This document shows, piece by piece, positions 1 through 64,000 of a DNA stretch of 64,000 bases. A program made the position numbers and the translations under genes. The notes beneath the pieces are model-generated. The model had not been told where the DNA came from and did no database searches. It saw nothing but the letters and a program-made list of their open reading frames with translations. Origin of the DNA: Leucobacter chironomi DSM 19883 (GTDB lineage Bacteria > Actinomycetota > Actinomycetes > Actinomycetales > Microbacteriaceae); assembly GCF_000421845.1 (NCBI RefSeq), contig NZ_ATXU01000007.1, positions 124,001 through 188,000 on the forward strand. The letters are read 5' to 3'. Numbering within the stretch: the first letter of the stretch is position 1; each line of letters opens with the position of its first letter.

Positions 1-231
1 CCCGTGCCCCAGGCGCCGGGGGAGCCCGCCGAGCGCCGCCCCGTCTACTTCGGCGTCACCGGCTGGCTCGACACCCCCGTCTACGACCGCGACGCGCTCG
101 CCGCGGGCACCGCGTTCCAGGGCCCGGCGATCATCAACCAGCTCGACTCGACCACGGTCGTGCCCCCGTACACTCGCGCCGAGATCGACGAGTGGCTCAA
201 CATCCGCATCCACCTCGAGGAGATCAACTGA
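1..231 (+). CDS. hyuA: Hydantoinase/oxoprolinase A subunit, C-terminal end (partial)
   Basis: Only the last 76 residues are inside the window; the gene enters from the left edge in the frame that starts at base 1. The tail (VYFGVTGWLDTPVYDRDAL, then GPAIINQLDSTTVVPPY) is the typical C-terminal part of the HyuA family, which with HyuB opens hydantoins or 5-oxoproline with ATP. The stop TGA at 229-231 shares a base with the ATG of the next gene, so the A and B subunits are translationally coupled. Substrate cannot be told from this fragment; the family covers N-methylhydantoinase, 5-oxoprolinase and acetone carboxylase. Confidence 0.85.
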   Translation, partial: PVPQAPGEPAERRPVYFGVTGWLDTPVYDRDALAAGTAFQGPAIINQLDSTTVVPPYTRAEIDEWLNIRIHLEEIN

Positions 232-2222
232 TGAGCGACACCACCACTCTCAGCCCCGTCGCGGCCCGCCAGACCGCGCTCGACCCGGTGACGTTCGAGG
301 TGCTGAAGAACGCCTTCGCCACCAGCGTCGACCTCATGAGCGAGCAGATCCTGCGCACCTGCTACTCCTTCGTCATCTACTCCCGCGACTTCTCGTCGGC
401 GCTGTGCGACGCGCACGGCAACACGGTGATGCAGGGATCCGGCGATATCGCGGTGCACGTCGGCACGCTGCACTTCCAGGCGAAGGCCGTGATCGAGCAG
501 TTCGGCGGCGACATCCACCCGGGCGACGTGTTCGCGATCAACGACCCGTACCGCGGCGGCACGCACTTCAACGACGTCTCCTTCGTGCGCCCCATCTTCT
601 CCGAGGGCCGCATCATCGCCTTCGCGCAGAACAAGGGCCACTGGGCCGACATCGGCGGCAAGGTGCCCGGATCCTTCGACGTGTCGGCCTCGGAGCACTT
701 CGGCGAGGGTCTCCGGATCACCCCGATCCGCGTCTGGTCGAAGGGGGTGTTCCTGCACGACGTCGCTCAGCTGCTCGTCGCGAACACCCGCGCCCCGGAG
801 CAGGCGCTCGGCGACCTGCACGCGCAGTCGGAGGCCACCGCCGTCTGCGAGCGCGAGGTGCTGCGCCTCGTCGACCGCTACGGCACGGAGACCGTCGAGC
901 TCGCGATGCAGGAGACGCAGGACTACGTCGAGCGCACCGTGCGCCGCCGTCTCGCCGACCTCCCCCGCGGCACCTGGGAGACGGTCGACTACCTCGACCT
1001 CGATCCGGGCAAGCCCGAGGGTCTTGTGCCGATCAAGATCACCATGACGCTCGACGGCGAGGGGATCCACTACAACCTCGAGGGCAGTGCCGACGTGGTC
1101 GACACCTTCCTCAACTCGGGATACGGCACCACGTTCTCGGCGATCTACGCGGGCACGAAGACCTTCTTCCCCGACGTGCCGCTCAACTCCGGCTTCTACG
1201 CGGCGGTGACCGCCGACATCGGTCCCGAGGGCACCGTGGTGAACGCCGGCTGGCCCTACGCGGTCACGGGCTTCTGCTCGGGCCCGTACGAGAAGCTCAT
1301 GAACGGCATCTTCGAGATCTGGTCGCAGCTCATGCCCGAGCGGGCGATGGCCTGCGCCTTCAACCTCGAGTACCTGCTCGTCGGCGGGCGCGACGCCCGC
1401 AGCGAGTCGAAGCCGTACTTCATGTGGTACGACTGGATGGCCGGCGGCTGGGGCGGCCGCTCCTCGAAGGACGGCTCGAGCGCCACCGCTCCCGTGTTCG
1501 GCGTGGGCCTCGCGGTGCAGGCGTGCGAGGGGCAGGAACGGCTCACGCCGGTGCTCACCACGATGCACCGGATCGGCACCGACTCGGGCGGGCCCGGCCG
1601 CTTCCGCGGCGGTTGCGGCGTCGAGAAGGGCGGCACCCTCACCGACGCCGACGCCTCGGTGATGAGCTACTGCTGCGACCGCGCCCGATCCATCACCTGG
1701 GGCATCGAGGGCGGCCTGCCCTCGATCCCGCACGGCGTATGGCTCAACCGCGACACCGAGAACGAGCGCTTCCTCGGCTCAATCTTCTCATCGGTGCCGG
1801 TGCAGCCGGGCGACACCTTCTACCGGCCCTCGGCCGGCGGCGGCGGCTTCGGCGACCCGCTCGACCGCACTCCGGAGGAGGTGCTCGAAGACGTGATCGA
1901 CGACTACGTCTCGATCGAGCGCGCGGCCGAGGACTACGGCGTGGTCATCGCGCCGATCGATCCCGAGCTCGACCGCTACGAGATCGACCGAGAGGCCACG
2001 CTGGCCAAGCGCGCCTGGATCCGCGAGCACCGCGCCGCCTGGCTCCAAGCCGATCCGCACGAGATCGCCGAGCAGTACCGCGCGGGGCGCCTCGACCTGC
2101 TCGACGTGATCCGCCGGCACGGCGTGATCCTCGACTGGGGCACCGGCGAGCTCTTCGAGGAGACGACGAGGCAGCACCGCGCGCAGATGAGCCGCCGCTC
2201 GCTCGACCACTGGAGCCGATAG
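231..2222 (+). CDS. hyuB: Hydantoinase/oxoprolinase B subunit (HyuB family)
   Basis: 663 aa, about the usual size for a free-standing HyuB. Family features seen: N-terminal DPVTFEVLKNAF, the internal NDPYRGGTHFNDVS segment, the glycine-rich GGPGRFRGGCG stretch, and the C-terminal PSAGGGGFGDPLDR. It should form a cytoplasmic ATP-dependent amidohydrolase with the HyuA product upstream. The start ATG at 231 overlaps the upstream stop; an in-frame GTG further up at 192 lies inside hyuA and is not needed. A permease of the NCS1 class follows, which points to uptake and ring opening of a hydantoin, allantoin-like or pyrimidine-like compound. 5-oxoprolinase activity is an alternative. Confidence 0.9.
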   Translation: MSDTTTLSPVAARQTALDPVTFEVLKNAFATSVDLMSEQILRTCYSFVIYSRDFSSALCDAHGNTVMQGSGDIAVHVGTLHFQAKAVIEQFGGDIHPGDVFAINDPYRGGTHFNDVSFVRPIFSEGRIIAFAQNKGHWADIGGKVPGSFDVSASEHFGEGLRITPIRVWSKGVFLHDVAQLLVANTRAPEQALGDLHAQSEATAVCEREVLRLVDRYGTETVELAMQETQDYVERTVRRRLADLPRGTWETVDYLDLDPGKPEGLVPIKITMTLDGEGIHYNLEGSADVVDTFLNSGYGTTFSAIYAGTKTFFPDVPLNSGFYAAVTADIGPEGTVVNAGWPYAVTGFCSGPYEKLMNGIFEIWSQLMPERAMACAFNLEYLLVGGRDARSESKPYFMWYDWMAGGWGGRSSKDGSSATAPVFGVGLAVQACEGQERLTPVLTTMHRIGTDSGGPGRFRGGCGVEKGGTLTDADASVMSYCCDRARSITWGIEGGLPSIPHGVWLNRDTENERFLGSIFSSVPVQPGDTFYRPSAGGGGFGDPLDRTPEEVLEDVIDDYVSIERAAEDYGVVIAPIDPELDRYEIDREATLAKRAWIREHRAAWLQADPHEIAEQYRAGRLDLLDVIRRHGVILDWGTGELFEETTRQHRAQMSRRSLDHWSR

Positions 2223-2247
2223 CCGGCCCCAGTCCCTTCGGCGCTCC

Positions 2248-2273
2248 GGCCCCCGGCAACGCAGCCGGGGGCC
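2248..2273. terminator. Hairpin between hyuB and permease
   Basis: GGCCCCCGGC (2248-2257), 6-nt loop, GCCGGGGGCC (2264-2273): a perfect 10-bp GC stem with no T tract. It lies 25 nt after the hyuB stop and 38 nt before the permease start, so it may lower read-through into the permease or stabilise the hyuAB message rather than end transcription fully. Confidence 0.55.
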
Positions 2274-2311
2274 ATCGCGCCCTGCCCGAAATACCAATGG
2301 AGGTATCAGCA

Positions 2312-3706
2312 GTGTCCATCAATCTCACCGGCAGCAACGAAGATGTTGAAGCCACCGACGCCCTCGCGCGCGAGGGCAGCGACGACGACCAGATGAGCCG
2401 CGGCTCCCTCGCGATGGCCTGGTACGGCGTCGCGAGCGCGTTCTTCTTCGTCTACATCGGCGCCGCCATGGCGATCGCCTACGGCACGGTCGACGCGCTC
2501 ATCGGCATCGCGCTCTCCGTCGTCGTCTACGGCGTCATCAACGCCGTCCTCTCCCGCTACGCGATCAACAACCGCACCACGGTGGCGGCGTTCTCGCGCA
2601 CGATCCTCGGCAACGCCGGGTCGGCCATCGCGATGATCATCTTCGCGCTCATCGCCATCTACTACGCGGTGTTCGAGGGGTCGCTCGTCGCCTACGCGTT
2701 CATGGCGGCCTTCGGCGGCGAGATGTGGTTCTGGAGCCTCGTCGTCGTGGTCGGCACCACCCCGCTCATCATCGGCGGCGTGCGCCGCTTCCTCGACAAG
2801 ATCAACGGCATCCTGCTGCCCATCTACTTCTTCGGCCTCATCGCCGCGGTGGTGTGGGCGACCGTGCAGTACGGTTACAACCCCGACTGGGCGACGCATG
2901 CCCCGGAGGCCTCGCTGCCCTTCGCGTCGGGCGGCCCCGGCTGGCTCGCGACCTTCTCCGGCTACATGGGCGTGTGGATCCTCATGATGTACACGATGGA
3001 CTACGCCGCGCTCGGCAAGCGCAAGGACACCCGCTTCCACCAGGTGTTCACCTTCGGGCCGTTCTTCTACCTCGTGGCCTTCGCGTTCTCGGCGGTCGTC
3101 GGCATCATCCTCACCTTCACCATCCCCGGCACCGAAGCCTCGGAGACGGGCATCGTGGGCGGCGTCGTGAACCTGATGGGCTTCCTCGGCCTCATCGTGG
3201 TCATCGCCACCCAGACCCGCATCAACACCGCGAACTACTACCTCGGTGCGGCGAATCTGCGCGCGTTCGGCGAGAAGGTGTTCCGGCTGCGCATGCCGAA
3301 TCTCGCCTGGGTGCTCCTCTCCTCGCTCATCATCTACCTGCTCATGCTGCTGCCCGTCGTGCAGTACATCCTCATCGCGCTCGCCTGGCAGGGCGTGCTC
3401 GTCACGGCGTGGGTGGCCATCGCGCTCACCCACGTGCTCATGGGTCGCGGCAGGGGTCAGGAGCACGCCGGCATCGGCGACGAGCGCTACCGGGCGGTCA
3501 ACGCGAACGGGCTCATCGCGTGGGCCGTCGCGACGGTCATCGGCATCGGCATGCTGCAGTTCGGCGCGCTGAACCCCGAGCTCGCGGGCATCGGGTCGAC
3601 CTGGGGCCCGATCCTCACCGCCGTATCGGCCGCGCTCGTGTACGCGCTGCTCTGGAAGACGAATCCGACGAGCCGCACGGGCCTCATCCCGGTCGTCGGC
3701 GCGTGA
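2312..3706 (+). CDS. NCS1-type purine/cytosine/hydantoin permease
   Basis: 464 aa with about 12 hydrophobic segments. The N-terminal cytosolic part ends in a motif (DDDQMSRGSLAMAWYGVASA) like that of cytosine permease CodB and related NCS1 cation symporters, and the family-typical GGVRRFLDKIN follows helix 4 or 5. The start is set by the Shine-Dalgarno GGAGG at 2299-2303, 8 nt before GTG 2312; the in-frame ATG at 2297 overlaps that site and is less likely. It lies downstream of hyuAB on the same strand and probably imports their substrate. The exact substrate (hydantoin, cytosine, allantoin or purine) is not readable from sequence. Confidence 0.85.
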   Translation: MSINLTGSNEDVEATDALAREGSDDDQMSRGSLAMAWYGVASAFFFVYIGAAMAIAYGTVDALIGIALSVVVYGVINAVLSRYAINNRTTVAAFSRTILGNAGSAIAMIIFALIAIYYAVFEGSLVAYAFMAAFGGEMWFWSLVVVVGTTPLIIGGVRRFLDKINGILLPIYFFGLIAAVVWATVQYGYNPDWATHAPEASLPFASGGPGWLATFSGYMGVWILMMYTMDYAALGKRKDTRFHQVFTFGPFFYLVAFAFSAVVGIILTFTIPGTEASETGIVGGVVNLMGFLGLIVVIATQTRINTANYYLGAANLRAFGEKVFRLRMPNLAWVLLSSLIIYLLMLLPVVQYILIALAWQGVLVTAWVAIALTHVLMGRGRGQEHAGIGDERYRAVNANGLIAWAVATVIGIGMLQFGALNPELAGIGSTWGPILTAVSAALVYALLWKTNPTSRTGLIPVVGA

Positions 3707-3709
3707 GAC

Positions 3710-3745
3710 GAGGGGCGGATCGCGCGACGGGCCGATCCGCCCCTC
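3710..3745. terminator. Terminator after permease
   Basis: GAGGGGCGGATC (3710-3721), 12-nt loop, GATCCGCCCCTC (3734-3745): a perfect 12-bp stem starting 4 nt after the permease stop. It probably closes the hyuA-hyuB-permease operon. Confidence 0.75.
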
Positions 3746-3879
3746 CGCCCGCCCGCGGCCCCAGGCGGGGACACCGCGGCGACGGCGCGGCGTCGAGGGG
3801 AGTAGTGCCACGACCGCAGATGCACCATGATGAGGGTATGCGCCGCGTGTGCGGACGCTGTCTCAGCGAAGGAGTTCTC

Positions 3880-4452
3880 ATGACCTCACCCGAAACGAAC
3901 CTGCTGCAGCGCGCAGGGGACGGAGTGCGCACCGCGTTCGGCGTGGGCGGGCTCATCGCGATCGTGCTCGGTCTGCTCATCATGTTCTTCCCCGGGAAGA
4001 CCGGCGCGGTCGCCATGCAGATCGTCGCCGCCGTCATGGCCGCCTACGCGCTGGTCGTGGGCGTCGTCTACATCGGTTCGGCGATCTTCAGCCGCACGCT
4101 CGGCGGATGGGCCCGCACCGGCCACATCCTGCTCGGCGTGCTGTACGTGATCGGCGGCATCGTGATGATGGTGAACCTCGGCGCCACCGCCGCGGTGCTC
4201 GCGATCTTCCTGTCGGTGACCATCGGCGTGCTGTGGCTCTTCGAGGGCGTGATGGCGTTCACGGTCGTGAAGCAGAGCGGCAACAAGACCTGGACCGTCA
4301 TCTACGGCATCATCAGCGTCATCGCCGGCCTCTCGCTCATGCTGTCGCCGCTGCTCGGGGCCGTGACCCTGTGGCTGCTGCTCGGCATCTCGATGGTCGT
4401 GATGGGCGTCGTGCAGGTGGTGCGCGCCTTCAAGTTCGGTTCTGCCGAGTAG
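3880..4452 (+). CDS. HdeD-family (DUF308) membrane protein
   Basis: 190 aa with six predicted membrane helices in pairs (for example GGLIAIVLGLLIMFFPGKTG and SVIAGLSLMLSPLLGA), the pattern of the DUF308/HdeD family. E. coli HdeD is an acid-stress membrane protein, but the actinobacterial members are uncharacterised. A clear AAGGAG at 3869-3874 sits 5 nt before ATG 3880. It stands alone, between the permease terminator and a convergent gene. Confidence 0.85.
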   Translation: MTSPETNLLQRAGDGVRTAFGVGGLIAIVLGLLIMFFPGKTGAVAMQIVAAVMAAYALVVGVVYIGSAIFSRTLGGWARTGHILLGVLYVIGGIVMMVNLGATAAVLAIFLSVTIGVLWLFEGVMAFTVVKQSGNKTWTVIYGIISVIAGLSLMLSPLLGAVTLWLLLGISMVVMGVVQVVRAFKFGSAE

Positions 4453-4481
4453 CGCACGGGCGGCGGTTGCCGCTGTCGATC

Positions 4482-4512
4482 GAGGCCCGGGGTGCGCTGC
4501 ACTCCGGGCCTC
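4482..4512. terminator. Bidirectional terminator between convergent genes
   Basis: GAGGCCCGGGGTGC (4482-4495), loop GCT, GCACTCCGGGCCTC (499-512 of this kb): 13 of 14 pairs. It lies between the ends of the DUF308 gene (4452) and the SseB-like gene (4586), which converge here. Confidence 0.75.
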
Positions 4513-4551
4513 AGTCGTCGGGGCTCAGTCGATGGGGCTCAGTCGTCGGGG
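4510..4551. repeat. Three 14-bp tandem repeats
   Basis: Three head-to-tail units CTCAGTCGTCGGGG (4510-4523, 4524-4537, 4538-4551); the middle copy has AT in place of TC. They overlap the right foot of the terminator and fill part of the gap between convergent genes. A small variable-number repeat is possible. Confidence 0.8.
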
Positions 4552-4585
4552 GCGGATCCGCGGCCGCGGTGACGGCCCGGCGGGC

Positions 4586-5173
4586 TCAGCGCATCTGCTC
4601 GAGCTGATCCGCGGTGACGGCATCGGGCTCCAGTGCGAGCGCGAGGTACTTGCGCAGCACCACGAGTGAGGCGCCCGCCTTGTCGAACTCGGCCGCGACG
4701 AAGCGGTCGGTGCGGATCAGCGCGATCGCCTCGTGCGCGGGCATGATCGCGCCCTTGACCTCGGCGCGGCGCTCGGCCGGCGCGACGGCGCGCAGCTCGG
4801 CCATCGAGGTGAAGAGCGGCAGCACGAGCTGGCCCTTCGTGGAGCGGATCGTGCGCACCCGCGGGCCCTTCTTCTTCGACGAGGTGCCGGTCACGTCGGC
4901 CACCAGGTAGCCGTCGCGCAGCGAGTTGAGGAAGCCGGCGAGCCGCGCGTAGTCGGGCTGCTGCTGCAGTTCGCGCAGAGCCTCGCGCACCGCGTCGTTC
5001 GCGTAGTCGGGGTGCACCTCGTCCGGGATCAGCGCCTCGGGTGCTGCGTCTGCGCTGTCGGCGGAGTCGGTGTTCGCGGCGGCGTCGTGCGCGGTGGCGT
5101 CGTGCGCGGTGGCATCGTGCGTGGAGGCGTCATGCGTGGCGTCGGATTCGGGGAGCTGCGGGTTCTCGGCCAT
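4586..5173 (-). CDS. SseB family protein
   Basis: 195 aa. The body (from about residue 60: LNSLRDGYLVADVTG, then QLVLPLFTSMAELRA and a C-terminal ALEPDAVTADQLEQMR) matches the SseB N-terminal domain family, found in actinobacteria and near type III secretion in enterics; function here is unknown. Residues about 10-35 are a low-complexity tract built from the unit THDA/AHDA, absent from typical members. ATG 5173 was chosen because TAGGCT (5181-5186 on the minus strand) lies 7 nt before it, so the mRNA is probably leaderless; a longer reading frame from 5284 has no family similarity in its extension. Confidence 0.8.
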   Translation of the reverse strand: MAENPQLPESDATHDASTHDATAHDATAHDAAANTDSADSADAAPEALIPDEVHPDYANDAVREALRELQQQPDYARLAGFLNSLRDGYLVADVTGTSSKKKGPRVRTIRSTKGQLVLPLFTSMAELRAVAPAERRAEVKGAIMPAHEAIALIRTDRFVAAEFDKAGASLVVLRKYLALALEPDAVTADQLEQMR

Positions 5174-5237
5174 GCCCTCCAGCCTAGAGCGTGCGGCCCG
5201 CGCTCCGGCGGCGCGACCGTCGCTCAGCCTGCTCTTC

Positions 5238-5302
5238 TGAGATCGGGGTCGCTTTTGGCCGTGTCGGACGGCGACGCGCGGCAAAAAGTGACCCCGATTT
5301 CA
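5238..5302. repeat. 65-bp imperfect palindrome
   Basis: Left arm 5238-5261 and right arm 5279-5302 are inverted repeats matching at 21 of 24 positions; the arms contain ATCGGGGTC and GACCCCGAT. The loop is 17 nt. It lies between the end of bioN and the start of the SseB-like gene, both on the minus strand, so it could end biotin-operon transcription, but it is longer and less perfect than the terminators nearby. Confidence 0.7.
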
Positions 5303-5390
5303 AGACGACGGACGACGGACGACGGACGACGGGCGGCTGATGACGGACGACGGACGGCTGATGACGGGCGACGAACGAGGCGGGCTCGAC
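5303..5390. repeat. Low-complexity GACGGAC-type tandem repeat
   Basis: The palindrome is followed directly by a degenerate tandem array based on ACGACGG and GGCTGATGACGG. It reads through to just before the bioN stop and has no gene of its own. Confidence 0.7.
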
Positions 5391-5401
5391 TGCCGCGATC
5401 C

Positions 5402-6010
5402 TCAGTCCTCGCCGACGCCGCGCGCGGCGAGGGCCTCGCCGGTGAGCTGCGCGTGCGCGACCGTGCGCAGCACGAGCGGCATGAGCCGCGCGCGCGGATC
5501 CCGTTCGAGCCCGCGGGCCCGCGCCGCGGCCTGGGTTTCGCGCGCGACCCCCAGGATGGTGGGGATCGCCCGGATCACGAGTGAGAAGGCCAGGGCGACG
5601 CGCTCGGGTTTCGCCCCGAAGCGGCGCAGCGGGCCGAGCGCCCAGGTGATCGTGTCGAGCATGTCGTCGACGGCGGTGCTCGCGGTGACGGCGCTCGCGG
5701 CGAGGATCATCGCGAAGAGGTCGCCGACCACTTCGGCGCCGCGTTCCCAGCCGTGCTGCCACGCCTGGAATGCGAAGAGCGGGATCGCGACCAGTGCGAA
5801 GCCGCGTGCGACCCGCCAGAAGTCGCGCCCGCGCAGGCCCGCGAGCACGGCGAGGGCGATCGCGATCCCGAGCCACAGCGCGGTGAGCGGCACGCCGGTC
5901 GTCGATACCACCGCGATCGCGAACGCGAAGAGCCCGAGCAGCTTCGCGCCGGGCCGCAGGCGGTGGAGCGGCCCCGAGCCCGGCAGGTAGGCCCCGAGCG
6001 GTGAGGGCAT
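5402..6010 (-). CDS. bioN: Energy-coupling factor transporter T component (biotin BioN)
   Basis: 202 aa, five or six membrane helices. It carries two Ala-Arg-Gly motifs typical of EcfT proteins (ARGLERD and ARGVGED near the C-terminus), which couple the ATPase to the substrate-binding S component. ATG 6010 follows the upstream ATPase stop by 2 nt (TGAGCATG), so the two genes are coupled. The gene order BioY, ATPase, EcfT on one strand is that of the BioMNY biotin importer. Alternative substrates would need a different S component, and BioY is the one present. Confidence 0.9.
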   Translation of the reverse strand: MPSPLGAYLPGSGPLHRLRPGAKLLGLFAFAIAVVSTTGVPLTALWLGIAIALAVLAGLRGRDFWRVARGFALVAIPLFAFQAWQHGWERGAEVVGDLFAMILAASAVTASTAVDDMLDTITWALGPLRRFGAKPERVALAFSLVIRAIPTILGVARETQAAARARGLERDPRARLMPLVLRTVAHAQLTGEALAARGVGED

Positions 6011-6012
6011 GC

Positions 6013-6855
6013 TCACGGGCGTTCCTCGGCGGGGCTGTCGGGGGAGGATCCGGCGGCGTCCGCGCTCGATGCAGACGGGGCCCCGCTCAACTCCCGGTAG
6101 TGGGCGATCGCGGCGGCGGGCTCCCCGTCGAACACCACGCGTCCCGCTTCGACGACGAGCGTGCGGTCGGCGCGCGCGGCGAGTTCGAGGTCGTGCGTCA
6201 CCACTACGAGCTGCTGCGGCAGCGCCATGAGCAGATCGCCGATCATGCGGGCGTTGCGCAGGTCGAGCAGCGTCGTGGGCTCGTCGGCGACGAGGATCGC
6301 GGGGTCGGTCGCGAGCACCGACGCGATGGCGAGCAACTGCTTCTGCCCGCCCGAGAGGGTGTGCACGCTGCGGTCGGCGAGGTCCGCGAGACCGAAGCGG
6401 TCGAGCGCGGCGAGTGCGGCGTCGCGGCGGGCGCGCTTGTCGCGGTGCGCGCGGCGCAGGGAGAGCATCACGTCTTCGATCGCGGTCGGCATGATGAGCT
6501 GCGCGGCGGGGTCGGTGAAGACGAAGCCGACTCGGCGTCGCACGGCGGCCCCGTCGCGGCGGGTGTCGAGCGGGCGCGGATCGCGTGCGCCTGCCGAGGA
6601 TCCGCCCGATCCGCCGCCTGCCGCCGCAGCGGCCCCGGCCCTTTCGCCCGCGATCTCCGGCGCCGTGATGGCGACGCTGCCGGAGCTCGGCTCGACGAGA
6701 CCGTTCAGCAGTCGCGCAAGGGTTGACTTGCCCGATCCGTTGGCGCCGATGATCGAGATGCGCCGCTCGGCGAGGCTGAGCGAGGTGGGGTGCAGGATCG
6801 TCGCCTCGCCGTCGGGCGTGGGCGCGGTCGCGGTGGCGCTGCGCAGTTCGATCAC
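6013..6855 (-). CDS. bioM: ECF transporter ATPase (biotin BioM)
   Basis: 280 aa ABC ATPase from GTG 6855. Walker A GANGSGKST at residues 37-45, signature LSGGQKQ, Walker B ILVADEPT followed by a D-loop, and the switch histidine in VVVTHD. A glycine/alanine-rich insertion (about residues 70-100) before the Q-loop region is unusual for the family. It supplies energy for biotin uptake with BioN and BioY; the stop is 2 nt before bioN. Confidence 0.92.
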   Translation of the reverse strand: MIELRSATATAPTPDGEATILHPTSLSLAERRISIIGANGSGKSTLARLLNGLVEPSSGSVAITAPEIAGERAGAAAAAGGGSGGSSAGARDPRPLDTRRDGAAVRRRVGFVFTDPAAQLIMPTAIEDVMLSLRRAHRDKRARRDAALAALDRFGLADLADRSVHTLSGGQKQLLAIASVLATDPAILVADEPTTLLDLRNARMIGDLLMALPQQLVVVTHDLELAARADRTLVVEAGRVVFDGEPAAAIAHYRELSGAPSASSADAAGSSPDSPAEERP

Positions 6856-6927
6856 TCGGAGATCCTATGCGGTGTGGGGCGGGTGTGGGCCGGGCGAGGC
6901 TTCGGCTCTGGCTGCCGGGGTGCCCCC

Positions 6928-7008
6928 TCGGTGTTTCGGAGCAGGAGGGAATCTCGGAGCAGGACGCAGGTGCCCGTCCGAAACACCGGAGAGATCCGAA
7001 ACACCGGA
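6928..7008. repeat. Three copies of a TCCGAAACACCGGA element
   Basis: In the 186-bp gap between bioY and bioM, TCCGAAACACCGGA occurs directly repeated at 6977-6990 and 6995-7008, and its near-exact inverse (TCGGTGTTTCGGA) at 6928-6940. The outer flanks also pair (GGCTTCGGC 6898-6906 with GCCGAAGCC 7018-7026). This could be a terminator or attenuator with alternative hairpins, or a small mobile palindrome. Confidence 0.7.
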
Positions 7009-7041
7009 GTGCGCGACGCCGAAGCCGAAGGGGCGATGGGC

Positions 7042-7671
7042 TCAGCGGCGTACGGGCAGCAGCTGGGGGAAGGCGCGGTGCACGGCCGTGGCGACGACCG
7101 CCATCAGGAGGTTCTTGACCACGTCGCCGGGCCAGAAGGCGAGGTCGGCGAGGAAGGCCTGGCCCAGGGTGAGGTCGGCCCGCCAGGCCATGCCGAGGAT
7201 GCCGAGCGGGTGCACGAAGACGAAGCTCGACACGATGCCCGCGACGAAGATGAGCGGGATGCTGGTGGCGATGCGGCGGCGGGGCAGGCGCTCGACGATG
7301 AAGCCGGCGAGCAGCGCCGCGAACGGGAAAGCGACGAGGTAGCCCACGGAGGGGCCGACGAACGGGGCGAGGCCTGCGGATCCGCCGGAGAAGACGGGCA
7401 GCCCGGCCGCGCCGACCGCGAGGTAGAGCAGCACGGCGAGGAAGCCGCGGCGCGCGCCCAGCACGGTGCCGGCGAGGATGACCGCGAAGGTCTGCAGGGT
7501 GATGGGCACGGCGCCGCCCACGCTGATGGCGGGCAGCAGCGCGCAGACCGCGATGAGTGCGGCGAAGGTGGCGATGAGTGCGATGTCGGTGGCGACGTTG
7601 CGCTTCGCTGCGACCGCGGGCGCGGCGGGGGTCTCGGCTGCGCCGATGGCGTCGGTCTCGGGTGCGGACAC
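7042..7671 (-). CDS. bioY: Biotin transporter S component BioY
   Basis: 209 aa; about 30 variable N-terminal residues then six hydrophobic helices. The BioY signature is clear: GAVPITLQTFAVILAG, LYLAVGAAGLPVFSGG, GPSVGYLVAFPFAA and FWPGDVVKN. It binds biotin in the membrane and works with the ATPase and EcfT protein downstream. Start GTG 7671 is preceded by AGGAGG with 5-nt spacing. The promoter region is shared with divergent bioQ and holds two BioQ-like operators, so biotin-responsive repression is expected. Confidence 0.95.
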   Translation of the reverse strand: MSAPETDAIGAAETPAAPAVAAKRNVATDIALIATFAALIAVCALLPAISVGGAVPITLQTFAVILAGTVLGARRGFLAVLLYLAVGAAGLPVFSGGSAGLAPFVGPSVGYLVAFPFAALLAGFIVERLPRRRIATSIPLIFVAGIVSSFVFVHPLGILGMAWRADLTLGQAFLADLAFWPGDVVKNLLMAVVATAVHRAFPQLLPVRR

Positions 7672-7780
7672 TCTGGCCTCCTGGGGGCGGGTCGCGCTCC
7701 GGGCGGGAGCGGACGAGCGGGTGATGGGCGGGGGATCGCGGGCGGATCCCGGTGGCGAGCCCGGATCTGATCCGGCACGA

Positions 7781-7815
7781 CCTGAACACTGTTCTGGTGA
7801 ACGGTGTTCAGGTTA
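7781..7815. promoter_or_regulatory. Double BioQ-like operator between bioY and bioQ
   Basis: Two GAAC-N3-GTTC palindromes: TGAACACTGTTC at 7783-7794 and TGAACGGTGTTCA at 7798-7810, with centres 15 bp apart. They also form a larger dyad (CCTGAACAC 7781-7789 with GTGTTCAGG 7804-7812). Known BioQ sites in actinobacteria are GAAC-N3-GTT-type palindromes. The second site lies immediately upstream of the bioQ -10 box, so BioQ should repress both bioY and itself. Confidence 0.8.
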
Positions 7816-7819
7816 GCGG

Positions 7820-7825
7820 TAGGAT
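7820..7825 (+). promoter_or_regulatory. bioQ -10 box, leaderless transcript
   Basis: TAGGAT ends 6 nt before the ATG at 7832, which puts the expected transcription start at or next to the start codon. No Shine-Dalgarno is available. The -35 region falls within the operator. Confidence 0.65.
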
Positions 7826-7831
7826 GGGGGA

Positions 7832-8434
7832 ATGCGCAACAGCCTCGCCGACGTGGTCGCCGCCGGGCTGCGCGTGCTCGACGCCCACGGGCTCGAGCAC
7901 TGCTCGATGCGGCGCGTCGCCGCAGAGCTGGGCGTGCAGCCGAGCGCGCTCTACCACCACGTCTCCGACAAGCAGACGCTGCTCGCGCTCATGGCCGACG
8001 AGATCGTGGGGCCGGCGACGGCGCTCGGCGCGGCCGTCGCCGATCCGCGCTCCTGCTGCATCGCCCTGCGCGAGGCGATGCTTGCCGTGCGCGACGGCGC
8101 CGACGTCGTGGCGACAGCCGCGGCGTTCCGGCTCGGCGCCTCGGAAGCGGAGCGGCGCCTCGCGGGGCTCGTCGGCCCGGACGGTGCGCGCACGCTGCTG
8201 CTCTACACCTTCGGGCACGCGCAGTCGACGCAGACCCACCGGCAGGCGGCGGCGCTCGGCGCCCTCATCGACCCTGCTGCCCTGCCGCGCGGCGGCACGA
8301 CCGACCCTGCCGCCGCGACCGACCTCGACGCCTCCTTCGAGCGCGGCCTCGACATCATCCTCCGCGGGCTCGGAGCCCCTGCGCAGCTGAACCCGGTCCT
8401 GGGCGCCGCCGAACCTCAGAACAGCGTGTTCTGA
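7832..8434 (+). CDS. bioQ: TetR-family biotin repressor, BioQ-like
   Basis: 200 aa. N-terminal TetR helix-turn-helix at about residues 5-55 ([20 protein letters not shown], then [17 protein letters not shown]) and a divergent ligand domain. Position opposite bioY and the two GAAC-N3-GTTC operators in the gap support BioQ, the repressor of biotin genes in Corynebacterium and Mycobacterium. BioQ has no biotin-ligase domain, so how biotin status is sensed is not clear from sequence. The gene is convergent with nucS and overlaps it by 19 bp; the shared DNA encodes PQNSVF on this strand. A different TetR regulator of biotin transport is the only real alternative. Confidence 0.8.
8416..8434. other. 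Palindromic convergent overlap of bioQ and nucS
   Basis: The 19 bp shared by the two gene ends read TCAGAACA-GCG-TGTTCTGA, a perfect 8-bp inverted repeat around a 3-bp centre. Each strand reads through it in frame and ends on its own TGA, giving QNSVF for bioQ and QNTLF for nucS. Confidence 0.95.
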
Positions 8435-9108
8435 TCCTCCATGCCGCGCATCGCGTCGTAGTCGAGCACGAGGCAGCGGATGCCGCGGTCCTCGGCGAGG
8501 GTGCGCGCCTGCGGTTTGATCTCCTGCGCCGCGAAGATGCCCTGCACGGGGGCGAGCTTCGGATCGCGGTTCATGAGTTCGAGGTAGCGGGTGAGCTGCT
8601 CGACGCCGTCGATCCCCCCGCGGCGCTTGATCTCGATCGCCACCGAGGCGCCGGCGGCGTCGCGGGCGAGGATGTCGACCGGGCCGATCGCCGTCATGTA
8701 CTCGCGGCGCACGAGCGTGTGCCCCTCGCCCACGAGCTCGATCTGGTCGGCGAGCAGCTCCTGCAGGTGCGCCTCGACGCCGTCCTTGATGAGACCGGGA
8801 TCGACACCCAGGTCGTGCGACGAGTCGTGGAACACCTCGAACACCGACACGATGAGCTTGTCGGCGGTCTTCTTGTGGGTGACCTGCCAGGCCTCGACGA
8901 TGCCGGCGGCCTGCTGATCCTCGTCGAGCTCGACGGTGGTGAGCGAGCAGGGCGGGCTCATCCAGTTGAGCGGCTTGTAGGAGCCGCCATCGCTGTGCAC
9001 CAGGATCGAACCGTCGTTCTTGAGCATGAGCACGCGCTTGGCTCGGGGCAGGTGGGCCGAGAGGCGGCCTGCATAGTCGACCGAGCAGTCTGCAACAACG
9101 ATTCGCAC
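8416..9108 (-). CDS. nucS: Mismatch-specific endonuclease NucS (EndoMS)
   Basis: 230 aa, the usual length. The C-terminal nuclease domain has the catalytic set D145 (GPVDILARD), E159 and K161 (AIEIKRR), as in archaeal EndoMS and mycobacterial NucS, which cut both strands at G-T, G-G and T-T mismatches and replace MutSL in actinobacteria. The C-terminus QNTLF resembles a sliding-clamp binding peptide, in line with known NucS-clamp interaction. GTG 9108 is preceded by TAAACT (9116-9121, minus strand) at 7 nt, so the mRNA is probably leaderless. Confidence 0.95.
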
Positions 9109-9202
9109 CCGCGGTAGTTTACCCGCTCGCCCGCTGCGCTGATGCGGCACCCCCGTGCTTCTCCCCCGTCCCGCGCCCCCTCTGCCCATTCCAACAGCGC
9201 GT

Positions 9203-9258
9203 CGAGAGGCGGATTTCGCAGCTCCGCGGCAGCTTTCCCATGCGAAATCCGCCTCTCG
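9203..9258. repeat. 56-bp palindrome, family A copy 1
   Basis: Left arm CGAGAGGCGGATTTCGCA (9203-9220) and its perfect inverse (9241-9258) flank a 20-nt loop. The same 18-bp arms with the same loop length recur at 62092-62147. It is followed by a G-rich low-complexity tract. Confidence 0.95.
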
Positions 9259-9402
9259 GCGGGGAAGGGGAAGGGGGAAGGGGAAGGGAGAAGGGGTAGC
9301 AGGGAGGTAGGCGGGGGAGGGGAGGGAAGCAGGGGAGGGGGCGACAAGCAGGGAGGGAGGCAGGGAGGCAGGCAGGGGGCAGGTAGGGAGGGAGAGTGAG
9401 GG
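9259..9402 (+). repeat. G-rich purine tract (GGGGAAG-type)
   Basis: More than 25 runs of three or more G separated by A, AA, CA or TA on the plus strand. The tract is compatible with several G-quadruplexes and with slipped-strand length change. It ends at the stop codon of the MFS gene, which is on the other strand. Confidence 0.85.
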
Positions 9403-9415
9403 GCTGCGCGGCGGA

Positions 9416-10753
9416 TCAGCGCCGCGAACGTGTCGCCGACGCCGCGAACAGCACGTACACCGCGAACGGCAGCAGCGCCCAGAACGCGGAGAGCAGCCCG
9501 ATGTGCTCGCCCAGGAACCCGAACGCCATCGGCCCCACGAGCATCGACCCGTAGCCGAGCGCCGATACCGCGGCGACATCGCGGGCGGCGGTGTCCGCGC
9601 GATCCGCCGCCGCCGAGATCGCGATCGGCCAGCCGAGGCTCGTGCCGACACCCCAGGCGAGCACGCCGACCACCGCGCCCGCCGTGCCCGGCAGCAGGAT
9701 CGTCATCACGACGCCCGCCGCGGCGAGCACCGCGGACGCCCGCAGCACGGGCACCCGCCCGAAACGGAGGATGAGCCACGAACCGGCGATCCGCACCGCC
9801 ATCACCGCGGCGAAGAACACGCTCAGCATCACCGAGCCCAGCTGGTTGCTCAGGCCGCGGCCGTCGACGAGGGCGAGCGGCAGCCAGTCGCTCGCGGTGC
9901 CCTCGAAGAGTCCGAACGAGAGCGTGAGCAGACCGATGAAGAAGATGCGCGGGTCGCGCCAGGGGCTGTAGGGCCGGGCGGATCCGGGAGCCTGCGCCGT
10001 GCCGTCGCCCGGGGCGCCGTCGAGGCCCGGACGCTGGACCGGGATCGACCCGGTCACCGTGGTGAAGGCGGGCTGCTGGCCGGCGGCGGAGTCGATGACG
10101 GGGATCGGGCCCGTCGCGGGATCGCGCTCGACGCTCGCCCGCTCGGCCGCGCTGCGCGCCGCGTACTCGTCTCGCGGCAGATTACGCAGCAGCGCGAACA
10201 GCGCGACCGCACTCACGAGCATGACCGCGGCGAAGTGCACGGGCACGGGCACGCGGAGCGCTTCGGCGAGACCGCCGAGGCCCGTCGCCGCAACGGCGCC
10301 GAGGCTGTAACCCGCGTGCATGAGCGGCATGCGGGGCCGGCCGAACGCGGCCTCCGCGTTCGCGCCGCTCACGTTCATCGCGACATCGCAGATGCTGAAC
10401 GCGAAGCCGTAGGCGAAGAGCACGACGAGGCCGGGCGGGATCGCGCCGCTCACGATGATCGCCGCCGCGCTCGGCAGCGTGATCGTCATGGCGATGGTGC
10501 CGACGAAGATGGTTCGGCGGGGGCCGAAGCGGTGCACGATCCGACCCGAGAGCATGAGCCCTGCCAGGCTGCCCACCGCGAGGCAGAGCCCGTAGACGCT
10601 CATCTCGGTGGCACTCGCGCCGAGCTGATCCCGCACCGCGGGCAAGCGGCTCAGCCAGGTGCCGAAGCCCATCCCCACCAGGAGGAAGACGACGGGCACG
10701 GTTCGCACCCAGCGCACCACCTCGCCCCGTTCGAATGCCGCACGCTCTGCCAC
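9416..10753 (-). CDS. Major facilitator superfamily transporter (YbjJ-like)
   Basis: 445 aa, 12 predicted helices in two halves separated by a long hydrophilic loop (about residues 200-260). MFS features include [17 protein letters not shown] near helix 1 and [16 protein letters not shown] after helix 2. The closest type I recognise is the YbjJ/FucP-like group of proton-coupled transporters; substrate unknown. GTG 10753 lies 6 nt after TAGACT (10760-10765, minus strand), so the mRNA is probably leaderless. It is divergent from an AraC-type regulator that may control it. Confidence 0.85.
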
Positions 10754-10806
10754 GGATCGAGTCTAGGGCGCAGAGTGCGCGGCGCGGCCCGTATCTCGTG
10801 CGGAAG

Positions 10807-10817
10807 TACAGTACTGT
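10807..10817 (+). promoter_or_regulatory. Promoter/dyad before AraC-type gene
   Basis: TACTGT (10812-10817) ends 6 nt before GTG 10824 and is part of the perfect palindrome ACAGTACTGT (10808-10817). It may serve both as -10 box and as an autoregulatory site. No clear -35 box. Confidence 0.5.
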
Positions 10818-10823
10818 TTCGCC

Positions 10824-11744
10824 GTGGGGATGAATTCGAAGGCGAACGCAGAGGGTCTCCCGGAGCGTTCGATCACGGAGTATCGGGGCGGCGATTTTCG
10901 CCGCGAAGGCGTGCGCGGCGTCGGCGGCGAACTCGGCATGCAGGCGCGCGTGCGCGCGTTCGGGGCGGTGCTCGTGATCGAGGCGTGGGGTGCCGGCGCT
11001 GAGATCGAACGCCGGCCGCTTCGTCCCGGGTTCTCCACCATCGACATCATCTTCGTGGAGCGCGGGGAGTTCGAATACCTCGACGGCGGATCGTGGAAGG
11101 CCTCGGTCGGGCCGCTCATCGTCGCGCCGAGCGGTCTGCCGCACCGGGTGCGGTTCTTGGGCGACTGGCGCTTCGTCGTCGCTCGGATTCCGCGGGAGGC
11201 CGTGCTGCCGTACGTCCCGATGCTCGCGGACACCGTCGGGGTCTACTCCGAACTCACCGTGCCCGAGCGGGCGATGCAGGCGTTCCTCGACCAGGCCGTC
11301 TCTGGCGAGCAGCAGGTGAGCGAGGGCGAGAGCCAGACCGTGGACCGTCTGGTCATCGACATGGCGGGCACCCTGCTGCTCGGCCGAGCAGGCACGGACA
11401 CCCTGCGGGGCACTCCGCGCGCCGTCGCGCGGGAACGCGCGCTCACCGAGATCGCCACGCGCAGAGCCGAGCTGGGCCTGACCCCGGAAGCCGTGGCTCG
11501 CGGTGCCGGAGTGTCGTTGCGGCACCTCCAGGCGGTCTTCTCAGAAGCGGGGAGCACCGTCGCCGGTGAGATCCGTCGTGAGCGCGCACGCGTCGCGCGC
11601 TCGATGCTGCAGGACGCCAGATTCGACGGGCTCGACGTCGGGGAACTGGCCCTGCAGGCCGGATTCGGATCGAGTTCGAGCATGCGACGCGCGCTCGAGG
11701 ATCTGTACGGGCTCGGCCCCCGCGAGCTGCGCTCCGTGCGCTGA
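10824..11744 (+). CDS. AraC-family transcriptional regulator
   Basis: 306 aa. An N-terminal cupin-like region (about 25-140; the IDIIFVERGEFEYLDGGSW strand pair) precedes a C-terminal AraC DNA-binding domain with two helix-turn-helix units: GLTPEAVARGAGVSLRHLQAVF and the second, more conserved, DVGELALQAGFGSSSSMRRAL. This layout matches the AraC-binding-like regulators of catabolic or efflux genes. GTG 10824 is favoured by the -10 spacing; ATG 10830, two codons later, is possible. It is divergent from the MFS gene. Confidence 0.85.
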   Translation: MGMNSKANAEGLPERSITEYRGGDFRREGVRGVGGELGMQARVRAFGAVLVIEAWGAGAEIERRPLRPGFSTIDIIFVERGEFEYLDGGSWKASVGPLIVAPSGLPHRVRFLGDWRFVVARIPREAVLPYVPMLADTVGVYSELTVPERAMQAFLDQAVSGEQQVSEGESQTVDRLVIDMAGTLLLGRAGTDTLRGTPRAVARERALTEIATRRAELGLTPEAVARGAGVSLRHLQAVFSEAGSTVAGEIRRERARVARSMLQDARFDGLDVGELALQAGFGSSSSMRRALEDLYGLGPRELRSVR

Positions 11745-11870
11745 GCCGGTGCTCCGGCAGCGGCAGGCGCGCCGCGCGGTAGGAGGAGCCGCACGCATGA
11801 ACGGAGCAGCCTGCGCACGAGGTCGCCGGTCTCGCCGATGCACGCGTTCTCTCGGCCTAGTGTGGGACGC

Positions 11871-13421
11871 ATGACCGAGCATCGTCGCGCTTTCAGCCTC
11901 CGTCTCGCCGCCGCCCTCTCCGTCGTCGCTCTCGCGGGGTGCTCCGCGTCAGTCCCGGCCGACGACACTGCGGCGCTGCTCGACCCGGCGAAGCGCGGGG
12001 CGGCCTGGCAGGCCGATGCCTTCGCCGGGCTCTACGCTCAGGAGATCGAGTGGTTCGAGTGCGGTCCCGATGACGGCCTCGACGATGCGACGGCGGATGA
12101 ACTCGCCGCCGTCGGGGTGGACCTCGACGCGGTCGCGTGCGCGTATGTTCTCGCCCCGCTCGACTGGAACGACCCCGAACTCTCGGAGACGATCGAGCTC
12201 TCGATCGTGCACATCCCTGCGACCGGCTCCGGGGCCCCGATCGGTACACTCATCGGCAACCCGGGCGGCCCCGGCGCCACCGGGGTCGACTTCATGCTCG
12301 GCATGCCGCTTTCGCCGGGCTTCGAAGGCGTGCTCGAGTCGTACGACCTGCTCGGCTTCGACCCGCGCGGCATCGGCGGCAGTACCCCGCTCGACTGCGA
12401 CGAGATCTCCTCGGACATCGTGGCGGTGCAGATCGCGGAGTGCGGGGAGCACAGCCCCCTCGCGCACACGATGGGCACGGTGCAGGTCGCGCGCGACATG
12501 GAACTCCTCCGCCACCTCATCGGGGCGGATCGCCTCGACTATCTAGGCTACTCGTACGGCACCATGCTCGGAGCGACATATGCGAGCATCTTCCCTGATG
12601 AGGTCGGCCGGATGGTGCTCGACAGCGCGGAGAACGCGGCCTGGGCGAGCCCGATCCACCTCTTCGACCAGCAGGTCGCCGCTTCGCACGCGATGGTCGC
12701 CCTCGCCACTGCATGCCGCACGGAGTATGCAGACCAGGTCGAGGTCTGCCCCTTCACCTCCGAGGACTCCCTGCTCGCGGTGATCGCGCAGCTCGACGCG
12801 ACCCCGCTCCTCGCGAGCGACGGCACCGAGATCACCGGCGAGGTGCTGCACGGCTACCTCTGGGATTCCCTCTACGCGAGCGCCTTCGAGCGCGGCCGCA
12901 CTCTCGACACCATCGCCCTCGCGCTCTTCGGCGATCAGGACGCGATCGACTGGATCGGCGAGGCCGCTGCCGGCGGAACCGGCATCGATCTCGCGTTCAC
13001 GGTGGTCACCTGCCACTCCTTCCCGATCGAACCGGATGTCACCGGGCTGCTCTCCCACATCGAGGAGACGGGCGTGCCGCGGCTGCTCGGCGGGCCCGAG
13101 CTCACGGATGCGGTGCTCGCGAGGTTCCTCGACCTCTCGTGCTATGCACTGCCGGAGAGCGGGCTCGACTACACCGAGACCTTCGACGCTGAAGGGGCCG
13201 GTCCGATCCTCGTCATCGGCATCACCGGCGACCATGCCACCCCCTTCCAGTACGCGCAGGTGCTCGCCGATGAACTCGGCGACGCGACGCTGCTCACGCT
13301 CGACGGCGAGGGGCATGCTGCGTCCTATGCCGGACGTTCGAGCTGCATCGACGACGCGGTCACCGGCTACCTGCTCGACGGGAGGATGCCCGAGGTCGGG
13401 ACGGTCTGCGACGACGGCTGA
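11871..13421 (+). CDS. Secreted lipoprotein peptidase, alpha/beta hydrolase (TAP-like), copy 1
   Basis: 516 aa. Lipoprotein signal with lipobox LAGC and modified Cys24. The hydrolase body has NPGGPGATG (oxyanion loop), nucleophile elbow GYSYG with Ser228, acid Asp454 in ITGDHATP and His482 in DGEGHAAS, the layout of the Streptomyces SlpD/SlpE and tripeptidyl-aminopeptidase family with its C-terminal TAP-like domain. It is predicted to sit on the outer face of the membrane and trim peptides. TAGTGT (11858-11863) lies 7 nt before ATG 11871, so the message is probably leaderless. A close paralogue follows on the same strand. Confidence 0.88.
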   Translation: MTEHRRAFSLRLAAALSVVALAGCSASVPADDTAALLDPAKRGAAWQADAFAGLYAQEIEWFECGPDDGLDDATADELAAVGVDLDAVACAYVLAPLDWNDPELSETIELSIVHIPATGSGAPIGTLIGNPGGPGATGVDFMLGMPLSPGFEGVLESYDLLGFDPRGIGGSTPLDCDEISSDIVAVQIAECGEHSPLAHTMGTVQVARDMELLRHLIGADRLDYLGYSYGTMLGATYASIFPDEVGRMVLDSAENAAWASPIHLFDQQVAASHAMVALATACRTEYADQVEVCPFTSEDSLLAVIAQLDATPLLASDGTEITGEVLHGYLWDSLYASAFERGRTLDTIALALFGDQDAIDWIGEAAAGGTGIDLAFTVVTCHSFPIEPDVTGLLSHIEETGVPRLLGGPELTDAVLARFLDLSCYALPESGLDYTETFDAEGAGPILVIGITGDHATPFQYAQVLADELGDATLLTLDGEGHAASYAGRSSCIDDAVTGYLLDGRMPEVGTVCDDG

Positions 13422-13448
13422 GCCGCACCTGCGGGACCGCCAAGGATC

Positions 13449-13500
13449 GGGCGGTGCAATCCGCGCGCGCTCGCTGCAGTTTGCGCGCGAACCGCCGCCC
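13449..13500. repeat. Repeat-rich gap between the two peptidases
   Basis: GGCGGT (13450-13455) and ACCGCC (13491-13496) bracket two direct repeats, TGCAATCCGCGCGCG (13455-13469) and TGCAGTTTGCGCGCG (13475-13489). The structure may act as the terminator of the first peptidase gene; no T tract follows. Confidence 0.5.
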
Positions 13501-13641
13501 ATTGCCGGGCGCCGGTGAATCTCCGAGCAGGATTACTCCGTCGCGGTCATCGCCTCGCCGATCCCGTCCTAGCCGCAGCGTGTGCGCACGTCGCCGCTCT
13601 CAGGTGTGATGTACTGTATCCAACTTTTCAGGAGGAGCTCC

Positions 13642-15144
13642 ATGAGGAACCGGACCACCGCAGCGATCGCGCTGCTCGCCCTCAGCGGTCTCGGGCTTTC
13701 CGCCTGCAGCCCGGCGGTCGACGACTCCGCCAGCGCCCGTCAAGCGGAGACCTACCCCGGCGTGTACGCGCAGTCGATCGAATGGGGCGAGTGCGACCTC
13801 TCGGAGATCGAGGATCGCGCTGCGAAGCGTCTCGAACAGCGGGGCGCCCCCCTCGACGAGTACGAGTGCGCGATGGTCGAGGCACCGCTCGACTGGAACG
13901 ACCCGAGCAATCACGAGACGATCGAGCTCTCGGTCAACCGCCGCGCGGCGACGGGCGACGGCGAGCCCATCGGCACGCTGTTCGTGAACCCGGGCGGCCC
14001 GGGCGGCAGCGGCGTCGATCTCGCCTACCGGGTGTCGGTCATGACCGGCGCCGAGCCGGTGACCGAGCGCTACAACGTCGTCGGTTTCGATCCTCGGGGC
14101 ATCGGCCGCAGTTCGGCCATCGACTGCCCCGGCTTCTCGAGCGTGCCAGAGCTGGAGATCGCGCTCTGCGCCGACGCGAACCCGCTCGCCCACTCGATGG
14201 GCACCTCGCAGGTGGCGCGCGACATGGAGCTGCTGCGCGCGCTCGTGGACGACGAGAGCGTCCACTACCTGGGCTACTCCTACGGCACGGTGCTCGGGGC
14301 GACCTACGCCACGCTGTTCCCCGAGCGCGTCGGCCGCATGGTGCTCGACAGCGCGATCGCCGCACGCTGGGCCAGCCCGCAGCAGACCTTCGCGCAGCAG
14401 GCGGCGACGGCGCACGAGGTGGTCGAGCTGCTGAGCACCTGCGCGACGGACTACGCCCAGGCCGACTGCCCGATCGATAGCGAAGAAGCCCTGCAGCAGG
14501 CGATGCAGCGCCTCGCCGAGGCGCCGCTCGTGGCGAGCGACGGCACCGAGATCGACGGCGGCCTGCTCTTCAACTACCTCGCCTCGTCGCTGTACGGCAT
14601 TCCGGAGACGCGCGACCTCGCGCTCGAGACGCTCGCCGGCGCGATGCGCGGTGAGCAGCAGAGCATCGACGGCATCGTGGAGAGCATGGCGAGCGGTGGG
14701 GCTGCGGTCGGCCCCCAGGGCTCGATCGTGCGCTGCCATTCCTTCCCCGCCGACCCCGACCTCGTGGGCTTCGTCGAGTACGTCGAGGAGGCGGGCATCC
14801 CTGAGCTGCTCGGCGGCCCCGAGGTCGACGACGAGTCGCTGGGCCCCTGGGTCGACCTCTCGTGCGACGCGCTGCCCGAGAGCGGGGATGACATCACCGA
14901 GTCGTTCTCGGGATCTCCGGACGCGCCGATCCTCGTGGTCGGGGTGACCGGCGACCACGCGACCCCCTACGAGGGGTCGAAGCAGCTGGTGCGCGAGCTC
15001 GGCAACGCGCGCCTGCTCACCCTCGACGGCCACGGTCACGGCGCCAGCTTCGCGGAGCGTTCGAGCTGCGTGAACGACGCGACGGTCGCCTACCTCCTCA
15101 CGGGCGAACTGCCCGCCGAGGGGACGGTCTGCGAGGTCGACTGA
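13642..15144 (+). CDS. Secreted lipoprotein peptidase, alpha/beta hydrolase (TAP-like), copy 2
   Basis: 500 aa. Lipobox LSAC with Cys22; catalytic set Ser213 in GYSYG, Asp438 in VTGDHATP and His466 in GHGHGAS; oxyanion loop NPGGPGGSG. It aligns with copy 1 over the full length (shared APLDWNDP, YDLLGFDPRGIG-like, ARDMELLR, GRMVLDSA, CHSFP, LDLSC-type blocks), so the pair arose by tandem duplication. Unlike copy 1 it has a strong Shine-Dalgarno, AGGAGG at 13630-13635 with 6-nt spacing to ATG 13642, so the two copies are translated differently. Confidence 0.88.
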   Translation: MRNRTTAAIALLALSGLGLSACSPAVDDSASARQAETYPGVYAQSIEWGECDLSEIEDRAAKRLEQRGAPLDEYECAMVEAPLDWNDPSNHETIELSVNRRAATGDGEPIGTLFVNPGGPGGSGVDLAYRVSVMTGAEPVTERYNVVGFDPRGIGRSSAIDCPGFSSVPELEIALCADANPLAHSMGTSQVARDMELLRALVDDESVHYLGYSYGTVLGATYATLFPERVGRMVLDSAIAARWASPQQTFAQQAATAHEVVELLSTCATDYAQADCPIDSEEALQQAMQRLAEAPLVASDGTEIDGGLLFNYLASSLYGIPETRDLALETLAGAMRGEQQSIDGIVESMASGGAAVGPQGSIVRCHSFPADPDLVGFVEYVEEAGIPELLGGPEVDDESLGPWVDLSCDALPESGDDITESFSGSPDAPILVVGVTGDHATPYEGSKQLVRELGNARLLTLDGHGHGASFAERSSCVNDATVAYLLTGELPAEGTVCEVD

Positions 15145-15176
15145 GCGGCGCGGACCCGAGCCGCACTCAGGCGGGC

Positions 15177-16535
15177 TCAGGCGCCGAGCCGCACCCAGGC
15201 GCCGCCGCGCGTGCGGATCCCGAGCGTCACGGCCCGCGTCAGCATGAACACCAGCGTGAAGCCGGCTGTGAGTGCGACGAGCGCCGCCGTGCCGCCTGGC
15301 ACGAGCACGGTGAGCAGCCAGAGCGCCGGCAGGTACACGGCGAGGTTGACGAGGCTCGTCCACGCGAGATAGCGGGCGTCGCCCGCGCCCATGAGCACGC
15401 CGTCGAGCACGAAGACGAAGCCGCCGAGGGGCAGCGAGATCCCGAGCACCAGCAGCGCGGGAGGCAGGATCGCGAGCACGCTCTCGTCGTTCGTGAAGAT
15501 GCGCCCCACCACGGGGCTCGCGGCGGCCAGCAGCGCGCCGATCACGGCACCGCACGCGATGCCCCAGAAGACGGTGCGCCGCACGATGAGCCGGGCGCGC
15601 GCCGCGTCTCGGGCGCCGAGGGCGTCGCCCACGAGCGCCTGCGCAGCGATCGCGAGAGCGTCGAGCGCGAATGCCGCCGTCGAGAAGATGGTGAATACGA
15701 CCTGGTATCCGGCGGTGGCCGTGGTGCCGTGACTCGTCGCCGCGAAGACCGTGACGAGCAGCGCGGCGCGCAGCCCCACGGTGCGGATGAACAGCCAGCC
15801 GCCGCTGCGGCCCGCGTGCGCGAGGCCGTCCCGGTGCGGCAGGAACCCGGCCTCCGCCCGGCGGGCGTGCCGCACGACGACGATCAGATAGACGGCGACC
15901 ATGCCCCACTGGGCGAGCACGGTGCCCCAGGCGCTGCCCGCGATCCCGAAGCCCAGGCCGTAGATGAACCACCAGTTGAGCAGTGCATTGACTGTGAAGC
16001 CGATCGTGGCCACCGCGAGCGGGGTCTTCGTATCCTGCAGGCCTCGGAGCAGTCCGCTCGCCGCGAAGACCACGAGCATGGCCGGAATGCCGAGGCAGGA
16101 GACCGTGAGGTAGGCGAGGGCCTGATCCGCGGTGCGCTGTTCCACGTGGAACAGTGCGACGAGCGGCCCGCTCGCCGCCCACAGCACGGCCCCCACGGCG
16201 ACGCCGATGCCGAGCGCGAGCCAGAGCCCGTCGATGCCGGCCTGTACGGCGCCGCGCAGATCACCGGCACCGCGCCGGCGAGCCACGAGCGGCGTGGTCG
16301 AATAGGCAAGGAAGATCATGAGCCCCACTGCGGTCTGCAGGATCGCCGCCGCGATCGCGAGACCGGCGAGAGGTGTCGCCCCGAGATGCCCCACGAGCGC
16401 GGAGTCGACCACGAGGAACAGCGGTTCGGCGACGAGGGCGCCGAGCGCGGGCACCGCGAGGTGCGCGATGCTGCGGTCGATGCGACGGCGCTCGCCGCGG
16501 GGCGCTCGCGGCGGAGCGGGGCTGGTGCTGGACAT
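15177..16535 (-). CDS. MATE-family efflux transporter (DinF-like)
   Basis: 452 aa, 12 helices. Typical MATE segments are LAVPALGALVAEPLFLVVDSALVGHLG in helix 1 (about residues 26-53, split by the family proline) and SGLLRGLQDTKTPL in the loop before helix 5. It is expected to export cationic or amphiphilic compounds using sodium or protons. ATG 16535 follows TAACGT (16543-16548, minus strand) by 7 nt, a leaderless arrangement. It is divergent from the Fic gene; the region between them is AT-richer than the rest. Confidence 0.88.
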   Translation of the reverse strand: MSSTSPAPPRAPRGERRRIDRSIAHLAVPALGALVAEPLFLVVDSALVGHLGATPLAGLAIAAAILQTAVGLMIFLAYSTTPLVARRRGAGDLRGAVQAGIDGLWLALGIGVAVGAVLWAASGPLVALFHVEQRTADQALAYLTVSCLGIPAMLVVFAASGLLRGLQDTKTPLAVATIGFTVNALLNWWFIYGLGFGIAGSAWGTVLAQWGMVAVYLIVVVRHARRAEAGFLPHRDGLAHAGRSGGWLFIRTVGLRAALLVTVFAATSHGTTATAGYQVVFTIFSTAAFALDALAIAAQALVGDALGARDAARARLIVRRTVFWGIACGAVIGALLAAASPVVGRIFTNDESVLAILPPALLVLGISLPLGGFVFVLDGVLMGAGDARYLAWTSLVNLAVYLPALWLLTVLVPGGTAALVALTAGFTLVFMLTRAVTLGIRTRGGAWVRLGA

Positions 16536-16612
16536 GCTGACCACGTTAGCGGCGACCCCCGACATCGATGCGGACTGCGAATCGGGCAGCCGCCGAGCGA
16601 AGCGCTCACACT

Positions 16613-16648
16613 GTAAAGAAGTTGACACGAATGGGTGACATGTAAAGT
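16613..16648 (+). promoter_or_regulatory. Promoter region of the Fic gene
   Basis: TTGACA at 16622-16627 and TAAAGT at 16643-16648 look like -35 and -10 boxes, though the 15-bp spacer is short. The heptamer TGTAAAG occurs at 16613-16619 and 16641-16647, possibly a repressor site. Base composition is clearly AT-richer than the surrounding DNA. Confidence 0.45.
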
Positions 16649-16698
16649 TTTGGTCGAATTTTTTGCATGTTATGTCGATGTTCGAATATTCTTGCTGT

Positions 16699-17817
16699 AT
16701 GGAATGGATGGCGAATCGTCCGCACAACGCTCTGCCCGAGCTGCCCCCGACTGAGCCGTTGGAGACGCGGGCGGTCCTCAAGGCGACCACGAAAGCGAGA
16801 GCGGCACTTGCAGCGCTCGATCAGGCCGTGCGCCGCATTCCGAACCCGTCGGTGCTGGTAAACGCGATCCCGCTGCTCGAAGCGCAGGCGAGCTCGGAGA
16901 TCGAGAACATTGTGACGACGACGGATGACCTTTTCCGCTTCGCCCAGCACCCCGAAGACTCCGCAGCCCCCGAGGTGAAGGAGACACTGCGCTACTGTTC
17001 GGCGCTGTTCTCGGGAGTGCAGAGCCTCGAACGTCGCCCGCTGACGGTCTCGACCGCGATCGAGGTGTGTACGCGGATCAAAGACCGTGAGATGGGACTG
17101 CGGAGCCTGCCCGGCACCTTCATCGGCAACCCCGCCACGCGTGAAGCCATCTATACGCCGCCTGAGGGAAAGGCGTTGATCGCCGAGAAGCTCGGCAACT
17201 GGGAGCGCTTCATCCATGACCGTCAGGAACTCGACCCTCTGGTGATCCTTGCAGCGCAGCACTACCAGTTCGAGGCGATCCACCCATTCGCGGATGGCAA
17301 CGGGCGTACCGGACGAATTCTGAATGTGCTGCTGCTGCTCGACACCGGCCTCCTGCACCAGCCGGTGCTCTATCTCTCGCGGTACATCATTCAAAACAAA
17401 GATGAGTATTACCGTCGACTGCTCGAAGTGACGCGTTCCAACGCTTGGGAACCGTGGCTTCTCTTCATTATTCGAGGGGTGCAGGTGACCGCCGAGGACA
17501 CACTAGCGAAGATCGACCTCATTCAGCAGTTGCAACTGACGATGCGCGACGAGATCAAAGCCCTGACGAGCGCAGGTTCCAACGCCGATCTGCTCGATGT
17601 GCTCTTTGAGCAGCCCTACTGCCGGATCGGCAATGTCATCGAGCGATGCGGGGTGTCCCGTCCGACGGCAACGAAGTGGCTGAGCGAGCTGGCCGCAGAC
17701 GGAAGTCTGCTCGACGTGCGGCTGGGGCGTGAGCGGCTGTTCATCAATCAGAGGTTCCTCGACGTGCTCACCCGTGCCGATACCTCTGCGGTCGGAGACG
17801 ATCCGACGCTCTTCTGA
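16699..17817 (+). CDS. Fic-family protein (predicted AMP transferase) with winged helix
   Basis: 372 aa. The active-site motif HPFADGNGRTGR is complete at residues 195-206. SSEIEN at 65-70 fits the inhibitory motif [S/T]xxxE[G/N], placing it in class II, where an N-terminal helix blocks ATP until relieved. Order: Fic N-terminal domain (about 15-95), Fic core (about 110-225), and a C-terminal winged-helix-like part (VSRPTATKWLSELAADGSLL). ATG 16699 gives the usual N-terminus (MEWMANRPHNALPELPP); upstream starts add non-conserved residues. GC content is lower than in neighbours, suggesting acquisition. Targets unknown; no antitoxin gene is adjacent. Confidence 0.88.
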   Translation: MEWMANRPHNALPELPPTEPLETRAVLKATTKARAALAALDQAVRRIPNPSVLVNAIPLLEAQASSEIENIVTTTDDLFRFAQHPEDSAAPEVKETLRYCSALFSGVQSLERRPLTVSTAIEVCTRIKDREMGLRSLPGTFIGNPATREAIYTPPEGKALIAEKLGNWERFIHDRQELDPLVILAAQHYQFEAIHPFADGNGRTGRILNVLLLLDTGLLHQPVLYLSRYIIQNKDEYYRRLLEVTRSNAWEPWLLFIIRGVQVTAEDTLAKIDLIQQLQLTMRDEIKALTSAGSNADLLDVLFEQPYCRIGNVIERCGVSRPTATKWLSELAADGSLLDVRLGRERLFINQRFLDVLTRADTSAVGDDPTLF

Positions 17818-17881
17818 AGGCTGTAGCTGTCTGCTCTATCGCGCTGTGGGAATGTCGGACCCTGCGGATAGGCTGGTCGGC

Positions 17882-19885
17882 ATGACCGACGCAGCTCCCG
17901 CCACGCACGCCTCCGGCATCGACCTCGCCGAACTCGACCCCGCGGTGCGTCCGCAGGACGACCTCTTCCGCCACGTCAACGGCAAGTGGATCGACCGCAC
18001 CGAGATCCCCTCGGACAAGGCGCGCTACGGCTCGTTCGCGGTGCTCGCTGAGAACGCCGAGGAGGCGGTGCGCGACATCATCACCGGCACCGACGCCCCC
18101 GCGCCGGGCCTCATCACCGGGGGTGCGGATCGCGAAGCCGACAAGGTCGCGGCGTTGTACGCGAGCTTCATGGACACGGAGCGGGCCGACCGGCTCGGCG
18201 CCGAGCCCATCGCCGGCGACGTGGCCCGTGCCCGCGCGGTGTCGTCGATCCCCGAGCTGATCTCGGTGGTGGCCGAGTTGGAACGGCAGGGCGTGAGCGG
18301 CTTCTACGGCATGTTCGTCGACAACGACCCGGGCGATCCGTCCCGATACATCGTGTTCGTGATGCAGGGCGGGCTCGGCCTGCCAGACGAGTCGTACTAC
18401 CGCGAAGAGCAGTTCGCCTCGATCCGCGAGCAGTACCGCGCGCACATCGCCCGCATGCTCGGGCTGGCCGGCGTGGCCGAGGGCGACGAGGCCGAGCGCC
18501 TCGCGCAGCTCGCCTACGATCTCGAGCGCCGCATCGCCGCCTCGCACTGGGACAAGGTCGCCAGCCGCGACATCCAGAAGCTCTACAACCTGCGCACCCT
18601 CGAGGGCCTGCAGCAGATCACGCCGCAGCTCGACTGGAGCGCCTACCTCTCCGCCATGGGCGCGCCCGAGGCGGCGTTCGCCGAGGTCGTCGCAGCGCAG
18701 CCCGAGGCCCTCGCGGGCCTCGCCGACTTGCTGGTCGAAGACGAGCTCGAGGCGTGGCGGGCGTGGCTGCTGTGGGCGATCGTGCGCGGATCCGCATCCC
18801 TGCTCACGCAGCAGCTCTCCCGGGCCAACTTCGACTTCTACGGCACCGCGCTCACCGGGGCCCCCGAGCAGCGCGAGCGGTGGCGCCGCGGCGTCTCCTT
18901 CGTGGAGGGCGCGATGGGCGAGGCCGTGGGGCGCCTCTACGTCGAGCGGCACTTCGACGAGACCTCGAAGGGCGCGATGGACGAGCTCGTCGCGCACCTC
19001 ATCGAGGCGTACCGCGATTCGATCGAACGGCTCGACTGGATGAGCCCCGAGACGCGGCAGCGCGCGCTCGACAAGCTCGACCGCTTCACCCCGAAGATCG
19101 GCTACCCGGTCAAGTGGCGCGACTACTCCGCGCTCGCCGTCGACTCGGGCGAGCTGCTGGGCAACTCGCGTCGTGTCGCCGAAATGGAGTTCGCGCGCGA
19201 GCTGGGCAAGGTCGGCAAGCCCATCGACCGCGACGAGTGGTTCATGACGCCGCAGACCGTCAACGCCTACTACAACCCGGGCTTCAACGAGATCGTGTTC
19301 CCGGCCGCGATCCTGCAGCCCCCGTTCTTCGACGCATCCTGGGATGCGGCCGTCAACTTCGGCGCGATCGGCGCCGTGATCGGCCACGAGATCGGCCACG
19401 GTTTCGACGATCAGGGCTCGCGCTACGACGGCGACGGCCGCCTCACCGACTGGTGGACGGAGGCGGATCGCGCCGCGTTCGAGCAGCTGACTGGCGCCCT
19501 CATCGGCCAGTACAACGCGCTCTCGCCCGAGGGCGCCGACGGTCAGACCGTCAATGGCGAGCTCACGATCGGCGAGAACATCGGCGACCTCTCGGGCCTC
19601 GAGATCGCCTGGAAGGCCTACCTGCGGTCCCTGGGCGGCGCAGAGCCCCCGGCGATCGACGGCCTCACCGGCGCCGAGCGCTTCTTCCTGGCGTGGGCTC
19701 AGGCGTGGCAGCAGAAGTCGCGCCCCGAGGAGACGGTGCGACTCCTCACGATCGACCCGCACTCTCCCAACGAGTTCCGATGCAATCAGATCGTGCGCAA
19801 CCTGGCGCCGTTCCACGAGGCGTACAGCACGAAGCCGGGCGATGGCCTGTGGCTGGAACCGGATCAGCGCGTCAGCATCTGGTAG
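17882..19885 (+). CDS. M13-family zinc metallopeptidase (neprilysin-like, PepO)
   Basis: 667 aa, normal for M13. Zinc site HEIGH at residues 502-506 and third ligand Glu565 with Asp569 in GENIGDLSG; the substrate motif NAYYNP and C-terminal conserved CNQIVRNLAPF are present. No signal peptide, so it is probably cytoplasmic and degrades oligopeptides. The start codon ATG 17882 lies 7 nt after TAGGCT (17869-17874), a leaderless arrangement. It stands alone as a transcription unit. Confidence 0.93.
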   Translation: MTDAAPATHASGIDLAELDPAVRPQDDLFRHVNGKWIDRTEIPSDKARYGSFAVLAENAEEAVRDIITGTDAPAPGLITGGADREADKVAALYASFMDTERADRLGAEPIAGDVARARAVSSIPELISVVAELERQGVSGFYGMFVDNDPGDPSRYIVFVMQGGLGLPDESYYREEQFASIREQYRAHIARMLGLAGVAEGDEAERLAQLAYDLERRIAASHWDKVASRDIQKLYNLRTLEGLQQITPQLDWSAYLSAMGAPEAAFAEVVAAQPEALAGLADLLVEDELEAWRAWLLWAIVRGSASLLTQQLSRANFDFYGTALTGAPEQRERWRRGVSFVEGAMGEAVGRLYVERHFDETSKGAMDELVAHLIEAYRDSIERLDWMSPETRQRALDKLDRFTPKIGYPVKWRDYSALAVDSGELLGNSRRVAEMEFARELGKVGKPIDRDEWFMTPQTVNAYYNPGFNEIVFPAAILQPPFFDASWDAAVNFGAIGAVIGHEIGHGFDDQGSRYDGDGRLTDWWTEADRAAFEQLTGALIGQYNALSPEGADGQTVNGELTIGENIGDLSGLEIAWKAYLRSLGGAEPPAIDGLTGAERFFLAWAQAWQQKSRPEETVRLLTIDPHSPNEFRCNQIVRNLAPFHEAYSTKPGDGLWLEPDQRVSIW

Positions 19886-19930
19886 CCAGGATCCACGAGT
19901 TTCGCACGAAGCTCACCCACAAGCTCCCCA

Positions 19931-19953
19931 GGGTGAATCCACAGGTGAAAAGC
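19931..19953 (+). promoter_or_regulatory. Conserved upstream element of adhesin gene 1
   Basis: Direct repeat GGTGAA-N6-GGTGAAAAGC. The same element is found at 23997-24019, and in both cases it begins exactly 195 bp before the adhesin start codon. Probable activator site or promoter element. Confidence 0.7.
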
Positions 19954-20086
19954 CGCCCGTTCGGCGAGTACGGACCCCGAGCTCTCAATATCGTTGGGGG
20001 CTGAGCGGGCTCTCGATGCGGGGAGGCCCGGGCGCAAGTGGGGAACGGCTCGCCCGACGGTGCTGCATCTGCCCGCTCCGCGTGAT

Positions 20087-20103
20087 CGGCGGAGACTCCG
20101 CCG
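20087..20103 (+). promoter_or_regulatory. Leader hairpin before adhesin 1 Shine-Dalgarno
   Basis: CGGCGGA-GAC-TCCGCCG forms a perfect 7-bp stem ending 9 nt before the GGGGAGG ribosome site (20113-20119). The second adhesin gene has a matching hairpin at 24146-24166. Both could control translation start. Confidence 0.6.
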
Positions 20104-20125
20104 AGGAGTATCGGGGAGGTACGAG

Positions 20126-23100
20126 TTGTCGTCGAGAAGTGGGATCGAGAGATCCACGGAACGAATCGGGAGTGCGGGCCGGCTGCGGCGCGGCCTGGCA
20201 GCGCTGATCGCACTCGCCATGAGTGCGGGCCTGCTTGCGGTGGGCGGATCCGCCGCGCATGCCGAGCTGCCCGCCGGAATCACCCAGGCGTACATCGTCA
20301 CGAGCGACAGCACCACGACCGAGGTCAGGCCGGTGCAGCCGGGCGCCCCCGCGAAGCGCGGCGACAAGATGTACCTGCGCGTGAGCTACGACATGGGTGC
20401 GAAGGGCCGGACGGTCGACTTCAAGCTCGGTGCGAACGCCACGATCGGCAACCCGGCGGCGCTGAAGAACGACGCGGTGAAGTCGTTCGCCATCGTCGGC
20501 GACGTGCTGCGCGTCGAGTTCAAGAGCGACGGCGACGAGGGCGACCCCGACGCGTGGCCCGAGATCACCGCGGGCGTCTTCCTGCTCGACTTCACGCTGA
20601 ACGCCGACGCGGGTCCGGGCACCGTGCCGGTCTCTTGGGAGGTCGGCAGCGAGACCGTGTCGGTCGACGTCGAGATCGCCGATCCGACCGCGCCTGTTCC
20701 GCCGAAGCCCGAGACCGTGACCGAGGGCTTCGGCAAGTCCGCGGCCCCCGGGTCGCTCAACGACATGATCGACTACGAGCAGGACGGCAACGGCTGGCAG
20801 CGCGTCGAAGCGCTGAAGCCCGAGATCGAGAGCAAGCTCATCGAGTACACGCTCACGGTCGACGTGCCCAACGGGGCGGTCAACCGCAAGATCGACATCG
20901 AGGACGTGCTCCCCGAGGGCATGCAGTACGTCGACGCGAACGGCGACGCGCTCTGGTGGGGTCAGCAGGTGCCCGTCACCGTCACGGGCACGCAGTGGGA
21001 TGCCGACGGACTCAACCCGACCCCCGTCACCTCACTGCCGGGCTTCGCCCCCGAGGTGGTCGGCGACTACGATCGCGCCTTCGCCGGCGAGATCACGATG
21101 AGCGGCCCGGCGAAGGTCACCATCGCCTACAAGGCGCGCATCACCGACCGCGCTCCGATCCTCACCCTGCTGCAGCAGCGTGCGCTCGATCCTGAATCCG
21201 GCAGCTACGGCGACTTCAAGCTCGCGATCGAGAACGTCGCGAAGTTCACCAGCCCCTCCGGCACCACCGAGAAGAAGGCCGCGATCGAGATCACCGGCCG
21301 CATCGACGGCCCCTGCCTCACCGTGTGCGAGGGGTCGGGCACTCCCGGCTTCGACAAGAGCGATGACTGGGGCAGCATGCAGCGCGAGTTCGTCACCGAT
21401 GCTGCCGGCAACATCGTCTCGCCGGCAGACCGCGCACGCATCGAGTACCGCTTGAAGGCCGACCTCAGCCAGTGGGACGGGCGCGACGGCGTCGACGGTG
21501 CGACGAATCCCGCTTTTGAGCTGCGACGCAACGTGGTGATCGCCGACGAGCTGCCGAGCCAGGCGAGCTGGAGCACCGGCGACCCGAGCTTCATCAGCTT
21601 CGACGGCTCGTCGCCCGAGTTCACCTCGCTGACCAAGTTCACGGGGGCGTGCACCGTTGCCGACATCGAGATCGACGACAACATCGGCAGCTACTGCGTT
21701 GACGGCCATACGCTGCTCGTCAACGTGGGCGCGAACAAAGGCACCCGCGTGACGGTGAAGGCGCTCGCCGCGCTCACCACCGTCAACGGGTTGCCGAAGA
21801 GCGGATCCACCGGGGTCACGGGCGGCACCGCCTACGTCCTCCGGAACGAGGCGAAGTTCCGCTGGTTCCCGAGCGCGAATCCCAGCTACGACAAGACCGA
21901 CTCGGTCGACAGCTACCCCGTGCAGCTGCCCGAGCCCTCCACGGACGGCATCAAGGACAGCAACGCGTTCCGCAAGCAGCTCGCGACATCGGGTGCCGTG
22001 CGCGTGCAGCCGAACGGTCAGGCGCTGATCGACTACCGCTTCACCATCTACACCAGTAAGACCGCTCCGGCGGCCGATCTCGACCTGGTCGACCACCTCG
22101 ACAAGCGCTTCTTCGATCTCAAGGCCGATCAGCTCACCGCTCCGGCGGTGCAGATCAAGAGCGCGAGCTACCCCGGCGCCCGGGCCCTCACGCAGAGCGA
22201 TTTCGCCTTCAGCCTGAACGGGGACGGCGATCTCGTCATCCGCATGTCGGATGCCGGCAAGGAGGAGGTGTCGAAGCGCAGCCCCGGTGGTCGCCTCGTG
22301 ATCGATCTCACCCTGCAGACGCGCCAGCTGAACGGCAAGGAGAGTCTGAGCATCCCGAACAAGGCCACCCTGTTCGGCACTGACGGTCAGGCCGACTACT
22401 GGTCCGAAGCGCAGGCCGAAGCCAACTCCTTCGGCTCGGAGATCACTGTCACCAAGCGGGTCTGGGACGGGCAGGATGACACATGGCAGCGCTTCCTGAA
22501 GGCGCGCACCGATGAGCACGGCAACGTCGTGCAGGCGCGGTACGTCTACCAGATCGAGTTCCGCTCGTTCAACAACTTCACCGATGACGCGGTCATCAAC
22601 GTGGTCGATCAGCTCGCGCCCTATGTCGAGTTCAAGGGCTTCGTGACGAGCACCGATCCCACGGAGTGGAGCAACCCGAACACGCCGACGGTGCCGACGC
22701 AGCTGAAGAGCCGCCTCTCGGCGAGCTACGACCAGGCCACGCACCAGGTGCGCATCTCGAAGCCGAAGGGCACGTGGTACCAGCGCGGCGCGACCGTGCC
22801 GTTCCTGCTGATGGTCGAGGTCAACGCCAACGCCAAGCAGGTCGCCAACAGCCTGGCGTGGAACAGCTACGGGGTCGCGAAGAGCGAGACCGTGGTGGCG
22901 GGTGCCCAGCCCGGCATCGACATCGAGAAATGGATCGACGAGGGCGCCGGCAGCGGCCCCGCGTACGATCCGAGCGGCGCGGTGACGAACGACGGCTACG
23001 CGGGCGACTACGACCTCGACGCCAGCAAGGGCGTTGCGGCCGGGAAGCCGCAGCCGGTGAAGTTCACGGTGTCGAACGACAGCACCGACGATCTGCGAGA

Positions 23101-23899
23101 TATCGCAGTCTCCGACGAGCTCACCTCGGGCGTCGGTGCGGTCACCGACCTCGTCTGCGTGTTCCCGGATGCGAGCACCGGCACGAGCTGGTCGGGGCCC
23201 CTGCTGCCGGCTCAGCGCTTCGAGTGCTCCGGCACGATTCCCGCGCTGATGCCCGGCCAGCAGCACACCGACACGGTGACGGTCTCGGCGCGCGGCGAGG
23301 TGAACCCCGCCCCGGTCTACGACACCGACATGCTGAGCGTGCACGCGAAGTCGTATGCGGTGGGGGACTACACCTGGATCGATGCGAACACGAACGGGAT
23401 GCAGGATCCGGGTGAGCCCGTGCTGCCCGGTGTGCAGGTCGAGCTGCTCGACGAACTCGGCGCGGTCGTCGCGACCACGAAGACCGATGCTCGCGGGTTC
23501 TACAAGTTCGATAATCTGGCGGCGGGCACCTACCAGCTGCGGTTCACACTGACCGAGGAGCAGGGCCAGCGCTATCGCTTCACGAAGCCGAACGCGGGAG
23601 ACGCCGCGCTCGACTCCGATGCGATCACGGGCAGCAACCCGCTCGTGGGAGTGAGCAAGAAGTTCGTGCTCGACGATTCGAACCCGGCGCTCACCCGTGA
23701 CTACCCGAACGGGTACGAGGCGAGCGAGGGCATCGATCCCACCTGGGATGCCGGGGTGATCGAGGTGCCGGGCGGCTCCGCCGGCGGGCCGCTCTCTGCG
23801 ACCGGTGCCGAGAGCAGCGGCTTCCTGGCTGCGGCCCTGGGGCTGCTCGCCCTCGGCGGAGCGCTGCTGATGCTGCGTCGTCGAGGATCGGCCGCGTAG
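20126..23899 (+). CDS. Large cell-wall surface protein with SdrD B-type domain, copy 1
   Basis: 1257 aa from TTG 20126, chosen from GGGGAGG 6 nt upstream and from alignment with copy 2. Signal peptide residues 1-46, cleaved after AHA. The long middle (about 50-1060) is a series of extracellular beta-sandwich modules related to DUF11 or isopeptide fimbrial domains; repeated blocks include FGKSAAPGSL, NIGSYCVDGHTLLVNVG and a CxxxC near 395. An SdrD B-type (prealbumin-like) domain begins near 1079 (VGDYTWIDANTNGMQDPGEP). The C-terminus has the sorting signal LSATG (1223-1227), a hydrophobic helix and RRRG. Probably attached by sortase and acting in adhesion or as a surface coat; ligand unknown. 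Confidence 0.85.
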   Translation: MSSRSGIERSTERIGSAGRLRRGLAALIALAMSAGLLAVGGSAAHAELPAGITQAYIVTSDSTTTEVRPVQPGAPAKRGDKMYLRVSYDMGAKGRTVDFKLGANATIGNPAALKNDAVKSFAIVGDVLRVEFKSDGDEGDPDAWPEITAGVFLLDFTLNADAGPGTVPVSWEVGSETVSVDVEIADPTAPVPPKPETVTEGFGKSAAPGSLNDMIDYEQDGNGWQRVEALKPEIESKLIEYTLTVDVPNGAVNRKIDIEDVLPEGMQYVDANGDALWWGQQVPVTVTGTQWDADGLNPTPVTSLPGFAPEVVGDYDRAFAGEITMSGPAKVTIAYKARITDRAPILTLLQQRALDPESGSYGDFKLAIENVAKFTSPSGTTEKKAAIEITGRIDGPCLTVCEGSGTPGFDKSDDWGSMQREFVTDAAGNIVSPADRARIEYRLKADLSQWDGRDGVDGATNPAFELRRNVVIADELPSQASWSTGDPSFISFDGSSPEFTSLTKFTGACTVADIEIDDNIGSYCVDGHTLLVNVGANKGTRVTVKALAALTTVNGLPKSGSTGVTGGTAYVLRNEAKFRWFPSANPSYDKTDSVDSYPVQLPEPSTDGIKDSNAFRKQLATSGAVRVQPNGQALIDYRFTIYTSKTAPAADLDLVDHLDKRFFDLKADQLTAPAVQIKSASYPGARALTQSDFAFSLNGDGDLVIRMSDAGKEEVSKRSPGGRLVIDLTLQTRQLNGKESLSIPNKATLFGTDGQADYWSEAQAEANSFGSEITVTKRVWDGQDDTWQRFLKARTDEHGNVVQARYVYQIEFRSFNNFTDDAVINVVDQLAPYVEFKGFVTSTDPTEWSNPNTPTVPTQLKSRLSASYDQATHQVRISKPKGTWYQRGATVPFLLMVEVNANAKQVANSLAWNSYGVAKSETVVAGAQPGIDIEKWIDEGAGSGPAYDPSGAVTNDGYAGDYDLDASKGVAAGKPQPVKFTVSNDSTDDLRDIAVSDELTSGVGAVTDLVCVFPDASTGTSWSGPLLPAQRFECSGTIPALMPGQQHTDTVTVSARGEVNPAPVYDTDMLSVHAKSYAVGDYTWIDANTNGMQDPGEPVLPGVQVELLDELGAVVATTKTDARGFYKFDNLAAGTYQLRFTLTEEQGQRYRFTKPNAGDAALDSDAITGSNPLVGVSKKFVLDDSNPALTRDYPNGYEASEGIDPTWDAGVIEVPGGSAGGPLSATGAESSGFLAAALGLLALGGALLMLRRRGSAA

Positions 23900-23938
23900 C
23901 GGATCCGGCTGCGCTGCGCAGGCAGCGAACGAACAGAT

Positions 23939-23972
23939 GAGTGCCGCCTCGGGAGTGCCCGGGGCGGCACTC
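23939..23972. terminator. Terminator after adhesin gene 1
   Basis: GAGTGCCGCC (23939-23948) and GGCGGCACTC (23963-23972) form a perfect 10-bp stem with a GC-rich 14-nt loop, 40 nt after the stop. No T tract. Confidence 0.75.
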
Positions 23973-23996
23973 GCCCGTTCCCGCGCCGGTGCTCGA

Positions 23997-24019
23997 GGGT
24001 GAATCTGCGGGTGAAAAGC
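23997..24019 (+). promoter_or_regulatory. Conserved upstream element of adhesin gene 2
   Basis: GGTGAA-N6-GGTGAAAAGC, as before copy 1 and at the same 195-bp distance from the start. The N6 is TCTGCG here and TCCACA in copy 1. A possible -10 box TAGGTT follows at 24063-24068, giving a leader of about 120 nt. Confidence 0.7.
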
Positions 24020-24087
24020 GCAGCGGCTGGGGGTGCGGCGCTGGTGGCGATTCATAGCCTCTAGGTTGAGTGCGTCGTGAATCGCCC

Positions 24088-24127
24088 CACGCATCCGTTA
24101 GCCGGCACACCAGGCTTCGGATGCGTG
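24088..24127. repeat. Inverted repeat in adhesin 2 leader region
   Basis: CACGCATCCG (24088-24097) and CGGATGCGTG (24118-24127) are perfect inverses 20 nt apart. Nothing equivalent was seen before copy 1. Confidence 0.65.
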
Positions 24128-24145
24128 TGCGGTGCGATCGCGCTG

Positions 24146-24166
24146 CTCGGCGGAGACGCCGCCGAG
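24146..24166 (+). promoter_or_regulatory. Leader hairpin before adhesin 2 Shine-Dalgarno
   Basis: CTCGGCGG-AGACG-CCGCCGAG, a perfect 8-bp stem. It precedes the GGGGGAAGG ribosome site (24174-24182) and matches the hairpin at 20087-20103 in stem core and place. Confidence 0.6.
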
Positions 24167-24191
24167 CATCTTCGGGGGAAGGTATGCAGAC

Positions 24192-27100
24192 GTGTCGTTG
24201 AACGTGGGGATCGACGGATCCCGAGAAGTATCCCGGCGTCAGAGCCGGTGGAAACGGGCAGTCTCCGTCGTCGCGGCCCTCGCGATGAGCCTCGGTCTGC
24301 TGACGGTCGGCGGCACGGCCGCCCTGGCGCTGCCCTCGGGCATCACCGCAGCGACCATCATCGACGCCAACGGCAATCCCGTCGCCGAGAACGCGCCGCT
24401 CGATGAGGGCACGGTGCTCACCCTCGAAGTCGACTACACCGAGAGCGCGAAGGGGCAGACGGTCGACTTCAAGCTCGGCCCCAACGCGACCCTCGGCTCC
24501 CCGCTGCCGGCGGGCACCTCGGGCATCGAGAAGTTCGAGCTGGTGAACGGCGACACCGTGCGCGTCACGTTCCACAACGACGAGAACTGGCCGAGCGGCA
24601 CCATCGGCGGTGCCTTCGGTCTGAAGTTCGCACTCGACAACATCAGCGGATCGGGCCCGCGCCCCATCACCTGGACCATCGGCGGTGATGAGCAGAGCCT
24701 CATCATCAATGTGCGCGACCGCGACGAGGTGCCGCCGATCGTGATCCCCGACACTGTGGGCAAGTCGGTGGCTCCCGTAAACCTCGACCGTTTCGTGAAG
24801 CAGAAGCAGAAGCCCAACGGCGACTACGAGTTCGACTTCCTCGATCCCGCGATCGCGAACGAGAACATCACCTACACGCTCACCGTCAACATCCCTGACG
24901 GGCAGAGCTACCCCAACTACTCCATTCGCGACCAGCTGCCGGCCGGCATGCAGTACGTCGGCGCGAGCGGAGTCGCGGGCGCGGGCGGCAACGTCGCGGC
25001 CACCGCGACGCTCACACAGTACGCGCCCGGCGGCGTCGGCGGTGCGGCCGCCGGCGTGACTACGAACCCTGTCTTCGCTCCCGCGGTGCAGGCCGGTGAC
25101 AGCTCCTTCGCGGGCACGATCCCTCTCACCGGCCCGGCCACGCTCACCGTGACCTACCAGGCGCGCATCGTCGATGTCGCCACCTATCAGAACGAGCTCG
25201 CCGCCGCCTACAACGGGCGCACCGATCCGACGGCGCCCGGCGACTACGGCATCACCAAGACGAACACCGCCACCTTCGGGCCGACCTCGAGCACCGACAC
25301 CGCCGACTTCACGATCGAGGGCACCGTGCCCGGGCCGTGCCCCAGCTGCAACGGCGTCTTCGGCAAGTCGGTCGAAGCCGGCAATTGGACGAAGCGCGAG
25401 TTCACCACCGACGTCGCCGGCAACATCCTCCCGGAGCCGGCAGACATCTCGTACCGGCTGAACGCGAATCTGGGCACCTGGGACGGTCAGAATCCGCACT
25501 TCACGCTGAACCGCAACGTGGTCATCACCGACACCCTGCCGGCTCAGGCCAGCTGGAAGAGCGGTGCGGGCGCCGTCTCGCTCGCGAGCGGTTCCACGAG
25601 CCCTGACTTCTCAGCGCTGACCCTCGCGACCGGCACCTGCGACGCGGCCACCATCGCGAGCGACGCCAATATCGGCCGCTACTGCCTCGACGGCCAGACG
25701 CTGCGCGTCAACGTCGGCAAGCACAAGGACACGAACGTGGGCATCCTCGTGAACGCCCAGCTGAACCGGCTGGCCGACCCGACCACTGGCAACGGCGCGG
25801 GCCTCATCGTGAACGGCAACACGAACGTCGCGGGCGCTATTTCCTATCGCTTCCGCAACACCGCGAGCTTCACCTTCTCCGACTCGTCGTCTGCGGTGAC
25901 GAGAGACGCCGATGTGCAGCCGATCCAGCTGCCGCAGGATCGCACCCCGGGCCTCAACGACTCCGACGCGTTCACGAAGGCGGGCCCCACGGGCGAGCTC
26001 TCGGCCACGGCGGGCGAGGCGAAGGACATCCCGTACCGCTTCACTGTGAAGACCGCGAAGACCTCGTCGTCCGCGGGGATCGTGGCGCAGGATCTGCACC
26101 TCGTCGACCACATCGATCTCTCGGTGTTCGACGTGACGGCTGACGCGCTGCGCGCCCCGAACGTCGTCATCTCGGGCTCCTACGCCGGAGCGACGCTCGA
26201 CGCCGCCGACTTCGAGCTCAGCCTGAACCGGCTCAGCGCGAGCCAGGGCGATCTCACGATCAAGCTGACGCAGAGCGGCAAGGACAAGGTCGCGGCGCAG
26301 CCCGACGAGCGTGACCTCGTCGTCGACCTGTCCCTGCGCACGCGCATCCTCAACGGCAAGGAAACCCTCGACGTGAAGAACGTCGCGACCCTGTACGGCA
26401 CCGGTGACGAGCCGGCGTACTGGTCCGAGCACAACGGCTCCGCCAGCTCCTGGGGCGACGAACTCGAGGCGCGCAAGCGGGTCTGGGATTCCACGAAGTG
26501 GAACCCCTTCCTGAAGGTCGCATACGAGAATGGCAAGCTGAGCCAGCCGCGCTACGCCTACGAGATCGAGCTGCTCGGCCACGGCAGCTACAACTCGGCC
26601 AACGCCCCGACCGTGCTCGACCATCTGCCCGCCAATGTCGACTTCGTCGGTTTCATCACGAGCGATGATCCGGCGGTGTGGAGCAACCCGCAGGACAGCG
26701 ACGCGGTTCCCGGCCCGGTCACCAAGAACGGCATCGAGGCGAGCTACGACGACGCCACGCGCACGATCACGATCGATCAGAAGACCGGTCGCTTCCCCGT
26801 GCTGGGCAAGATCCCGTTCCGCTTCGTGGTCGAGGTGAACGACGGCAGCCAGCAGGTGGTGAACTCGCTGCTGCTCCAGGGCCAGAGCACGCCGATCTCG
26901 ACGACCACCGTCGACGGCATCTCGACCCCGGGCGTCGACATCGAGAAGTGGAGCGACGAGGGGCCCGGCAGCGGTCCTGAGTACGATGCGAATGGCGCAC
27001 TCCTGAACGACGGTATCGTCGGCGACTTCGACGATCCCGCCGCCTTCAAGGGGAAGGCGCTCGCCGGCGGCCAGTCGCAGCAGGTCAACTTCACCGTGTC

Positions 27101-27917
27101 GAACAACGGCCCCGACCGCCTGGTCGACCTCGTCGTCTCCGACGTGCTGACCGCCGGCGCCGGCCAGATCCAGAACCTCGTCTGCGAGTTCCCCGACGGC
27201 AGCACGGGCACGACCTGGGCCGGCCCCATGGAGCTCGCGACGCAGTTCGACTGCTCGGGGACGCTGCCGGGCCTCAAGGCCGGCCAGAGCCACCGAGACA
27301 CCGCGACGGTCTCCGCGCGCGGCGAGGTGAACGGCGCCACCGTGGTCGACAACGACGTGTGGAACGCCTACGCCAAGTCGTACGCGGTCGGCGACTACAC
27401 CTGGATCGACAAGAACAAGAACGGCAAGCAGGATGCGGGCGAGCCCGTGCTGCCCGGTGTCAAGGTCGAGCTGCTCAACGAGCGGGGCGAGGTCGTCGCG
27501 ACCACGAAGACCGATGATCGGGGCTTCTACAAGTTCGATCTGCTCGACGCGGGCACCTACCAGGTGCGGTTCACCCTCACCGAGGAGCAGGGCAAGCGCT
27601 ACCGCTTCACCACTCCGAACGTGGGCGACGCCGCAACCGACTCCGATGCGCTCACCGGCGGCAACCCGCTCGTGGGTGTGAGCAAGAAGTTCGTGCTCGA
27701 CGACAGCAACGCGGCGCTCACCCGCGACTATGCGAACGGCGTGGACGCCAGCGAGGGCATCGATCCGACCTGGGACGCCGGCGTGATCGAGATCGATCCG
27801 GTGTCGCCGCTGTCGGTGACGGGCTCCGATATCGGAGGCATCGTCGCGGCCGGGCTGGCACTGCTCGCGCTCGGCGGGACCGCCCTGACGATCCGTCGCC
27901 GCAGGGCGACGGCGTAG
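24192..27917 (+). CDS. Large cell-wall surface protein with SdrD B-type domain, copy 2
   Basis: 1241 aa from GTG 24192; a purine-rich site lies 9 nt upstream. Signal peptide 1-46 with cleavage after ALA, the same length as copy 1. Modules align with copy 1 throughout: GKSVAPVNLD, CxxC near 383, NIGRYCLDGQTLRVNVG, IEKWSDEGPGSGP, then the SdrD B-type domain from about 1066 (VGDYTWIDKNKNGKQDAGEP). Sorting signal LSVTG at 1207-1211, hydrophobic helix, then RRRR. The pair is a tandem duplication in which the C-terminal third is best conserved. No sortase gene is in the window, so one must be elsewhere. Confidence 0.85.
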   Translation: MSLNVGIDGSREVSRRQSRWKRAVSVVAALAMSLGLLTVGGTAALALPSGITAATIIDANGNPVAENAPLDEGTVLTLEVDYTESAKGQTVDFKLGPNATLGSPLPAGTSGIEKFELVNGDTVRVTFHNDENWPSGTIGGAFGLKFALDNISGSGPRPITWTIGGDEQSLIINVRDRDEVPPIVIPDTVGKSVAPVNLDRFVKQKQKPNGDYEFDFLDPAIANENITYTLTVNIPDGQSYPNYSIRDQLPAGMQYVGASGVAGAGGNVAATATLTQYAPGGVGGAAAGVTTNPVFAPAVQAGDSSFAGTIPLTGPATLTVTYQARIVDVATYQNELAAAYNGRTDPTAPGDYGITKTNTATFGPTSSTDTADFTIEGTVPGPCPSCNGVFGKSVEAGNWTKREFTTDVAGNILPEPADISYRLNANLGTWDGQNPHFTLNRNVVITDTLPAQASWKSGAGAVSLASGSTSPDFSALTLATGTCDAATIASDANIGRYCLDGQTLRVNVGKHKDTNVGILVNAQLNRLADPTTGNGAGLIVNGNTNVAGAISYRFRNTASFTFSDSSSAVTRDADVQPIQLPQDRTPGLNDSDAFTKAGPTGELSATAGEAKDIPYRFTVKTAKTSSSAGIVAQDLHLVDHIDLSVFDVTADALRAPNVVISGSYAGATLDAADFELSLNRLSASQGDLTIKLTQSGKDKVAAQPDERDLVVDLSLRTRILNGKETLDVKNVATLYGTGDEPAYWSEHNGSASSWGDELEARKRVWDSTKWNPFLKVAYENGKLSQPRYAYEIELLGHGSYNSANAPTVLDHLPANVDFVGFITSDDPAVWSNPQDSDAVPGPVTKNGIEASYDDATRTITIDQKTGRFPVLGKIPFRFVVEVNDGSQQVVNSLLLQGQSTPISTTTVDGISTPGVDIEKWSDEGPGSGPEYDANGALLNDGIVGDFDDPAAFKGKALAGGQSQQVNFTVSNNGPDRLVDLVVSDVLTAGAGQIQNLVCEFPDGSTGTTWAGPMELATQFDCSGTLPGLKAGQSHRDTATVSARGEVNGATVVDNDVWNAYAKSYAVGDYTWIDKNKNGKQDAGEPVLPGVKVELLNERGEVVATTKTDDRGFYKFDLLDAGTYQVRFTLTEEQGKRYRFTTPNVGDAATDSDALTGGNPLVGVSKKFVLDDSNAALTRDYANGVDASEGIDPTWDAGVIEIDPVSPLSVTGSDIGGIVAAGLALLALGGTALTIRRRRATA

Positions 27918-27938
27918 CGCTCGGCCGTTCCTCGGATC

Positions 27939-27978
27939 ACGGGGGCCGCCCCGGGGGAGACCCCGGGGCGGCCCCCGT
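27939..27978. terminator. Strong terminator after adhesin gene 2
   Basis: An 18-bp perfect stem (27939-27956 with 27961-27978, starting ACGGGGGCCGCCCCGG) closed by a GAGA tetraloop of the GNRA type. It is one of the most stable hairpins in the window and isolates the adhesin genes from ppgK. Confidence 0.9.
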
Positions 27979-28164
27979 CGCGTCTCAGGCGGTGGCCGGA
28001 CCTGTGCGGCTCGCGCGGTTGTCGTCCGTGCGAGCCCCGCTGGGCTCCCGGTGGGGGCTCCAGGGCTCTCCCGCGCGCGGTCCGCGTGTGCGACGATGGC
28101 TGTACCGAGCCGGAGCCTTGCACTGGAGCGAGGCGGGCAGACCGGTGAACTGGAGGAGATGCGG

Positions 28165-28899
28165 GTGAGCACTGCGTTCGGATTGGACATCGGCGGAACG
28201 GGCATCAAGGGCGGGGTCGTCGATCTCGCATCCGGCGAGTTGGTGAGCGAGCGCGTGCGTCTCGACACGCCGCAGCCCGCGACGGTCGCGGCGGTGCTCG
28301 ACACGGCTGCCGCCGTGGTGGCGCAGACCGGCTGGAGCGGCCCCATCGGCTGCGCCTTCCCGGGCGTCGTCAAAGACGGGGTCGTCGGATCCTCGGCGAA
28401 CATCGACGACGAGTGGCTGGGCGAGCACCTGGAGCGCCACCTCGCGGCACGTCTGAACGCGCCCGTGCGGTCGCTCAACGATGCCGATGCGGCGGGACTG
28501 GCGGAGATGCGTCTGGGCGCCGGAGTGGAGCGCGACGGCGTGGTGATGATGCTGACGCTGGGAACCGGCATCGGGTCGGCGCTCTTCGTCGACGGCCGGC
28601 TGGTGCCGAACACCGAGCTCGGGCACCTCGAGATCGACGGTGCGGTCGCCGAGTCGCGCGCCTCGGCGGCGGCGCGGGAGCGCGAGGGCCTGAGCTACGA
28701 GGAGTGGGCGGTGCGGCTGCAGCGCTACTTCTCGCACGTGGAGCAGCTGTTCTCGCCCGACCTCTTCATCGTGGGGGGCGGGATCAGTCGCAAGGCCGAT
28801 CGGTTCCTGCCGCTGATCTCGGTGCGCGCCGATCTGGTGCCGGCACGGCTGCGTCAGAACTCTGGGATCGTCGGCGCAGCCCTGCGCAGCATGGAGTAG
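28165..28899 (+). CDS. ppgK: Polyphosphate glucokinase
   Basis: 244 aa ROK-family kinase. The actinobacterial polyphosphate glucokinase pattern is clear: GLDIGGTGIKGGVVDL at residues 6-21, GCAFPGVV, LNDADAAGLAEM (catalytic Asp), LTLGTGIGSALF and LVPNTELGHLE. It phosphorylates glucose with polyphosphate (and often ATP) in the cytoplasm. GTG 28165 is favoured because GGAGG (28152-28156) sits 8 nt before it; ATG 28159 would be only 2 nt from that site. It is a single-gene unit, convergent with the SRPBCC gene. Confidence 0.92.
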   Translation: MSTAFGLDIGGTGIKGGVVDLASGELVSERVRLDTPQPATVAAVLDTAAAVVAQTGWSGPIGCAFPGVVKDGVVGSSANIDDEWLGEHLERHLAARLNAPVRSLNDADAAGLAEMRLGAGVERDGVVMMLTLGTGIGSALFVDGRLVPNTELGHLEIDGAVAESRASAAAREREGLSYEEWAVRLQRYFSHVEQLFSPDLFIVGGGISRKADRFLPLISVRADLVPARLRQNSGIVGAALRSME

Positions 28900-28911
28900 C
28901 GGACCCGGTTC

Positions 28912-29577
28912 CTACTCGGCCGGTCCCTGGCCGGTGTAGAAGCCGTAGGTGGCGTCGGCGCCGCGCGCCGCCGTCTCGGGGTCCGCTCCTGCGGCCTCGT
29001 GAGCGGCGCCCCACGCGTCTGCGGCGGCCCGGTAGAAGGCGCGTCCCTCGTCGGTGAACGCCCAGGCCTGGGCCTCGGCAGGCGACAGCGATGCGGATTG
29101 CGTGCCGAGGTGCAGTGCGAGCCCGAGCAGGCCGCCGTCCCAGCCGACGCCGGTGGCGCCGGGGCCGAAGACGTCCCACATCTCGGCTGGCACGTCGGCG
29201 GTCTTCGCGACGTGTTCGAGCTCGAAGCGAGTGCGTTCGGGGCCCTGCTCGACGAGGCGCACCGTCACCCAGGTCACGCCGCCGCCGAACTCCCAGGTGA
29301 CGCGGTACTCGGCCCGGCCGTCCGCCGGCGGCGTGCACTCCAGCACCTCGCCGCCCGCGTTGCCCTCGAGCTGGTAGCGCCCGCCGAGCCGCAGCTCTCC
29401 CGAGACGGGGAGGAACCACCGGGCGATCCGGTCGGCGCTGGTGGCCGCCTCCCACACGTCGTCGATGGCGGCCGGGTACTCCTGGCTGAGCGACTGCACG
29501 CGGGCGGGCGCGCCGTCCATCTCCTCGTCGCGCAGTTCGCGGCTGACGGCGGTGACCTGCGAGTTCACATCGATCAT
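28912..29577 (-). CDS. SRPBCC (AHSA1-like) domain protein
   Basis: 221 aa with an AHSA1/START-type fold at about residues 25-150 (YPAAIDDVWEAATSADRIARWFLPVSG, then GGRYQLEGNAGGEVLE). The family binds hydrophobic ligands; precise role unknown. The stop of the upstream ArsR gene overlaps its start (ATGA at 29577-29574), so the two are coupled. The ArsR/AHSA1 pair is common in actinobacteria and suggests a small ligand-responsive operon. Confidence 0.87.
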   Translation of the reverse strand: MIDVNSQVTAVSRELRDEEMDGAPARVQSLSQEYPAAIDDVWEAATSADRIARWFLPVSGELRLGGRYQLEGNAGGEVLECTPPADGRAEYRVTWEFGGGVTWVTVRLVEQGPERTRFELEHVAKTADVPAEMWDVFGPGATGVGWDGGLLGLALHLGTQSASLSPAEAQAWAFTDEGRAFYRAAADAWGAAHEAAGADPETAARGADATYGFYTGQGPAE

Positions 29578-30008
29578 GATCGTTCCTTCCTGTCGGGGCT
29601 GCCGGCGGCCGAGGAGCCGGGGCTCCTGCCGGGGGCATCGGTGGTGATGGCGGATCCGGCGTCGTCGTCGTGCTGCGCGGCGATCCGCCGTTCGCGTTTG
29701 CCGCGGGCTAGCTCGGTGCCGAGCGCGGCGAAGGGGCCGCGCCAGAAGCGTTCGAACGGGCTCAGCCACTCGCTCGCCTGCTGGAGCCCCTGCGGGTCGA
29801 CCGCGTAGAGCCGTCGGGCGCCGTCGGGCCGCACGGAGGCGAAGCCGTGCTCGCGCAGCACGCGGAGGTGCTGGGAGACGGCGGGCTGGGTGATGCCGAA
29901 CTCCTGCGAGATCACTGCGGCGATGCTGCCCGCGCTCTCCTCGCCATCGGCGATGAGTTCGAGGATTCGCCGGCGGACGGGGTCTCCGAGGATGTCGAGC
30001 GCGTGCAT
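29574..30008 (-). CDS. ArsR-family transcriptional repressor
   Basis: 144 aa. Winged helix at about residues 1-90 (ALDILGDPVRRRILELIADG, then GITQPAVSQHLRVLREHGFASV). No cysteine pair for metals is present in the recognition helix, so a metal sensor is unlikely; this fits the ArsR partners of AHSA1 proteins. The last 40 residues are a disordered, charged tail. ATG 30008 gives the usual N-terminus MHALDILGD; ATG 30029, seven codons upstream, falls in the probable operator. Confidence 0.87.
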   Translation of the reverse strand: MHALDILGDPVRRRILELIADGEESAGSIAAVISQEFGITQPAVSQHLRVLREHGFASVRPDGARRLYAVDPQGLQQASEWLSPFERFWRGPFAALGTELARGKRERRIAAQHDDDAGSAITTDAPGRSPGSSAAGSPDRKERS

Positions 30009-30028
30009 GCCTCCATGATTCACCCGCA

Positions 30029-30040
30029 ACTTATATAAGT
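30029..30040 (-). promoter_or_regulatory. Probable ArsR autoregulatory operator
   Basis: ACTTATATAAGT, a perfect 12-bp palindrome of A+T-rich sequence in otherwise GC-rich DNA, 21 nt before the ArsR start. The TATATA inside it may be the -10 box, so a bound repressor would block its own operon. Confidence 0.6.
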
Positions 30041-30098
30041 CAAGGATGAAATATGGGGGTCGCGAGTGCCGCCCATCGAGACCGGGCGGGCGCGGCCG

Positions 30099-31046
30099 TC
30101 AGGCGTGCGCCGCGCAGGCCGCCGCCGGGTGCGCCGCGCAGGCCACGAGGCGGGACCGGCAGCTCGGATCGGTGCAGTTCGCCAGCCGGTTCGATGCGGC
30201 CCCGCACACTTCGCAGCGTCCGAGCACCGCGGCCCCCGGAGCGAAGTCGAGAGCCTCGCGCCCGTCGAACACGGCGAGCGAGCCCTCCCACAGCCCGTCG
30301 TTGCCGAACGCCTCGCCGTAGCGCACGATACCGCCGTCGATCTGGTAGACCTCCTCGAAGCCGCGCTCGCGCATGGCGGCGGAGAGGATCTCGCAGCGGA
30401 TTCCGCCCGTGCAGTAGGTGACGACCGGGCGGTGCTTGAGATCGTCGTAGGCGCCGCTGTCGATCTGCGCGATGAAGTCGTGCGTCGTCTCGACCTCGGG
30501 CACCACGGCACCCCTGAATCGCCCGATCTCCGCCTCCCAGGCGTTGCGGCCGTCGAAGAACACCACGTCGTCGCCGCGCTCGCGCACCAGCTCGTTCACC
30601 GCGTGCGGCGAGAGATGCGTGCCGCCGCCGATCACGCCGGAGGCGTCGACCCGCAGCTCGTCCGGGATGCCGAAGGCGACGAGCTCGTCGCGCACTTTGA
30701 CGCTCAGCTTGGGGAAGTCGGCGATGCGTCGCCAGGGTGCCGGGCGCGTCTTCCCGGTGAACGCCGCAGGCCGCTGCTGGGCTCCGGGCGCGGCGTCGGC
30801 GAAGCCCGTGCCCTCGCTCCACTTGGGCTCGAGTCCGGCGAAGGGCGCGTATTCGCGGGTGCGTCGCAGGTAGCGCTTGCACGCGTCGAGCTCGCCGCCC
30901 ACGGTGCCGTTGATGCCGTGCGGCGAGATGATGATCCGCCCCCGCAGGCCGAGTGATTCGCAGAGCTCCCGCTGCCACAGCCGCACCGCCTCGGGGTCGG
31001 TCACCGGCGCGAAGACGTAGTACAGCAGGATCTTGGGCTCGCTCAC
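30099..31046 (-). CDS. trhO: tRNA uridine 5-oxyacetic/hydroxylation rhodanese TrhO
   Basis: 315 aa. N-terminal acylphosphatase-like region ([20 protein letters not shown]), rhodanese domain with active loop CTGGIRCE (Cys212), and a C-terminal cysteine cluster ([14 protein letters not shown], then CRSRLVAC) that may bind zinc. This matches TrhO (YceA), which makes 5-hydroxyuridine at tRNA position 34 using oxygen. It is divergent from the decarboxylase gene. The C-terminal tail is an alanine/histidine-rich repeat ([13 protein letters not shown]). Confidence 0.9.
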
Positions 31047-31292
31047 CCGTCCATGCTACGCGCGCCTCGCCCCGTCCCCGCCTCGCCCCTATCGCTCGGC
31101 GACGGTGAGGAGGTGGGAGATTCCGACGGTTTTCGGCGCCGTGAGATTGTCGGGTTCTCCGAAAGATGCGATGCAGGTGCGCGAGAGCGCCGGGACAGGC
31201 GCGAAGGCGGGCTCCGCTGTGCGACACTGGCCTCGGGGCAGCGCCCGCGAGCGCACGCGCCGAAGCGACCCACTCCTGAGAGGCGGAGAACG

Positions 31293-32681
31293 ATGAACCA
31301 GCCCGACCACGCGCGCATGCACTCCGTCTCGGACGAGACCCGCGGCATCGTCGATCTGGTGCTCGACTACTCGCGGCGCCGCATTCTCGCGACCGATACG
31401 CCGCTCGACCACGCCGTCTCACCCAAGGAGCTGCGCCGCCTGGCCGGTCCCACCATCAGCGAAGAGGGCCTGGGGAGCCGCCGAGCGCTGTCGGTGTTCG
31501 AGCATATTCTCGCTCCGGCATGCATCACCACCGACCACCCGCAGTACCTCTCGTTCATCCCCTCCGCGCCCTCGAAGGCCGCGATCGCCTTCGACCTCGT
31601 GGTCTCGGCGAGCGCGCTCTACGGCGGCTCGTGGATGGAGGGCGCGGGTGCGGTCTACGCCGAGAACGAGGTGCTGAGCTGGCTCGCTGCTGAGTTCGGG
31701 CTGCCCCAGGGAGCAGGCGGCGTCTTCGTGCAGGGCGGCACCATCGGCAACCTCTCCGCACTCGTCGCGGCCCGCGACCAGGCCCGCTCGAAGCGCGAGG
31801 CGGCGGGGGCGGCTGCGCGCCCGGAGAACGGCTGGGCGGTGGTCTGCAGCGCCGAGGCGCACTCCTCGATCAAGTCGGCGGCCCGGGTGATGGACGTCGA
31901 CGTGGTGCCGGTGGCGGCCGACGCCGACGGCGTGCTGCGCGCGGGGGCGGTGCGCGAGGCCCTCGAAGCGCACGGCGACCGGGTCTTCGCGGTGGTCGCC
32001 ACGGGCGGTTCGACGAACTTCGGGGTGGTCGACGACATCGCGGGGATCGCCGCTCTGAAAGACGACTTCGACTTTTGGCTGCACGTCGACGGCGCCTACG
32101 GGCTCACCGCGATGCTCTCCCCGCTCGGTCGCCCGCACTTCGCGGGCGTCGAGCGCGCCGACTCGGTGATCGTCGACCCGCACAAGTGGCTCTTCGCGCC
32201 CTACGACGTCTGCGCGCTCATCTACCGCGATCCGGAAGCCGGCCGGCAGGCGCACACCCAGCACGCCGAGTACCTCGACGTGCTCACCGAGCAGGCGCAC
32301 TACGATCCCTCCGACTACTCGATCCAGCTCACCCGGCGGCCGCGCGGGCTGCCGCTCTGGTTCTCGCTCGCCACCTACGGCGCCGCGGCGTATCGGGACG
32401 CCGTCACGCACTCGATCGCGCTCGCCCGGAGCATCGCCGACGAGATCGAGCGCCGCCCGGGTCTGCGCCTGGTGCGTCAGCCGCAGCTGTCGGTGGTGGT
32501 GTTCGAGCGCGACGGCTGGGAGCGCGCCGACTACGACCAGTGGTCGGATCGTCTGCTCGACGAGCAGCGGGCCTTCGTGGTGCCGAGCTCGCATGCGGGG
32601 CGCCCCAACACCCGCTTCGCGATCGTGAACCCGCTGACCACCTTCGAGCAGCTCACCGAGATCCTCGACACGATGGCGTGA
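31293..32681 (+). CDS. PLP-dependent group II decarboxylase (aromatic/aspartate type)
   Basis: 462 aa. The PLP lysine is Lys298 in DPHKWLF; HVDGAYG supplies the cofactor-binding aspartate, and PQYLSFIPSAPSKAA is the N-terminal substrate loop of the family. Members decarboxylate aromatic L-amino acids, L-glutamate, L-aspartate or 2,4-diaminobutyrate; I cannot choose from sequence. ATG 31293 has a GGCGGAG site just upstream. The 246-bp region shared with trhO shows no clear promoter dyad. Confidence 0.88.
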   Translation: MNQPDHARMHSVSDETRGIVDLVLDYSRRRILATDTPLDHAVSPKELRRLAGPTISEEGLGSRRALSVFEHILAPACITTDHPQYLSFIPSAPSKAAIAFDLVVSASALYGGSWMEGAGAVYAENEVLSWLAAEFGLPQGAGGVFVQGGTIGNLSALVAARDQARSKREAAGAAARPENGWAVVCSAEAHSSIKSAARVMDVDVVPVAADADGVLRAGAVREALEAHGDRVFAVVATGGSTNFGVVDDIAGIAALKDDFDFWLHVDGAYGLTAMLSPLGRPHFAGVERADSVIVDPHKWLFAPYDVCALIYRDPEAGRQAHTQHAEYLDVLTEQAHYDPSDYSIQLTRRPRGLPLWFSLATYGAAAYRDAVTHSIALARSIADEIERRPGLRLVRQPQLSVVVFERDGWERADYDQWSDRLLDEQRAFVVPSSHAGRPNTRFAIVNPLTTFEQLTEILDTMA

Positions 32682-32700
32682 CCCCGGAGTGGCGAAGCGT

Positions 32701-32731
32701 TTGACCTTGACGTAACGTCAAGATCTAGCGT
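32701..32731 (+). promoter_or_regulatory. MerR-type promoter with operator dyad
   Basis: TTGACC (-35, 32701-32706) and TAGCGT (-10, 32726-32731) are separated by 19 bp, as in MerR-activated promoters. The spacer holds the perfect dyad CTTGACGT-A-ACGTCAAG (32706-32722). It lies just before the MerR-family gene, so it should be an autoregulated promoter. Confidence 0.8.
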
Positions 32732-32776
32732 GGAGACCGAGCCGGGAGACGCCCGGCCGAATCTCCGGAGGGCAGC

Positions 32777-33607
32777 GTGGAGTACTCGATCCAGCAGATC
32801 GCCCGAGCCGCGGGCACGACCTCGCGCACCCTGCGTCACTACGACGGCATCGGGCTCGTGCGCCCGAGTCGCATCGGCGGCAACGGCTACCGCTACTACG
32901 ACGACCGCGCACTCGTGCGGTTGCAGCGGGTGCTGCTGCTGCGCGAGCTCGGGCTCGGGCTCGACGCCATCGGCGAGGTGCTCGAGGCGCAGGACGCGCA
33001 GGCGCGCGGCGGGGAGCACCCCGCAGCCGCTGAGGCGCGCGTGCTGCACTCGCACCTTGATCTGCTCCTGCGGGAGCGGGGGCGGATCGACGCGCAGATC
33101 GGATCGGTCGAGCGCACGATTGCGGCGCTCGCTCGTGCTGCCGACGGCTCTCCGGGGGAGACGGATGGACAGGAGGACCTCATGTCGGAGAACATGTTCG
33201 ACGGTTTCGACCACACCCGGTATCGGGAGGAGGTCGAGCGTCGCTGGGGCGCGAACGCCTACGCGAGCAGCGACCGCTGGTGGCGCAGCCTCGGCGACGC
33301 GGGCCGGGCCGAGTGGCGCGCCAGCATGGAGCAGCTGGGCCGGGACTGGATCGCGGCCGCCGAGAGCGGTGCGGATCCCGCCGCGCCCGTGGGCCAGGAG
33401 CTGGCCCGCCGCCACGTCGAGTGGCTGCGGGGCATTCCGGGCACGCCGGCGCACGGGGCCGGGGGAGACCTCGCCGGCTACGTGCTCGGCCTCGCCGAGA
33501 TGTACGTGGCCGACGAGCGCTTCGCCGAGAACTACGGCGGCGCGGCGGGCGCCGGGTTCGTGCGCGACGCGCTGCGCGCCTACGCGGAGCGCGAGCTCGC
33601 CGCATAG
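32777..33607 (+). CDS. MerR-family activator with TipAS ligand domain
   Basis: 276 aa. N-terminal MerR domain (residues 1-75: QIARAAGTTSRTLRHYDGIG, then NGYRYYDD), a coiled-coil dimerisation helix (about 90-120), and a C-terminal TipAS domain (about 150-276: RYREEVERRWGANAYASSDRWW). TipA-type regulators bind thiopeptide antibiotics or other large hydrophobic drugs and activate their own promoter. An ATG at 33183 inside the gene opens the TipAS part alone, like the TipAS short form of Streptomyces. GTG 32777 has GGAGGG 4 nt upstream. Confidence 0.9.
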   Translation: MEYSIQQIARAAGTTSRTLRHYDGIGLVRPSRIGGNGYRYYDDRALVRLQRVLLLRELGLGLDAIGEVLEAQDAQARGGEHPAAAEARVLHSHLDLLLRERGRIDAQIGSVERTIAALARAADGSPGETDGQEDLMSENMFDGFDHTRYREEVERRWGANAYASSDRWWRSLGDAGRAEWRASMEQLGRDWIAAAESGADPAAPVGQELARRHVEWLRGIPGTPAHGAGGDLAGYVLGLAEMYVADERFAENYGGAAGAGFVRDALRAYAERELAA

Positions 33608-33638
33608 TCGGCCCCGCGCCGGAGCGCGCGGTGCCGGC

Positions 33639-34457
33639 TCAGGCGCCGGTGCTGCTCGGCGCGGTGCGCGCCACCTCTTCGACGCGCGCGTCCTCGGCGG
33701 CGCGCGCGTCGTCGATGCGCTGCTGCTGCTCGGGCGTGCGCGCGAGCGGCGGCACGACCTCGTGCTGGTCGTTCACGATCACCACGTCGTGGTCGACGTG
33801 GTCGACCATCGCGTGCACGGCGTCGATGAAGTCGCGGCGGCGGATCGCGTCGAGCACGCGCGCGTGGTCGCGCTCCATCTCGGCGCCCGTGGCCACGTTG
33901 GCGAGACGTCCGCGGTGCTCGGGCGTGCGCAGCTGATCGTTGATGCCGGCGTAGAGCGAGGCGAGCAGCCGGTTCTTGGCCGAGTCGAAGACGAGGCGGT
34001 GGAACTTGCTGTCGAAGGCCGAGTTGTCGGAGCCGGCGGCGAGGCCGAGCACGGGGCAGCGGGTGCAGCCCACCTCTTCAGCGGCGGCCTGCTCCAGCGC
34101 GGCGACGTCTTCATCGGTGCGGTGCAGCGCGGCCTGCTGCGCGGCCTCGATCTCGAGCGCGCGGCGGTAGCTGAGGATCTCCTCGAGCGTGAAATCGTTG
34201 AGGAACTCGTTCAGCAGCGTGCTCGTGGGCGCCGAGGATCGCACGAAGGTGCCGCGGCCGGGCAGCGTTTCGAGCATGCCCATGCTGGCGAGCGATCGCA
34301 CCGCCTCGCGCACCGTGGAGCGGCCGACGCCGGTCTGCTCGGAGAGCTCGGGCTCGATCGGGATCCGGGTGCCCACAGGCCACTCGCCGGTCGTGATCTT
34401 GCGCCGCAGGTAGGCGAGTGTGGCACGGGCCCGTTCGGAACCTGTGGTGCTTGCCAT
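33639..34457 (-). CDS. GntR-family (FadR subfamily) repressor
   Basis: 272 aa. Winged helix at about 10-75 (LRRKITTGEWPVGTRIPIEP, then VGRSTVREAVRSLASMGMLE) and an all-helical FCD effector domain (about 95-235) with histidines that usually hold a metal (FHRLV, ERDHARVLDAI, AVHAMVDHV). Acid or sugar-acid effectors are usual. A -10-like TATACT lies at 34502-34507 on the minus strand. Its targets are not evident here. Confidence 0.88.
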   Translation of the reverse strand: MASTTGSERARATLAYLRRKITTGEWPVGTRIPIEPELSEQTGVGRSTVREAVRSLASMGMLETLPGRGTFVRSSAPTSTLLNEFLNDFTLEEILSYRRALEIEAAQQAALHRTDEDVAALEQAAAEEVGCTRCPVLGLAAGSDNSAFDSKFHRLVFDSAKNRLLASLYAGINDQLRTPEHRGRLANVATGAEMERDHARVLDAIRRRDFIDAVHAMVDHVDHDVVIVNDQHEVVPPLARTPEQQQRIDDARAAEDARVEEVARTAPSSTGA

Positions 34458-34653
34458 GCCTCGCCTCGCTTCGCCGCAGTGGATCCATCTGGTCCCGGCC
34501 CAGTATATCCGCGCGGGGGCGACGGGGGCTGCGCAGCCGTGGGATCCGGCCTAGGCTGGGGAAGATCCGGTTCGGCCGGTCGCAGCGAAGCGCACGCGGT
34601 GCCGCGCTGGGCGCATCGGGCGCCCGAAGAAGCTACCGAGGAAGGCTGAAGCG

Positions 34654-35211
34654 ATGACGCAGAGGAATCCGAGTCGAGGCGCGATCGATCCGTACGCCGG
34701 CATGCGAGAGGTGCCCGGCTTCACGCTGACGAGCGCCGATATCCAGGACGGTGAACCGCTGCCGGCGGAGCTGTACGCCGAGCCGGCGGGCGGGTCGAAC
34801 CGCTCGCCGCAGTTGAGCTGGTCGGGATTCCCCGCCGAGACCCGCAGTTTCGCCGTGACCTGCTTCGATCCCGACGCCCCCACGGGCTCCGGCTTCTGGC
34901 ACTGGGCGGTCGCGAACATCCCGGGGAGCGTTACGGAGCTGGCGGCGGGCGCCGGTTCGCCGGGCAGCGCACTGCTGCCGGCGGCGGCGCTCACGATGCC
35001 CAACGAGCAGCGGCAGCCGGCGTTCACGGGCGCCGCGCCGCCCGCCGGCACGGGCGTGCACCACTACTGGTTCGTGGTGCACGCGCTCGACGTCGAGCAC
35101 ATCGACGTCGACCCGCAGGCAACCCCCGCGGTCATGGGTTTCATGATGCGCGACGCGGTCATCGCGCGCGCGGTCATCGTCGCGACGGGGGAGTACGGGC
35201 AGGCGGCCTGA
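34654..35211 (+). CDS. YbhB/YbcL-type (PEBP) protein
   Basis: 185 aa. Phosphatidylethanolamine-binding-like fold with the family motifs SPQLSWSGFPAETRSFAVTCFDPDAP, GFWHWAVANIP and GVHHYWFVVHALD. Bacterial members are soluble; the function of actinobacterial ones is unknown. A possible -10 box TAGGCT is at 34552-34557, leaving a leader of about 90 nt with a GAGGAAGG site before ATG 34654. Confidence 0.9.
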   Translation: MTQRNPSRGAIDPYAGMREVPGFTLTSADIQDGEPLPAELYAEPAGGSNRSPQLSWSGFPAETRSFAVTCFDPDAPTGSGFWHWAVANIPGSVTELAAGAGSPGSALLPAAALTMPNEQRQPAFTGAAPPAGTGVHHYWFVVHALDVEHIDVDPQATPAVMGFMMRDAVIARAVIVATGEYGQAA

Positions 35212-35364
35212 TCGCCGGGCAGGCGCGGCGCTTCGCGATCCGCCCCGCCTTGGCAAGAAGGGGGTGTTCTGCCACACTGGCAGCGTCGGCCACCGCGCCG
35301 ACGACTTCGATTTCACAACGGATCGTCCGGCACGTACCTGCCGGTGGAACGAGAGGAAACCTCA

Positions 35365-36474
35365 ATGGCGAGAGTCGTGTACGACGACGTGACCCTGCAG
35401 TACCCGGGAACCGAACGGCCCGCGGTCACGCATCTGAATCTGGACATCGAGGACGGCGAGTTCCTCGTGCTCGTGGGCCCATCCGGCTGCGGCAAGTCGA
35501 CCGCCCTGCGCATGCTCGCGGGTCTCGAGGAGGTCACCGACGGCCGCATCCTCATCGATGAGCAGGACGTGACGCAGGTCTCCCCGAAGGATCGCGACAT
35601 CGCGATGGTGTTCCAGAACTACGCGCTGTACCCGCACATGTCGGTGGCGGAGAACATGGGCTTCGCGCTGAAGATCGCGGGCGTCTCCAAGGAGGAGCGG
35701 CGCAAGCGGGTCGAGGAGGTCGCCGAGCAGCTCGACCTGACCGAATACCTCGACCGCAAGCCGAAGGCGCTCTCGGGCGGTCAGCGGCAGCGCGTGGCGA
35801 TGGGCCGTGCGATCGTGCGAGCCCCGAAGGTCTTCCTGATGGACGAGCCCCTGTCGAACCTCGACGCGAAGCTGCGCGTGCAGACGCGCTCGCGCATCGC
35901 GACGCTGCAGCGCCGGCTCGCCCTCACGACGGTGTACGTGACGCACGATCAGACCGAGGCGCTGACGATGGGGGATCGCATCGCGGTGATGAAGCTCGGC
36001 GTGCTGCAGCAGGTGGGTTCGCCGCGCGAACTGCTCGACCACCCGGTCAACACCTTCGTGGCGGGCTTCATCGGCAGCCCGGCGATGAACCTGTTCGCCG
36101 CCGAGGTGGATGAGCGCGGACTCGTGCTGGGCGGCGCCGTGCTGCCCGTGGCGGACGGCGTGCGGGCCCGGATCCGCGACGGCCGGGTGACCGTCGGCGT
36201 GCGACCCGAGGATCTGGTGGTCGGCGGCGCCGGCGATCCGGGGATCCCCGTGAAGACGACGCTGATCGAGGAGCTCGGGGCCGATGGCTACCTGTTCGGC
36301 GACGCGGAGATCGCGGGCGAGCGCGTGGCCCTGGTGGTGCGAGTCGACGGTCGCGAGCACGCCGAACCCGGCGACCTCATCACGGTCTCTCCGCAGCCCG
36401 ACCGGGTGCACCTCTTCGACTTCGAGAGCGGCGAGCGCATCGGCACCCTGCACGAGACCCGCGAGGCGGCGTAG
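35365..36474 (+). CDS. ABC sugar importer ATPase (MsiK/UgpC/MalK type)
   Basis: 369 aa. Walker A GPSGCGKST (38-46), Q-loop in MVFQNYALYPHMSV, signature LSGGQRQRVAMGRAIVR, Walker B VFLMDEPLSNLDAKLR and switch VTHDQTEALTMGD, then C-terminal TOBE/OB domains (about 240-369). It stands alone with no permease or binding protein nearby, as is typical of actinobacterial MsiK, a shared ATPase for several sugar importers; this role is inferred. ATG 35365 has a GAGAGGAA site; an in-frame GTG seven codons earlier is less likely. Confidence 0.92.
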   Translation: MARVVYDDVTLQYPGTERPAVTHLNLDIEDGEFLVLVGPSGCGKSTALRMLAGLEEVTDGRILIDEQDVTQVSPKDRDIAMVFQNYALYPHMSVAENMGFALKIAGVSKEERRKRVEEVAEQLDLTEYLDRKPKALSGGQRQRVAMGRAIVRAPKVFLMDEPLSNLDAKLRVQTRSRIATLQRRLALTTVYVTHDQTEALTMGDRIAVMKLGVLQQVGSPRELLDHPVNTFVAGFIGSPAMNLFAAEVDERGLVLGGAVLPVADGVRARIRDGRVTVGVRPEDLVVGGAGDPGIPVKTTLIEELGADGYLFGDAEIAGERVALVVRVDGREHAEPGDLITVSPQPDRVHLFDFESGERIGTLHETREAA

Positions 36475-36509
36475 GCCGCGCCCGGGTCATCGGCCCCCGG
36501 GCCGCCGGT

Positions 36510-37013
36510 TCATCTCTCGCGAGCGGGCTCGGCGGCCCGGGCGGCTTCGCCCGCGGCGGTCTGCACGAGGGGGAGCGTGCGCCCCTCGAAGTGAGTGCCG
36601 AGGGCGAGCCGCGACGACACGCGGGCCACTCCCGGCGTGTGCGAGATGAGGTCGAGCACGCGCTGCAGGTCCTGCGTGGAGCGGGCGACGACCGAGGTGA
36701 TCATGTCGGTCTCGCCGGTCGCCGTGTGCAGGTCGAGCAGCTCGGGGATCTTCGCCAGTCCCTCGGCGACCTTCTGGTGCCCCACCGACTGGTGGATGAG
36801 CAGCGAGCAGAACGCGCGGATCGGGTAGCCGAGGGCGGCCGGGTCGATGTGCGGCGCCATCGAGGGGATCACGCCCGTGCGGCGCAGGCGGTCGAGGCGG
36901 CCCTGCGCGGTGGCGCGGGCCACGCCGAGCCGTCTGGCGCACTCGACCACCGAGATCCCGGCCTCCTCGCTGATGAGCGTGATGAGTCGCGCGTCGAGCT
37001 GGTCGATGCTCAT
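36510..37013 (-). CDS. Lrp/AsnC-family regulator
   Basis: 167 aa. Helix-turn-helix (about 1-50: ISVVECARRLGVARATAQGRLDRLRRTGVI) and RAM effector domain (about 65-145; TATGETDMITSVVARSTQDLQRV). Amino-acid sensing is expected. AAGGAGG lies just upstream of the start. It is divergent from the aminotransferase, and a dyad in the gap is a plausible binding site for both promoters. Confidence 0.9.
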   Translation of the reverse strand: MSIDQLDARLITLISEEAGISVVECARRLGVARATAQGRLDRLRRTGVIPSMAPHIDPAALGYPIRAFCSLLIHQSVGHQKVAEGLAKIPELLDLHTATGETDMITSVVARSTQDLQRVLDLISHTPGVARVSSRLALGTHFEGRTLPLVQTAAGEAARAAEPARER

Positions 37014-37032
37014 GCATCCTCCTTGATGTGGG

Positions 37033-37065
37033 CAATCTGTATAGCTGAATCGTAACTCAGCTGTA
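37033..37065. promoter_or_regulatory. Probable Lrp site between regulator and aminotransferase
   Basis: TATAGCTGA (37040-37048) and TCAGCTGTA (37057-37065) form a dyad matching at 8 of 9 positions. It overlaps CAATCTGTATAGC (37033-37045), which recurs as CAATCTGCATAGC at 38327-38339 before the transporter genes. Confidence 0.6.
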
Positions 37066-37101
37066 CGCTGTGAACATACTGCCGGGGCAATGCTGCGCCG
37101 A

Positions 37102-37131
37102 TTGACCGGTTCCGTGCTCGCTCTCTAGAGT
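37102..37131 (+). promoter_or_regulatory. Promoter of the aminotransferase gene
   Basis: TTGACC (37102-37107) and TAGAGT (37126-37131) with an 18-bp spacer. The -10 box ends 7 nt before GTG 37139, so the transcript is probably leaderless and this fixes the start codon. Confidence 0.7.
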
Positions 37132-37138
37132 GGCGGCC

Positions 37139-38308
37139 GTGCAACCGCCCATCGAGCAGAGAGCGTCGAAGATGACATCCCAGCCCCCGCCGCAGTCCGA
37201 TTCCGCAATCGTGCCGGATCCCGGCCCCGCCGACCACCGCTTCCGGCCGGGCCTCGATCGTATCGCCGCGTACCGCGCGGGCAAGCCGGCGCCGCTCGGC
37301 CCCGGCGGGCGCAGCTTCAAGCTGTCCTCGAACGAGAACCCGTATCCGCCGCTGCCCTCCGTCACCCGTCGCCTCGCCGAGGTGCTGCCCGCGTCGCTCG
37401 CCCGCTACCCGAGCATCGCCGCCCCCGAGGTCACGGCCGCGCTCGCCGAGCGCTTCGAGGTCGCGCCCGAGAACATCGTGCTCGGCGCGGGGTCGGTCGA
37501 GGTCGCCGCGCAGCTGATCCACGCCCTCACCGGCCCCGGCGACGAGGTGGTGTTCGCCTGGCGCTCCTTCGAGGCCTACCCGATCCTCGCCCGCGTCGCG
37601 GGAGCGGTGCCCGTGGAGGTGCCGCTCGACGCCGATGCGCGGCACGACCTGCCCGCCATGGCGGCGGCCGTGACCGAGCGAACGGGCGTGATCTTCGTCT
37701 GCAACCCGAACAACCCCACCGGCACCGTGGTGACGCGCGCCGAGCTCGAGGCGTTCATGGCGACCGTGCCCGAGCGGGTGCTCGTGGTGATCGACGAGGC
37801 CTATGTGCACTTCGACCGCGATCCCGACTCGCCCAGCGGCATCGAGTTCTTCCGCCGCTATCCCAACGTCGTGGTACTGCACACCTTCTCGAAGGCCTAC
37901 GGGCTGGCGGGCCTGCGCATCGGCTACGCGATCGCGCGCCCGGCGGTCGCCGACGAGCTGCGTAAGGTGGCGCTGCCGTTCGGCGTCTCGCGGCTGGCGC
38001 AGGAGGCGGCCGTGGGCTCCCTCGAAGCGGAGGCCGAGCTCGGCGAGCGCATCGACGAGCTGGTGCGCGAGCGCGCGCGGCTGTTCGACGGGCTGCTGGC
38101 CGCGGGGCTCGGCCCCGTGCCATCGCAGGCGAACTTCGTCTGGCTGCCGGCGGGTGAGGAGAGCGGGCGGATCGCTGAGGCGTTCGAGCGCCATGGCATC
38201 TCGGCGCGGTGCTTCCCCGGAGAGGGCGTGCGGGTGACCGTGGGCCTGTCCGAGGAGAACGACGCCGTGCTCGAGGCCGCGGCCGAGCTGGTCGCCGCGA
38301 TCGTCTGA
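37139..38308 (+). CDS. HisC-like histidinol-phosphate / aromatic aminotransferase
   Basis: 389 aa, PLP fold type I. FKLSSNENPYPPLPS near the N-terminus, CNPNNPTGT, VIDEAYVHF and the lysine motif HTFSKAYGLAGLRIGYA are typical of HisC and of the actinobacterial aromatic aminotransferase Pat. It is not in a histidine operon but next to an Lrp gene and upstream of two TrpXYZ-like importers, so an aromatic aminotransferase is my preferred role. GTG 37139 follows the -10 box by 7 nt; GTG 37130 overlaps that box, and ATG 37172 is a possible later start. Confidence 0.87.
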   Translation: MQPPIEQRASKMTSQPPPQSDSAIVPDPGPADHRFRPGLDRIAAYRAGKPAPLGPGGRSFKLSSNENPYPPLPSVTRRLAEVLPASLARYPSIAAPEVTAALAERFEVAPENIVLGAGSVEVAAQLIHALTGPGDEVVFAWRSFEAYPILARVAGAVPVEVPLDADARHDLPAMAAAVTERTGVIFVCNPNNPTGTVVTRAELEAFMATVPERVLVVIDEAYVHFDRDPDSPSGIEFFRRYPNVVVLHTFSKAYGLAGLRIGYAIARPAVADELRKVALPFGVSRLAQEAAVGSLEAEAELGERIDELVRERARLFDGLLAAGLGPVPSQANFVWLPAGEESGRIAEAFERHGISARCFPGEGVRVTVGLSEENDAVLEAAAELVAAIV

Positions 38309-38326
38309 TGGCTCGATCGAACTAGA

Positions 38327-38339
38327 CAATCTGCATAGC
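38327..38339 (+). promoter_or_regulatory. Second CAATCTGYATAGC motif, before the importer
   Basis: CAATCTGCATAGC differs by one base from the motif in the Lrp/aminotransferase gap. It lies 179 nt before the binding-protein start; a possible -10 box TAGCAT is at 38420-38425. It suggests shared control of transamination and uptake. Confidence 0.45.
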
Positions 38340-38517
38340 ATTTTCCCTGAATGAATAACCTGTCTGTCACATCTGCCTAGATTCTTCCTGGCAGCTTGTA
38401 ACAGGCCCCACCGCCTGATTAGCATCGGGCACCGGACGGCGTTGTCCACTGACGCCGTGTCCCCTTCCGCTCGACGCCCCCGCCGAGCGCGAGACACCCC
38501 CCAGAGTGAGGAACACC

Positions 38518-39525
38518 ATGGCAGTCATCCGCAATCGCAGCAGGGCATTCGCCTTCGCCGGCCTGGTCGCGACCGCGGCGCTCGCCCTGAGCGCCTGCTC
38601 CTCGGCGAACTCCGGCGACGACGCCGGCTCCGAGAAGATCACCGTCGGCATCAGCCAGTTCGTGCAGCACCCCGCGCTCGACTCCGCCACGGAGGGCTTC
38701 AAGCAGGCCTTCATCGACGCCGGCTACGTCGAGGGCGAGACCATCGAGTTCAACGAGAAGAACGCGCAGGCCGAGGTCGCCACCGCCACCACGATCGCCC
38801 AGACCTTCGCCACCGACGGCGTCGACCTGTTGCTCGCGGTCGCCACCCCCTCCGCCCAGGCGGCGATGCAGAACATCGTCGACGCGCCCGTGCTCTTCAC
38901 GGCCGTGACCGATCCCGTCTCGGCCGACCTCGTCGAGTCGAACGAGAAGCCCGGCTCCAACGTCACCGGCACGAGCGACATGAACCCCGTCGCCGACCAG
39001 ATCGACCTCATCACCGAGATCGTGCCCGACGCGAAGAAGATCGGCGTGGTCTACGGCTCGGGCGAGGTCAACTCGGAGATCCAGGTCGACCTGGCCCGTG
39101 AAGCGGCCGAGGCGCAGAACATCGAGCTCGTCGAGGCGACCGTCACCAACGCCGGCGAGATCAAGCAGGCCGTCGAGTCGCTGGGCGACGTCGACGCGAT
39201 CTACACTCCCACCGACAACCTCGTGGCCTCGGGCCTCGGCGCCCTGATCGGCGTCGCCGAGGAGCGCGGCATCCCTGTCGTCGGCGCCGAGTCGGCCCAC
39301 GTCGAGGGCGGCGCCGTCGCCACGCTCGGCATCGACTACACGAAGCTCGGCTACCAGACCGGCGAGATGGCGCTGAAGATCATCAAGGACGGCGCCGATC
39401 CCGCCACCATGGCCGTCGAGACCTCGAAGGATCTCGAGCTGGTCGTCAACCCTGCCGCCGCCAAGCGCATGGGCGTCGAACTGCCCGCCGCGCTGGTCGA
39501 GCGCGCCGACAGCACGGTCGAGTAA
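38518..39525 (+). CDS. TrpX-like ABC binding lipoprotein, cassette 1
   Basis: 335 aa. Lipoprotein signal with LSAC and Cys27. The body is the ABC_sub_bind family used in TrpXYZ importers of firmicutes (tryptophan) and relatives: VGISQFVQHPALDSATEGFK, GSNVTGTSD, YGSGEVNSEIQ, TPTDNLVASG and GAESAHVEGGAVATLGIDY. It should bind an amino acid at the membrane surface; tryptophan is an inference. ATG 38518 has GAGGAA just upstream; an in-frame GTG at 38506 is less likely. The permease follows after 5 nt. Confidence 0.88.
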   Translation: MAVIRNRSRAFAFAGLVATAALALSACSSANSGDDAGSEKITVGISQFVQHPALDSATEGFKQAFIDAGYVEGETIEFNEKNAQAEVATATTIAQTFATDGVDLLLAVATPSAQAAMQNIVDAPVLFTAVTDPVSADLVESNEKPGSNVTGTSDMNPVADQIDLITEIVPDAKKIGVVYGSGEVNSEIQVDLAREAAEAQNIELVEATVTNAGEIKQAVESLGDVDAIYTPTDNLVASGLGALIGVAEERGIPVVGAESAHVEGGAVATLGIDYTKLGYQTGEMALKIIKDGADPATMAVETSKDLELVVNPAAAKRMGVELPAALVERADSTVE

Positions 39526-39530
39526 ACGCC

Positions 39531-40490
39531 ATGATCGGAGCTCTCGAGCTGGGCCTCATCTACGGTGTGATGGCCCTCGGCGTCTACCTCACGTTCCGGG
39601 TGCTGAACTTCCCCGACCTCACGGTCGACGGCAGCTTCACCACCGGTGCCGCGGTCGCCGCCTCCCTCATCAGCGCGGGGCAGAACCCCGTGCTCGCCAC
39701 TGTAGCGGGTGCCGTGGCCGGCCTCATCGCCGGCGCCATCACCGGTCTGCTGCACACCAAGGGCAAGATCGACGGCCTGCTGGCCGGCATCCTCACCATG
39801 ATCGCGCTGTGGTCGATCAACCTGCGCATCATGGACAAGGCCAACGTGCCACTGCTGCGCGAGGACACCGTCATGACGCCGCTGCGCGAGGCGGGCTGGA
39901 TCGGCAAGACCTGGATGGCGGTGCTCGTCTTCGTGATCGCGCTGTTCGTGCTCAAGCTGATCGTCGACTGGTTCCTGTCGACCGACCTCGGTCTCGCGAT
40001 CCAGGCGACCGGCAACAACGAGCAGATGATCCGCAGCTTCGGCGTGAACACCGACGGCACCAAGATCCTCACCCTGTCGCTCTCGAACGGCCTCGTGGCC
40101 CTCGCCGGTGCGCTCGTGGCGCAGTACCAGGGCTTCGCCGACATCAGCATGGGCGTCGGCCTCATCCTCGTGGGCCTCGCCTCCGTGATCCTCGGCCAGG
40201 CGGTGCTCGGCCAGCGCAACCTCTTCATGGCCAGCCTCGCGGTGCTCGTCGGCTCGATCCTCTACCGACTCATCGTGTTCTTCGCCCTCACCGCGGGGCT
40301 CAACCCGAACGACATGCGCGCGGTCACGGCCGTGCTCGTGATCCTCGCGCTGCTGCTGCCGCGCTGGGGCTTCCTGAAGAAGATCCCATCGCTGCGGGAT
40401 CGGGGCAACCGCAGACCCGCAGCCCCCGACCCAGCGCCGGACCCCGTCGCTTCGGCGACGACCGGCGTGACCGTGCCGGCGGAGAGGTAG
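39531..40490 (+). CDS. ABC permease, cassette 1 (TrpY-like)
   Basis: 319 aa, about eight or nine helices, of the branched-chain-type permease family (BPD_transp_2). Conserved pieces are YLTFRVLNFPDLTVDGSFTTG and GLAIQATGNNEQMIRSFGVN, shared almost unchanged with cassette 2. Only 5 nt after the binding protein and 7 nt before the ATPase, so a tight operon. The last 35 residues are polar and disordered. Confidence 0.9.
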   Translation: MIGALELGLIYGVMALGVYLTFRVLNFPDLTVDGSFTTGAAVAASLISAGQNPVLATVAGAVAGLIAGAITGLLHTKGKIDGLLAGILTMIALWSINLRIMDKANVPLLREDTVMTPLREAGWIGKTWMAVLVFVIALFVLKLIVDWFLSTDLGLAIQATGNNEQMIRSFGVNTDGTKILTLSLSNGLVALAGALVAQYQGFADISMGVGLILVGLASVILGQAVLGQRNLFMASLAVLVGSILYRLIVFFALTAGLNPNDMRAVTAVLVILALLLPRWGFLKKIPSLRDRGNRRPAAPDPAPDPVASATTGVTVPAER

Positions 40491-40497
40491 GAACGCC

Positions 40498-41289
40498 ATG
40501 CTGAACATCGACCGCATCTCCAAGACGTTCTTCGCGGGAACGATCAACGAGCGCAAAGCGCTCGTCGATCTGAGCCTGCGCCTCGACGAGGGCGACTTCG
40601 TCACCGTGATCGGATCGAACGGCGCCGGCAAGTCGACGCTGCTCAACGCGATCGCGGGCCGCTACACCGTCGACACCGGGTCGCTCACCGTCGACGGCAA
40701 GCCGGTGACGAAGCTCAAGGAGTACCAGCGCGCCCGCTACGTGGGCCGCGTGTTCCAGGATCCGATGGCGGGCACCGCGCCCGACCTCACGATCGAGCAG
40801 AACCTGTCGCTCGCGCTGCAGCGCGGCAAGGCGCGCGGCCTCGGCCTCGGGATCACGAAGTCCCGGCGCGAGCAGTTCGTGGAGGAGCTGAAATCGCTCG
40901 AGCTCGGCCTCGAGAACCGGCTCACCGCGAAGGTCGGTCTGCTCTCGGGCGGTCAGCGCCAGGCGCTGTCGCTGCTCATGTCGGGATTCACGAAGCCGCG
41001 GATCCTGCTGCTCGATGAGCACACCGCGGCGCTCGACCCGCAGCGGGCCGCGCTCGTGACCGACCTCACCGAGCGCATCGTCGCCGAGGGCGGGCTGACC
41101 ACCCTCATGGTGACGCACAACATGGAGCAGGCGCTCAAGCTCGGCAACCGCCTCATCATGATGCACGAGGGGCGCATCGTCTTCCAGGCCTCGGCCGAGG
41201 AGAAGCAGCACCTCACCGTGCCGCTGCTGCTCGCGGAGTTCGCGAAGATCAAGGGCGCGAGCTTCGACGACCGGGCGCTGCTCGCTTAG
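40498..41289 (+). CDS. ABC ATPase, cassette 1 (TrpZ-like)
   Basis: 263 aa. Walker A GSNGAGKST (39-47), Q-loop in GRVFQDPMAGTAPDLTIEQN, signature LSGGQRQALSLLM, Walker B ILLLDEHTAALDP and switch VTHNMEQAL. Glu follows the Walker B aspartate, so it should be active. It is the last gene of the first cassette; a double hairpin region follows. Confidence 0.93.
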   Translation: MLNIDRISKTFFAGTINERKALVDLSLRLDEGDFVTVIGSNGAGKSTLLNAIAGRYTVDTGSLTVDGKPVTKLKEYQRARYVGRVFQDPMAGTAPDLTIEQNLSLALQRGKARGLGLGITKSRREQFVEELKSLELGLENRLTAKVGLLSGGQRQALSLLMSGFTKPRILLLDEHTAALDPQRAALVTDLTERIVAEGGLTTLMVTHNMEQALKLGNRLIMMHEGRIVFQASAEEKQHLTVPLLLAEFAKIKGASFDDRALLA

Positions 41290-41296
41290 CAACGAA

Positions 41297-41315
41297 GGCG
41301 GGCCCGGCGCCCGCC
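41297..41315. terminator. Short hairpin after cassette 1
   Basis: GGCGGG (41297-41302) with CCCGCC (41310-41315) around a 7-nt GC-rich loop, 7 nt after the ATPase stop. Weak on its own; the larger palindrome that follows may complete termination. Confidence 0.4.
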
Positions 41316-41329
41316 CGATCTGAGGGGGA

Positions 41330-41376
41330 AAACGAGACGCGCCGTCTCGTGCAGGACGAGGCGGCGTGTCGCGTTT
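41330..41376. repeat. Nested palindrome between the two importer cassettes
   Basis: Arms 41330-41350 and 41356-41376 match at 18 of 21 positions around a 5-nt loop. The left arm is itself palindromic (ACGAGACG-CGC-CGTCTCGT, 41332-41350), so the DNA can fold as one long hairpin or as two. Probably the main terminator of cassette 1. Confidence 0.75.
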
Positions 41377-41439
41377 CCGGAAGGCAACGTGTCGATCACG
41401 AAACCGCGGCCGGTTTGCGCGAATCGGGTCGCCGCGGTC

Positions 41440-41504
41440 TACGATGCTTGAATCGGCGTTTACTCGCGCCGATTTCTCAGTTCGCCGAGGCACTGGTCTC
41501 GGCG
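41440..41504 (+). promoter_or_regulatory. Promoter and leader hairpins of cassette 2
   Basis: A possible -10 box TACGAT (41440-41445) is followed by two hairpins in the expected leader: AATCGGCG (41451-41458) with CGCCGATT (41467-41474), and CGCCGAG (41483-41489) with CTCGGCG (41498-41504). The second ends 27 nt before ATG 41532. They may simply stabilise the message or may control it. Confidence 0.5.
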
Positions 41505-41531
41505 GGTAGACCTGCGAAGGATCGATAACAC

Positions 41532-42548
41532 ATGCGTCAGACCTCGTTCCGCCGTGCGCTCGCCGCAGCAAGCCTCACCGCTGCTGCCGCGCTCACGCTC
41601 AGCGCCTGCTCCGGCTCCTCGGAAGCGACCGACAGCGCCGATGCCACCGTCGAGAAGGTCACGATCGGCATCAGCCAGCTCGTGCAGCACCCCGCGCTCG
41701 ACTCGGCCACCGAGGGCTTCAAGCAGGCCTTCATCGACGCCGGCTACGTCGAGGGCGAGACCGTCGAGTTCGATCTGCAGAACGCCAACGGCGAGCAGGC
41801 CACCGCTGTCTCGATCGCGCAGGGCTTCGCCTCCTCCGACGCCGACCTCGTGCTCGCCGTCGCCACCCCGGCCGCGCAGGCCGCCGCGCAGGCCATCACC
41901 GACAAGCCCGTGCTCTTCACCGCGGTCACCGACGCGGTCACCGCCGAACTCGTCGACTCGAACGCGAAGCCGGGCGGCAACGTCACCGGCACCAGCGACG
42001 CCGTGCCCGAGGACGCCCTGCAGGCGCAGTTCGAGCTCATCAAGGAGCTCGTGCCCGACGCCGCCACCGTGGGCATCGTCTACGCCTCGGGCGAGGTGAA
42101 CTCCGAGGTGCAGGTCGCCGCGGCCGAGAAGGTCGCCGCCGGTCTCGACCTCGAGATCGTGACGAAGACGGTCACCACCGCCAACGACATCGCGCAGGCC
42201 ACGGAGGCGCTCGGCGACGTCGACGCCATCTACGTGCCCACCGACAACATGGTCGTCGGCGGCATCTCGTCGCTCGTGCAGGTCGCCGAGGAGAAGCAGA
42301 TCCCCGTGATCGGCGCCGAGGCCGGCACCGTCGAGGGCGGCGCGATCGCCACGCTCGGCATCGACTACACCGAGCTCGGCCGTCAGACCGGCGAGATGGC
42401 GATCCGCATCCTGAAGGGCGAGGATCCCGCCAAGACCCCCGTCGAGTTTGCCACCGAGCTCGCCTACGTGGTCAACCCGGGCGCCGCAGAGCGCATGGGC
42501 GTCGAGATCCCGCAGGACATCCTCGACCAGGCCGAGACCGTCGGCTAA
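41532..42548 (+). CDS. TrpX-like ABC binding lipoprotein, cassette 2
   Basis: 338 aa. Lipobox LSAC with Cys26. It is a close paralogue of the cassette 1 protein; the blocks GISQLVQHPALDSATEGFK, QAFIDAGYVEGETVEF and EGGAIATLGIDYTELGRQTG are nearly the same. Differences lie mainly in the middle lobes that line the ligand cleft (for example TDPVSADLVESNEK against TDAVTAELVDSNAK), so related but different ligands are possible. The permease follows after a 113-nt gap, not 5 nt as in cassette 1. Confidence 0.88.
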   Translation: MRQTSFRRALAAASLTAAAALTLSACSGSSEATDSADATVEKVTIGISQLVQHPALDSATEGFKQAFIDAGYVEGETVEFDLQNANGEQATAVSIAQGFASSDADLVLAVATPAAQAAAQAITDKPVLFTAVTDAVTAELVDSNAKPGGNVTGTSDAVPEDALQAQFELIKELVPDAATVGIVYASGEVNSEVQVAAAEKVAAGLDLEIVTKTVTTANDIAQATEALGDVDAIYVPTDNMVVGGISSLVQVAEEKQIPVIGAEAGTVEGGAIATLGIDYTELGRQTGEMAIRILKGEDPAKTPVEFATELAYVVNPGAAERMGVEIPQDILDQAETVG

Positions 42549-42661
42549 CAGCCACGACTGGCAGACCCGCCGCCGGCTGAGCTCGCCGGGGCACGGATCC
42601 GATCCCGGATCCCGCCCCCGCGGTTCAGCCGGCGGCTCTGCACGACAGTAAGGAACATCCC

Positions 42662-43684
42662 ATGATCGGCGCGCTCGAACTCGGACTCATCTACGGTGTG
42701 ATGGCGCTCGGCGTCTACCTCACCTTCCGGGTGCTGAACTTCCCCGACCTCACGGTCGACGGCAGCTTCACCACCGGCGCAGCCGTCGCGGCGGCGCTGA
42801 TCACGCTCGGGCAGAACCCGGTGCTCGCCACCGTGGCCGGCGCGGTGGCCGGAGTGCTCGCGGGAATCGTGACCGGCCTGCTGCACACGAAGGGCAAGAT
42901 CGACGGCCTGCTGGCGGGCATCCTCACCATGATCGCGCTGTGGTCGATCAACCTGCGCATCATGGGCACCGCGAAAGAAGGCGCGTCTGGCGCCGCCAAC
43001 CTGCCGATGCTGCGCGCCGAGACCGTCTTCACCCCGCTGCGCGACGGCGATCTACTGGGCACCTGGGGCGGCATCGCGATCATCGCGGCCGGCGTGCTGG
43101 TGCTCAAGCTCGTGGTCGACTGGTTCCTGTCGACCAACCTCGGTCTCGCGATCCAGGCGACCGGCGACAACGGCCCGATGATCCGCAGCTTTGGCGTGAA
43201 CACCGATCGCACCACGATCCTCACCCTCGCCATCTCGAACGGTCTCGTCGCGCTCTGCGGTGCGCTCGTGGCGCAGTACCAGGGCTTCGCCGACATCAGC
43301 ATGGGCGTCGGCCTGATCCTCGTGGGCCTCGCCTCCGTGATCCTCGGCCAGGCGATCTTCGGGCAGCGCTTCATCTGGATCGCGAGCCTCGCCGTGATCT
43401 TCGGCGCGGTGCTGTACCGCCTCATCATCTTCTTCGCGCTGCGCGCCGGGCTCGACCCCAACGACATGAAGTTCATCACCGCCGCCCTCGTGGTCGCGGC
43501 GCTGCTGCTGCCGCGCTGGGGCTTCCTGCGCAAGCTGCCCGCGCTGCGCCGCCGCGGCGGCTCCGTGGTGATCGAGACCGAGGCCGCCCGGGCCGCGCAG
43601 GCCGGTGCCGGCGGGGCGGATCCCGAACCGGCGACCACCGCGCCCGCTGAGGGCGCATCCTCCTCAGAGACCAGCGGAAGGTAG
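42662..43684 (+). CDS. ABC permease, cassette 2 (TrpY-like)
   Basis: 340 aa. Nearly the same as the cassette 1 permease in its first 100 residues and in the later helices. It carries an insertion in the periplasmic loop after MIALWSINLRIMG (AKEGASGAANLPM) and a longer polar C-terminal tail. AAGGAA lies upstream of ATG 42662. The ATPase follows after 4 nt. Confidence 0.9.
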   Translation: MIGALELGLIYGVMALGVYLTFRVLNFPDLTVDGSFTTGAAVAAALITLGQNPVLATVAGAVAGVLAGIVTGLLHTKGKIDGLLAGILTMIALWSINLRIMGTAKEGASGAANLPMLRAETVFTPLRDGDLLGTWGGIAIIAAGVLVLKLVVDWFLSTNLGLAIQATGDNGPMIRSFGVNTDRTTILTLAISNGLVALCGALVAQYQGFADISMGVGLILVGLASVILGQAIFGQRFIWIASLAVIFGAVLYRLIIFFALRAGLDPNDMKFITAALVVAALLLPRWGFLRKLPALRRRGGSVVIETEAARAAQAGAGGADPEPATTAPAEGASSSETSGR

Positions 43685-43688
43685 TCGC

Positions 43689-44480
43689 ATGCTCAAGATC
43701 GACAAGATCGAGAAGACCTTCTTCGCGGGCACCGTCAACGAGCGGCGTGCGCTCGCCGGGCTGAGCCTGCACCTCGACGAGGGCGACTTCGTCACCGTGA
43801 TCGGATCGAACGGCGCAGGCAAGTCCACACTGCTCAACGCGATCTCCGGCCGCTACACCGTCGACACCGGCAGCATCGAGATCGACGGCCGCCGCGTGAA
43901 CAGGCTCAAGGAGCATCAGCGGGCGGCCTACGTGGGTCGTGTGTTCCAGGACCCGATGGCGGGCACCGCCCCCGACCTCACCATCGAGCAGAACCTCGCC
44001 CTCGCGGTGCGGCGCGGCAAGCGCCGCGGGCTCGGCCTCGCGCTCACCCGGTCGCTGCGCGAGCGCTTCCGCGACGAGCTGCAGTCGCTCGAGCTCGGCC
44101 TCGAGAACCGGCTCACCGCGAAGGTCGGTCTGCTGTCGGGCGGTCAGCGTCAGGCGCTGTCGCTGCTCATGGCCGGGTTCACGCACCCGAGCATCCTGCT
44201 GCTGGACGAGCACACGGCCGCGCTCGATCCGCAGCGTGCCGCGCTGGTGACCGAGCTCACGGGCCGGATCGTGTCGCAGGGTCGGCTGACCACCCTCATG
44301 GTGACGCACAACATGGAGCAGGCGCTGCGCCTCGGCAATCGCCTCATCATGATGCACGAGGGGCGCATCGTGTTCTCGGCCTCGGCCGACGAGAAGCGCA
44401 CGCTCACCGTGCCGCGGCTGCTCGAGGAGTTCGGCAAGATCAAGGGCGCTCAGCTCGACGACCGCGCGCTGCTGTCGTAG
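43689..44480 (+). CDS. ABC ATPase, cassette 2 (TrpZ-like)
   Basis: 263 aa, the same length as its cassette 1 paralogue. Complete ATPase motifs: GSNGAGKST, LSGGQRQALSLLM, ILLLDEHTAALDP and VTHNMEQAL. Long stretches of DNA are also shared with cassette 1 (for example around VGRVFQDPMAGTAPDLTIEQN), indicating a fairly recent duplication or gene conversion. ATG 43689 follows the permease stop by 4 nt. Confidence 0.93.
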   Translation: MLKIDKIEKTFFAGTVNERRALAGLSLHLDEGDFVTVIGSNGAGKSTLLNAISGRYTVDTGSIEIDGRRVNRLKEHQRAAYVGRVFQDPMAGTAPDLTIEQNLALAVRRGKRRGLGLALTRSLRERFRDELQSLELGLENRLTAKVGLLSGGQRQALSLLMAGFTHPSILLLDEHTAALDPQRAALVTELTGRIVSQGRLTTLMVTHNMEQALRLGNRLIMMHEGRIVFSASADEKRTLTVPRLLEEFGKIKGAQLDDRALLS

Positions 44481-44515
44481 GGGCTCTCGCCCTTCCTCCC
44501 TGCTGTCGATGGCGG

Positions 44516-44571
44516 CGAGGTCGCGCGTGTGGTCGTTGTCCGGCGCGATAACGACCACACGCGTGACCTCG
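44516..44571. repeat. 56-bp palindrome, family B
   Basis: Arms 44516-44537 and 44550-44571 match at 21 of 22 positions (right arm AACGACCACACGCGTGACCT, then CG) around a 12-nt loop. The total length equals that of the family A palindromes, but the sequence is unrelated. It lies between the importer and the PutA-like gene and may act as terminator. Confidence 0.85.
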
Positions 44572-44693
44572 ATGCACGCGATTGGGGCTGATCGGGCGCG
44601 CGGGCGTGGACTGCTTGCGGGCACGGACGATGCCCAGGCGCGAGGGCTTGAGCAGTGCCCGCGTGCGCTCCCGATTTTGTCGGAGGCGACCTC

Positions 44694-44699
44694 TACAGT
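44694..44699 (+). promoter_or_regulatory. -10 box of the PutA-like gene
   Basis: TACAGT ends 6 nt before ATG 44706; a leaderless transcript is likely. No clear -35 box. Confidence 0.55.
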
Positions 44700-44705
44700 G
44701 GGCAC

Positions 44706-47700
44706 ATGGCAGCAGAATCTTTCGGTCGCGACACGACGTGGGAGGCGATCGCCGGCCAGGCCGAGACGCGCGCCGCGGGCTGGCTCGCGGCGCTGTGCGC
44801 TCGCGACGGCGATGAGCAGCCGGGCTTCCTGCGGGCGATGCGGCGAGATCCTGAGAGCTTCGAGTTCACACGGCGCCTCCTCGAACTGCTCGCGAGCACC
44901 GAAGACGTGTTCGCGTCTGCCGCGGGGCTGCGCGAGGTCGCCCAGGAGGTGCCCCCCTCGCTGCCGGTGCGGGATCGCCTGGCCGTGCGCGCGGGAGGCG
45001 CGACCTCGCTGGGGCTGCCCTGGGCCGTGCTGCCGATGGCGCGTCGGCGCCTGCGCGAGCGGGTGGCCGACCTGGTGCTCGCCGCGAAGCTGCCGGCCGG
45101 CGGCAAGGTCGCCGGCCCGGCCCGGATGAGCCGCCTCACCGAGGCGCTGCGCCGCCTGGGCGAGGCCGGAATGGTGCCTGTCGTGATGCCGCTCGGCGAG
45201 GCGGTGCACGGCCCCGCCGGTGCCGAGGCCGAGGTCTCCAGGCTGGTCGCGCTCTGCGCCCTGCCCGCCGTGGGGCACGTGGTGGTCGATCCCGCCCGCA
45301 TCGCGCCCGGCGGCACCGACTGGTCAGCCGAAGACGACGTGCTGCGCGCGGTGCGCGCCCTGCGCCCCGTGCTCGACGCGGCCGCCGAGCACGGCACGAC
45401 CGTGCACCTCGAACCCCGCAGCGTGCGGTGGGCGCGGCTGCTGCCCGAGGTCGTGGTGCGCGCTCTCGCCGACGCGGCGCTCGACCGGGTGCGGGTGGGG
45501 GTGCGGATCATGGCCGAGCTGCCGGAGTCGCGCGAGCTCTACGACCGCATCAGCCGGTGGGCGCAGCAGCGCGCGGCAGACGGCGGGGCCGCGGTCGAAG
45601 CCGTCATCGGCGTGGCCGGGGTGGCGAGCGCCGAGCGCATCGCCTCGATCGAGAGCGGACTCCCCGTGCCGGTGCTCGAGGATCGCGAGCAGGTCACGGC
45701 TCAGCTGCTGCGCCTCATCGAGCTCGCGCTGCACCCGGGGCGGGCCGCCGTGCTGCGCCCCGTCATCGCGTCCGAAGATCTCTTCGTGCTGAGCGGCACG
45801 GTGGCCCTGGCCGAGCAGCTCGGCGCGCAGGGGCTCTTCTCCCTGCAACTGCGCAGCGGCATCGCACCCGGCCTCGCGCAGGTGCTCGCGGACGCGGCAG
45901 CCGAGGTGCGCGTCTCGCTGCCCGTCGTCGCGCCGCGGGAGTTCTCGGGCGCGGTCGATCTGCTCGTGGGGTTCGCAGCCGAGGCCGCCGACCCCGAATC
46001 GGTCGTCGCCCGTTTCGACGCGCTCGTCGAGGCCGGGGGCGAGCGTGTGGATCCCGATCCCGATTCCGACTCCGGCCCCGATCCCTATCCCGACTCCGAC
46101 TCCGGCCCCGGCCCCGATCCCGACTCCGACTCCGGCCCCGATCCCGATCCTGACTCCGACTTCGACTTCGAACCTGACGCAGGCGCCGCGGCCGGGGTGA
46201 TCGAAGCGGAGCGGGCGGCATTCCGCGCCGCTGCGGCACTCGCCGCCGACCCGGCACCCGCGTCGCACCGCACGCAGCTGCGCGCCCGCGAGTGGGATCC
46301 GAGCGAGCGCGACAGCGCCCTGTTCTACCGTGCGCCCGACGAGCCCGCGCGCTTCGACACGGGCGGGCTCACCGCCGCCGTGCTCGGCCTCACGCGAGGC
46401 TCGACGGGCGAGGTGCGCCTCGAATCGCTGGCGCCGCCGTGCCCGATCCCCGTGGTCTCGGAGTCGGGCTTCGCGGGCGAACCCGCGACCGACGCGAGCC
46501 TCGCCGGCAACCGCGACTGGGTGCGGGCGCTGCTCGTGCGCGCGGCCGAGGGCGTGACGCTGCGGGCGGGTGCGGATTCGTCCGTCGATGCCGATTCGGA
46601 GGCGCATGAGGAGCCGGCCGCCGGCGCCGAATCGGACGCTCCGTCAGGCGTCGGCGGCGAGGGGGCTGCGGTGGTGTCGGCCGGCACCGATCCCGCTGAG
46701 CTGCACGGCGAAGCCCCCGAGCCGGTCGCCGAGCCGCAGCAAGCCGCAGAGGAGACCGAGCTCCCGGAACCCGCCGAGCCGCTTCCGCACACGGCGCGCG
46801 ACGCCGGTCAGGGCTGGAGCGGGCAGCCCGCGCGGGCGCGGGCCTCGCGATTGCGGCGGGCCGCGCTCGCCGTGGTCGCCGCACGGGATCGCATGCTGCA
46901 GACGCTCGCCGCGGACACCGGGGCACCCGCGGGGGAGCTCGACGCCGAGGTGGGCGACATCGTCGACGCCGCCCGCTACTCCGGTCAGCTCGCGGAAGGG
47001 CTCGCGGCGGTGAGAGGCGCGACGTTCGTGTCGGAGGGGTTCGTGCTCGTCCTCGCCGATGCGATCACGCCGCTCTCGGTGCAGGCCGAGTCGGTGCTCG
47101 CGGCGCTCGGCGCCGGCAACGGCGTGCTGTGGGCGGTGCCCGGGCGCTTCCTGAGCTCCGCCGAGGCGCTGCTCGAGGAGTGGGAGGTCGGCGGCGTCAC
47201 CCCTGGCGCGGTCGCCCTCGAAACAGTGGGCGAGTCGGCGCAGTTCTTCGAGCGGGTCTCCCGCGCCGGCATCGACCGGGCCATCGTGCTCGGCGATCGC
47301 GCCGCGGCTCGCGAGATCGCCCGTCGCCGGCCCGATCTGCAGATCGAGGGCCGATTCCACGCGCGGGGCACGGTGCTCGTGGCGCCGTCGGCCGACCTCG
47401 ACCGGGCGATCGACGACCTGGTCGCCTCGGCGTTCTCGGCTGCGGGGGCGCACCCGCGCACCGCTCAGGTGGCGATCCTGCTCGGTAGCGTGGGGCGCTC
47501 GCGTCGTTTCCGCGACGGCCTCGGCGACGCAGTGCGTGCCCTGCGGGTGGGCGACACTGCCAGGCCGGAGGGAGCGGATCCGCTCAGCTTCGACGTGGGG
47601 CCGCTCGCCGCGCCCGCCGGGGACGCCGCGCTGCGGGCGCTCACCGAGCTGGGGCGCGGCGAGGAGTGGCTCGTGCAGCCGCGCATGCTCGACGCCGACG

Positions 47701-48713
47701 GCCGACTGTGGAGCCCCGGCGTGCGTCTCGGCGTCTCGGCGTCGTCGTCGTTCTGGGACGATGCCCGCGGGGTTCCGGTGCTGGGCATCGCACACGCGCA
47801 CACGCTCGATGAGGCGCTGCGGCTGCAGAACGCGGTGGGCGGCGGCGTCGCGGCGGGTCTGCAGTCGAACGACGCCGATGAGATCCTCGACTGGCTCGCC
47901 GGGGTCGAGGCGGCATCGCTGACGATCAACCGCCCCACCACGGCGGCACGCATCGAGCGGCATCCCGGCGGCGCTTGGAACGACGCCGCGATGGGCCTGC
48001 CTGCGCTCAGCGGCGGCCCCAACCGTCTGCTGCCGTTGGGTGCCTGGCAACTGCGAGAGGGCACGCGCAGCGAGACGCTGCACCTGCGCGGGCTGGAGCC
48101 CGAGGTGCGGCTGCTCATCGAGGCGGCGCAGTCGGTGCTGCACTACGAGGAGTTCGACGAGGTGCGGCGTGCGGCGCTCGCCGACGCACTCGCCTGGCGC
48201 ACCTCATTCGGGCTGGAACGCGACACGATCGGCCTCGGTATCGAACGCAACGTGATCCGCTACCTGCCCGTCGTCACGCAGCTGCGGCTCGCCGAGGGCG
48301 GCAGCATCGCGTCGCTCGTGCGTGTGCTCGCCGCGGCGCTGCTCGTGCGCGCGCCCGTATCGGTGTCGACCGGCGAGGTGCTGCCGGCGGCGGTCACCGC
48401 CTTCCTCGAGCGGCAGGGCGTCGAGGTGTCGCTCGAACGCGACGACGACTGGGTGGAGCGTCTCGCGGTCTCCGGCCCGGTCACCGCAGATGGTGTGGTG
48501 GCCGACCGGGTGAGACTGATCGGCGGCGACGCGGTGCGGGCGGCCGAGTGGATGGGCGGGCTGGATCGCGTGGCGCTCTGGGCGCAGCCTGTGACGATGG
48601 CGGGTCCGGTCGAGCTGCTGACGCTGCTGCGCGAGCAGTCGGTGTCGGCGCGCGCGCACCGGCACGGTCTCGCGACCGAGGTGCCGGGCCTCGACGAACT
48701 CATCGAGGAGTGA
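44706..48713 (+). CDS. PutA-like protein with degenerate proline dehydrogenase and aldehyde dehydrogenase halves
   Basis: 1335 aa. The N-terminal half follows actinobacterial PutA proline dehydrogenase in outline ([12 protein letters not shown] where NLLGEAV is usual; [19 protein letters not shown] where the enzyme ends its barrel), but the KGAN/RLVKG-type catalytic block is missing. The C-terminal half follows the aldehyde dehydrogenase fold ([40 protein letters not shown]), yet GAHPRTAQ (914-921) stands where the catalytic Cys motif GQKCSA should be, ADAITP replaces PWNFP, and LWAVPGR replaces LKPA. Two acidic linkers (about 449-491 and 640-715) separate the parts. The frame is intact over 4 kb, so it looks maintained. 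Probably a pseudoenzyme with a regulatory or scaffold role; calling it active PutA would be wrong on these residues. Confidence 0.75.
46051..46178 (+). repeat. Coding tandem repeat for an Asp-Pro-Ser linker
   Basis: Degenerate repeats of GACTCCGACTCCGGCCCCGA-type units encode a run of [10 protein letters not shown] motifs (residues about 449-491). The acidic linker is not part of any PutA I know. Repeat number may vary between strains. Confidence 0.85.
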
Positions 48714-48764
48714 CACGGCACGGCCAGCGGGTCTTGCGGGGCTGGAGCGGACTCCGCCCGGGTG

Positions 48765-49229
48765 TCAGCCGAGGCGCATCGGGGTGTGCGGGATGCCATC
48801 TTCGAGGAACTCCTCGCCGCACGGCGTGAAGCCGAAGCCGCCGTACCAGGAGGCGAGGTGCGACTGGGCGTGGATCAGGATCGGGCGGCCTGCGCATCCC
48901 TCGATGGCGGCCCGCAGCAGCGCGGCGGCGACGCCCCGGCCGCGCCAGGCGGGGGCGGTGACCACGCGCCCGATGCTCACGAGGTTCGCTTCCTGAGCGC
49001 TCTCGTCGAGGACGCGCACGGTCGCGGCGATCTCGCCGTCAGCGGTCTGCGCCCAGAGCTGCGTCGCGCCGGCTTCGAGATCGCGGCCGTCGAGGTCGAG
49101 ATAGACGCAGTCCTGCTCCACCACGAAGACCTCCTGCCGCAGCCGGGCGATGCGGTAGAAGGTGCTGGTGGGGATGTCGTCGACGCGGTCGGCCGTGACC
49201 AGGGTGAGTTCTTCGGGGAGCGCGGGCAT
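48765..49229 (-). CDS. ElaA-like GNAT acetyltransferase
   Basis: 154 aa. GNAT core with the ElaA-type N-terminus (FYRIARLRQEVFVVEQDCVY, DLDGRDLEAGATQLWA) and acetyl-CoA loop VVTAPAWRGRGVAAALL. Substrate unknown. ATG 49229 is the first start that gives only family sequence; the frame extends upstream to 49400 through the tRNA gene and is not credible there. Confidence 0.88.
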   Translation of the reverse strand: MPALPEELTLVTADRVDDIPTSTFYRIARLRQEVFVVEQDCVYLDLDGRDLEAGATQLWAQTADGEIAATVRVLDESAQEANLVSIGRVVTAPAWRGRGVAAALLRAAIEGCAGRPILIHAQSHLASWYGGFGFTPCGEEFLEDGIPHTPMRLG

Positions 49230-49289
49230 GTTCCGATCCTGCCATGCCGGTGCGGCGCACGCCGATTTCCGTTCGCGAGAGTGAGACGC

Positions 49290-49295
49290 TAAAGT
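49290..49295 (+). promoter_or_regulatory. -10 box of the tRNA-Tyr gene
   Basis: TAAAGT, 29 nt before the mature 5' end. The -35 region is weak. Confidence 0.45.
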
Positions 49296-49324
49296 GGTCT
49301 CTTGGTCGTGCTTGCACGGCCGAC

Positions 49325-49409
49325 GGCGGATTACCCGAGCGGCCAAAGGGGGCTGACTGTAAATCAGCTGGCACTGCCTACGGGGGTTCGAATCCCTCAT
49401 CCGCCACCA
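49325..49409 (+). tRNA. tRNA-Tyr (anticodon GUA)
   Basis: Class II tRNA with a long variable arm. Acceptor stem GGCGGAT (49325-49331) pairs with ATCCGCC (49399-49405), followed by A and an encoded CCA (49407-49409). Anticodon stem GCTGA/TCAGC (49352-49356 and 49364-49368) closes the loop CTGTAAA with anticodon GTA at 49359-49361. T loop GTTCGAATC is present. Confidence 0.97.
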
Positions 49410-49412
49410 GCA

Positions 49413-49447
49413 AAAGCCCGGTCAGAAGAAACTTCTGACCGGGCTTT
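49413..49447 (+). terminator. Terminator after tRNA-Tyr
   Basis: AAAGCCCGGTCAGAAG (49413-49428), loop AAA, then the perfect 16-bp inverse ending in GCTTT (49432-49447), and CTCG. A classic strong intrinsic terminator. Confidence 0.92.
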
Positions 49448-49526
49448 CTCGTTGTCTGGACTGGCTGGGTGTTTCGAGTTGTATCGGCGGATGCCCCGGC
49501 GCGATCCGGTGGGCTACATTAGCGAT

Positions 49527-50492
49527 ATGCAATCACCCGATGCGCGGGGCATGAGTGGTGCCCGATCCTTCACGGAGTCAGCGGAACGCGTCGTCGCCTA
49601 CCTCAATTCGCACACGCCGCTCACCGATTGGTCGGTGTCGCGCGTCGCCGGAGGCGAGCAGATCCACCTGCACGTGCATCATGATCATCTGCTCGAAGTG
49701 GGCGACCGCGTCGCGTGGACGGAGTCGTTCTGCAGCCGCATGTCGGCCGGCGCGAAGCACGTGGTGCGCAACTCCCTCAGCGACCCCGACTACGCCGACC
49801 TGGCCGCCGCCGCGACGGTGGGCGCGTATGCCGGGTACCCCATCGGGGACGATCGGGACGGGATCTTCGGAGTGCTCTGCGGTGTGCGGCCCGCACCGCT
49901 CAGGGACGACGAGGGGGTCGACGAGAGCCTCGTGTTCCTGCTCAGCGAACTGCTCACCTCTCAGCTCACGCTCTCACGGCGCATCGACCACGAGCGCAGA
50001 CGGCTCGAGTTCACGGAGACGCTCGCGCAAACAGACCCGCTGACCGGCGTGCTGAACCGGCGAGGCTGGGAGCGCGTCGTCGCGGACGCGCAGGAGCGCC
50101 TCGACGCGTTCGGCGACCCGGTGGCCGTCGCGGTCATCGACCTCGACGGATTGAAGCGCATCAACGACGCGCGCGGGCACGCCGCCGGGGACGCCCTGAT
50201 CGTTCGCGCGGCGCAGGCGCTGACGGGTGCGTGCGCCGCTGGCAGCCACGTCGCCCGCTGCGGCGGGGACGAGTTCATGGTGCTCGTGAACGGCGTCACC
50301 CCGTCTCAGCTCGAGGAGTGTGCGGCGGCGCTCGCGGCGGCTCTCGCCGCAGCTGAGGTGGAGGCCTCGGTCGGTCTCGCTGTGGCCGAGCCGGGTCGGG
50401 TGCCGATGGCCGAGGCGATCGCGGCCGCCGATGCCCGCATGTACCACCAGAAGCGCGTGCGGAAAGGCAGCGGACTGCTCACCGCCGGCTGA
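49527..50492 (+). CDS. GAF-GGDEF protein (predicted diguanylate cyclase)
   Basis: 321 aa. N-terminal GAF-like sensor (about 20-150; VGAYAGYPIGDDRDGIFGVLCGV) and GGDEF domain (about 165-318). The active site is intact (GGDEF at 246-250, in HVARCGGDEFMVLV), as are the DPLTGVLNRRGW and VIDLDGLKRIND segments, so it should make cyclic di-GMP. The RxxD product-inhibition site before GGDEF is absent. TACATT (49515-49520) ends 6 nt before ATG 49527, a leaderless arrangement. No EAL gene is nearby. Confidence 0.9.
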   Translation: MQSPDARGMSGARSFTESAERVVAYLNSHTPLTDWSVSRVAGGEQIHLHVHHDHLLEVGDRVAWTESFCSRMSAGAKHVVRNSLSDPDYADLAAAATVGAYAGYPIGDDRDGIFGVLCGVRPAPLRDDEGVDESLVFLLSELLTSQLTLSRRIDHERRRLEFTETLAQTDPLTGVLNRRGWERVVADAQERLDAFGDPVAVAVIDLDGLKRINDARGHAAGDALIVRAAQALTGACAAGSHVARCGGDEFMVLVNGVTPSQLEECAAALAAALAAAEVEASVGLAVAEPGRVPMAEAIAAADARMYHQKRVRKGSGLLTAG

Positions 50493-50562
50493 GGCCAGGC
50501 ACCGATCACGGTCGCTCGCTCCGTGACCACGTCGCGGCCCTGAGTGCAACCCGCAGACAGCA

Positions 50563-50601
50563 GCAGGGCCCGGCCGGGAGCTGATCCCGGCCGGGCCCTG
50601 C
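50563..50601. terminator. Bidirectional terminator
   Basis: A perfect 17-bp stem (GCAGGGCCCGGCCGGGA at 50563-50579 with 50585-50601), loop GCTGA. It separates the convergent GGDEF and small coiled-coil genes. Confidence 0.88.
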
Positions 50602-50619
50602 GGTGTCGCGTGCTGCGCT

Positions 50620-50835
50620 TCAGTCGCGCAGCTCGTCCTTGATCTCGTTGCGCGCCTGCGTCGCGTCGCGCTCGGCCTCCGCCTTCTTGACGTCGGCCTC
50701 GGCCTTCTTCACCTCGGCTTCGGCCTTCACCTCGTCGAGTTTGTCCTTGGCCTTGTCGACGCCGTCCTCGACAGCGCGGCTGACCTTCTTCGCCGCGGCT
50801 TCAGCGGTTTCCTTCGCGTCCTCAAGAAATCCCAT
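50620..50835 (-). CDS. Small Ala/Lys/Glu-rich helical protein
   Basis: 71 aa. Almost wholly charged, with heptad-like repeats (KKVSRAVEDGVDKAKDKLDE, then KKAEADVKKAEAE), predicting one long amphipathic helix or coiled coil. It resembles LEA-like or CsbD-like stress proteins in composition, but I see no family signature. AAAGGAG lies 8 nt before ATG 50835. Confidence 0.75.
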   Translation of the reverse strand: MGFLEDAKETAEAAAKKVSRAVEDGVDKAKDKLDEVKAEAEVKKAEADVKKAEAERDATQARNEIKDELRD

Positions 50836-50973
50836 GATCGGTGCTCCTTTCTGCTGGAGCATCCAGGTTGTCGAATCAAGCTGAGGAGGAGGTGTGCGGA
50901 TCGCGCGACCGGGATCCGCCCGCTCCTTCTGCCGCGGGGCCGGTTCGTTCCATCCCGGGGCTGGCGGTCCGGC

Positions 50974-51174
50974 TCAGGCGGGGGCGAAGCGGTTGCGCAG
51001 CTCGGCGGCCCGGCGGATGTCGCCTTCGATGGCGGTCTGCTGCTCGGCGGCCAGCGATCCCGACTTCTTGGCCTCGTCGAGCTTTTCGAGCCCGGCCTGC
51101 ACTTCGGCGTCCAAGCCGTCGACCACGAGCTTCTGAATGCTCTCGGGGAGCCGCTCAAAATACGAGGTGTCCAT
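50974..51174 (-). CDS. Small helical protein, unknown
   Basis: 66 aa (MDTSYFERLPESIQKLVVDG at the start). Helical, acidic, no membrane segment or known motif. The downstream codons LEKLDEAKKSGSLAAEQQTA suggest a second helix. A possible -10 box TACGGT ends 7 nt before ATG 51174, so it is probably leaderless. It is divergent from the hydroxyacid dehydrogenase gene. Confidence 0.7.
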   Translation of the reverse strand: MDTSYFERLPESIQKLVVDGLDAEVQAGLEKLDEAKKSGSLAAEQQTAIEGDIRRAAELRNRFAPA

Positions 51175-51273
51175 ACCTATTACCGTACAGCCAAGTTTGG
51201 CGCAGCGCTGCAGCGGGGTTCCGAAAACCGGGGGGCTCCCGCAGCGGATCGTGCCGACACTACACTCGATCGT

Positions 51274-52209
51274 ATGTCTGACCTCGTCGTCTCCCTGCCC
51301 GCCGAAGAGCCGCTGCGCGACGTTCTGGGCGAGTTGCCCGGGGTCGAGTTCGTGGACTGGGATCTCGACACTCCGGCGCCGCGGCCGTTCTTCGACATCG
51401 TGGTGCCGCCGTACTGGGGCGGTGCGCGGTGCCTCTCGGCGCTCGCAGGGGTCGAAGCTCGGTTGGTGCAGTGGCAGTCGATCGGCTACAACGGCGTGGC
51501 GAAGCATCTGCCCGGCGGCCTGCCGTTCGCGAATGCGGCGACCGTGCACGAGGCCTCGACCGCGGAGCTCGCCCTGGCTCTCACCCTCGCCGCCCAGCGC
51601 GGCCTTCCGGAGTTCGTGCGCGCGGGTGATGAGAGCCGGTGGGAGCTGCGGAGCTTCCCGAGCCTGGCCGACCGCCGGGTGCTGCTCGTGGGCTATGGCG
51701 GTGTGTCGCAGGCCGTCGAGGCGCGGCTCGCCGGCTTCGAGGTGCAGATCGAACGGCTCGCCCGTTCGCCGCGGGAGCAGCGGAACCTCGCCGGCGACGC
51801 GGTCGAGGTGCGCGGGTTCGCCGAACTGCACGAGCGTCTCGCGGAGGCCGAGATCGTGATCCTCGCGGTGCCCCTCACCGACGAGACACGGGGGCTCATC
51901 GACGCAGCTGCGCTCGCGGCGATGCCCGACGGCGCGCTGCTCGTGAACGTGGCCCGCGGCCCTGTCGTCGAGACTGACGCGCTCGTCGCCGAGCTGCGCT
52001 CGGGGCGTCTGCGGGCGGCGCTCGACGTCACCGATCCCGAGCCGCTGCCCGAGGGGCATCCGCTGTGGGAGTGCCCGAACACGCTCATCACGCCTCACGT
52101 CGGCGGTGATTCGAGTGCGATGATGCCGCGGATGGCGGCGCTGCTCAAGCGCCAGATCGCGCACCTGCGGGCGGGGGAGTCGCCCGAAAACCTCATCGAC
52201 CTCGGCTGA
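51274..52209 (+). CDS. D-2-hydroxyacid dehydrogenase (NAD-dependent)
   Basis: 311 aa. Rossmann motif VGYGGVSQAV (about 141-150) and the catalytic set: Arg in NVARGPVVE, Glu in DVTDPEPLPEGHPL and His in TPHVGG. The family reduces 2-keto acids or oxidises phosphoglycerate-like substrates; the short N-terminal domain favours a glyoxylate/hydroxypyruvate-type enzyme. TACACT (51261-51266) ends 7 nt before ATG 51274. Confidence 0.9.
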   Translation: MSDLVVSLPAEEPLRDVLGELPGVEFVDWDLDTPAPRPFFDIVVPPYWGGARCLSALAGVEARLVQWQSIGYNGVAKHLPGGLPFANAATVHEASTAELALALTLAAQRGLPEFVRAGDESRWELRSFPSLADRRVLLVGYGGVSQAVEARLAGFEVQIERLARSPREQRNLAGDAVEVRGFAELHERLAEAEIVILAVPLTDETRGLIDAAALAAMPDGALLVNVARGPVVETDALVAELRSGRLRAALDVTDPEPLPEGHPLWECPNTLITPHVGGDSSAMMPRMAALLKRQIAHLRAGESPENLIDLG

Positions 52210-52339
52210 TCGGGCCACGGGCTCGGTTCGCATGGTGCGTGCAGCCCGCCCATACGATTCGCATAACTCTCTTCGTTGGAATGGAGCACAGCCGGAACCC
52301 CTCGCGGTCTCCGGCTCCGTTCGACGATAGGAGCTCGGC

Positions 52340-52960
52340 GTGCCCGCCCCCAGCCTCACCCTCATCGCCGTCGACATCGTCGCGGCGCTCATCCTCACTC
52401 TCGGCCTCTACTATCCGCGGCACCGCCGCAGAGATCTCATGGTGGCCTTCCTCGGCGTGAACATCGGGGTGCTGGCGGTGACGTCGGTGCTGGGCGGTGC
52501 GCAGATCGCCGCGGGGCTGGGGCTCGGGCTCTTCGGCGTGCTCTCGATCATCCGGTTGCGCTCGTCGGAGATCTCGCAGCGCGAGGTCGCCTACTACTTC
52601 TCGGCGCTCGCGATGGGCCTCATCGGCGGTCTCGCGACCGACGAGCTGCTGATGCCGGTGCTGCTGACCGCGATGATCCTCGCGGTGATGTGGGTGGCGG
52701 ATCATCCGGCGGTGCTGGCCCGCAGCCGGCATCAGGTGGTGCGATTGGACCGCGCGATCGCCGATGAACGCGAGCTGCGGGGCGAGCTGGAGCGTCGCTT
52801 GGGCGGCCGGGTGACCGCCGTGTCGGTGCAGGAGCTCGACTTCGTGAACGACACGGCGCTCATCGACGTGCGCTACCGGCTGCCGCAGGAGGCCCGGGGC
52901 CGCCTGGTGGCACCACTGCGGACGCGCGCGGTGCAGATCGCACCGGAGGAGGCGCGATGA
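52340..52960 (+). CDS. DUF4956 membrane protein
   Basis: 206 aa from GTG 52340. Four or five helices in the first 120 residues (GLGLGLFGVLSIIRLRSSEI is the family hallmark) and a cytosolic alpha/beta tail. DUF4956 genes are usually next to VTC-domain genes, as here; function unknown. Its stop overlaps the ATG of the next gene (ATGA at 52957-52960), so expression is coupled. Confidence 0.9.
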   Translation: MPAPSLTLIAVDIVAALILTLGLYYPRHRRRDLMVAFLGVNIGVLAVTSVLGGAQIAAGLGLGLFGVLSIIRLRSSEISQREVAYYFSALAMGLIGGLATDELLMPVLLTAMILAVMWVADHPAVLARSRHQVVRLDRAIADERELRGELERRLGGRVTAVSVQELDFVNDTALIDVRYRLPQEARGRLVAPLRTRAVQIAPEEAR

Positions 52961-53757
52961 CCGCCGTCGAACGAACCGTCGAGCGATTCCCCGCGGTGAC
53001 GCTCGGAGAACTCGTGGCGGGTGCCGAACTGCTGACGCGGGTCGATCGCAAGTACCTGCTGCCGACGGCGGATGCCGTGGCGGTGATCCGCGGTCTCGAT
53101 GCGAGCACTCGGGTGCTCGACCTGGAGGGTGCGCGCGGATGCGAGTACGCCTCGGTGTACTTCGACACTCCGGATCGGCTGAGCTACCGCTTGGCCGCGC
53201 AGCCCCGCCGGCGCAGATTCAAGCTGCGCACGCGCGTGTACGCCGGCACCCGCACGGCGTTCCTGGAGATGAAGACCCGCGGAGGGCGCGGCGCGACGGT
53301 GAAGGATCGCATCCCGTACGCCGCGCAGCACCTGGATCGTCTGACCGCGGCGGGTCGCGCCTACGCCGCGGAGTCGCTGGAGAGCATCGGTTTCGATCCG
53401 GATCTCGAATCGCAGCTGCGCCCCGCGCTCACCACCCGCTATCGGCGCACCACCCTGCTGCTCGCCGACGGGAGCCGCGCCACGGTCGACAGCGGCCTCG
53501 CCTGGATCGACGCCGACGGGCGCTGCTTGGCGTTGCCGGGCCAGGTGATCGTCGAGTCGAAGTCGGTGGGTTGCATCACTCCGCTCGACCGCGAGCTGTG
53601 GCGATCCGGCCATCGTCCCCAGAACATCAGCAAGTTCGGCACCGGCACCGCGGCGCTGCATCCTGAGCTGCCGGGCAACCGGTGGGCGAGGCTGCTGCGC
53701 GGTCCGTTCGCTGCAGCATCCCGCACCCATCCGCACACCCTGAAGGAGCACCCATGA
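52957..53757 (+). CDS. VTC-domain protein (polyphosphate polymerase-like)
   Basis: 266 aa. VTC tunnel fold: ELLTRVDRKYLLPTAD at the start, CEYASVYFDTPDRLSYRLAA, the basic cluster RRRRFKLRTRVY, FLEMKTRGGRGATVKDR and a late VIVESKSVG with Ser/Lys. These Arg/Lys and Glu residues match those lining the triphosphate tunnel in yeast Vtc4. It may handle polyphosphate or a nucleotide, but bacterial VTC proteins of this operon type have no settled function. The stop is overlapped by the next ATG. Confidence 0.88.
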   Translation: MTAVERTVERFPAVTLGELVAGAELLTRVDRKYLLPTADAVAVIRGLDASTRVLDLEGARGCEYASVYFDTPDRLSYRLAAQPRRRRFKLRTRVYAGTRTAFLEMKTRGGRGATVKDRIPYAAQHLDRLTAAGRAYAAESLESIGFDPDLESQLRPALTTRYRRTTLLLADGSRATVDSGLAWIDADGRCLALPGQVIVESKSVGCITPLDRELWRSGHRPQNISKFGTGTAALHPELPGNRWARLLRGPFAAASRTHPHTLKEHP

Positions 53758-55145
53758 CCCGCCCGATATTCGCCGCCGCTGCGATCGCCCTGTCGGGGGC
53801 GATGCTCGCGGGGTGCGCTGCCACCGCCGATGAGGCCGAGACGCCGACGGCGGTGGCCTCGGTGTCGGCCGGCGCCGATGTCTTCTCCGGAGATCTCAGC
53901 CCCGGCGAGGTGCTCGCCGCCAACGCCGACTACACGACGGTGAACGACGACGAGTGGTCGGCCGCCGACGCGGTCGACGTGGAGCTCTCCGGCTCGTCCG
54001 CCTCGTCCGCCGCGGCCGGGGTGCGGGTCGACGGGTCGACGGTCACCATCGCTGAGGCAGGCGTGTACCGGATGCACGGTGCGCTCGACGGGCGGCTCGT
54101 GGTCGCCGCCCCCGACGACGCGCTCGTGGTGCTGATCCTCGACGGCGTCGACATCGCCGATGCGGCCGGGCCCGCGATCGAGGTGCAGAGCGCCGACGAC
54201 GTGGCGATCCACCTCGCCGACGGCAGCCAGAACACGGTCTCCGACGCCGCGTCGTACGCCGATGACGCCACCGCGAACGCCGCGATCGACGCTCGGGCCG
54301 ATCTCACGATCTCGGGATCCGGATCCCTCGCGGTGCGCGGCAACGGCAATGATGGGATCTCGAGCACTGACGACCTGGTGATCCTGTCGGGCGACCTCAC
54401 GGTCACGGCGGCCGACGACGCCCTGCGCGGGAAGGACGCGCTGGTGGTGGAGGGCGGCGCGCTCACGCTCGCAGCCGGGAACGGCGACGGGTTGAAGAGC
54501 GATCAGGAAGAGGATGAGACGCGGGGCTACATCCTCGTGACCGGAGGCGATATCGACATCACCGCAGGCGATGACGGGATGCAGGCCCGGACGGACACGG
54601 TGGTCACGGGCGGCACGGTGACGGCCGCGGTGGCCGACGACGGAGTGAAGGGCGAGGCGATCGTCTCGGTGGGCGGCGGCGAGATCACCGTGACCGAGTC
54701 GACCGAGGCGATGGAAGCCGTGAGTATCGGCATCTTCGCGGGCGTTCTCGACCTCACGGCCTCGGATGACGGGATCAACGCCGCCGGGCTCAATACGGGC
54801 GGTGCGGATCGCGAGACCGACACCGGCGAGCGCCTCGAGATCTCGGGCGGCACGATCACCATCGCCGCGGGCACCGACGGGCTCGACTCGAACGGCACGA
54901 TCGGCATCTCTGGCGGCGACATCACGATCACGAGCGCGGACAACGGGGGAGATCTGCCGGTCGACGCCAACGGAGAGGTCACGGTGACGGGCGGCACGGT
55001 CACCGCGAATGGCGCGGCATGGGATCCGGCGACCGCTCAGCGCGGGAACGGGGGGATGGGCGGCCCCGGTGCGGGTGGCCTCGGCGGCACGCCCCCGGCG
55101 GCGGGCGAGGGGCTGCCGCCCGGCGCGCCGATGCAGGAGCGCTAG
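53754..55145 (+). CDS. DUF4353 (Cthe_2159-like) beta-helix lipoprotein
   Basis: 463 aa. Lipobox LAGC with Cys21, so surface anchored. The body is a right-handed parallel beta helix with repeated turns: GGDIDITAGDDGMQA, GGTVTAAVADDGVKG, GVLDLTASDDGINA, GGTITIAAGTDGLDS. The Asp/Gly pairs resemble the calcium sites of Cthe_2159, which binds acidic polysaccharide. A Gly/Pro-rich tail ends the protein. ATG 53754 overlaps the VTC stop (ATGA) and has AAGGAG 5 nt upstream. Confidence 0.88.
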   Translation: MTRPIFAAAAIALSGAMLAGCAATADEAETPTAVASVSAGADVFSGDLSPGEVLAANADYTTVNDDEWSAADAVDVELSGSSASSAAAGVRVDGSTVTIAEAGVYRMHGALDGRLVVAAPDDALVVLILDGVDIADAAGPAIEVQSADDVAIHLADGSQNTVSDAASYADDATANAAIDARADLTISGSGSLAVRGNGNDGISSTDDLVILSGDLTVTAADDALRGKDALVVEGGALTLAAGNGDGLKSDQEEDETRGYILVTGGDIDITAGDDGMQARTDTVVTGGTVTAAVADDGVKGEAIVSVGGGEITVTESTEAMEAVSIGIFAGVLDLTASDDGINAAGLNTGGADRETDTGERLEISGGTITIAAGTDGLDSNGTIGISGGDITITSADNGGDLPVDANGEVTVTGGTVTANGAAWDPATAQRGNGGMGGPGAGGLGGTPPAAGEGLPPGAPMQER

Positions 55146-55266
55146 CGGCCGGGCGTCCAAGCGTATGCGATCCGCGGCACCTGCACTCGGCGTCTGCGAG
55201 CCGGATCATCCGCAGCCCGTCGCCCGGGGCGATCCGCACGCCCGGCCCGGAGCGCACCCGAGGGCG

Positions 55267-55272
55267 TAGGAT
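55267..55272 (+). promoter_or_regulatory. Probable -10 box of glyS
   Basis: TAGGAT, giving a leader of about 65 nt. No T-box or other known leader structure was recognised. Confidence 0.5.
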
Positions 55273-55342
55273 GGTCTGATGCGCCGGGCCCGGAGTCCGT
55301 CGCGGCCCAAGATCCCCGCTTGCCCCTTGGAGTGAATAGAAC

Positions 55343-56728
55343 ATGGCTGAGCAGTCCCGCCTCGACAAGGTCATCGCCCTCGCCCGCCACCGCGGCTTCG
55401 TCTTCCAGGCGGGTGAGATCTACGGCGGTTCGCGTTCGGCCTGGGACTACGGCCCCCTCGGCACCGCGCTGAAGGAGAACATCAAGCGCCAGTGGTGGAA
55501 GACCATGGTGCAGAAGCGCGACGACGTGGTCGGCATCGACTCGAGCGTCATCCTGCCGAAGCAGGTGTGGGAGGCCTCGGGTCACGTCGAGGTCTTCAGC
55601 GACCCGCTGGTGGAGTGCCTGAGCTGCCACAAGCGCCAGCGCGAGGACCACCTCATCGAGGCCTTCGAGGAGAAGAAGGGCCGCGCCCCGGAGGGCGGCC
55701 TCGCCGAGATCGTCTGCACCAACTGCGGCACCCGCGGCCAGTGGACCGAGCCGCGCGCCTTCTCGGGCCTGCTCAAGACCTTCCTCGGCCCCGTCGACGA
55801 CGAGTCGGGCCTGCACTACCTGCGCCCCGAGACCGCGCAGGGCATCTTCGTGAACTTCGCGAACGTGCTGCAGGCGGCGCGTATGAAGCCGCCGTTCGGC
55901 ATCGGCCAGATCGGCAAGAGCTTCCGCAACGAGATCACCCCCGGCAACTTCATCTTCCGCACCCGTGAGTTCGAGCAGATGGAGATGGAGTTCTTCGTCG
56001 AGCCCGGCACTGACGAGCAGTGGCAGGAGTACTGGATGAACGAGCGCATGAGCTGGTACACCGACCTCGGCATCGACCCCGAGAACCTGCGCTTCTACGA
56101 GCATCCGAAGGAGAAGCTGTCGCACTACTCGAAGCGCACGGCCGACATCGAGTACCGCTTCGGCTTCCAGGGCAGCGAGTGGGGTGAGCTGGAGGGCATC
56201 GCGAACCGCACCGACTTCGACCTGTCGACGCACTCGAAGCACTCGGGCAAGGATCTCAACTTCTTCGACCAGACCAAGAACGAGCGCTACACGCCGTACG
56301 TGATCGAGCCCGCGGCGGGTCTCACGCGCTCGCTGATGGCCTTCCTCGTCGATGCGTACCGCGAGGAGGAGGTGCCGAACGCGAAGGGCGGCACCGACAC
56401 GCGCACCCTGCTGGCGCTCGATCCGCGCCTCGCTCCGGTGAAGGTGGCCGTGCTGCCGCTGAGCCGCAATGAGAAGCTGTCGCCGCTGGCGCGCGAGCTC
56501 GCGCAGGATCTGCGCGACGACTGGAACGTCGACTTCGACGATTCGGGCGCGATCGGCCGCCGCTACCGTCGTCAGGACGAGATCGGCACCCCGTTCTGCG
56601 TGACCGTCGACTTCGATTCGCTCGACGACAACGCCGTGACCGTGCGCGAGCGCGACACGATGCAACAGGAGCGCGTGTCGCTGGCCGAGCTGCACGGTTA
56701 CCTCGCGGCTCGGCTGCGGGGCGCGTAG
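55343..56728 (+). CDS. glyS: Glycine--tRNA ligase (dimeric type)
   Basis: 461 aa, the single-chain alpha-2 enzyme typical of actinobacteria. [12 protein letters not shown] near the N-terminus, zinc-like pair CLSCHK / CTNCG (about residues 92 and 129), class II motif 2 region [20 protein letters not shown], and the C-terminal anticodon-binding domain (from about 360). TTGGAG lies upstream of ATG 55343. Confidence 0.97.
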
Positions 56729-56878
56729 CAAGCCGGCCGCGCGGCACGGGATCGGGCCGGGTGCCGGCGGATCGCCGTTCCCCTGAGAATGTCAGAGGCA
56801 TGGGGCAGGATTCTGTTACGAGGATCCTGCCCCGATCTGCGCGCTGAGCGAGCGTCGGCAGGAAGTGAAGGAGACACC

Positions 56879-58099
56879 ATGACCGTCCCAGAGCAGCACC
56901 CGGCCCCGCAGGCGGCTGCGCCGCAGCAGTGGGCGTGGGCGGCGCCTGCGCCGGTCATGCAGACGGTCGAGACGGAGCCGCTGGAGTACCACCGTCTGCT
57001 GCGGGGCACGGCCAACTACCGCTGGTGGAAGCCGCTGCTGCTGCTCGTGCTCTCGGGGGTGTACTTCGGGGTCTTCACCGTGATGCTGACGGTCGTGTTC
57101 ATCCCGATTCTGATGGTGGGCGATCCGGGGTACATGAACGACCTCGCGGCGGGAACCACCGAGATCATCGACACGCAGCGGCCGCTCTCGGTGCTGATGA
57201 GCATGCTGTCGATCATCATCATGCTGCCCGCGGTGATCCTGGCGATGCTGTCGCTGGGGATGCGGCCCGTCGGGCGCATCTGGTCCGTGGCCGCGCGCGT
57301 GCGCTGGGGCCTGCTGCTGCGACTGCTCGGGGCCGCGGTGCTCGCTCTGATCGCGATGACGGTGGTGGGCATGGGTGCCGAGATCGGCCTGCAGGCGATC
57401 GTGGATCCGTCCGCGCTCTCCGAACCGTCCGCCGAGGCGACCCGCGACTTCGACGTGAGCGCCGCGATGGTCTCCCTGGTGCTGGTGCTGGTACTCGTGC
57501 CGATCCAGGCGGCCACCGAGGAGGTCGTGTTCCGGGGGCTGTTCATGCAGGTGCTCGGCTCGTGGCTGCGCAACCCGTGGTTCGCGATCCTGATCCCCTC
57601 GGTCGCCTTCGCCGCGGCGCACATCTACGACTTCTGGGGCCTCGCGGCGGTGGGCCTGCTGGGAGTGGTCGCGGCCTGGCTCACCTGGCGCACGGGCGGC
57701 CTCGAAGCGGCGATCGCGATCCACATCGTGAACAACCTGGTCGGCTTCGGGTTCATGGTGACCGGCTTCGGCGGCGAGACGGCGCAGACCGCCGAGGGCG
57801 GCAGTGCGGGCGGGCTGCTCGGTCAGATCGTCGGCCTGGGGCTGTTCGTCTGGCTGACGCTCAAGATCTTCCGCCGGGGCGGGCACGGGCGCTCTCGCAT
57901 CGACCTGGTGCGGTCGCCGGCGCCGGCAGGGCCGGTGGAGCCGGTGACCGCGGCGGTTCCCGAGCAGCCGTCGCTCGCCGGTGATGCTCAGGCCGCGTCG
58001 CCCGCCGAGGCCGCGTCGCCGGGGCCGTCCGCTCCGGCCGTGCCGCCTGCGCCGTCGTTGCCGGCCAAGCCCGAGACCGAGGAGCAGCAGCGTGGTTGA
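56879..58099 (+). CDS. CPBP-family intramembrane metalloprotease
   Basis: 406 aa, about eight helices in the middle. The metal site is complete: EEVVFRG (Glu214, Glu215, Arg219), FAAAHIYD and HIVNN. Family members resemble eukaryotic CAAX protease Rce1 and act in immunity or membrane protein processing. The N-terminal 40 and C-terminal 80 residues are Pro/Ala-rich and disordered. GAAGGAG precedes ATG 56879. The next gene starts 8 nt before its stop. Confidence 0.9.
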   Translation: MTVPEQHPAPQAAAPQQWAWAAPAPVMQTVETEPLEYHRLLRGTANYRWWKPLLLLVLSGVYFGVFTVMLTVVFIPILMVGDPGYMNDLAAGTTEIIDTQRPLSVLMSMLSIIIMLPAVILAMLSLGMRPVGRIWSVAARVRWGLLLRLLGAAVLALIAMTVVGMGAEIGLQAIVDPSALSEPSAEATRDFDVSAAMVSLVLVLVLVPIQAATEEVVFRGLFMQVLGSWLRNPWFAILIPSVAFAAAHIYDFWGLAAVGLLGVVAAWLTWRTGGLEAAIAIHIVNNLVGFGFMVTGFGGETAQTAEGGSAGGLLGQIVGLGLFVWLTLKIFRRGGHGRSRIDLVRSPAPAGPVEPVTAAVPEQPSLAGDAQAASPAEAASPGPSAPAVPPAPSLPAKPETEEQQRG

Positions 58100-59474
58100 C
58101 GTCTATGTGATCGGCGGAGGGCTGCCCGAATTGGCGGCCGCGCTGGAGCTCGGCGAGGTCGGGCTGTCAGTGCGCCTCGGAGACTGGGACCTCGGCTCGG
58201 CCGAGCCCGCCGTGGGGCGAGCGCACGCGGAGGCCGGGGGCGATTCCACGAGTGCGCTGCTCGACCCCGACGGCGTGCTGCGCCAGCTGCTCGACCACGT
58301 CGCTGCGCCCATCGCCGAGGGCGGGCACGCGCATACGGGGGCGCGCCCTGTGGCGGTGCCGCCGAGCGCTGTGCTCGTGCACGGCGCCAAGGCGCACTGG
58401 GTGCCGCAGCCGGTTCCCGCCTCGCTCGGCATCCCCGCGGTGCCGATCTCGTCGCAGGCCGTCGCCGTGCTGGGCGGGCGCGCGGCGGCGCGCGCCTACC
58501 TCGACCGGGTGAAACCGGTGCTCACGATCGGCAAGGCGCACTCGCTCGGAGACCTCGTTCGCAACCGGCTGGGCGAGACGGTCGTGGAGCGGCTGGTCGA
58601 TCCCTTCGTGCGCGAGCGCTTCGGCGTCGCCCCCGACGATGTCGAAGTAGCCGTCGCGGTGCCAGGGCTCAACGAGGCGTTGACGCGGGCGGGATCACTC
58701 TCGGGGGCGGTGCTCGCGAACAGCGACCGCGATGTTGCACGTGAAACCGCGGTGATTCCCGAGGCGGGCTGGGGTGCTGCTTTCGCCGGACTGCATCAGC
58801 GACTCGAGCTGTACGGAGCGAAGCGCGCCGATGCGACGGTTGTCGCGGTCGAGAGGATCGGCGACGAGGCCTGGCGCATCGAGGAGGCCGATGGCACGAC
58901 GGTCGAGGCGCGCGCGGTCGTCGCGGGCCTCGATGCGGGATCGGCATTCGCGGCCGGGCGCGTGTTGCACGCGCTGCCGGGCGAGCTGCTGCCGCGGCGT
59001 TGGCGACTGGAGGTTCGGACGGCCGTCGCGGGGGCGCCGCTCGAGGCCCGTCAGAGCGACGCGCTGTGCGCCGTGCAGCTCTCCGACGGCTCCCGCTGGG
59101 CGGTTCGTATCGAGGCGACCGAGCCCGGAGAGGGCCGTGCGCGCCTCTCGGGGCCTGCCTTCGAGGCCGCCGCGAACGAGACGGGTCTCCCCGCCGAGCA
59201 CCGTGCGCGCTCCGAGAGCGCCGCAGCCGAGGCGCTCGCGGGTGTCGGCCTGTCTGCGGGAGCCGCGAGCGAAGCGATACTGCGCGTGGCCCCGCATATC
59301 TCGGTCGACGAGCGGGATGCGGCCCTGCGCAGCCTGCAGGCCTGTCGAGAGAACACCGACGACCTGCTCGCCGTGGGTGACGCGCTGCATGGCGGTTCGG
59401 TCGCGGCCGCCGTGGCCGACGCGCGCACCCAGGCGGTGCTGCTGCGCCGCAGGCTCGCCGGCATCGCCGACTGA
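58092..59474 (+). CDS. HemY/CgoX-like FAD-dependent protein, divergent
   Basis: 460 aa from GTG 58092, overlapping the CPBP stop by 8 bp. N-terminal FAD-binding strand VIGGGLPELAAALELGEVG is a worn form of GGGxxGLxxA; RLGDWD stands where the ribose-binding Glu is expected. SLGDLVRNRLGETVVERLVD and the C-terminal GDALHGGSVAAAV match protoporphyrinogen/coproporphyrinogen oxidases. Because key FAD residues are altered, activity is doubtful; a NAD(P)-binding or structural role is possible. hemD lies 1.6 kb further on. Confidence 0.65.
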   Translation: MVDVYVIGGGLPELAAALELGEVGLSVRLGDWDLGSAEPAVGRAHAEAGGDSTSALLDPDGVLRQLLDHVAAPIAEGGHAHTGARPVAVPPSAVLVHGAKAHWVPQPVPASLGIPAVPISSQAVAVLGGRAAARAYLDRVKPVLTIGKAHSLGDLVRNRLGETVVERLVDPFVRERFGVAPDDVEVAVAVPGLNEALTRAGSLSGAVLANSDRDVARETAVIPEAGWGAAFAGLHQRLELYGAKRADATVVAVERIGDEAWRIEEADGTTVEARAVVAGLDAGSAFAAGRVLHALPGELLPRRWRLEVRTAVAGAPLEARQSDALCAVQLSDGSRWAVRIEATEPGEGRARLSGPAFEAAANETGLPAEHRARSESAAAEALAGVGLSAGAASEAILRVAPHISVDERDAALRSLQACRENTDDLLAVGDALHGGSVAAAVADARTQAVLLRRRLAGIAD

Positions 59475-59517
59475 CGTCGCGCTTCCGGCATGCGGCCCGG
59501 GGCGCCGGGCTGGGCCC

Positions 59518-59595
59518 GTGAGCGAGGCGTTCACGGCAACGGTGACGGGTGTGCTTGCCGTGCTCGCGCTGCCTGTCTACGCGCTGGTACGCTGA
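59518..59595 (+). CDS. Possible tiny membrane peptide
   Basis: 25 codons from GTG: MSEAFTATVTGVLAVLALPV then YALVR. One hydrophobic helix with a charged end, a composition rare by chance. No clear ribosome site. May be a real small protein or a chance frame. Confidence 0.3.
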   Translation: MSEAFTATVTGVLAVLALPVYALVR

Positions 59596-59711
59596 TCCGT
59601 CGCGCGTGCGGATCGATCGGCCGCCATCCTGCAGAATCCGCGAATCTTACAGAACTCACGCGGCCGTGACCACCGGGATTCCCGAAGCGGCATGAACGAC
59701 GGTGCGGGCGG

Positions 59712-59717
59712 TAGGCT
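59712..59717 (+). promoter_or_regulatory. -10 box of the envelope trio
   Basis: TAGGCT, 39 nt before ATG 59757, giving a short leader with a GGGAGG ribosome site. Confidence 0.55.
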
Positions 59718-59756
59718 AACGGCAGGCAAGTGAATCGCCAACGGCGGGAGGCAGTG

Positions 59757-60224
59757 ATGAAGGGCAAGATCGCATTCGTTCTCGGCGCGGCAGTCGGCTA
59801 CGTGCTCGGCACCCGGGCAGGCCGCGAGCGCTACGAGCAGATCAAGAACGGCGCCCAGAACCTGTGGCACACGGCCCCGGTGCAGCGAGGCGTCAGCGTC
59901 GTGCGCGACGCCGCGCAGACCCGCCTCGACGACCTCAAGGCCTCGGCCACGCGCGCGGGCAAGAACGCCGTCGCGGCGTTCCTGCGCGACGACGAGCCCG
60001 AGGCTCGTCCGGCTTCGCGCGCCACGGCCTCGGCGACCGCCGCGAAGGCCGTTGCAGACGGCGAACCGCGCGAGCAGAGCGCGTCCGCTCAGTCGGGCGC
60101 GTCCGCGAAGAAGTCCTCGAGCGGCACCGCGAAGTCGTCGAAGTCGACCGCCGCGTCGAAGTCGACCGGTGCGGCGAAGAAGCGCAGCTCGGGTGCGGCC
60201 GCGAAGTCTGGTGATGACGCATGA
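59757..60224 (+). CDS. YtxH-domain membrane protein
   Basis: 155 aa. One N-terminal membrane segment (KIAFVLGAAVGYVLGTRAGRERYEQI, the YtxH-like opening) and a long Lys/Ser/Ala-rich C-terminal tail (AKKSSSGTAKSSKSTAASKS) that is strongly basic and may bind nucleic acid or the cell wall. Its stop overlaps the next ATG (ATGA at 60221-60224). ATG 59757 is preceded by GGGAGG; GTG 59754 is an alternative. Confidence 0.85.
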   Translation: MKGKIAFVLGAAVGYVLGTRAGRERYEQIKNGAQNLWHTAPVQRGVSVVRDAAQTRLDDLKASATRAGKNAVAAFLRDDEPEARPASRATASATAAKAVADGEPREQSASAQSGASAKKSSSGTAKSSKSTAASKSTGAAKKRSSGAAAKSGDDA

Positions 60225-60685
60225 GCCGTAAGAAGGATCAGGCGGGCACGTTCGAACTGCTGACGCGCCTGCCGCAGCAGATCGTCTCGCTCGCCAAGAT
60301 CGAATACGAGAACGCGAAGCGCGAGATCGTCTCGAAGGCGAAGAAGGCGGGCATCGGCGCCGGCGCCATCCTCATCGCCCTCTTCTTCGTGTTCTTCATG
60401 CTCGAAGCGCTCGTGATCGCGGCGATCGCCGCGCTCGCACTGGTCTGGCCGTGGTGGCTGGCGGCACTCGTCGTCGCGGCCGGGCTGCTCGTGCTCGCCG
60501 CGCTCGCAATTCTCGCCGGTGTCGCGCTCATCAAGCGGGGCAACCCCGTGCCAGAGGAGACCCTCGAGCGCGTGGGCGACGACATCTCGGCGATCAGCGA
60601 GGTGCGGATCAACGCAGACTCCCCGGCACCGCGGCACGCCGGCTCGCAGATGCCGCGCGTCGGCGAGGAAGGGAACTGGCGATGA
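60221..60685 (+). CDS. Actinobacterial holin-X family membrane protein
   Basis: 154 aa, two long membrane helices (about 45-70 and 75-105) after an amphipathic N-terminus (LLTRLPQQIVSLAKIEYENAK). This is the putative actinobacterial Holin-X family (DUF1469-like), chromosomal and not linked with phage here. The role is probably envelope related. It is coupled to both neighbours by ATGA overlaps. Confidence 0.85.
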   Translation: MSRKKDQAGTFELLTRLPQQIVSLAKIEYENAKREIVSKAKKAGIGAGAILIALFFVFFMLEALVIAAIAALALVWPWWLAALVVAAGLLVLAALAILAGVALIKRGNPVPEETLERVGDDISAISEVRINADSPAPRHAGSQMPRVGEEGNWR

Positions 60686-60942
60686 ACGCACACGAGAAGC
60701 AGCAGGGCGTGGTCCAGGCCGCGCAGGCGCGAGCCGAACTGTACGACACGCTCGCGCAGTTGAAGGATCGCCTCAACTACGCCCAGCGCGTCGACGATGC
60801 AGTGGATGACGTGAAGCACCGTATCTCCGAGCAGAAGCGGCGCAACCCGCTCGCCTTCGCAGCCGGGGTCGCCGGTGTCGCGGTCATCGCGGGTGTCGCG
60901 GTCTGGACCGTCGCCAGCGCTGTGATCAGGCGCTTTGAGTGA
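60682..60942 (+). CDS. DUF3618 membrane protein
   Basis: 86 aa. N-terminal helical region (ARAELYDTLAQLKDRLNYAQ, the DUF3618 motif) and one C-terminal membrane helix (PLAFAAGVAGVAVIAGVAVW). Common in actinobacteria next to holin-X genes; function unknown. The ATG overlaps the upstream stop. Confidence 0.88.
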   Translation: MNAHEKQQGVVQAAQARAELYDTLAQLKDRLNYAQRVDDAVDDVKHRISEQKRRNPLAFAAGVAGVAVIAGVAVWTVASAVIRRFE

Positions 60943-61126
60943 TCCGAGCCGGGGTGTACGCAGGTTACAGTTGAGTTGCGTTCCTCCGGCCGCAAGCCCT
61001 CGTTTTGCTTCCTGGCGAGACGCGGAGTAAGAATAGGGTCGGATGGATTTCCATCCCAGGCCATACCGAGGGTTCGTTCACGACTGATCGTATGGCTTTT
61101 GTATTGGTGTCGAGTGAGTGGGGTGT

Positions 61127-61918
61127 ATGTCGGGAGAGGCGAAACCGCTCAGCGGCCTGCGGGTGCTCGTGCCCAGGGGCGGCACCTGGGGAGACATCGT
61201 CTCCAAGGCGCTGCGAGAGCAGGGTGCCCACACGGTCATCGCACCGCTCGTCGACTTCGCGCACACGCGCGAAGAGGAGAAGCTGGTCGAAGCGCTGAAG
61301 ACCCTCGAAGAGGGTGGCTTCGATTGGATGACGGCCACCAGCTCCACCGTGGCCGACGTGCTCCAGCACCACAACGCCGTGATTCCGCCCGAGACGAAGG
61401 TCGCGGTCGTCGGTGAAGCCACCGCGGTCGCCTTCCGCGACGCCGGCTATCACATCACTCGCACCCCCGAGCGTGAGAACAGCACTCACGCCCTCCTGGA
61501 GGAGTGGCCCGAGATCGACACGGGCGAGGTGCTGCGCGTGCTGACGCTGCGCTCCGACGTCGCGATTCCCGTCCTCACCCAGGGCCTCATCGAGCGCGGC
61601 CACCAGGTCACGCAGGTGCTCGCCTTCCGCACCGTCGGAGTGCCCGCTTCGGTGCACATCCGCGAAGACATCGAGTCGGGCCGCATCAACGCCGTGCTCG
61701 TCGCGTCGGCGAGGATCGCCGAAGAGGTCGCTTCGCAGTTCCCCGAGTTCCCCGACGCCACCATCGTGCCCTGCGTCGGCGTCAACACCATTGAAGCGGC
61801 GGCCGCCGTCGGGCTCCCCTCGGAAGCCGACGACCCCTCGCACCCGCTCTACGCCACCAAGCGCGCCCTCATCGAGACCGTCGAATCGGTCATCGATCAG
61901 AGCGACATGCTCGACTAG
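61127..61918 (+). CDS. hemD: Uroporphyrinogen-III synthase
   Basis: 263 aa. The two-lobed HemD fold: LRVLVPRGGTWGDIVSKALR near the N-terminus, DWMTATSSTVADVL, and the later VASARIAEEV and GVNTIEAAAAVG. It closes the tetrapyrrole ring for haem and related cofactors. It stands apart from other hem genes. ATG 61127 is used; GTG 61118 is in frame. The 184-bp upstream region contains no clear promoter. Confidence 0.87.
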   Translation: MSGEAKPLSGLRVLVPRGGTWGDIVSKALREQGAHTVIAPLVDFAHTREEEKLVEALKTLEEGGFDWMTATSSTVADVLQHHNAVIPPETKVAVVGEATAVAFRDAGYHITRTPERENSTHALLEEWPEIDTGEVLRVLTLRSDVAIPVLTQGLIERGHQVTQVLAFRTVGVPASVHIREDIESGRINAVLVASARIAEEVASQFPEFPDATIVPCVGVNTIEAAAAVGLPSEADDPSHPLYATKRALIETVESVIDQSDMLD

Positions 61919-61928
61919 TTCGAACGAG

Positions 61929-62080
61929 CCCTGGCTTGGCCTGACCTGGCCCTGGCCTTGGCCTTGGCCTTGGCCAGACCTGGCTTGGCCTTGCCTGGCA
62001 TGCCCTGGCGTCTGCCTCCCTTGGCACCTGAGTTGCCCGTCTGACCTGCCCGGCCTGCCTGCTGTGCCCCCTGCCCCGCG
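61929..62080. repeat. Low-complexity CCTTGG/CTTGGC array
   Basis: Degenerate repeats of CCTTGG, TTGGCC and CCTGGC after hemD, more regular in the first 70 bp. No gene is seen. The array ends about 10 bp before the second 56-bp palindrome. Confidence 0.8.
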
Positions 62081-62091
62081 CCCAACAACGA

Positions 62092-62147
62092 CGAGAGGCG
62101 GATTTCGCAGGTTGATCTCGAGATCAACATGCGAAATCCGCCTCTCG
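62092..62147. repeat. 56-bp palindrome, family A copy 2
   Basis: Arms CGAGAGGCGGATTTCGCA (62092-62109) and the perfect inverse (62130-62147), the same as at 9203-9258. The 20-nt loop is different and is itself a perfect 18-nt palindrome (GTTGATCTCGAGATCAAC, 62111-62128). It lies between convergent hemD and nitroreductase genes. Confidence 0.95.
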
Positions 62148-62196
62148 GCGCGCATGCGCCGGGTGGCGCAGGGGATCTGAAGCCCCGGAAGGCGCG

Positions 62197-62772
62197 TCAG
62201 TCGCGCACGATGACGAGGTCTTCGAGCGAGAACCGCGTGCGCGGCGCGGTCTCGCGCTCGCGCAGCACCTCCGACAGCTGCTCGGGGGTGCCGATCGCCC
62301 CGATCGCGGTGATCGACACCGGCATCAGCCGCTCATCGAGATCGAAGGCGGTGCTGAGAGCCTCGCGGTCGAAGCCGCCCATCTGGTGCGTGTAGTAGCC
62401 ATCGGCGTGCGCCTGCACGGTGAGGTGCGCGACCGCCTGGCCGAGATCGTATTCGGCCCACGGACGGGGCTTGCCCTCGGCATCGGCGACCTCCGCGATG
62501 TTCACGATCAGCGCGGCGGCCGACACGGCCCACTCGCGGTTGAAGCCGAGCAGCGTCTGCTCGACGCGGGCGTAGCTCTCGCTGCCGCGGCGGGCCACGA
62601 TGAAGCGCCAGGGCTGCGAGTTGTTCGCGCTCGGCGCCCACCGGGCCGCCTCGAACACGCTGCGCAGCGCACCCTCCGGGAATGCGTGCTCCGCATCGAA
62701 CGCTCGCGGGCTCCACCGCTGCGCGAGCGTGTCGAGAACGGGGGCGGTGGTCTGGGCGGTGCGCGAACTCAC
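62197..62772 (-). CDS. Nitroreductase-family flavoprotein
   Basis: 191 aa. FMN-binding features: QRWSPRAFD, ARWAPSANNSQPWRFIV and a late AIGAIGTPEQLSEVLRERE. These enzymes reduce nitro, quinone or related compounds with NAD(P)H. GAAGGAG lies 6 nt before GTG 62772. It is convergent with hemD across the palindrome. Confidence 0.9.
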   Translation of the reverse strand: MSSRTAQTTAPVLDTLAQRWSPRAFDAEHAFPEGALRSVFEAARWAPSANNSQPWRFIVARRGSESYARVEQTLLGFNREWAVSAAALIVNIAEVADAEGKPRPWAEYDLGQAVAHLTVQAHADGYYTHQMGGFDREALSTAFDLDERLMPVSITAIGAIGTPEQLSEVLRERETAPRTRFSLEDLVIVRD

Positions 62773-62882
62773 GTGAGTCTCCTTCGAGATGATGCGGGAG
62801 GGCCCTCCACTGCGGGACCCGTGTTCCGCCTCACTGCAACACGCGATCCGCCGCCGCTATTCCCTCGGGGCCCGGGCCTCGC

Positions 62883-63803
62883 TCAGGAGCCGAGCAGCCA
62901 GGCGATCAGCGCGATGACGGGCAGCGACGCGAATGTCGTGAGGAAGACCGTGTCACGCGTCGCCGTCTCCGCGCGCCGATAGGTGGCGGCGTAGTTGTAG
63001 ACGTTCTGCGCCGTGGGCAGCGCCGCGATGGTCGTCGCGACGAACACCTCATGCGCGCTCAGCCCGCACAGCATCGCGATCACCCAGGTGACGAGCGGCA
63101 TGAGCAGCACCTTCAGGCCGCTCGCCGCGAACACCGACGCCCGCCCCGTGCCCCGCTGCAGCGCGCGCTGGCCGCGCAGCGAGATGCCGAAGCTCAGCAG
63201 CACCATCGGGATTGCCGCGGCGCCGAGCATGTCGAGGGGCGCCATCACGATCTGAGGCACGGGCAGGCCGGTCAGCGCCACGACGAGGCCCGCAATCGAC
63301 CCGACGATGATCGGGTTCGAGAGCGCCCGCCCGAGCGCCACCAGGAAGCCGCGCTGGTTGCCGCGCACGCTTTCGAGGATCGCGAGCACCGCCGGAGCGA
63401 AGAACAGCAGCTGCACCAGCATCAGCGGGGCCACGTAGGCGGCGTCGCCCAGGATGTAGACCGCGACCGGCAGACCGAGGTTGTTCGCGTTGACGTAGCC
63501 CGCGCACGTCGCGCCCAGCGTGGTGCTCGCGAGATCCCGTTTGAACCACAGCCGCGACGCGACAACGAACACGGCCGCGACGATCACGGCCCCCGCGCTC
63601 GTCACCAGGATGACGGGCGAGAGGATCACCGCGGGATCGCTGCGGCTCAGCACCGTGAACAGCAGAGCGGGGGTGGCGATGTAGAACGCCACGTTGTTGA
63701 GCACGCGCCGTTGATCGCCCTGCACCACCTTGAACAGCGCGGTGAGGTAGCCGGCGCCGATCACGCCCAGGATCAGCGCGAATCCCTGCAGCACCCCCAG
63801 CAT
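62883..63803 (-). CDS. AEC-family transporter (auxin efflux carrier-like)
   Basis: 306 aa, ten helices in two sets of five. Family marks are GYLTALFKVVQ, GYVNANNLGLPVAVYILGD in the first crossing loop region and ALPTAQNVYNYAATY near the end. Members carry small dicarboxylates or aromatic acids. ATG 63803 starts 7 nt after the stop of the next gene upstream (a TPP enzyme), so the two are probably co-transcribed. Confidence 0.9.
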   Translation of the reverse strand: MLGVLQGFALILGVIGAGYLTALFKVVQGDQRRVLNNVAFYIATPALLFTVLSRSDPAVILSPVILVTSAGAVIVAAVFVVASRLWFKRDLASTTLGATCAGYVNANNLGLPVAVYILGDAAYVAPLMLVQLLFFAPAVLAILESVRGNQRGFLVALGRALSNPIIVGSIAGLVVALTGLPVPQIVMAPLDMLGAAAIPMVLLSFGISLRGQRALQRGTGRASVFAASGLKVLLMPLVTWVIAMLCGLSAHEVFVATTIAALPTAQNVYNYAATYRRAETATRDTVFLTTFASLPVIALIAWLLGS

Positions 63804-63810
63804 CGGAGGC

Positions 63811-64000
63811 CTAGTGCCCTCGGAACGCTTCGGCCAGCCACCACGCGCCCCCGTCGGAGGCGATGCGGGCGTCGAGCACGAGCGGGCCCGACGGGCCGGA
63901 AGCGAGCCACTCCCGCACCGCCGCGAGGTCGTTGCGATCCCGCACCGTGACGCCCTGCGCGCCGAAACCGCGGGCGATGCTCGCGATGTCGACGCGAGGG
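63811..64000 (-). CDS. Thiamine pyrophosphate enzyme, C-terminal end (partial)
   Basis: The last 62 residues of a gene that enters from the right edge. VDIASIARGFGAQGVTVRD then LASGPSGPLVLDARI fit the C-terminal TPP-binding domain of acetolactate synthase, benzoylformate decarboxylase and relatives. The stop TAG is at 63811-63813 (minus strand). The full enzyme and its substrate cannot be named. Confidence 0.8.
   Translation of the reverse strand, partial: PRVDIASIARGFGAQGVTVRDRNDLAAVREWLASGPSGPLVLDARIASDGGAWWLAEAFRGH

Follow-up and report, generated by a model that had tools for sequence, protein, structure and literature searches.

Type B PutA proteins combine a catalytic core with a C-terminal domain (PMC5293562), and the trifunctional, DNA-binding PutAs described in PMC5293562 and PMC9132996 are members of the family with a non-catalytic job. 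Among dead enzymes, the AdoMetDC prozyme of trypanosomes is a paralogue kept beside the live enzyme (PMC6221367), with which it forms the active complex, and human ALDH16A1 is an aldehyde dehydrogenase (ALDH) pseudoenzyme that lacks the catalytic cysteine and has been proposed to be a binding protein (PMC8160307). A keyword search of the open-access literature found no description of a dead PutA or PutA pseudoenzyme, or of a Leucobacter PutA or proline dehydrogenase (PRODH). The origin of ALDH16A1 is presumably separate from that of the dead PutA reported here and, to our knowledge, the human protein has no PRODH half.

Here we analyzed a 64,000-nucleotide stretch of DNA from Leucobacter chironomi DSM 19883 (hereafter the window), which encodes a PutA-like protein of 1335 residues (the window protein). 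This protein resembles type B PutA, of which 5ux5 is the nearest structure, in its domain order, in the predicted fold of both halves and in its C-terminal domain, but differs in having apparently lost both active sites. It would share a non-catalytic job with trifunctional PutA, from which it is distinguished by the lack of a detected DNA-binding domain and of the catalytic residues. A two-enzyme machine of 1300 residues appears to have lost both chemistries, more than once, yet stayed under selection. Throughout, "PutA-2" is a working label for other Microbacteriaceae PutAs and denotes no established family, lineage A is the dead Leucobacter/Canibacter line and lineage B is the dead Microbacterium clade.

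Domain organization and predicted fold

The reading frame of the window protein contains no internal stop codon from its ATG onward and is open already from a GTG at 44655. In the Pfam scan, one chain showed homology to Pro_dh, with 31 bits (E 2e-7) against a cut-off of 27, and to Aldedh, with 106 bits (E 2e-30), both above the curated cut-off. The 4-kb frame without stops and the PutA fusion layout on which the initial annotation had rested were therefore borne out. No domain besides these two was detected by Pfam, including an N-terminal DNA-binding domain, and the DNA-binding role that the same annotation had considered is for that reason unsupported. By sequence, the nearest solved structure is the PutA of Corynebacterium freiburgense (5ux5, E 2e-96). 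Against the NCBIfam PutA equivalog, the window protein scored 37.9 with a cut-off of 747; the ordinary PutA of the same genome, at 370.7, was likewise below the cut-off.

The fold was predicted with AlphaFold2 on two separate parts of the protein and not on one whole chain. Residues 1-445 (mean pLDDT 94) gave a barrel whose best Foldseek matches in the PDB were PutA structures, and for residues 500-1335 (mean pLDDT 85.6) 5ux5 ranked first (E 1e-46); the PutA fold is predicted to be kept in both halves. Part of the conserved linker was modeled at low confidence, with pLDDT blocks of about 43-66 and values below 50 at residues 535-553, 561-566 and 568-580, which may reflect either a flexible stretch or the absence of the first half from that model. 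The features of the locus are collected in Table 1.

Table 1. Features of the dead PutA locus and its neighbors (positions refer to the window)
Feature	Position	Strand	Residues	Remarks
TrpX-like ABC transporter	41532..44480	+		substrate-binding protein, permease and ATPase; upstream neighbor
-10 box TACAGT	44694..44699	+		6 bases 5' of the ATG
Dead PutA-2 (bifunctional pseudoenzyme)	44706..48713	+	1-1335	1335 aa; assigned from ORF, Pfam, 5ux5 match and residue alignments
Proline-dehydrogenase-like half	44706..46040	+	1-445	predicted beta/alpha barrel without FAD and proline residues
Acidic Asp-Pro/Asp-Ser run	46050..46181	+	about 449-492	varies among relatives
Linker motif	46287..46397	+	528-564	conservation among the highest in the dead Leucobacter family; modeled at low confidence
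Aldehyde-dehydrogenase-like half	46776..48035	+	691-1110	lacks the catalytic Cys and Glu, the PWN Asn and the IKPA Lys
TLHLRGL and stretch behind	48060..48185	+	1119-1160	common to active PutA-2 and both dead lineages
C-terminal domain	48186..48710	+	1161-1335	folded in model
GNAT acetyltransferase	48765..49292	-		convergent neighbor

Loss of both active sites

For the active sites, 15 positions were read in an alignment of the window protein with its relatives and with real PutAs; nine belong to the PRODH site and six to the ALDH site. In the PRODH site, we take K329, D370, R431, H487, Y540, R555 and R556 (E. coli numbering) to be the residues with catalytic and FAD-related roles. The ALDH nucleophile of Sinorhizobium meliloti PutA is Cys844 and the glutamate is Glu810 (PMC12398946). 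At the 15 positions, the reading is KDQRKHYRRNKECEF in 10 of the 11 reference PutAs and KDQRKQYRRNKECEF in the remaining one, which differs at one place; the window protein reads DEMVVESGFIARPAG. The AGQKCSAAS stretch of 5ux5 is aligned to AGAHPRTAQ in the window protein, in which the ALDH Cys and Glu positions are Pro917 and Arg883. The losses in the ALDH cysteine motif and at the LKPA lysine that the initial annotation had quoted were all found in the alignment, and the PRODH half, said there to lack its catalytic block, has lost the PRODH residues in the window protein and in its relatives. Catalytic and cofactor residues marked against real PutAs are missing from both halves, and the alignment indicates that both active sites of the window protein are gone.

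None of the 15 sites is kept in 33 of 37 Leucobacter-clade sequences, and the other four keep one each (Asp370 in two, Arg555 in two). The ALDH site has neither Cys nor Glu in any of the 37, and also no Lys or Asn, and Lys329, Tyr540 and Arg556 of the PRODH site are absent from all of them; in thirty active PutA-2 sequences all 15 residues are present. A weak PutA activity exerted through displaced residues would be compatible with a predicted fold that matches PutA, but with these seven residues missing from every Leucobacter-clade sequence we regard it as very improbable.

Presence and selection in Leucobacter

A copy of the dead protein was identified in all 54 genomes of the genus, including all 45 good ones (completeness of 90% or more, contamination of 5% or less). 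Presence was scored by the E value of the match, active sites being read in the aligned sequences rather than in all 54 genomes, and it is accepted for each genome because every best match to the window protein (E 2.7e-110 or better) beats the best active-PutA row (6.7e-91). By a simple Nei-Gojobori count, dN/dS was 0.04-0.19 in nine close pairs of the dead protein and 0.06-0.20 in three pairs of active PutA, values that indicate purifying selection on the dead protein.

Upstream of the gene, a TANNNT box 5-8 bases 5' of the start is present in 35/35 related Leucobacter loci, compared to 0.58% of 10800 random positions in such loci, and a Shine-Dalgarno-like run at -16 to -5 was found in none of the 35. 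The box and the missing Shine-Dalgarno run are evidence that the message is leaderless and that 44706 is the start. A GC-rich box upstream, seen in 29 of the 35 loci, was not claimed to be conserved, as 9 of 15 active loci also match its loose pattern.

Gene decay or an assembly artefact could account for the lost catalytic residues and for the split frames of five dead-copy rows (G001, G007, G009, G024 and G044; a further row, G061, shows an end piece only). This explanation is contradicted by the genus-wide presence, the low dN/dS and the promoter common to all 35 loci, and is hardly credible. In addition, the active putA of G009 and G024 is split as well, which makes sequencing indel errors likely in those two genomes. 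The initial annotation had argued against decay from a clean leaderless promoter and had proposed a bifunctional pseudoenzyme, and both views agree with the present data. With its catalytic residues lost, its fold kept by prediction and its maintenance by selection, the window protein fits the definition of a pseudoenzyme.

Origin of the dead protein

The same genome harbors an ordinary active-type PutA elsewhere (G000:C9:113119-116607, Pro_dh 211 bits), to which the window protein is 25% identical in the first half and 37% in the second. That it is a close duplicate of this PutA was ruled out, since the trees place both apart. Two trees, of 85 and 118 rows, put the dead Leucobacter and Canibacter sequences, with Klugiella basal, among PutA-2 and away from Leucobacter's own PutA. 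A more careful tree of 43 rows supported dead lineage A plus Klugiella at 100/100 and placed them inside a 33-row set (100/99) that does not contain Leucobacter's own PutA, which instead joins a sequence from another genome (G029, 99/98). The inner fork of the 33-row set is open and three rows labeled PutA-1 fall inside it; the "other" PutAs do not form one clade, so the names PutA-1 and PutA-2 are labels only. Read with the uneven composition of the rows and the partly open inner forks in mind, the trees are best explained by descent of the dead protein from the PutA-2 kind and not from the genome's own PutA.

Klugiella shows a half-way state, in which the ALDH site is gone and seven of the nine PRODH residues are left (SDQRKHYRQ); it also has another full PutA. 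In a further sequence, L264 from genome G198, the ALDH Cys, Glu and Asn are lost and Arg stands at the Lys329 position, with the other eight PRODH residues kept. L264 was considered as an early member of lineage A and ruled out, as the 43-row tree places it apart from that lineage.

A second loss in Microbacterium

In Microbacterium, 18 of 89 PutA-2 copies were dead. Sixty Microbacterium-group loci were fetched by place, one of which (L229) held another PutA and was set aside; among the other 59, 41 had all 15 residues, one (L227) had two unreadable positions and 17 were dead. Thirty more loci were obtained by similarity to the M. hydrocarbonoxydans copy, comprising 28 intact copies, one with a single change (L153) and that dead copy itself. 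Ten of the 99 searched genomes were left out for want of a clear long PutA-2 match; one of the ten, G092, shows weak split pieces and may hold another dead copy.

The 18 dead copies make up one clade in the 118-row tree, and in the 43-row tree seven dead Microbacterium copies form a clade inside Microbacterium (support 93/99). On the tree, the ALDH site requires three changes and the PRODH site two. A common origin of lineage A (with Klugiella) and lineage B was rejected with a p-AU of 0.009 for a group that was named after seeing a tree. These results indicate that both site losses recurred independently in Microbacterium. The dN/dS values were 0.18-0.33 in eight lineage-B pairs, compared to 0.08-0.16 in six active PutA-2 pairs.

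Relation to active PutAs

All 18 genomes with a dead Microbacterium copy have another strong Pro_dh match, compared to 31 of the 71 genomes whose PutA-2 is intact or nearly so (G119, with weak pieces only, was counted as without one); the Fisher p of 5e-6 for this association is inflated by relatedness, because the 18 dead copies are one clade. Within the genus Leucobacter, a strong Pro_dh match (E under 1e-30) occurs in 45 of 54 genomes and in 39 of the 45 good ones. It is absent from six good genomes (G004, G005, G045, G048, G063 and G067), three of which are single contigs and each of which has 16 to 31 aldehyde dehydrogenase matches. In these six, with a dead copy only, a putA-like gene may yield no proline dehydrogenase.

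These counts bear on the idea that the dead protein is devoted to the genome's active PutA as its regulator or chaperone, acting through mixed oligomers as other dead paralogues do. The frequent presence of a strong Pro_dh match beside the dead copy in both genera is in keeping with this, and so is the retained C-terminal domain, which in a type B PutA plays a part in channelling and in ALDH activity (PMC5293562). However, six good genomes keep the dead protein without a strong live PutA match, unlike the AdoMetDC prozyme with its live partner, and the low identity of the window protein to its own genome's active PutA also speaks against a dedicated partnership, which we consider quite improbable. 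For the binding of a true PutA, as envisaged in the initial annotation, it is the obligate form that these six genomes weaken.

Conserved stretches and candidate function

Conservation in the dead Leucobacter family was 0.66 in the barrel, 0.76 in the linker motif and 0.76 in the C-terminal domain, compared to 0.87, 0.66 and 0.75, respectively, in active PutA-2. Two 15-residue windows of the linker reached 0.90 and 0.92 versus 0.44 and 0.72 in active PutA-2, and residues 436-503, around the acidic run, were at 0.44; a high-conservation window at residues 662-676 was ignored, as its columns are filled by few sequences. Constraint therefore appears to have moved within the protein in Leucobacter.

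Active PutA-2 and the two independently dead lineages offer a natural experiment, in which features kept by all three and missing from other PutAs point to an unknown function. Across the sequences compared (nine of lineage A, 18 of lineage B and 73 active), one common residue is found at 181 positions. At 28 of these positions nine other PutAs most commonly have another state, often a gap, and the 28 cluster at residues 555-561 in the linker and at 1119-1158. The exact string TLHLRGL is present in 9/9 lineage-A, 18/18 lineage-B and 58/73 active sequences and in 0/16 other PutAs, and LTxxVxG in 8/9, 18/18, 59/73 and 1/16, respectively; most lineage-A rows were found with patterns containing TGGLTAAVL or TLHLRGL, so that their motif counts are partly built in, and protein similarity brought in 17 of the 18 lineage-B rows. 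The window protein has both motifs, unlike the other PutAs compared.

The reading that we favor, and consider probable rather than firm, is that the window protein is a bifunctional pseudoenzyme derived from PutA-2 and kept for a binding or scaffold role already present in PutA-2. While still an enzyme, PutA-2 would already have had a non-catalytic job; with another PutA covering proline oxidation, catalysis could be lost and the non-catalytic job would retain the protein. The PutA body would be a scaffold, and its PutA-2-type linker (LTxxVxG) and its TLHLRGL stretch together with the C-terminal domain would bind a partner or ligand; the putative partner need not be a PutA. The data suggest a second, non-enzymatic job of the PutA family, of which we found no description in the open-access literature.

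Several points count against the scaffold role. The shared stretches may just hold the fold, and TLHLRGL is missing from 15 of the 73 active rows. Dead Microbacterium copies have a higher dN/dS than active ones. Lineage B does not have the extended linker of lineage A, and the transporter linkage described below is not universal. Finally, a pure scaffold would not need the new fixed charged residues of the lineage-A barrel. In the 37 Leucobacter-clade sequences, the Lys329 position is occupied by Asp in 36 and by Glu in one, and the His487 position by Glu in 34 and by Asp in three, and D195, R198, R351 and R383 are invariant across 23 sequences. Such residues would be expected of a new enzyme or ligand sensor whose pocket, rebuilt with charged residues, serves to bind or convert a different small molecule, and the TrpX-like transporter gene that immediately precedes the dead gene in 17 of 24 usable loci would suit this role. 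However, the barrel is less conserved than the linker motif and the C-terminal domain in the dead family, while in active PutA-2 it is the most conserved of the three; lineage B carries different residues at the charged positions; and the checked cofactor residues are lost. We therefore think a sensor or new enzyme unlikely.

The binding or scaffold role can be extended into a broader proposal, which in our judgment is evenly poised between right and wrong. PutA-2 would be a moonlighting enzyme, with its non-catalytic job more essential than its catalysis; with another PutA present, catalysis would be given up and the job kept. Such a change would have happened completely at least twice, in the Leucobacter/Canibacter line and in the Microbacterium clade, and partially in at least one more line (L264), and the dead protein of some Leucobacter would have outlived the live one.

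Gene neighborhood

The upstream transporter matched PF04392, BPD_transp_2 and ABC_tran, and its NCBIfam TrpX score of 298 bits is below the cut-off of 390. Twenty-five Leucobacter loci were fetched and one (L037) was left out for its 119-base flank. Beyond the Leucobacter loci with the transporter gene directly upstream, the same arrangement was seen in one Canibacter locus (L113) and in G228 (L282), and it was not seen in Klugiella, in several other Leucobacter or in lineage B. The idea that a conserved operon might point to the function was rejected on this incomplete linkage and kept only as a lead; the transporter neighbor suggests a connection to amino-acid physiology and is no proof of it. 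Near Microbacterium PutA-2, a class-III aminotransferase gene was observed in 12 of 19 active loci and in 2 of 13 loci of lineage B.

Losses of the catalytic sites in PutA-2

Active-site reading together with trees identified a second lineage of PutA-2 (a working label for a second kind of Microbacteriaceae PutA) that has lost both active sites and is nested in Microbacterium. Partial losses were also found on reading the active-site residues. In the PutA-2 proteins of locus L264 (genome G198) and locus L107 (Klugiella xanthotipulae), the ALDH site is gone and the PRODH site is almost whole. Judged by these residues, both proteins appear to be half-dead intermediates, which would offer an opportunity to read the order in which the sites disappear. 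The sole change in PutA-2 of locus L153 (genome G106) is serine at the position of the IKPA lysine, with the other 14 of the 15 compared residues intact. At an E value of 0.001, no Pro_dh matches were found in Leucobacter genomes G004, G005, and G048, each a single contig.

Gene neighborhoods and upstream sequence

A class-III aminotransferase gene lies near active Microbacterium PutA-2 in 12 of 19 cases versus 2 of 13 in the dead lineage. A 4HBT_2 thioesterase-like gene is close to PutA-2 in many Microbacterium, beside active and dead copies alike.

Features near PutA-2 genes and members of the dead Microbacterium lineage
Feature	Location	Remark
Dead Microbacterium PutA-2	L130:5857-9456	plus 17 loci among L214-L240
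Class-III aminotransferase gene (example)	L294:3542-4765	similar loci also
4HBT_2 thioesterase-like gene (example)	L294:11414-11998	similar loci also
Tandem TrpX-like sets	window, about 38500-44480	2 permeases + 2 ATPases
TrpX-like substrate-binding gene	window, 41532-42548	
tRNA-Tyr gene	window, 49325-49409	directly past convergent acetyltransferase gene

Upstream of the -10 box of the window copy lies the GC-rich sequence CGCGTGCGCTCCC (44660-44672); many orthologues carry similar sequences, a likeness for which the control was unconvincing. TrpX-like ABC transporter genes form a tandem pair of sets in the window, and the substrate-binding gene has a second match (62% identity) farther upstream.
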